NCBI GenBank assembly: GCA_002421475.1
Contig: DIJW01000180.1
Span: 1-15,500, forward strand
Reading direction: 5' to 3'
Source: Thiomicrospira sp. UBA5634
GTDB lineage: Bacteria; Pseudomonadota; Gammaproteobacteria; Thiomicrospirales; Thiomicrospiraceae
Length of the DNA: 15,500 bases
Below, in pieces: positions 1 to 15,500 of the stretch. The first letter of the stretch is position 1. Every line of letters begins with the position of its first letter. The position numbers and the translations under genes are program-made. The notes beneath the pieces are model-generated. The model was given only the letters and a program-made list of their open reading frames with translations, made no database searches and was not told the origin of the DNA.

Positions 1-189
1 CAGTGATGGGTAACAAGCTTGACTTTGAATCTCGCTGTGCTTAGGATTGATCGGATAAATTTTGCCTTTAAACCCAGCTGAAAGCAGGTTTGCAAACGCC
101 GTCCCACCAACAGAATTAGGACGTTCACTGGCGCCAAATACGGCAACTGATTCGGGATTAAAAAGCCGAGTTAAATAATGTGGACCCAT
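1..189 (-). CDS. Acetate-CoA ligase (ADP-forming) family / GNAT acetyltransferase, N-terminal fragment
   Basis: The first 63 codons of a gene that runs leftwards out of the window. The start is the ATG at 189-187, with a weak AGGAA about 12 nt upstream. The peptide begins MGPHYLTRLFNPESVAVFGA and continues with SERPNSVGG and KGKIYPINPKH. This is the Rossmann-type CoA-binding start of NDP-forming acyl-CoA synthetases. In gammaproteobacteria, proteins with this start are commonly large Pat/PatZ-like fusions, with an inactive synthetase part followed by a GNAT domain that acetylates lysines on enzymes such as acetyl-CoA synthetase. Only the CoA-binding start is visible, so a plain ADP-forming acetyl-CoA synthetase is equally possible. 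The divergent neighbour is a deacetylase-family gene, which favours the protein-acetylation reading (inference). Confidence 0.8.
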   Translation of the reverse strand, partial: MGPHYLTRLFNPESVAVFGASERPNSVGGTAFANLLSAGFKGKIYPINPKHSEIQSQACYPSL

Positions 190-232
190 AACTGATGTTA
201 TTCCTAGAAGTCTAAATACCCACGGAGGGGAT
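190..232. promoter_or_regulatory. 43-bp divergent intergenic gap with the HDAC ribosome binding site
   Basis: This short gap separates two divergent start codons. It contains GGAGGGG at 223-229, directly before the ATG at 233, which fixes the deacetylase start. No convincing -35/-10 pair fits inside it, so at least one promoter must overlap a neighbouring coding region. The close head-to-head layout suggests co-regulation of the two genes (inference). Confidence 0.4.
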
Positions 233-1153
233 ATGTTTTTGTATGTTAGTCACCCAATGTGTAAAAAACATGACAATGGTTGGGGACATCCTGAAAATGC
301 GGAGCGCTACAGCCGAGTGGAGGACGCCTTGGTCAGCGCACGATTGCTTGATTATGTGCTGACCAAAGAGGCACGTCAAGCCAATGATGAAGATATCCTA
401 CGCGTTCATACGCCACACTTCTTAAAAACACTTAAAGCGGCGATTCCGCAACAGGGTTTAATCACCCTTGATGAAGACACCGCGTTATCACCCGATAGTT
501 TAGACGCGGCGCGATATGGCAGTGGCGCTGTGTTAGATGCAATTGATTCAATTATGGCCGGCCAAGCACAACGTGCATTTTGTAATATTCGCCCACCGGG
601 ACATCATGCCGAAGTGCAAAAACCCATGGGTTTTTGCTTATTGAATCATGTCGCGATCGGCGCGGCTTACGCCCTTGAACACTATGGTTTAGAACGTGTG
701 GCAATTGTGGATATTGATGTGCATCATGGTAATGGCACCGAAAGTTATGCACGCGTCGAACCCCGTGTCACACTGATTTCAAACTTTGAAAGCGGTATTT
801 ATCCGTTTACCGATCCTCATTCAGATCTGCCTAATCAACTCAAATTGCCCATGCCCGCCCATACTAGTGGCGCACAATGGCTGGAAGCTTGGAATCATTT
901 AGGCTGGCCATTTTTACAGGCCGCCCGCCCGCAATTAATTATTGTATCTGCCGGTTTCGATGGTCATCAAATGGATCCTTTAGCACATTGGAACCTACAT
1001 GAACGCGACTACCAGGCCTGGACAGAACAACTCATAAGGCAAGCTAATCAGTTATGCCAAGGGCGGATTGTATCGGTGCTTGAAGGCGGCTACGATTTGA
1101 CTGCTTTAGGATTGAGTGTGGTCGCCCATGTTAAGGCGCTGGCGGAGCTTTAA
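233..1153 (+). CDS. Histone deacetylase family protein (class II-like, AcuC/acetylpolyamine amidohydrolase superfamily)
   Basis: A complete 306-residue zinc-dependent deacylase of the arginase/deacetylase fold. The family hydrolyses acetyl-lysine or acetylpolyamine amides in the cytoplasm. Visible motifs: HPENAERY near residue 19; RPPGHHAE (120-127) with the catalytic His pair H124-H125; GFCLLNHVAIGAAYA (133-147); DIDVHHGNGTE (160-170), giving zinc ligands D162 and H164; SAGFDGHQMDPLA (239-251) with the third ligand D243; and LEGGYD (283-288) with the transition-state Tyr287. All catalytic residues are present and the length is normal, so the enzyme should be active. GGAGGGG just upstream supports the ATG. 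The gene faces a CoA-ligase/GNAT-type gene, a pairing reminiscent of the Bacillus acuABC and protein-acetylation systems, so lysine deacetylation of a metabolic enzyme is a reasonable but unproven role. Acetylpolyamine deacetylase is the alternative. Confidence 0.93.
   Translation: MFLYVSHPMCKKHDNGWGHPENAERYSRVEDALVSARLLDYVLTKEARQANDEDILRVHTPHFLKTLKAAIPQQGLITLDEDTALSPDSLDAARYGSGAVLDAIDSIMAGQAQRAFCNIRPPGHHAEVQKPMGFCLLNHVAIGAAYALEHYGLERVAIVDIDVHHGNGTESYARVEPRVTLISNFESGIYPFTDPHSDLPNQLKLPMPAHTSGAQWLEAWNHLGWPFLQAARPQLIIVSAGFDGHQMDPLAHWNLHERDYQAWTEQLIRQANQLCQGRIVSVLEGGYDLTALGLSVVAHVKALAEL
1011..1020. repeat. ACCAGGCCTG repeat, copy 1 (inside the deacetylase gene)
   Basis: The first of eight copies of a palindrome-centred word in the window, here ACCAGGCCTGGA. 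It is read in frame as part of Tyr-Gln-Ala-Trp. See the iterated-palindrome finding. Confidence 0.85.
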
Positions 1154-1257
1154 CGCCACTCAAACAATAAGCAATATAGGTAATATGCCCGCATAAACAA
1201 ATTTTGGGATTAACTAGGCTTCACATTAAGCCCCCTGATCGCCATAATAAGTCCCCT

Positions 1258-2925
1258 ATGCATAAACAACTCGCCCAACATTTATTCGAACACAGTCATC
1301 AACTTATCCTCACGTTGGATAAGGATGGTTGCATTTGTAGTATCAACCCGTTTGCTTGTGAACTACTTGGGCAAACGGAGCAATCTTTGTTAGGGCAAAA
1401 CTGGTTTGAGCGTTATGTTCCGGTGGATGAACAAAACCATCTGCAACGCCATTTACATGAAGTATTAACGTATCAGTTATCGCACGCCACCTTCCGCCAT
1501 CATGTTGTCGATCACCAAGGTTTATTGCACGCTTTTGATTGGCACCATGGTTACGTTAATCAACCTGACGGTTGTGCCGCCGTTGCTTGTTTAGGTCAAG
1601 ATGTGACCGAACTTGAAGACACCCAAAAACGCCTTACTTATCTTAAAGATTACGACAAACTCACCCAGTTACCAAAACTTGATTTATTTAAAGAGCTATT
1701 TGAGCACGCGTTGCACATGGCAAAACGCCAACAACAAAAACTGGCTCTGTTTTTTATCGACATTGATAACCTAAAAATCATCAATGATCGTTATGGTCAT
1801 GCTGTGGGGGATGAGTTAATTCAACAGGCCGCGCAACGATTATCCGTTTCGTTAGAGGATAATGACTCCTTAGCCAGCTTTGGCGGGGATGAATTTGTTT
1901 TGCTGGTTGAGGATGCCAATACCCAACAAATTTTTGAACACTGTGAACGCATTGCCGAGTTGTTTAAACCTCCTTTCAAGACCCAAGCAGGCGAAATTTC
2001 GACATCATGCAGCATGGGAATCAGTTTGTATCCGACGGATGGATTGGATAGTCAAACGCTGCTAAAAAATGCCGACATCGCTAAAAATCGTGCAAAAGCA
2101 GACGGTAAAAGCCAATTTCATTTTTACCAAAACGGCATGGATGAAGAAATCAGCCAATTACATGTAATGGAAATTGAGCTGAAAAAAGCATTACTAAACC
2201 ATGAGTTTCAATTGTTTTTCCAACCGCAAATTGACAGCAAAAGTAAGCAACTGATCGCCTGTGAAGCACTGATTCGCTGGAACAATCCACTGTTAGGTTC
2301 CGTTTCACCGGCCGAATTTATTCCGTTCGCTGAAAAAGCCAATTTGATTGTGCCCATTGGGGACTGGGTTTTATCCGAATCCATTGCCCAACACCAGGCC
2401 TGGAAACAACAAGGCAACCTTATTCCGATCAGTATTAATGTTTCGCCTAAACAACTCGAAAACCCGGTGTTTGTAGAACGATTATTAAACTTGCCGCAGG
2501 AATATCCCCAGGTCGATTTAACCATGATTGAACTTGAAATCACTGAAACCAGTATGATGAAAAACCCGCTGCAAACCTATGCCTTGCTCGAACGCATCTC
2601 GCAGTTAAGAATTCGGATTGCAATTGATGATTTTGGTACCGGTTATTCGTCATTTGCTGCATTAAAACGCGGCGCATTCCATAAACTAAAAATTGACCGT
2701 TCGTTTATAACGCAAATGGAAAAAGGATCGGAAGATGCGGTGATTGTGACGGCGATCATTCGAATGGCAGAAACGCTGGGATTAAAAATCATAGCGGAAG
2801 GGGTTGAGCATGAAGCGCAAAGCGATTTACTTGCCAGTTTAGGTTGCCGCCATATTCAAGGTTTTTTGTATGGTCGCCCGATGCCAGCCGATCAAGTCAT
2901 TAATCACATGCAACAACTCGCTTAG
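1258..2925 (+). CDS. PAS-GGDEF-EAL cyclic-di-GMP signalling protein
   Basis: From the ATG at 1258 this is 555 residues. A TTG at 1204 would add 18 basic, low-complexity residues. Neither start has a clear Shine-Dalgarno, and the ATG was chosen because it leads straight into the PAS domain. Order of domains: PAS (about 10-120), GGDEF (about 130-290) with an intact GGDEF at 209-213, and EAL (about 305-553). The EAL part keeps the usual phosphodiesterase residues: EALIRW (336-341), SINVSPKQL, IELEITET, IDDFGTGYSS (456-465), KLKIDRSF, AEGVE (513-517) and QGFLYGRPM. It should therefore hydrolyse c-di-GMP. The inhibitory RxxD site five residues before GGDEF is EDND, so product inhibition of the cyclase is doubtful. 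There is no membrane segment, and the PAS domain suggests a cytoplasmic sensor of redox state or a small ligand. The net activity cannot be told from sequence. Confidence 0.93.
   Translation: MHKQLAQHLFEHSHQLILTLDKDGCICSINPFACELLGQTEQSLLGQNWFERYVPVDEQNHLQRHLHEVLTYQLSHATFRHHVVDHQGLLHAFDWHHGYVNQPDGCAAVACLGQDVTELEDTQKRLTYLKDYDKLTQLPKLDLFKELFEHALHMAKRQQQKLALFFIDIDNLKIINDRYGHAVGDELIQQAAQRLSVSLEDNDSLASFGGDEFVLLVEDANTQQIFEHCERIAELFKPPFKTQAGEISTSCSMGISLYPTDGLDSQTLLKNADIAKNRAKADGKSQFHFYQNGMDEEISQLHVMEIELKKALLNHEFQLFFQPQIDSKSKQLIACEALIRWNNPLLGSVSPAEFIPFAEKANLIVPIGDWVLSESIAQHQAWKQQGNLIPISINVSPKQLENPVFVERLLNLPQEYPQVDLTMIELEITETSMMKNPLQTYALLERISQLRIRIAIDDFGTGYSSFAALKRGAFHKLKIDRSFITQMEKGSEDAVIVTAIIRMAETLGLKIIAEGVEHEAQSDLLASLGCRHIQGFLYGRPMPADQVINHMQQLA
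2393..2402. repeat. ACCAGGCCTG repeat, copy 2 (inside the GGDEF-EAL gene)
   Basis: An exact ACCAGGCCTGGA copy, read in frame as His-Gln-Ala-Trp in a surface helix before the SINVSPKQL motif. It has the same orientation on the plus strand as copy 1. Confidence 0.85.
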
Positions 2926-2934
2926 ACGCTATAA

Positions 2935-2967
2935 ACAACCAGGCCTGGTGATACCAGGCCTGGTTGT
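2935..2967. terminator. Perfect 15-bp hairpin between convergent genes, built from two copies of the AGGCCT palindrome
   Basis: Left arm ACAACCAGGCCTGGT (2935-2949), loop GAT (2950-2952), right arm ACCAGGCCTGGTTGT (2953-2967). The arms are exact reverse complements. The hairpin lies 9 bp after the stop of the GGDEF-EAL gene and 32 bp beyond the stop of the convergent metallo-beta-lactamase-fold gene, where a bidirectional terminator is expected. There is no U-run on the plus strand (TAAAG follows) and only a short TTTAT on the minus strand, so termination efficiency is uncertain. Each arm itself contains the palindrome ACCAGGCCTGGT that recurs elsewhere in the window. Confidence 0.65.
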
Positions 2968-2999
2968 AAAGTGATCACAGCTACACTGCATTAAACTCG

Positions 3000-4097
3000 C
3001 TAAAAGTCACCACCGGTTAACTCTTTATAAACATGCACCGCGTTATTACGATGCGTTTGTTCATACACGGGACGATCTTTATAGGCAGATTGATCAATCT
3101 CCTCAATCTGTTGCTGACGCCCACCGGCCGCCACCACTTTTTCAACCGCTTTATGCAAAAACTCCAAATAACCTAATGTCTGGCGCTCAGCGGTTTTCAT
3201 ATCGGTCGGTGTACCATGGCCGGGAATAACCTTAGTATCTGCCGGAATGGTTTTAACAAACTTACGGTAAGAGTCCATCCACCCTAATGTATAGGTATAA
3301 GGGAAAAATGCCAACATGCGTTCATTAAACGCGAGATCTCCGGCGAAAATTAACTTACGTGACGGGATATACAAAGCAGCTGAACCCGGCGTATGGCCGG
3401 CACCAAAATTGATCAGTTCCACTGTTTCGCCACCACCTACATCTATTTTCATGGATTCATTAAAGGTGATAAAACGATCGGTTACATTACGCGCGGTTCC
3501 GGTAAGTTCATGGCTAACCGCACGACTCCACTCGTCTTTAATGTAGTCAAATGCATCATTAAAATCCGCATTGGCGGTCGCATTCGAATACAGGTTACGC
3601 ACACCGACATCGACCCAATAACTCGCGCCCAGATAAGCATGTCCTTGACTGTTTTCAACCGCTAACCATTTAACCGGCTTATTAGTCATACGTTTAATGC
3701 GTTGATGCAAGGTATACGCAATAGCCGGATTCGCACCGGCATTAAACACAAACACACCGTCTTCAAAAATAGCAAAACCGGGGTTATTGTTTAAACCAAA
3801 GTTAGATGGGTTATGCCAAATTTGACTCCCCACCATCACATACACGCCATCTGTTACTTTTGTTAAAGGCGGCAAGGGCAACTCGGCGCCGAGATAACCG
3901 TATTGTTTTTCTAATTTTTTGATTTCGTTTATATAGGTGGTTACCCCTTGCTGGACTGAGGTTTCACCCGCTTGCAATAATTGCTGTTCATATTGCTCAA
4001 AACCTGACACAAATTGATCTGCTTTAACCACATTTGTTATTGAAGCCGCTGCAACAATCGCGCTCCATAACAGGCTGTGGGTTAGTGTTTTTTTCAT
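3000..4097 (-). CDS. Exported metallo-beta-lactamase-fold protein with a degenerate HxHxDH motif
   Basis: 365 residues. The start at 4097 follows AAAGGGGAT at a good distance. Residues 1-26 form a Sec signal peptide ending VVKA, so the mature protein is periplasmic. The fold is recognisable: the first strands near VTDGVYVMVG (81-90), GAGHTPGSAALY (232-243) with the metal ligand H235, IFAGDLAF (250-257) with the bridging D254, and VIPGHGTP (290-297) with H294. The defining HxHxDH motif is replaced by QGHAYL (151-156), keeping only the middle His. The first-site ligands and the Asp of the second site are therefore gone. Compared with MBL-fold hydrolases of the SoxH/glyoxalase type it should bind at most one metal, or be a non-catalytic binding protein. 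The gene has its own upstream gap with an inverted repeat and is not tightly linked to the lipoprotein operon. The substrate is unknown. Confidence 0.85.
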   Translation of the reverse strand: MKKTLTHSLLWSAIVAAASITNVVKADQFVSGFEQYEQQLLQAGETSVQQGVTTYINEIKKLEKQYGYLGAELPLPPLTKVTDGVYVMVGSQIWHNPSNFGLNNNPGFAIFEDGVFVFNAGANPAIAYTLHQRIKRMTNKPVKWLAVENSQGHAYLGASYWVDVGVRNLYSNATANADFNDAFDYIKDEWSRAVSHELTGTARNVTDRFITFNESMKIDVGGGETVELINFGAGHTPGSAALYIPSRKLIFAGDLAFNERMLAFFPYTYTLGWMDSYRKFVKTIPADTKVIPGHGTPTDMKTAERQTLGYLEFLHKAVEKVVAAGGRQQQIEEIDQSAYKDRPVYEQTHRNNAVHVYKELTGGDF

Positions 4098-4117
4098 GAT
4101 GTATCCCCTTTATTTAT

Positions 4118-4149
4118 GTTGAGTTAATTTGCTTCGATCAACACTCAAC
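4118..4149. promoter_or_regulatory. Inverted repeat upstream of the MBL-fold gene (candidate operator)
   Basis: GTTGAGT at 4118-4124 and its exact reverse complement ACTCAAC at 4143-4149, separated by 18 bp, lie 20-50 bp upstream of the start codon at 4097. Inside is GATCAAC, which partly repeats the arm. This is a plausible protein-binding site or part of the leader, but with 7-bp arms it may be coincidence. No strong -35/-10 pair could be fixed. Confidence 0.25.
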
Positions 4150-4249
4150 CATGATATTAGCACTTTATAAACTCTTGTCTTATCATGAACTTTTATTGGG
4201 GGGTCGATAAACTTTATTACACTTTTTGCGCGTCATAACTCGTACCGAT

Positions 4250-6160
4250 TTAATACACCAAGTTCACTGAAGCATAAAAACCATGCCACACATCCCAGCG
4301 CCCAAACTCGAGAGCGATCTCATCAGCATCCAACTTAGTTTTAGATTCATCTGATTGCCCAGAGGTCATATAACCTGCTTTTAGCCGATAACCAGCCGTC
4401 AACGCATAACCTGCCCCACGCCATTTTTTAATTTTCTGCTGATGAATATAACCCCAGTCAATTTTGCCATCTAACGCAATTGCGCCTGAACCGACCAATT
4501 TTTTACCTTCATCACGTAGTTCACGTTTCAAATCATTGGATACCGCTACATCAACCCAACCGATGCCAATTAACCAATCGGTATAAAAACGGCTAATATT
4601 GTTTTCATAACGCCGCACATAGTCGAGCTCATCGTAGCCATATACTAATGCCAATTTAGTTAAGCGCGTTTTAGGATCATAACCCACATAAGTAACTTGT
4701 TTAGTGCTGTCGGAAAAACCTAACATGCCCGGCATTTGATAAGACTCATACACCAGGCCTGCATAACGACCCCGCTCCCCCATCACCAGGCCTGCATATT
4801 GTTGTAACTTAGTTTCAAACTCCACCGAGCCGATTGGATTTAACAAGGTTGCGCCACTGGTTGCATTGGCTGACAACTGCGCAATACCGCCAACATTACC
4901 CTGCTCCATTTTGAGACGTAACGAGGATTGTGGACTAAAAAAACCATTAAAATCGACCACCGCATTTAAAAAGTTAGATGCCTCTTTAATTTGCCCACCC
5001 TGCTTTTCCGCTTCATTGCGCGTGTAAGTCAATGCCAATTGAGTGCTGTCATATTTTCCCTGGATCCAATAACTTTTATATAACGAATCGCCGATGTCGT
5101 ACTTGGTTTTGGCATAGGTTGTTTTATCTTTTGTAACATCCGCATTAGCCTCCCAAGCTAAGGATGCCACGCCGGCACCTAACATCAACTCCAGTGTTTT
5201 CTCCTGCTCAAAGCCATTAATATGTAGCGGTTGATTGGATGCTAATAACGGTGCGTCATAACGGCGCGGAATAATAAAATGTACATGACTATCTGAACTG
5301 GCATTTTGCGCGGATACCACTAAATTATCGTCACGTTCATAAACACTCGGATCAAAGCCGACATTTGCCAGTTCGGAATTAAATAACCACCCGGACTCGG
5401 TGCGTTGGTTAGGCATATCAACTCGTCCAAACACCAGTCCTTTGTTATAACTGTTAACATATTTATAAACTGAGTAATACAGCATTTCACGCGCAGGATA
5501 AACACTTAACACGCCATTACGATCCCCCCGCCGCGCTAATTGCTCACCGGTATCTAGCCAGGACTTCATATCACTGACATGAATAAAGCCACCTTGATCA
5601 ATACCAATCATCGCCAATTTACCTTGCGGGTCTGAACCAAATTTGGCATAACGCAAAGGTGAGGTGACCGCTAACACAACGCGGCCATCAACGACCAGGC
5701 CTGCCTTGGTGATCGTCAAAACTTTACCGTCGGCGTTCACAATTCTATCTAAACTCCCACTGGCATGCGCTTGTTCAATTGTCTGAGTACGGCCTTTATC
5801 ATTGGTGACATAATAATTGGTAATCGTTTTATTACCGGATTTGTAACTCACTGAATAATACAAATAAGCCTGATTTTTATAACGCCCACTCGCCAAACGC
5901 GTGACACTTGCCTCACGGCGGTAGCTTTTTAATATTTCGCCTTCACCGTTTTTAATCACCGGCCAACATTTTCCATTATTGTTTGGACAATGTCGGCTAT
6001 TAAAGACCAAGGGGGCTTCTAACTCATTTAAATACTGTTGATAACTTTTATCCCCAATTTGCGGAGCAACAAACGCATACTCACCTTCTTTCGCCGGTAT
6101 TTCTGCCCAACTTACCGCTGAAAAAACCAAAGCAAAAACAAAACCTATTATCTGTTTCAT
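4250..6160 (-). CDS. Secreted protein with probable N-terminal propeller-like region and C-terminal outer-membrane beta-barrel
   Basis: 636 residues. I do not recognise a named family. Residues 1-19 are a Sec signal peptide (hydrophobic core IIGFVFALVFSAV, cleavage after SWA). Residues about 20-310 are short beta-strands and turns with repeated hydrophobic-polar patterns, as in beta-propellers. They include the motif HCPNNNGKC, whose two cysteines could form a disulphide in the periplasm. From about residue 320 the sequence becomes alternating amphipathic strands rich in Tyr and Gly (YWIQGKYD, YAGYALTAGYRLKAGY-like stretches), and the protein ends in the strand FYASVNLVY with an aromatic last residue, the classic BAM recognition feature. 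A C-terminal barrel is therefore likely. The start at 6160 has GGAG about 11 nt upstream. An intrinsic terminator lies only 26 bp before the start codon, so expression probably depends on read-through from the lipoprotein operon. Three copies of the AGGCCT repeat are inside the gene. Confidence 0.75.
   Translation of the reverse strand: MKQIIGFVFALVFSAVSWAEIPAKEGEYAFVAPQIGDKSYQQYLNELEAPLVFNSRHCPNNNGKCWPVIKNGEGEILKSYRREASVTRLASGRYKNQAYLYYSVSYKSGNKTITNYYVTNDKGRTQTIEQAHASGSLDRIVNADGKVLTITKAGLVVDGRVVLAVTSPLRYAKFGSDPQGKLAMIGIDQGGFIHVSDMKSWLDTGEQLARRGDRNGVLSVYPAREMLYYSVYKYVNSYNKGLVFGRVDMPNQRTESGWLFNSELANVGFDPSVYERDDNLVVSAQNASSDSHVHFIIPRRYDAPLLASNQPLHINGFEQEKTLELMLGAGVASLAWEANADVTKDKTTYAKTKYDIGDSLYKSYWIQGKYDSTQLALTYTRNEAEKQGGQIKEASNFLNAVVDFNGFFSPQSSLRLKMEQGNVGGIAQLSANATSGATLLNPIGSVEFETKLQQYAGLVMGERGRYAGLVYESYQMPGMLGFSDSTKQVTYVGYDPKTRLTKLALVYGYDELDYVRRYENNISRFYTDWLIGIGWVDVAVSNDLKRELRDEGKKLVGSGAIALDGKIDWGYIHQQKIKKWRGAGYALTAGYRLKAGYMTSGQSDESKTKLDADEIALEFGRWDVWHGFYASVNLVY
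4751..4798. repeat. Two 15-bp direct repeats carrying ACCAGGCCTG, copies 5 and 6
   Basis: CACCAGGCCTGCATA occurs at 4751-4765 and again at 4784-4798, exactly 33 bp apart. In the barrel gene on the minus strand both copies are in the same frame and encode Tyr-Ala-Gly-Leu-Val, 11 residues apart in neighbouring barrel strands. The repeat extends 2-3 bases beyond the 10-mer on the right. Confidence 0.85.
5694..5703. repeat. ACCAGGCCTG repeat, copy 7 (inside the barrel gene)
   Basis: The third copy within this one gene. It is read on the minus strand as Lys-Ala-Gly-Leu-Val, the same AGLV reading as the pair at 4751-4798, although this part of the protein is the propeller-like region rather than the barrel. 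Confidence 0.85.
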
Positions 6161-6186
6161 AAAATATGACCACTCCCAAAATTGCT

Positions 6187-6217
6187 AAAAAAAAGCCATC
6201 CTAATCAGATGGCTTTT
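6187..6217 (-). terminator. Intrinsic terminator after the 335-aa lipoprotein gene
   Basis: On the minus strand the stem AAAAGCCATC / GATGGCTTTT (6217-6208 and 6200-6191, 10 bp) with a 7-nt loop is followed by a run of eight U (6194-6187). It begins 18 bp after the stop at 6236 and ends 26 bp before the next start at 6160. The symmetrical A and T flanks could also stop transcription from the other strand. Confidence 0.88.
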
Positions 6218-6235
6218 AGGGTATCTCGGTTAAAG

Positions 6236-7243
6236 TTATTGACCGCTAATAAAATCAATAATGCTTTTATCACCCATTAGACGACTATAAGGCGTCGTAT
6301 CTTGCACCGCAGCTTGTTCACTTTGTGGCGAAACCCCGCGGGTTTTCACGTTACGTTTTGATACGGTTCGATTTTGGGCATCCGTTACCGTCATAGAGGT
6401 ATCGCGATTCACCATTTTTAGACTGGCCACTCGTGCATCGGTGGTTCTAACCGACACAGGTGTTGCGTTGGTCGTAAGCTGAATTTTGATATTCCCTGTC
6501 TTTGCCACTTTATAGTTTTCAGCGGTTAATTGTTGCTCAATCAATTTAGCTAATGCTTGCGAGTTCGCATCCGCAGCGACAACAAACACCGCGTTTTGTT
6601 TTTGCTCACTCATGTGCTGATAAATCGCTTGGGTTAAACCTGTCACTTTAGGTTCACTAAACTGAGGCTGTAGCACTTGCAGGATGCTCAAAATAGATGT
6701 CAAATCTGCTGATTGGTTCAAAACGGCACGGCTATTTTTTAACTGTTCAAACAAACTGGTGTTTTTATAGAGTTTAAAATCATTATCCAACTGACCATGT
6801 GCCGTATTTAATTTATTACGATAATGCTGCACCAACGCCGGGCGATTCACTCTTACCAAAACCTGAACCTGTGCACCGACAGTTTGCTGATCAAAAACCT
6901 CTACGCCGATAAAATCAATATTTTGTGTCTGGGTGAGTACTTGATTGCGGTAAGTTTGATCAATCGTTTCATCGCCGTCTTTCATCGTAACCGATAAATT
7001 CGCCTCTGACTGTGACTTAACCGACACAGAAATGCGCGCGGCAATTTTCGCCAACGCATCATTTTGTGCGGTAACTTGGCTATCACCAAAACCATCCGCA
7101 TAAAAATAACTGGCGTTATCTCCAGGTACTATCATTTCACTTTGTGCTTTGGTTACCGAAGCGGATGTTTGTTTACTCGGTGCTGCCACACATCCCAGCA
7201 TTAACGTTGCAACAGCAAGCCCAAAAAGGGTTTTTTTCAACAT
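6236..7243 (-). CDS. LPP20-family outer-membrane lipoprotein (335 aa)
   Basis: The start at 7243 follows AAGAGGTAG. Residues 1-17 form a lipoprotein signal with lipobox LMLGC, giving acylated C18. Residue +2 is Val, so Lol sorting to the outer membrane is predicted. Residues about 48-150 resemble the LPP20 domain: YADGFGDSQVTAQNDALAKI followed by AARISVSVKSQSEAN and the later strand VGAQVQVLVRVNR. Residues about 215-285 look like a second alpha/beta region that starts AVFVVAADANSQALAKLIEQ. The C-terminus (TTPYSRLMGDKSIIDFISGQ) is unlike standard short LPP20 proteins, which are usually under about 200 residues. It is the last gene before the second terminator in a run of lipoprotein genes. LPP20-like proteins include FlgP and other envelope factors. 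No flagellar gene is visible here, so I do not assign that role. Confidence 0.8.
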   Translation of the reverse strand: MLKKTLFGLAVATLMLGCVAAPSKQTSASVTKAQSEMIVPGDNASYFYADGFGDSQVTAQNDALAKIAARISVSVKSQSEANLSVTMKDGDETIDQTYRNQVLTQTQNIDFIGVEVFDQQTVGAQVQVLVRVNRPALVQHYRNKLNTAHGQLDNDFKLYKNTSLFEQLKNSRAVLNQSADLTSILSILQVLQPQFSEPKVTGLTQAIYQHMSEQKQNAVFVVAADANSQALAKLIEQQLTAENYKVAKTGNIKIQLTTNATPVSVRTTDARVASLKMVNRDTSMTVTDAQNRTVSKRNVKTRGVSPQSEQAAVQDTTPYSRLMGDKSIIDFISGQ

Positions 7244-7275
7244 GGTTCTACCTCTTGTTTGTTATATGAGCTGAG

Positions 7276-8526
7276 TTATTTTTTTGCTTGGAGTTTTTCC
7301 ATTTGCTTTTTCTGACTGGCATCCGCATCTAACACAATCTGCACCACCGAGCGGTACTTACCTGCTAATGCATTTTGCTTGTATGCGTAATACGTCCCCA
7401 TGCCGATCGAAGGCAATAAATAAACCATATTTTCAACTAAACGAGCGACCCGCTGCTCCATTAAATGACGTTGTTGAACCGGAACAAAAAAAGTCGACTG
7501 CGCCAAAGCGGCAAGTTCTTTATCGAAATTTTGCAAACTCCCTCGTGCCATTAACGACGAGGTAGCAAGGGTATAAAGTACCGCTGCATCACCGGCTCCG
7601 CTTTTTACTTCATCCAAGGCCAATTTTAGATTTTGCGCCAATAACACATTTTCTGCCGACAAGTTAATATCACTTTTCAGTGCTTCAACCGCGTTATCTA
7701 AGACTTGGAAGTTAATTTTTTGTTTTTGATCTGCCTCTTCTTCAGCGGCTTTTATTTGCGTGTCCAACACAGCAATTTGTTCGTTGAACTGCGTCACCTC
7801 ACTTGCTGACAAAGGACTTAACTCACCCTTATAACCTTTGGCCTTCGTCGCTTTATCATCCTCCAAACGTTTGGCGATATCGGCTTTATCTTTTTTTAGC
7901 ATGGCTACTTGATCAAATGCATCCTGCATTTCGCGATTGGTGGTATCTAAATCCTTTTGATAACTGATCGGCATAATCGACACGATAGCGGCATAGATAT
8001 TTGGATATTGCGTTGCTTGGACTGCTTCGATGCGTTGCGGTTTTTTATCTTGCGCATCGACAAACTCTAAAAACTGATCCAATTTCGATGAATACTTCAA
8101 CATATTTGGCCAGTTTTCAGGATTATCACCATACATCACATTAATTTTTTTATAGGCGACAAAGGTTAATGGCGAAATGCCCGGCGCAATGTAACCACCC
8201 AATTGCTGCCGCTGAAATGGATCGGAATAATGACGCGTTGCAAACCACGGATCATTAGCCAAGGCTTTGTTGATCACTTTACTTTGTTGCTCGGTCATCT
8301 CTGCAGCCATTTGCGCCGGCCAAGTCGCATCGGCCGAAATCGGCATATTATTAATAATATGATGATTAATGCGTAACATACCGGTACCAACAGCTACACG
8401 GTTCGCCTGCGCTTCAACCGTTGGAGTTTCCAACGCCACGATTAAGGTCTCACCTAACGACGCGCAGCCTGACAAGGTTGCCAAACCAACTATGAAGGTT
8501 GATATAGCGAATAAACGTTTAAGCAT
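7276..8526 (-). CDS. Uncharacterised outer-membrane lipoprotein with coiled coil (416 aa)
   Basis: The start at 8526 follows AAAGGAT. The signal ends in the lipobox TLSGC (C21), with Ala at +2, so outer-membrane sorting is predicted. I do not recognise the family. The protein is mostly helical. Residues about 195-270 are rich in Lys, Glu, Asp and Gln with heptad-like spacing (MLKKDKADIAKRLEDDKATK, AVLDTQIKAAEEEADQKQK) and should form a coiled coil. A hydrophobic stretch follows near residues 365-385 (ENMVYLLPSIGMGTYYAYK), and the C-terminus is basic and helical (KKQMEKLQAKK). It lies between two other lipoprotein genes with gaps of about 33 bp, so it is co-transcribed. A rod-like periplasmic spacer or scaffold between outer membrane and wall is a reasonable structural guess, nothing more. 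Confidence 0.8.
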   Translation of the reverse strand: MLKRLFAISTFIVGLATLSGCASLGETLIVALETPTVEAQANRVAVGTGMLRINHHIINNMPISADATWPAQMAAEMTEQQSKVINKALANDPWFATRHYSDPFQRQQLGGYIAPGISPLTFVAYKKINVMYGDNPENWPNMLKYSSKLDQFLEFVDAQDKKPQRIEAVQATQYPNIYAAIVSIMPISYQKDLDTTNREMQDAFDQVAMLKKDKADIAKRLEDDKATKAKGYKGELSPLSASEVTQFNEQIAVLDTQIKAAEEEADQKQKINFQVLDNAVEALKSDINLSAENVLLAQNLKLALDEVKSGAGDAAVLYTLATSSLMARGSLQNFDKELAALAQSTFFVPVQQRHLMEQRVARLVENMVYLLPSIGMGTYYAYKQNALAGKYRSVVQIVLDADASQKKQMEKLQAKK

Positions 8527-8560
8527 CTAACTATCCTTTAATTATCTTTTTATCTAATTC

Positions 8561-9493
8561 TTATTGAATAAAAAACTGCTGATTTAACTCTTGATTAAGC
8601 TGTTGATTTTTCAACTGTTGACTTTGGGTTAATACTAACAAGCGATAAAAGTTGTCAAAACGTGCTTTTGCCGCAGCAACAATTTCATTTTTATTGCCAC
8701 CCAATTTAAACGCCTCATCGTAAGCGTCTTTAGCTTTCGCAGTCGTTTTTAGGTTTTCGGTACGACTGCCCAAGGCTTCAAATAACACCGCTAAATCATA
8801 ATAAAAGTTCATATCTCTTTTACCTTTGAACTTCAACATATCTTCAATTGCAGATTCAAAGTTGCCTCTTTCAGCAAAGCCGATGACATGCGATAACTCA
8901 GACGGCAAGGGTAAAAACTCACGTAACTGATTGGTTCGCGTAGGTGAAATATCACTGACGAATTTTTTAACGACCGTCTGACTGGCACGAGACAGAATGT
9001 CTTGTTTACTCGGTAAACGGTTAGGGTCAGAGGAAAAACGAATTTCACTGGCATCATAAATTTTGCTTAAAACCGGTGTTGAACCCTTCGATAAGGTAAA
9101 GGTAATTTTCATTGACGCTCTACGCTCTTTCGCCGCTTCGATATATTGATAATCCAATACCTCCATATCGAGCACGACGCTGGCCATATCGTAAATTGGA
9201 TGCAAGGTAATAAAACTGGTTTCGGTAATTTGAGCACGAATCTGATTGACTAAATTGCGCATCAATAAATCCGCTTCAACTTTCGCCGGAGGCGTAGCCG
9301 CGAACTGCAAATCAGGGTTAATCGCAAAGGTTAAATACACTCCTTCAGCCGTTTCACCACCACTTTTTAACTCTTCAATTTTCTGAATATCTGCCGGTGG
9401 CGTATACGAAGGCACCACAATTTTGGTGTTTTGAGCACAACCGGCTAACAACATAACCAGTGACGCACTTGCAAATAGATTTCTTACTAACAT
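8561..9493 (-). CDS. Uncharacterised outer-membrane lipoprotein, LpoB/CsgG-like region (310 aa)
   Basis: The start at 9493 follows AAAAAGGAA. The lipobox LLAGC places the lipid on C19, with Ala at +2, predicting outer-membrane sorting. Residues about 45-190 alternate strands and helices in the manner of the CsgG/LpoB/LptE-like small alpha/beta lipoproteins: VEADLLMRNLVNQIRAQI, then VVLDMEVLDYQYIEAAKER, then ASMKITFTLSKG. Residues about 205-285 are helical pairs resembling one or two TPR units (VIGFAERGNFESAIEDMLKF, FYYDLAVLFEALG, AKDAYDEAFKLGG). The tail is strikingly Gln/Asn-rich (TQSQQLKNQQLNQELNQQ). A role in activating a peptidoglycan enzyme, by analogy with LpoB and given the neighbouring transglycosylase gene, is inference. 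The family call needs a profile search. Confidence 0.75.
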   Translation of the reverse strand: MLVRNLFASASLVMLLAGCAQNTKIVVPSYTPPADIQKIEELKSGGETAEGVYLTFAINPDLQFAATPPAKVEADLLMRNLVNQIRAQITETSFITLHPIYDMASVVLDMEVLDYQYIEAAKERRASMKITFTLSKGSTPVLSKIYDASEIRFSSDPNRLPSKQDILSRASQTVVKKFVSDISPTRTNQLREFLPLPSELSHVIGFAERGNFESAIEDMLKFKGKRDMNFYYDLAVLFEALGSRTENLKTTAKAKDAYDEAFKLGGNKNEIVAAAKARFDNFYRLLVLTQSQQLKNQQLNQELNQQFFIQ

Positions 9494-9541
9494 ACTGAAT
9501 TCCTTTTTTATAAAACTATGATGACTGAATCTTTGACGTTA

Positions 9542-10702
9542 TTAACTGAGATTTTGGTAACTCTGTTTCGCCGCCAATACTTTACGCAGATAGTTTTTTG
9601 TTTCGTCATAGGGCAGATTATTAAGTAATGTGCCATGCACTCGTGTTGACGACATCTGGTTTATGCGATCATACATCGGCGTTAACTTGGTACTACCGGT
9701 AAAAGCACGTGCAACATTGCCCGGCCCGGTGTTATAGGCCGCAATCGCACAATATAGGCGAGATTGCGGGTCTTTCACTTCGTTAAAATAACGGTTGTGC
9801 AAAATATGTAAATACGCCGAGCCCATTTGCAGATTATTACGTGGGGTATACAAGTAACTGGGAGAAACTAATCTGGGTTCACCATAAATTAACTTGCTGG
9901 CATCCAACCCAGCCGAACGCGGCACGATTTGCATTAAACCAAACGCAGGTACATGCGATTTTGCTAACGGATTAAATGCACTTTCACACTTCGCAATCGC
10001 CATCACCAACGAAGGTTCAATCTGCCAGCGCTTGGCTTGTTGATTGACGTCCAGCAAATAACGCTGCTCTGCTTGATTTAATTGTTTAGCACTCAAAGGC
10101 ATGACATAACGGGTTAGATTTTGTCCTTGCGATGTTGTCACAATTTGTGCTCTCGGCAAGGTTTGATTAAGTTGTACCGGGTTGTATTTGGGAGATATAG
10201 TTGGCGATTTTTCAGCAACAAGGCTACCTGCTAAGCGATTTAATTTAATATTTTCTTCAGCAGTGAAGTCATTCAACGCATGATCCATCGGATCACGATC
10301 GACTAACTTAAACAAGTCAGCCCGATTCAGTTGTCGAATCATTTCGTTAATTTCTGCACGCTGCTGACCACTCGGCGGCGTAACGCTTTCAATTCTCACT
10401 TCACCTTTTTCATAATCAATCACTAACTTATGCGCAAGAGTCTCATCATAGGTAACCCATTTAGTCGGCGCTGAAACTTCAGGATCTCGCCAACGAGTGC
10501 TTAAGGTTTTTTTGTATTTTACAAACTCGGTTTCATACAGTTGTTTATAAGCTGCGAATGCTTGATTTAAGGCCGTCTCATAATCTGAAAAAGCTTGAAG
10601 CTCTTGCTGTTTGTAGACCTCAAACTCATCCGTTTGAGCCAAAGCACTCAGTGGCCAAAAAGGTAAGCTGGCGCCTAATGTTAAAAACTGGCGTCTTTGC
10701 AT
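9542..10702 (-). CDS. MltC-like membrane-independent lytic murein transglycosylase with Tat signal
   Basis: From the ATG at 10702 the protein has 386 residues. A GTG at 10717 would add five, but GGAG nine bases before the ATG decides for the ATG. The N-terminus MQRRQFLTLGASLPFWPLSA has a twin-arginine RRxFL motif and an ALA cleavage site without a lipobox Cys, so it should be a soluble periplasmic protein. E. coli MltC is instead a lipoprotein. Residues about 60-115 match the MltC-type N-terminal domain (KYKKTLSTRWRDP, KWVTYDETLAHKLVIDYEKG). The SLT domain spans about 220-345: AIAKCESAFNP with catalytic E240, GLMQIVPRSAG, and AIAAYNTGPGNVARAF with the AYN motif (322-324). It would cleave the MurNAc-GlcNAc bond to form 1,6-anhydro ends. 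It sits amid lipoprotein genes, which suggests local wall opening for an envelope assembly (inference). Confidence 0.9.
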   Translation of the reverse strand: MQRRQFLTLGASLPFWPLSALAQTDEFEVYKQQELQAFSDYETALNQAFAAYKQLYETEFVKYKKTLSTRWRDPEVSAPTKWVTYDETLAHKLVIDYEKGEVRIESVTPPSGQQRAEINEMIRQLNRADLFKLVDRDPMDHALNDFTAEENIKLNRLAGSLVAEKSPTISPKYNPVQLNQTLPRAQIVTTSQGQNLTRYVMPLSAKQLNQAEQRYLLDVNQQAKRWQIEPSLVMAIAKCESAFNPLAKSHVPAFGLMQIVPRSAGLDASKLIYGEPRLVSPSYLYTPRNNLQMGSAYLHILHNRYFNEVKDPQSRLYCAIAAYNTGPGNVARAFTGSTKLTPMYDRINQMSSTRVHGTLLNNLPYDETKNYLRKVLAAKQSYQNLS

Positions 10703-10720
10703 AAAGATTTTCTCCACGGA

Positions 10721-11203
10721 TTATTGCAGCGGCACAACCCACAAATATAAACGCTGAGTAACCGCGTCATACCACTCAGCCTTAACCTGGGCGCGGACTT
10801 TTGCAGTGTCATCAGCGGAAGTAATTTCGGCGTAATCAATGTGCGACTCCCGCACACCAACTTGATCGTTATAACTTTGAGTCGATTTGGTCACTTTGGA
10901 ATGTAATGAAATTTCGGTTCCAAACTGTGCTTTTGCTAACTCCACTAAACTTTGGTCCAAAACCAGTTCACGTGTTTTTTCACGCCCCTGAATATGTAAC
11001 GGGCTAGACCGAACAATTCCTTCATTTGGTTGAAATCCGGCCTGCGTCCAAGCCGGTCGACCATTCGCATCCGTCACCGTTTTTGTAGCGGAGTTTGTCA
11101 TACAACCGTTCAGCAACCCTACCAAAGAAACAATGAACAACATTAATGCAAACTTAACCCTACGCCAACTTAATTGATTAAGCGGCACAACATCTAAACT
11201 CAT
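10721..11203 (-). CDS. Small LPP20-like outer-membrane lipoprotein (160 aa)
   Basis: The start at 11203 is supported by AAAGGAAG nine bases upstream. The signal is long, with a basic WRRVKFAL stretch before the hydrophobic core and a lipobox LLNGC at C34. Asn at -2 is atypical but the Gly-Cys is normal. Residue +2 is Met, so outer-membrane sorting is predicted. The mature part (about 127 residues) has an LPP20/LpoB-like order: GRPAWTQAG, then a helix REKTRELVLDQSLVELAKAQ, the strand TEISLHSKVTKSTQSYND, and a C-terminal strand AVTQRLYLWVVPLQ. This is close to the FlgP/LPP20 small-lipoprotein pattern of a helix followed by beta-hairpins, but I cannot be sure of the family. Its stop lies 18 bp before the start of the transglycosylase gene, so the two are translated from one message. 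Confidence 0.75.
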   Translation of the reverse strand: MSLDVVPLNQLSWRRVKFALMLFIVSLVGLLNGCMTNSATKTVTDANGRPAWTQAGFQPNEGIVRSSPLHIQGREKTRELVLDQSLVELAKAQFGTEISLHSKVTKSTQSYNDQVGVRESHIDYAEITSADDTAKVRAQVKAEWYDAVTQRLYLWVVPLQ

Positions 11204-11270
11204 CCGATAGCTTCCTTTAAAACAAGACTTAAAATCGAGTTACAACCGTTATCTAAAAATAACCGATGAA

Positions 11271-11441
11271 TTATTTCGTAACGCGATCCAATTCTTTGAA
11301 AGACTTGTCCGATTCCGCTTTTTGCGCGTTGGCTTTTTCTTGCTGCAGTTTAATCCGGTCCGCTTCGCTCATCATTGTGCTCGCACAAGCACCCAGACTG
11401 AACAAAACCGCTACTAACATCAACCATTTAAATTTCATCAT
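11271..11441 (-). CDS. Very small helical lipoprotein (56 aa)
   Basis: The ATG at 11441 is favoured because GGTGA lies five bases upstream. An ATG at 11453 without a ribosome site would add four residues, and the next ATG at 11438 would remove one. The signal MMKFKWLMLVAVLFSLGAC ends in the lipobox SLGAC, with Ala at +2. The mature part is only about 38 residues, almost entirely charged helix (SEADRIKLQQEKANAQKAES) and ends in Lys. In length, helicity and terminal Lys it recalls Braun's lipoprotein, but the sequence is not Lpp and the heptad pattern is weak. It follows directly after the first internal terminator and precedes the 160-aa lipoprotein gene by about 67 bp. Function unknown. Confidence 0.7.
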   Translation of the reverse strand: MMKFKWLMLVAVLFSLGACASTMMSEADRIKLQQEKANAQKAESDKSFKELDRVTK

Positions 11442-11476
11442 TTCGTTCACCATTGTGGATTACATTTAATAGATAT

Positions 11477-11504
11477 AAAAAAGCCCCGAAAACTCGGGGC
11501 TTTT
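11477..11504 (-). terminator. Intrinsic terminator between the first and second lipoprotein genes
   Basis: The stem AAAAGCCCCGA / TCGGGGCTTTT (11479-11489 and 11494-11504) is 11 bp with a 4-nt loop. On the minus strand it ends in six U. It begins 10 bp after the stop of the 197-aa lipoprotein gene and ends about 35 bp before the start of the 56-aa lipoprotein gene, leaving little space for a new promoter. It probably reduces, rather than blocks, transcription of the downstream genes. Confidence 0.9.
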
Positions 11505-11514
11505 AACCAGCAAC

Positions 11515-12108
11515 TTATTGCATAGGTTGTTTTGCGATTTCTGCTGACATTTCGTCAAACGATTTTTGTGCTTGGAACTGCTGCCATAATGCTTTGTCAT
11601 TTTTCATGCTGGTGCTAACTGACTGCTGAATGATTTTTTCCGCATTCGCTTTATCAATCCCCATCAATACAAAATAACGCCCATCCGGTGCTTGTAACGA
11701 TTTATAGATTTTTGAACCATTTAACTCTTGGTTTGCAACGGTACGTAATGTTGAACTTGCCGCGGCATCAACTGTTTCTTCATTACCAACACCGGTTGTA
11801 CCTAAATAACTTTTCACCATTTTTTGTGCCGTTACCTGAACTTGTTCCGCTAAACGTCCACGTGCATCAGCCGCTGCACGATCACGCATAAATGAAATAC
11901 CGGCTTTTGATGGCTCAGAAACACCCACTGCTGAAATTTCAACGCCTGGAACCGGCTCATCACAAATCCAACCCGGTGCTGCCGTAGTTGTGCCTGGGAA
12001 CATACAATCTGGAACAGGTGCAGCCGCTTCTTTTTTAACTTCTTTACCGCCACACGCCACTAACAACCCTGTCATTGACAGGACTAATGCTAACTTAACA
12101 ACCTTCAT
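11515..12108 (-). CDS. LPP20-family lipoprotein (197 aa), first gene of the envelope operon
   Basis: The ATG at 12108 is fixed by AAGGAGAG six bases upstream. An in-frame ATG at 12135 would put the ribosome site inside the gene. The signal MKVVKLALVLSMTGLLVAC gives acylated C19, with Gly at +2, predicting outer-membrane sorting. A Lys/Glu/Ala/Pro-rich linker follows, then a Cys pair (PVPDCMFPG at C35, GWICDEP at C49) that may form a disulphide. Residues about 56-165 are a typical LPP20 domain: ISAVGVSEPSKAG, the helix FMRDRAAADARGRLAEQVQV with its Ala-rich and Arg-rich pattern, then KIYKSLQAPDGRYFVLMGID. The C-terminus is helical (KALWQQFQAQKSFDEMSAEI). It lies closest to the strong promoter and is followed by a terminator, so it should be the most abundant protein of the set. 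Relatives in this broad family act in envelope and flagellar structures. Confidence 0.85.
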   Translation of the reverse strand: MKVVKLALVLSMTGLLVACGGKEVKKEAAAPVPDCMFPGTTTAAPGWICDEPVPGVEISAVGVSEPSKAGISFMRDRAAADARGRLAEQVQVTAQKMVKSYLGTTGVGNEETVDAAASSTLRTVANQELNGSKIYKSLQAPDGRYFVLMGIDKANAEKIIQQSVSTSMKNDKALWQQFQAQKSFDEMSAEIAKQPMQ

Positions 12109-12170
12109 ATATCTCTCCTTAACAGTTAATCTCAAAACACCAGCCGCCTCTATAGGCCGATTACCGTTCG

Positions 12171-12198
12171 ATTATAGTCGTTTTATACGCCATGTAAA
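12171..12198 (-). promoter_or_regulatory. Near-consensus sigma-70 promoter of the lipoprotein operon
   Basis: On the minus strand TTTACA (12198-12193) is separated by 16 bp from a perfect TATAAT (12176-12171). The expected transcription start near 12165 leaves a leader of about 55 nt before the ATG at 12108. This is the best promoter seen in the window. Confidence 0.75.
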
Positions 12199-12392
12199 CC
12201 AGTTAAAAAAACCTAAGTTTTTTTATTTCACTGCGCATCCAAGCGCCATTTAGTAGATAATTCTACAACATCAAACGCTTAGCTAAACTGAGCGAAATCA
12301 AGAAAAATAACCCAGTGAACTAAAACTTGTTTCTCCAACAAAACAGTGCTGAGTTATAGTTATTTAATCTCGCTTAATTACAGGTTAAAACA
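12199..12392. other. Divergent intergenic region between the lipoprotein operon and the RND genes
   Basis: Besides the A/T tract, this AT-rich stretch holds two small dyads: GTAGA-TAAT-TCTAC (12253-12266), and CGCTTAG-CTAAA-CTGAGCG (12276-12294, one mismatch). Both are weak. For the rightward genes TATAGT at about 12355-12360 could be a -10 box, but no good -35 lies at the right distance. AGGT eight bases before the ATG at 12393 is a modest ribosome site. No open reading frame with a credible start and no RNA gene was found. Confidence 0.4.
12205..12224. promoter_or_regulatory. A7/T7 tract upstream of the lipoprotein promoter (UP-element-like)
   Basis: Seven A followed by CCTAAG and seven T, forming AAAAAAAC-CTAA-GTTTTTTT, lies 7-26 bp upstream of the -35 box. 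Phased A/T tracts at this position can bind the RNA polymerase alpha subunit or bend DNA and raise promoter strength. It could also fold as a weak A-U hairpin. Confidence 0.4.
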
Positions 12393-13406
12393 ATGAAACC
12401 TCTTGCCTTAGTTAGTTTTTTTCTACTGTGCTTTAATGCCTATGCAACCGACACGTGGCGTTCGCAAGTGCAAACACAAATGCTGGATAAAATCGCTATT
12501 CAGCTTACGCAAAACTTTGCCGCCGAAGTCATCAGCCCGAATCAAACCATTTTATCCAGTGAACTGAATGCCAAAATTGAGCACATTGCAGTAAGGCCGG
12601 GAGATGCTGTAAAGTCCGGCCAATTATTAATTGCACTTGATTGTCGTGACACGCAATCACAGCTGGCTAAACTCGAAGCGCAATATGCGCAAACCCAAGC
12701 CAGCTTAAATTTAGCTCAATTGCAATTAACACGTTTAACGGACTTGATTGAACGCCAACTAACCTCGACTAATACGTTTGACGAAGCACAAACTCAAGTG
12801 ACGCAACTTAATGCCGCATTACAAGCCATAACAATCGACAAAAAACTGGCATCACGCCAAATTGAACGTTGCCGTTTAACCGCGCCGTTTGATGGCGCAA
12901 TCTTGCAGCAGCGCGTCGGGGTCGGCCAATGGGTCGCGGTCGGTCAATCGTTAATTGAACTCGTACAAACCACTCATGCCGAAATCGAAGTACAAGTTCC
13001 TCATAGCTGGTTAAATCAATCAAACCAGGCCTGGTTGGCGAGTTTAACGGCACAAGGCAAGCAGTATCATGATCTGGTTTTGTTACGCCAAGCGGCAAGC
13101 CTTGATCCACGCAGCCGCAGCATTAAACTTTGGTTTGCGGCTCCCCCCGACTTACCGATTGGCCTTGCTGGCGAACTTAGTTTGACTCAAGCACAACGTT
13201 ATTTACCCGCGAACGTGATTGTTAAACGCAATAACCAACTCGGGGTATTTGTCGTCAAAGCCGATCAATTACTGTTTAACGTGTTACCACAAGCGGAAGA
13301 AGGACGCCCTTATCCGATACCGCCTGACTGGAGCGCTGAGATGGAAATTGTCACCAGTGGACAAAATCGTTTAAATCACAGCACTAGCCACTCAGCCCCA
13401 AAGTGA
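12393..13406 (+). CDS. RND efflux periplasmic adaptor (membrane fusion protein)
   Basis: 337 residues. The signal peptide MKPLALVSFFLLCFNAYA shows export. There is no lipobox, so the protein is not lipid-anchored. Order of elements: barrel-sandwich half near residues 55-85 (IEHIAVRPGDAVKSGQLLIA); alpha-helical hairpin about 86-155 (ALDCRDTQSQLAKLEAQYAQ onward); the second sandwich half LTAPFDGAILQQRVGVGQWV (162-181); then the beta-barrel and membrane-proximal regions. It would link the inner-membrane RND pump to a TolC-type outer channel, which is not in the window. The stop lies 7 bp before the permease start, so the two form an operon. One copy of the ACCAGGCCTGGT repeat encodes Asn-Gln-Ala-Trp-Leu after the hairpin. 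At 337 residues it is on the short side of the family. The substrate cannot be deduced. Confidence 0.93.
   Translation: MKPLALVSFFLLCFNAYATDTWRSQVQTQMLDKIAIQLTQNFAAEVISPNQTILSSELNAKIEHIAVRPGDAVKSGQLLIALDCRDTQSQLAKLEAQYAQTQASLNLAQLQLTRLTDLIERQLTSTNTFDEAQTQVTQLNAALQAITIDKKLASRQIERCRLTAPFDGAILQQRVGVGQWVAVGQSLIELVQTTHAEIEVQVPHSWLNQSNQAWLASLTAQGKQYHDLVLLRQAASLDPRSRSIKLWFAAPPDLPIGLAGELSLTQAQRYLPANVIVKRNNQLGVFVVKADQLLFNVLPQAEEGRPYPIPPDWSAEMEIVTSGQNRLNHSTSHSAPK
13024..13035. repeat. ACCAGGCCTGGT repeat, copy 8 (inside the RND adaptor gene)
   Basis: A perfect 12-bp palindrome, extended to the 14-bp palindrome AACCAGGCCTGGTT (13023-13036). It has the same flanks as the intergenic hairpin arms and is more than 7 kb from the nearest other copy. 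Confidence 0.85.
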
Positions 13407-13413
13407 GTTTTAT

Positions 13414-15500
13414 ATGTTAAAAAGCTTTTTAAGTAATACCGTGCTGGCGAATCTAGTATTTGCGCTGGTGTTAGTGGTGGGCACGTTGTCTTATCTTGAT
13501 ATGCCGCGCCAACAAGATCCGACCATTAACTTTAACTGGATTGTGATTGTCACTGCGTTACCCGGTGCCAGTGCGGAAGATGTTGAAATGCGTGTGACTC
13601 AGCCGTTAGAAGACGCGTTACGTAAGCTGCAAGATGTCAACTTTGTTTCCAGTACCTCTCGTGTTGGACTTTCTAATCTGCTAGTGCGGTTTCGTGACGT
13701 AGATGTCCGAACGTTCGATAAACGCGTCAATGATTTGCGGCGCGAAATTCAAAATAAACGCCCGGAATTACCAAAAGATATTGTCGAGCCGATGATTATT
13801 GAAATCACCAGTTCGAATGCTTATCCCTCTGCCACCTTGCTTTTACAGGGTCAAGCCAATGATGAAGTGTTGCGAAGCCATGCCTACCAACTTAAACGCG
13901 AACTCGAACGCATTAAAGGCGTTGACCGAATTGACACGATTGGTTTAAGTGAGCCCGAAATTCAAGTAAGACTCGACTTTAATGCACTGGCCAACATTGG
14001 CATTAGTCCCGCAAATGTCGCCGACATGATTGCAATGCAATGGCAAGATCAAGCCGGCGGCAAACTTAATGTTGCCAATCAACAATGGTTGGTACGTCAT
14101 ATCGGGCAAGCGCCCGACCCGCAGCAGTTAGCCGAATTAAGTTTACCTACCGCTCAAGGTAATGTACTGCTTGAAGAGGTGGCGCAGATTTTACGTGCAC
14201 GCCAAGATGTTACGCAACTGGTTAGCTTTAATGACCAACCAGCCGTAATGTTTGCGGTAATGAAATCCGGCCAAGCCAACTCACTTGAACTTGTAAAATC
14301 ACTTGAAACATTCATCACCCGCTACAATCAACAGCATGACATGCAGGGGATTTCGCTTCATCTTGCCGATGACCAAACTCAATCTACCCGTGACGCAATT
14401 AATCTGATGCAAACCAATGCCCTGCAAGGTTTAACGTTTGTATTGTTGGTAAGTTGGTTATTTCTTGGTTGGCGTATCGGCGTGCTGGTTGCATTAGCGA
14501 TACCGTTTTCATTAACCGCTGTATTTATTGTATTAAGTGCAACCGGCGAAACCCTTAATCTCACTGTGTTGCTGGGCGTCATTATTGCGTTGGGCATGCT
14601 GGTAGATGTGGCGGTTGTAATGGTTGAATCCATGCATCAACACATGCATCGCGGACGAGATGCCATGAGTGCGGCCGTCGAAGCCATGCATGAAGTCGGT
14701 TGGCCGGTAGTCGCGGCCGTATTGACCACCATTGCGGCCTTTTTACCCTTAATGTTATTACCCGGTATTGTCGGCGACTTTATGCGGATAGTACCGTTAG
14801 TTGTGACGATCGCTTTGGTGATAAGTTTGGTTCAAGCATTTTGGATGTTACCGTCACAAAGTCATGCTTTGCATCTAAACGCCGAAACTCGCCACTATAT
14901 TCAACCGGGACGTGAACGCATGCTAATGAAATTACGCAATGTGTATGGCCGCTGGCTAGTGAAAAGTTTTCGCCACCCTTGGATCACCTTGCTGTTATTG
15001 ATCGCTGCATTTGTTTCCGCGATCAGTTTGGTAGCAAGCGGACGTATTACTACCAACTTTTTTGCGTCAGATACACTGGAAGTGTTTTATCTCAATATCG
15101 AAATGCCTAATGGCACGGCCATTGAACAAACCTTAGCACACACGTTACAGGTTGAAAAACTGGCGCAAAATTGGTTAAAACCGGAAGAAAAACGCGCCTT
15201 AGTCAGTTATGCCGGTCAAATGTTTACCGAAACCGAACCCTTAATCGGCGAATCCTACGGTCAAGTTTTTATCAGCCTGGCGCATAAAAATGCGGCGCAA
15301 CGTGAACCGGATGAAATTATTGACGGCTTACGTGACTACTTAATTCAACACACTCCACCACCTGCAAAAGTCAGCGTACTGAAACTTGCCGGTGGCCCAC
15401 CCAGCGCAAAACCGATCAGTGTTAAAGTTCGCGGCGACGACTATCAGCTCATTGAGGCGGCGGTTGCCGACTTAACGATTAAACTGCAACAAATCACCGG
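13414..15500 (+). CDS. RND efflux permease, N-terminal two-thirds (runs off the window)
   Basis: 695 complete codons from the ATG at 13414 with no stop. RND permeases are about 1,000-1,050 residues, so about one third is missing. It opens with a short cytoplasmic tail and TM1 (about 10-30, LANLVFALVLVVGTLSYLDM), then the porter-domain hallmark VTALPGASAEDVEMRVTQPL (about 48-67) and RPELPKD. TM2-TM6 lie at about 335-490, including LLGVIIALGMLVDVAVVMVE with D398. That Asp aligns with D407 of AcrB, one of the proton-relay residues, whereas the AcrB D408 position is Val here. The motif TTIAAFLPLMLLPGIVGDFM (about 438-457) is standard for RND pumps. TM7 starts near 520, and the second porter half follows. 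It pairs with the adaptor upstream for proton-driven export. The single-Asp motif argues against the AcrB branch, and drug versus other substrate cannot be told. Confidence 0.93.
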   Translation, partial: MLKSFLSNTVLANLVFALVLVVGTLSYLDMPRQQDPTINFNWIVIVTALPGASAEDVEMRVTQPLEDALRKLQDVNFVSSTSRVGLSNLLVRFRDVDVRTFDKRVNDLRREIQNKRPELPKDIVEPMIIEITSSNAYPSATLLLQGQANDEVLRSHAYQLKRELERIKGVDRIDTIGLSEPEIQVRLDFNALANIGISPANVADMIAMQWQDQAGGKLNVANQQWLVRHIGQAPDPQQLAELSLPTAQGNVLLEEVAQILRARQDVTQLVSFNDQPAVMFAVMKSGQANSLELVKSLETFITRYNQQHDMQGISLHLADDQTQSTRDAINLMQTNALQGLTFVLLVSWLFLGWRIGVLVALAIPFSLTAVFIVLSATGETLNLTVLLGVIIALGMLVDVAVVMVESMHQHMHRGRDAMSAAVEAMHEVGWPVVAAVLTTIAAFLPLMLLPGIVGDFMRIVPLVVTIALVISLVQAFWMLPSQSHALHLNAETRHYIQPGRERMLMKLRNVYGRWLVKSFRHPWITLLLLIAAFVSAISLVASGRITTNFFASDTLEVFYLNIEMPNGTAIEQTLAHTLQVEKLAQNWLKPEEKRALVSYAGQMFTETEPLIGESYGQVFISLAHKNAAQREPDEIIDGLRDYLIQHTPPPAKVSVLKLAGGPPSAKPISVKVRGDDYQLIEAAVADLTIKLQQIT

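What the first reader, a model, noticed from the sequence alone, without database searches (positions are those of the whole stretch)
1011..13035. Highly iterated palindromic word ACCAGGCCTG(GT) across the window
Seen directly: ACCAGGCCTG at 1011, 2393, 2938, 2953, 4752, 4785, 5694 and 13024 (eight copies). Four genes on both strands and one intergenic hairpin carry it. A given 10-mer on either strand is expected about 0.03 times in 15.5 kb (2 x 15,500 / 4^10). Three copies carry the full 12-bp palindrome ACCAGGCCTGGT, and two more have 11 of its 12 bases. Within genes it is read in frame either as Gln-Ala-Trp or as Ala-Gly-Leu-Val, so the DNA word, not one peptide, is conserved. Known parallels are HIP1 of cyanobacteria and the uptake sequences of Haemophilus and Neisseria. 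I do not recognise this word as described. It could be an uptake, methylation or chromosome-organising signal.
Basis: partly seen in the sequence, partly recalled or inferred. Interest (0 to 1): 0.85.

Follow-up and report, generated by a model that had tools for sequence, protein, structure and literature searches.

The report
Genome-wide repeated DNA word with dialects
A family of sulfur-oxidising bacteria peppers its genomes with hundreds of copies of one short DNA word whose spelling changes from species to species, most likely a tag by which cells recognise and take up DNA of their own kind.

Summary
In detail: all eight copies are there. The window's draft genome holds 688 full ACCAGGCCTGGT palindromes and 1101 cores CAGGCCTG. 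In one order (Thiomicrospirales, recalled) 32 of 62 genomes hold 236-1173 cores, the other 30 hold 0-74. Among 365 sampled genomes of the class outside the order, none holds over 5 palindromes.

Six core-poor genomes carry other dense dialects: palindromic ACCGGCCGGT (1025 copies) or asymmetric words with an A-tract beside a GC-rich core, such as AAAATCTRCCAGGYTGGG. A-tracts also flank palindromic cores in some species. Sites are conserved at orthologous places although their flanks diverge more than average; where the dialect is absent, 0 of 33 are kept.

Two methylase families do not track the word; 16 of 38 dense genomes lack both. ComEC and ComEA occur in 37 of 38, but the T4a pilus secretin is missing from 11.

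Best reading: it works like a DNA uptake signal, an undescribed family with dialects, many palindromic. No receptor or transformation was shown; a chromosome-binding protein remains a live rival.

The parts
1011..1022 (.). copy, 11 of 12 bases (ACCAGGCCTGGA), in the 306-aa ORF 233-1153; read YQAWT
2393..2404 (.). copy, 11 of 12 bases (ACCAGGCCTGGA), in the 573-aa ORF 1204-2925; read HQAWK
2938..2949 (.). full 12-bp palindrome, intergenic, first arm of the hairpin
2953..2964 (.). full 12-bp palindrome, intergenic, second arm of the hairpin
2935..2967 (.). hairpin made of two palindromes between convergent ORFs (15-bp stem, 3-nt loop); terminator-like, but no T-run follows
4752..4761 (.). 10-mer copy in the 636-aa ORF on the - strand; read AGLVY
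4785..4794 (.). 10-mer copy in the same ORF; read AGLVM
5694..5703 (.). 10-mer copy in the same ORF; read KAGLVV
13024..13035 (.). full 12-bp palindrome in the 337-aa ORF 12393-13406; read NQAWL

Best explanation
ACCAGGCCTGGT is the local dialect of a genome-wide self-recognition word of the order. It most likely works like a DNA uptake signal of the USS/DUS kind. A DNA receptor of the competence machinery would bind the word, so that DNA carrying it is taken up and recombined preferentially; copies are then kept and spread by biased uptake and recombination. Changes of the receptor shift the word, giving species dialects: some palindromic (ACCAGGCCTGGT, ASCAGGCCTGST, ACCGGCCGGT), some asymmetric with an A-tract beside the core. 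Pairs between genes double as hairpins. Shown here: density, dialects, A-tract layout in some species, site conservation in divergent flanks, loss where the dialect is absent, presence of comEC and comEA. Inferred: uptake, the receptor, the drive. I do not file it as a member of DUS or USS, since one feature of their machinery was tested and not met.
For: Counts are bimodal: 32 of 62 genomes with 236-1173 cores, 30 with 0-74. Six more genomes carry other dense dialects; two of these, G014 and G023, were seen only in 40-kb samples. Asymmetric dialects lie on both strands (118/155, 116/149, 149/176). In samples they have AAA upstream in 12 of 13 (G007), 8 of 8 (G013), 5 of 5 (G008), 8 of 8 (G014) and 10 of 12 (G023) sites. 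AAA also flanks palindromic cores in G061 (16 of 26 half-flanks, background 0.16), G027, G006 and G048 (P unadjusted for 14 genomes). At orthologous places 59 of 101 directed comparisons between dense genomes keep the exact core, against 7.4% of 4253 composition-matched 8-mers; 0 of 33 keep it in genomes without a dense core (controls there 6.1%). Each genome pair once: 30 sites shared, 40 in one genome only, flank identity 0.615 against 0.717 at random places. For Neisseria DUS, PMC2397512 reports the same pairing of conserved word and permissive flank (passages). Intergenic density is 1.4-7.5 times genic density in 8 of 8 genomes (crude gene caller). Near methylase genes 22 cores against 36.2 expected. 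ComEC 37 of 38 dense against 19 of 24 others, ComEA 37 of 38 against 16 of 24.
Against: The ~700-aa T4a PilQ-type secretin is not found in 11 of 38 dense genomes (three of them only 82-86% complete) and is found in 18 of 24 others. In the two of these 11 whose MshL-type secretin locus I looked at, G006 resembles MSHA genes and G053 looks similar by eye; MSHA is, as I recall, not a known uptake pilus. ComEC and ComEA also occur in most motif-less genomes; completeness and kinship confound the association, and ComEA passes the curated cut-off in only 40 of 62 genomes. Known uptake words are not palindromes (PMC1939737, passage). Even spacing, reported for uptake words (same paper, passage), is significant in 2 of 8 sampled genomes (G006, G027) and in the G006 listing, but not in the G005 listing; full palindromes in G057 are if anything clumped. 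In the home genome no A-tract is enriched. No receptor was identified. My searches found no report of natural transformation in these genera.
Confidence: 0.55

Rival explanations
1. The word is the genome-wide binding site of a chromosome-organising, segregation or repair protein, a dimer where the site is palindromic; the dialects follow changes of that protein.
For: Palindromic core in 33 of 62 genomes; site conservation; T4a secretin not found in 11 of 38 dense genomes; intergenic enrichment.
Against: The word turns asymmetric, with an A-tract on one side, in relatives. Hundreds to about a thousand sites would have to change together between species of one genus. Other species of the same genera have no dense word that I could find. 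Regional depletion (origin, terminus) was not tested.
Confidence: 0.22
2. HIP1-like: DNA methylation plus mismatch repair creates and keeps the palindrome.
For: HIP1 and alternate HIPs of cyanobacteria track methylases (PMC4390886, start of abstract, passages). The word contains two CCWGG sites and GGCC (sequence).
Against: PF00145 and Vsr are found in 0 of 9 genomes of the home genus. 16 of 38 dense genomes have neither PF00145 nor PF01555, and neither family is associated with density. The asymmetric dialects are about 18 bp and share no obvious methylase site with the others. Other methylase families were not searched, and the home genome is 84% complete.
Confidence: 0.1
3. A Chi-like recombination signal.
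For: CCTGGTGG, the outer part of the extended home word, is one base from E. coli Chi GCTGGTGG. Of 118 forward sites in G007, 64 lie in the first 43% of the main contig, a weak skew (my count).
Against: Palindromes have no orientation. Asymmetric dialects occur in similar numbers on both strands genome-wide; replichores were not mapped. Chi of E. coli is found almost only on the leading strand (PMC8022716, passages).
Confidence: 0.05
4. A transcription terminator or other RNA element.
For: The window pair folds at -29.2 kcal/mol between convergent ORFs. 7 of 10 close pairs in the home sample are intergenic.
Against: Only 10 neighbour pairs within 70 bp among 234 cores of the home sample. 81 of 147 full copies lie inside predicted genes. 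The lone palindrome at 13024 folds little better than shuffles (z -1.2).
Confidence: 0.05

Closest known systems
DNA uptake sequence (DUS) dialects of Neisseriaceae
   Same: Hundreds to thousands of copies; species dialects around a shared short core (PMC3630211, abstract and passages); word more conserved than its divergent flanks and absent from recently acquired genes (PMC2397512, abstract and passages); about a tenth as inverted repeats (PMC1939737, passage).
   Different: Different sequence; palindromic core in 33 of 38 carriers; about 0.1-0.55 cores per kb; no receptor or transformation shown; T4a secretin not found in 11 of 38 dense genomes.
Uptake signal sequence (USS) of Pasteurellaceae
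   Same: GC-rich core with A/T-rich stretches beside it and more than one dialect (PMC12616744, passages); paired copies in terminators of H. influenzae (PMC5217627, passage).
   Different: No GCGG core; A-tract within 3-10 bp of the core on one or both sides, and only in some species, rather than two stretches downstream; palindromic forms.
HIP1 and alternate HIPs of cyanobacteria
   Same: A genome-wide, highly iterated GC-rich palindrome, replaced by other words in some relatives and with palindromic extensions (PMC4390886, passages).
   Different: The two methylase families searched do not track it; asymmetric dialects exist; the word is 12 bp with further dialect-specific flanks.

Membership tests
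DNA uptake sequences (DUS/USS) | extreme genomic over-representation of one word | tested here: met
   49 seen against 0.012 expected in 166.6 kb; 32 of 62 genomes dense in the core
DNA uptake sequences (DUS/USS) | dialects among related species around a common layout | tested here: met
   the A-tract part of the layout is missing in G000, G057, G053 and G021
DNA uptake sequences (DUS/USS) | word more conserved than flanks, located in permissive places | tested here: met
   59 of 101 directed comparisons keep the core; flanks 0.615 against 0.717
DNA uptake sequences (DUS/USS) | absent or rarer in recently acquired DNA | tested here: inconclusive
   22 against 36.2 expected in 29 loci of 19 genomes around methylase matches; acquisition itself not dated
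DNA uptake sequences (DUS/USS) | competence genes comEC and comEA present | tested here: met
   37 of 38 dense genomes each; the one miss, G036, is 82% complete; also present in most motif-less genomes
DNA uptake sequences (DUS/USS) | type IVa pilus with PilQ secretin | tested here: not met
   not found in 11 of 38 dense genomes, the home genome (84% complete) among them
DNA uptake sequences (DUS/USS) | word raises DNA uptake or transformation; sequence-specific receptor | not testable with these tools
   needs experiments; no receptor was sought by co-variation
HIP1-type iterated palindrome | highly iterated palindrome across the genome | tested here: met
HIP1-type iterated palindrome | matching DNA methyltransferase in carriers | tested here: not met
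   16 of 38 dense genomes have neither PF00145 nor PF01555; other families not searched
Dcm/Vsr mutational bias | Dcm-type C5 methylase and Vsr nuclease in carriers | tested here: not met
   0 of 9 home-genus genomes match PF00145 or PF03852
Chi | asymmetric and polarised with replication | tested here: inconclusive
   palindromic core in 33 genomes; asymmetric dialects nearly balanced by strand genome-wide, but replichores not mapped

The most novel reading that the evidence does not exclude
A third, independent family of DNA uptake signals, in chemolithoautotrophs. Its word switches between palindromic and asymmetric forms of a GC-rich core, often beside an A-tract, and it works without the classical T4a pilus in some species, for instance through an MSHA-type filament.
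Probability: 0.45. Interest if true: 0.88.

Novelty: new variant of a known kind. Interest (0 to 1): 0.77.

Why it matters
Sequence-specific uptake words are best known from two families, Neisseriaceae and Pasteurellaceae (PMC12616744, passages). A third, in an order whose closely related species have, lack or respell the word, would be a natural experiment on how such words arise, switch and disappear, whether uptake bias alone keeps them, and which receptor residues read them.

Tried and rejected
Dcm/Vsr origin, suggested by the two CCWGG sites in the word: rejected for the home genus, where neither family was found. PF00145 and PF01555 methylases in general: no association. T4a secretin as the discriminator: failed, and counted against uptake. 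ComEA as the discriminator: found in 53 of 62. Even spacing: significant for the core in 2 of 8 sampled genomes and in the first 64 listed sites of G006, but not in the first 64 of G005. Dialect replacement at the same place: 0 of 9 orthologous positions carried the other dialect. Viral carriers: one contig of the viral collection holds a close pair, followed only to its ORFs.

Motif-less genomes. 24 of 62 have no dense word that I know of. Fifteen were sampled (10-100 kb) for any dense word. Nothing convincing appeared in G003, G029, G041, G043, G051 and G052. G025 was swamped by a tandem repeat. G030 gave weak words only. G031 gave a 12-mer with 6 copies that weakened when copies within 300 bp were merged and was not looked into. 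Samples of G001, G004, G016, G019, G044 and G045 were small (10-30 kb). The other nine (G002, G017, G018, G020, G037-G040, G046) rest on pattern counts alone; the G017 piece had 1244 bases and was skipped. So a further dialect could be hidden among these 24.

Caveats on counts. One search counts both directions and includes a few overlapping pieces of the own genome (L001-L008); one search counts each genome pair once without them. One search uses rounded genome sizes, leaves out loci of genomes with other dialects, and includes a few weak methylase matches. One search returned 98 papers; I saw the 25 listed (titles, starts of abstracts): none of these held the full 12-mer, and all look unrelated by title.

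Full report
Three are full palindromes and two have 11 of 12 bases. Genome-wide the draft holds 860 forward 10-mers and 688 palindromes with 0 in the backwards control, and 1101 cores CAGGCCTG with 5 in the control. Among single-base variants the outer two positions vary (A1G 6, C2G 6, A1T 3 beside 49 perfect copies in 166.6 kb), while each variant of the inner positions is seen 0 or 1 times. This fits a maintained word better than a decaying repeat.

Where it occurs. A scan for two palindromes within 30 bp in named genomes returned 25 stretches: Thiomicrospira, Thiomicrorhabdus and Hydrogenovibrio records, plus one MAG called only Gammaproteobacteria. The order name Thiomicrospirales is recalled. 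Among 62 genomes of the order the core is dense in 32 (236-1173) and rare in 30 (0-74); the home genus is dense in 9 of 9. Of 369 genomes sampled from the class, 365 lie outside the order and hold at most 5 palindromes each; other dialects were not sought there.

Dialects. G027 has 1025 ACCGGCCGGT, the other 61 genomes at most 15. G007, G008 and G013 have 273, 265 and 325 copies of AAAATCTRCCAGGYTGGG, the others 0 or 1. G014 and G023 carry AAAATCGCCAGGGGTGG and AAACTCAACAGGCCGGGT in 40-kb samples, not counted genome-wide. G053 and G024 favour CAGGCCTGCT-type forms. AAA within 3-10 bp of the core is strongly enriched on one side in the five asymmetric dialect genomes. It is also enriched around palindromic cores in G061, G027, G006 and G048, marginally in G024 (P 0.06), and not in G000, G057, G053 or G021. 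G021, G006 and the home species have other preferred flanks, seen in genic and intergenic copies alike. I read these as one family, a GC-rich core often beside an A-tract, palindromic in most species; that they are homologous is inference.

How sites behave. Among dense genomes, 59 of 101 directed comparisons keep the exact core at the orthologous place, against 7.4% of 4253 composition-matched 8-mers. In genomes without a dense core 0 of 33 do, although their flank identity (0.68) is no lower than among dense genomes (0.63). Counting each genome pair once, 30 sites are shared and 40 are in one genome; flanks are 0.615 identical against 0.717 at random places of the same alignments. So the word is conserved in otherwise permissive places and is gone where the dialect is absent. 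Other dialects do not sit at the same positions (0 of 9). Intergenic density exceeds genic in 8 of 8 genomes examined with a crude gene caller. Around methylase matches 22 cores were found against 36.2 expected (P 0.008).

Which genes go with it. PF00145 occurs in 24 of 62 genomes (23 over the curated cut-off), none of the 9 of the home genus; Vsr in 5 of 62; PF01555 in 24 of 62 (21 over the cut-off). Counting every match, neither methylase family is associated with a dense word, and 16 of 38 dense genomes have neither. ComEC is found in 37 of 38 dense and 19 of 24 other genomes, ComEA in 37 of 38 and 16 of 24. Fisher tests give 0.03 and 0.001, but kinship and incomplete genomes confound them. 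The ~700-aa PilQ-type secretin is in 27 of 38 and 18 of 24; no match reached the curated cut-off, so this split rests on E-value and length. In G006 the secretin locus found resembles MSHA pilus genes (MshL 248.3 bits, cut-off 250.2). In G053 the ORFs around the secretin look like a similar set, by eye. In the home genome one of two secretin matches belongs to a Tad locus; the other was not looked at.

What it most likely is. Dialects, an A-tract beside a core, conserved words in divergent flanks, absence from part of the relatives, paired hairpins and competence genes match what is published for DUS and USS (passages of PMC3630211, PMC2397512, PMC12616744, PMC5217627, PMC1939737). Against it stand the palindromic form, the T4a secretin not found in 11 dense genomes, competence genes in motif-less genomes, and the lack of any transformation data. 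So I say that it works like an uptake signal and do not file it as DUS or USS. A chromosome-binding protein is the main rival. HIP1-type methylation is unlikely on present evidence but only two methylase families, plus Vsr, were searched.

Print status. Searches for the word, for iterated palindromes and for uptake words or competence in these genera gave no description in the listings I saw. The library is open-access only, so this is a limited statement. Three papers on over-represented words do not hold the name Thiomicrospira, nor does a survey of Chi motifs in Proteobacteria; a Hydrogenovibrio genome paper has 'palindromic' only in the name CRISPR.

Noticed in passing
window 6236-12135: A run of lipoprotein-like ORFs on the - strand (signal peptides with a Cys box) with a lytic-transglycosylase-like ORF among them; read from the translations, not searched.
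   Followed up: no
L051 (G030:C1:462291-462470): A Vsr match with one internal TAG stop near a C5 methylase gene, in a genome without the word.
   Followed up: no
L237 (viral contig IMGVR_UViG_3300012155_000236, 336-370): The only viral contig with two palindromes within 30 bp; its ORFs look GC-rich and unlike the order.
   Followed up: partly
L198-L199 (G025) and L205 (G044): A CTTGT-type tandem repeat in G025 and G-runs in G044 dominate the word counts there.
   Followed up: no
L178-L179 (G031): GGATAACGTCAC and overlapping 12-mers occur 6 times in 40 kb; a local repeat or another word, not looked into.
   Followed up: no
G001-G004, G038, G040, G044-G046: The core CAGGCCTG is very rare (0-21 per genome) in these genomes without the dialect; whether it is avoided was not tested.
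   Followed up: no
G007, forward sites: 64 of 118 forward asymmetric sites lie in the first 1.06 of 2.45 Mb, a weak orientation skew that might relate to replication.
   Followed up: no
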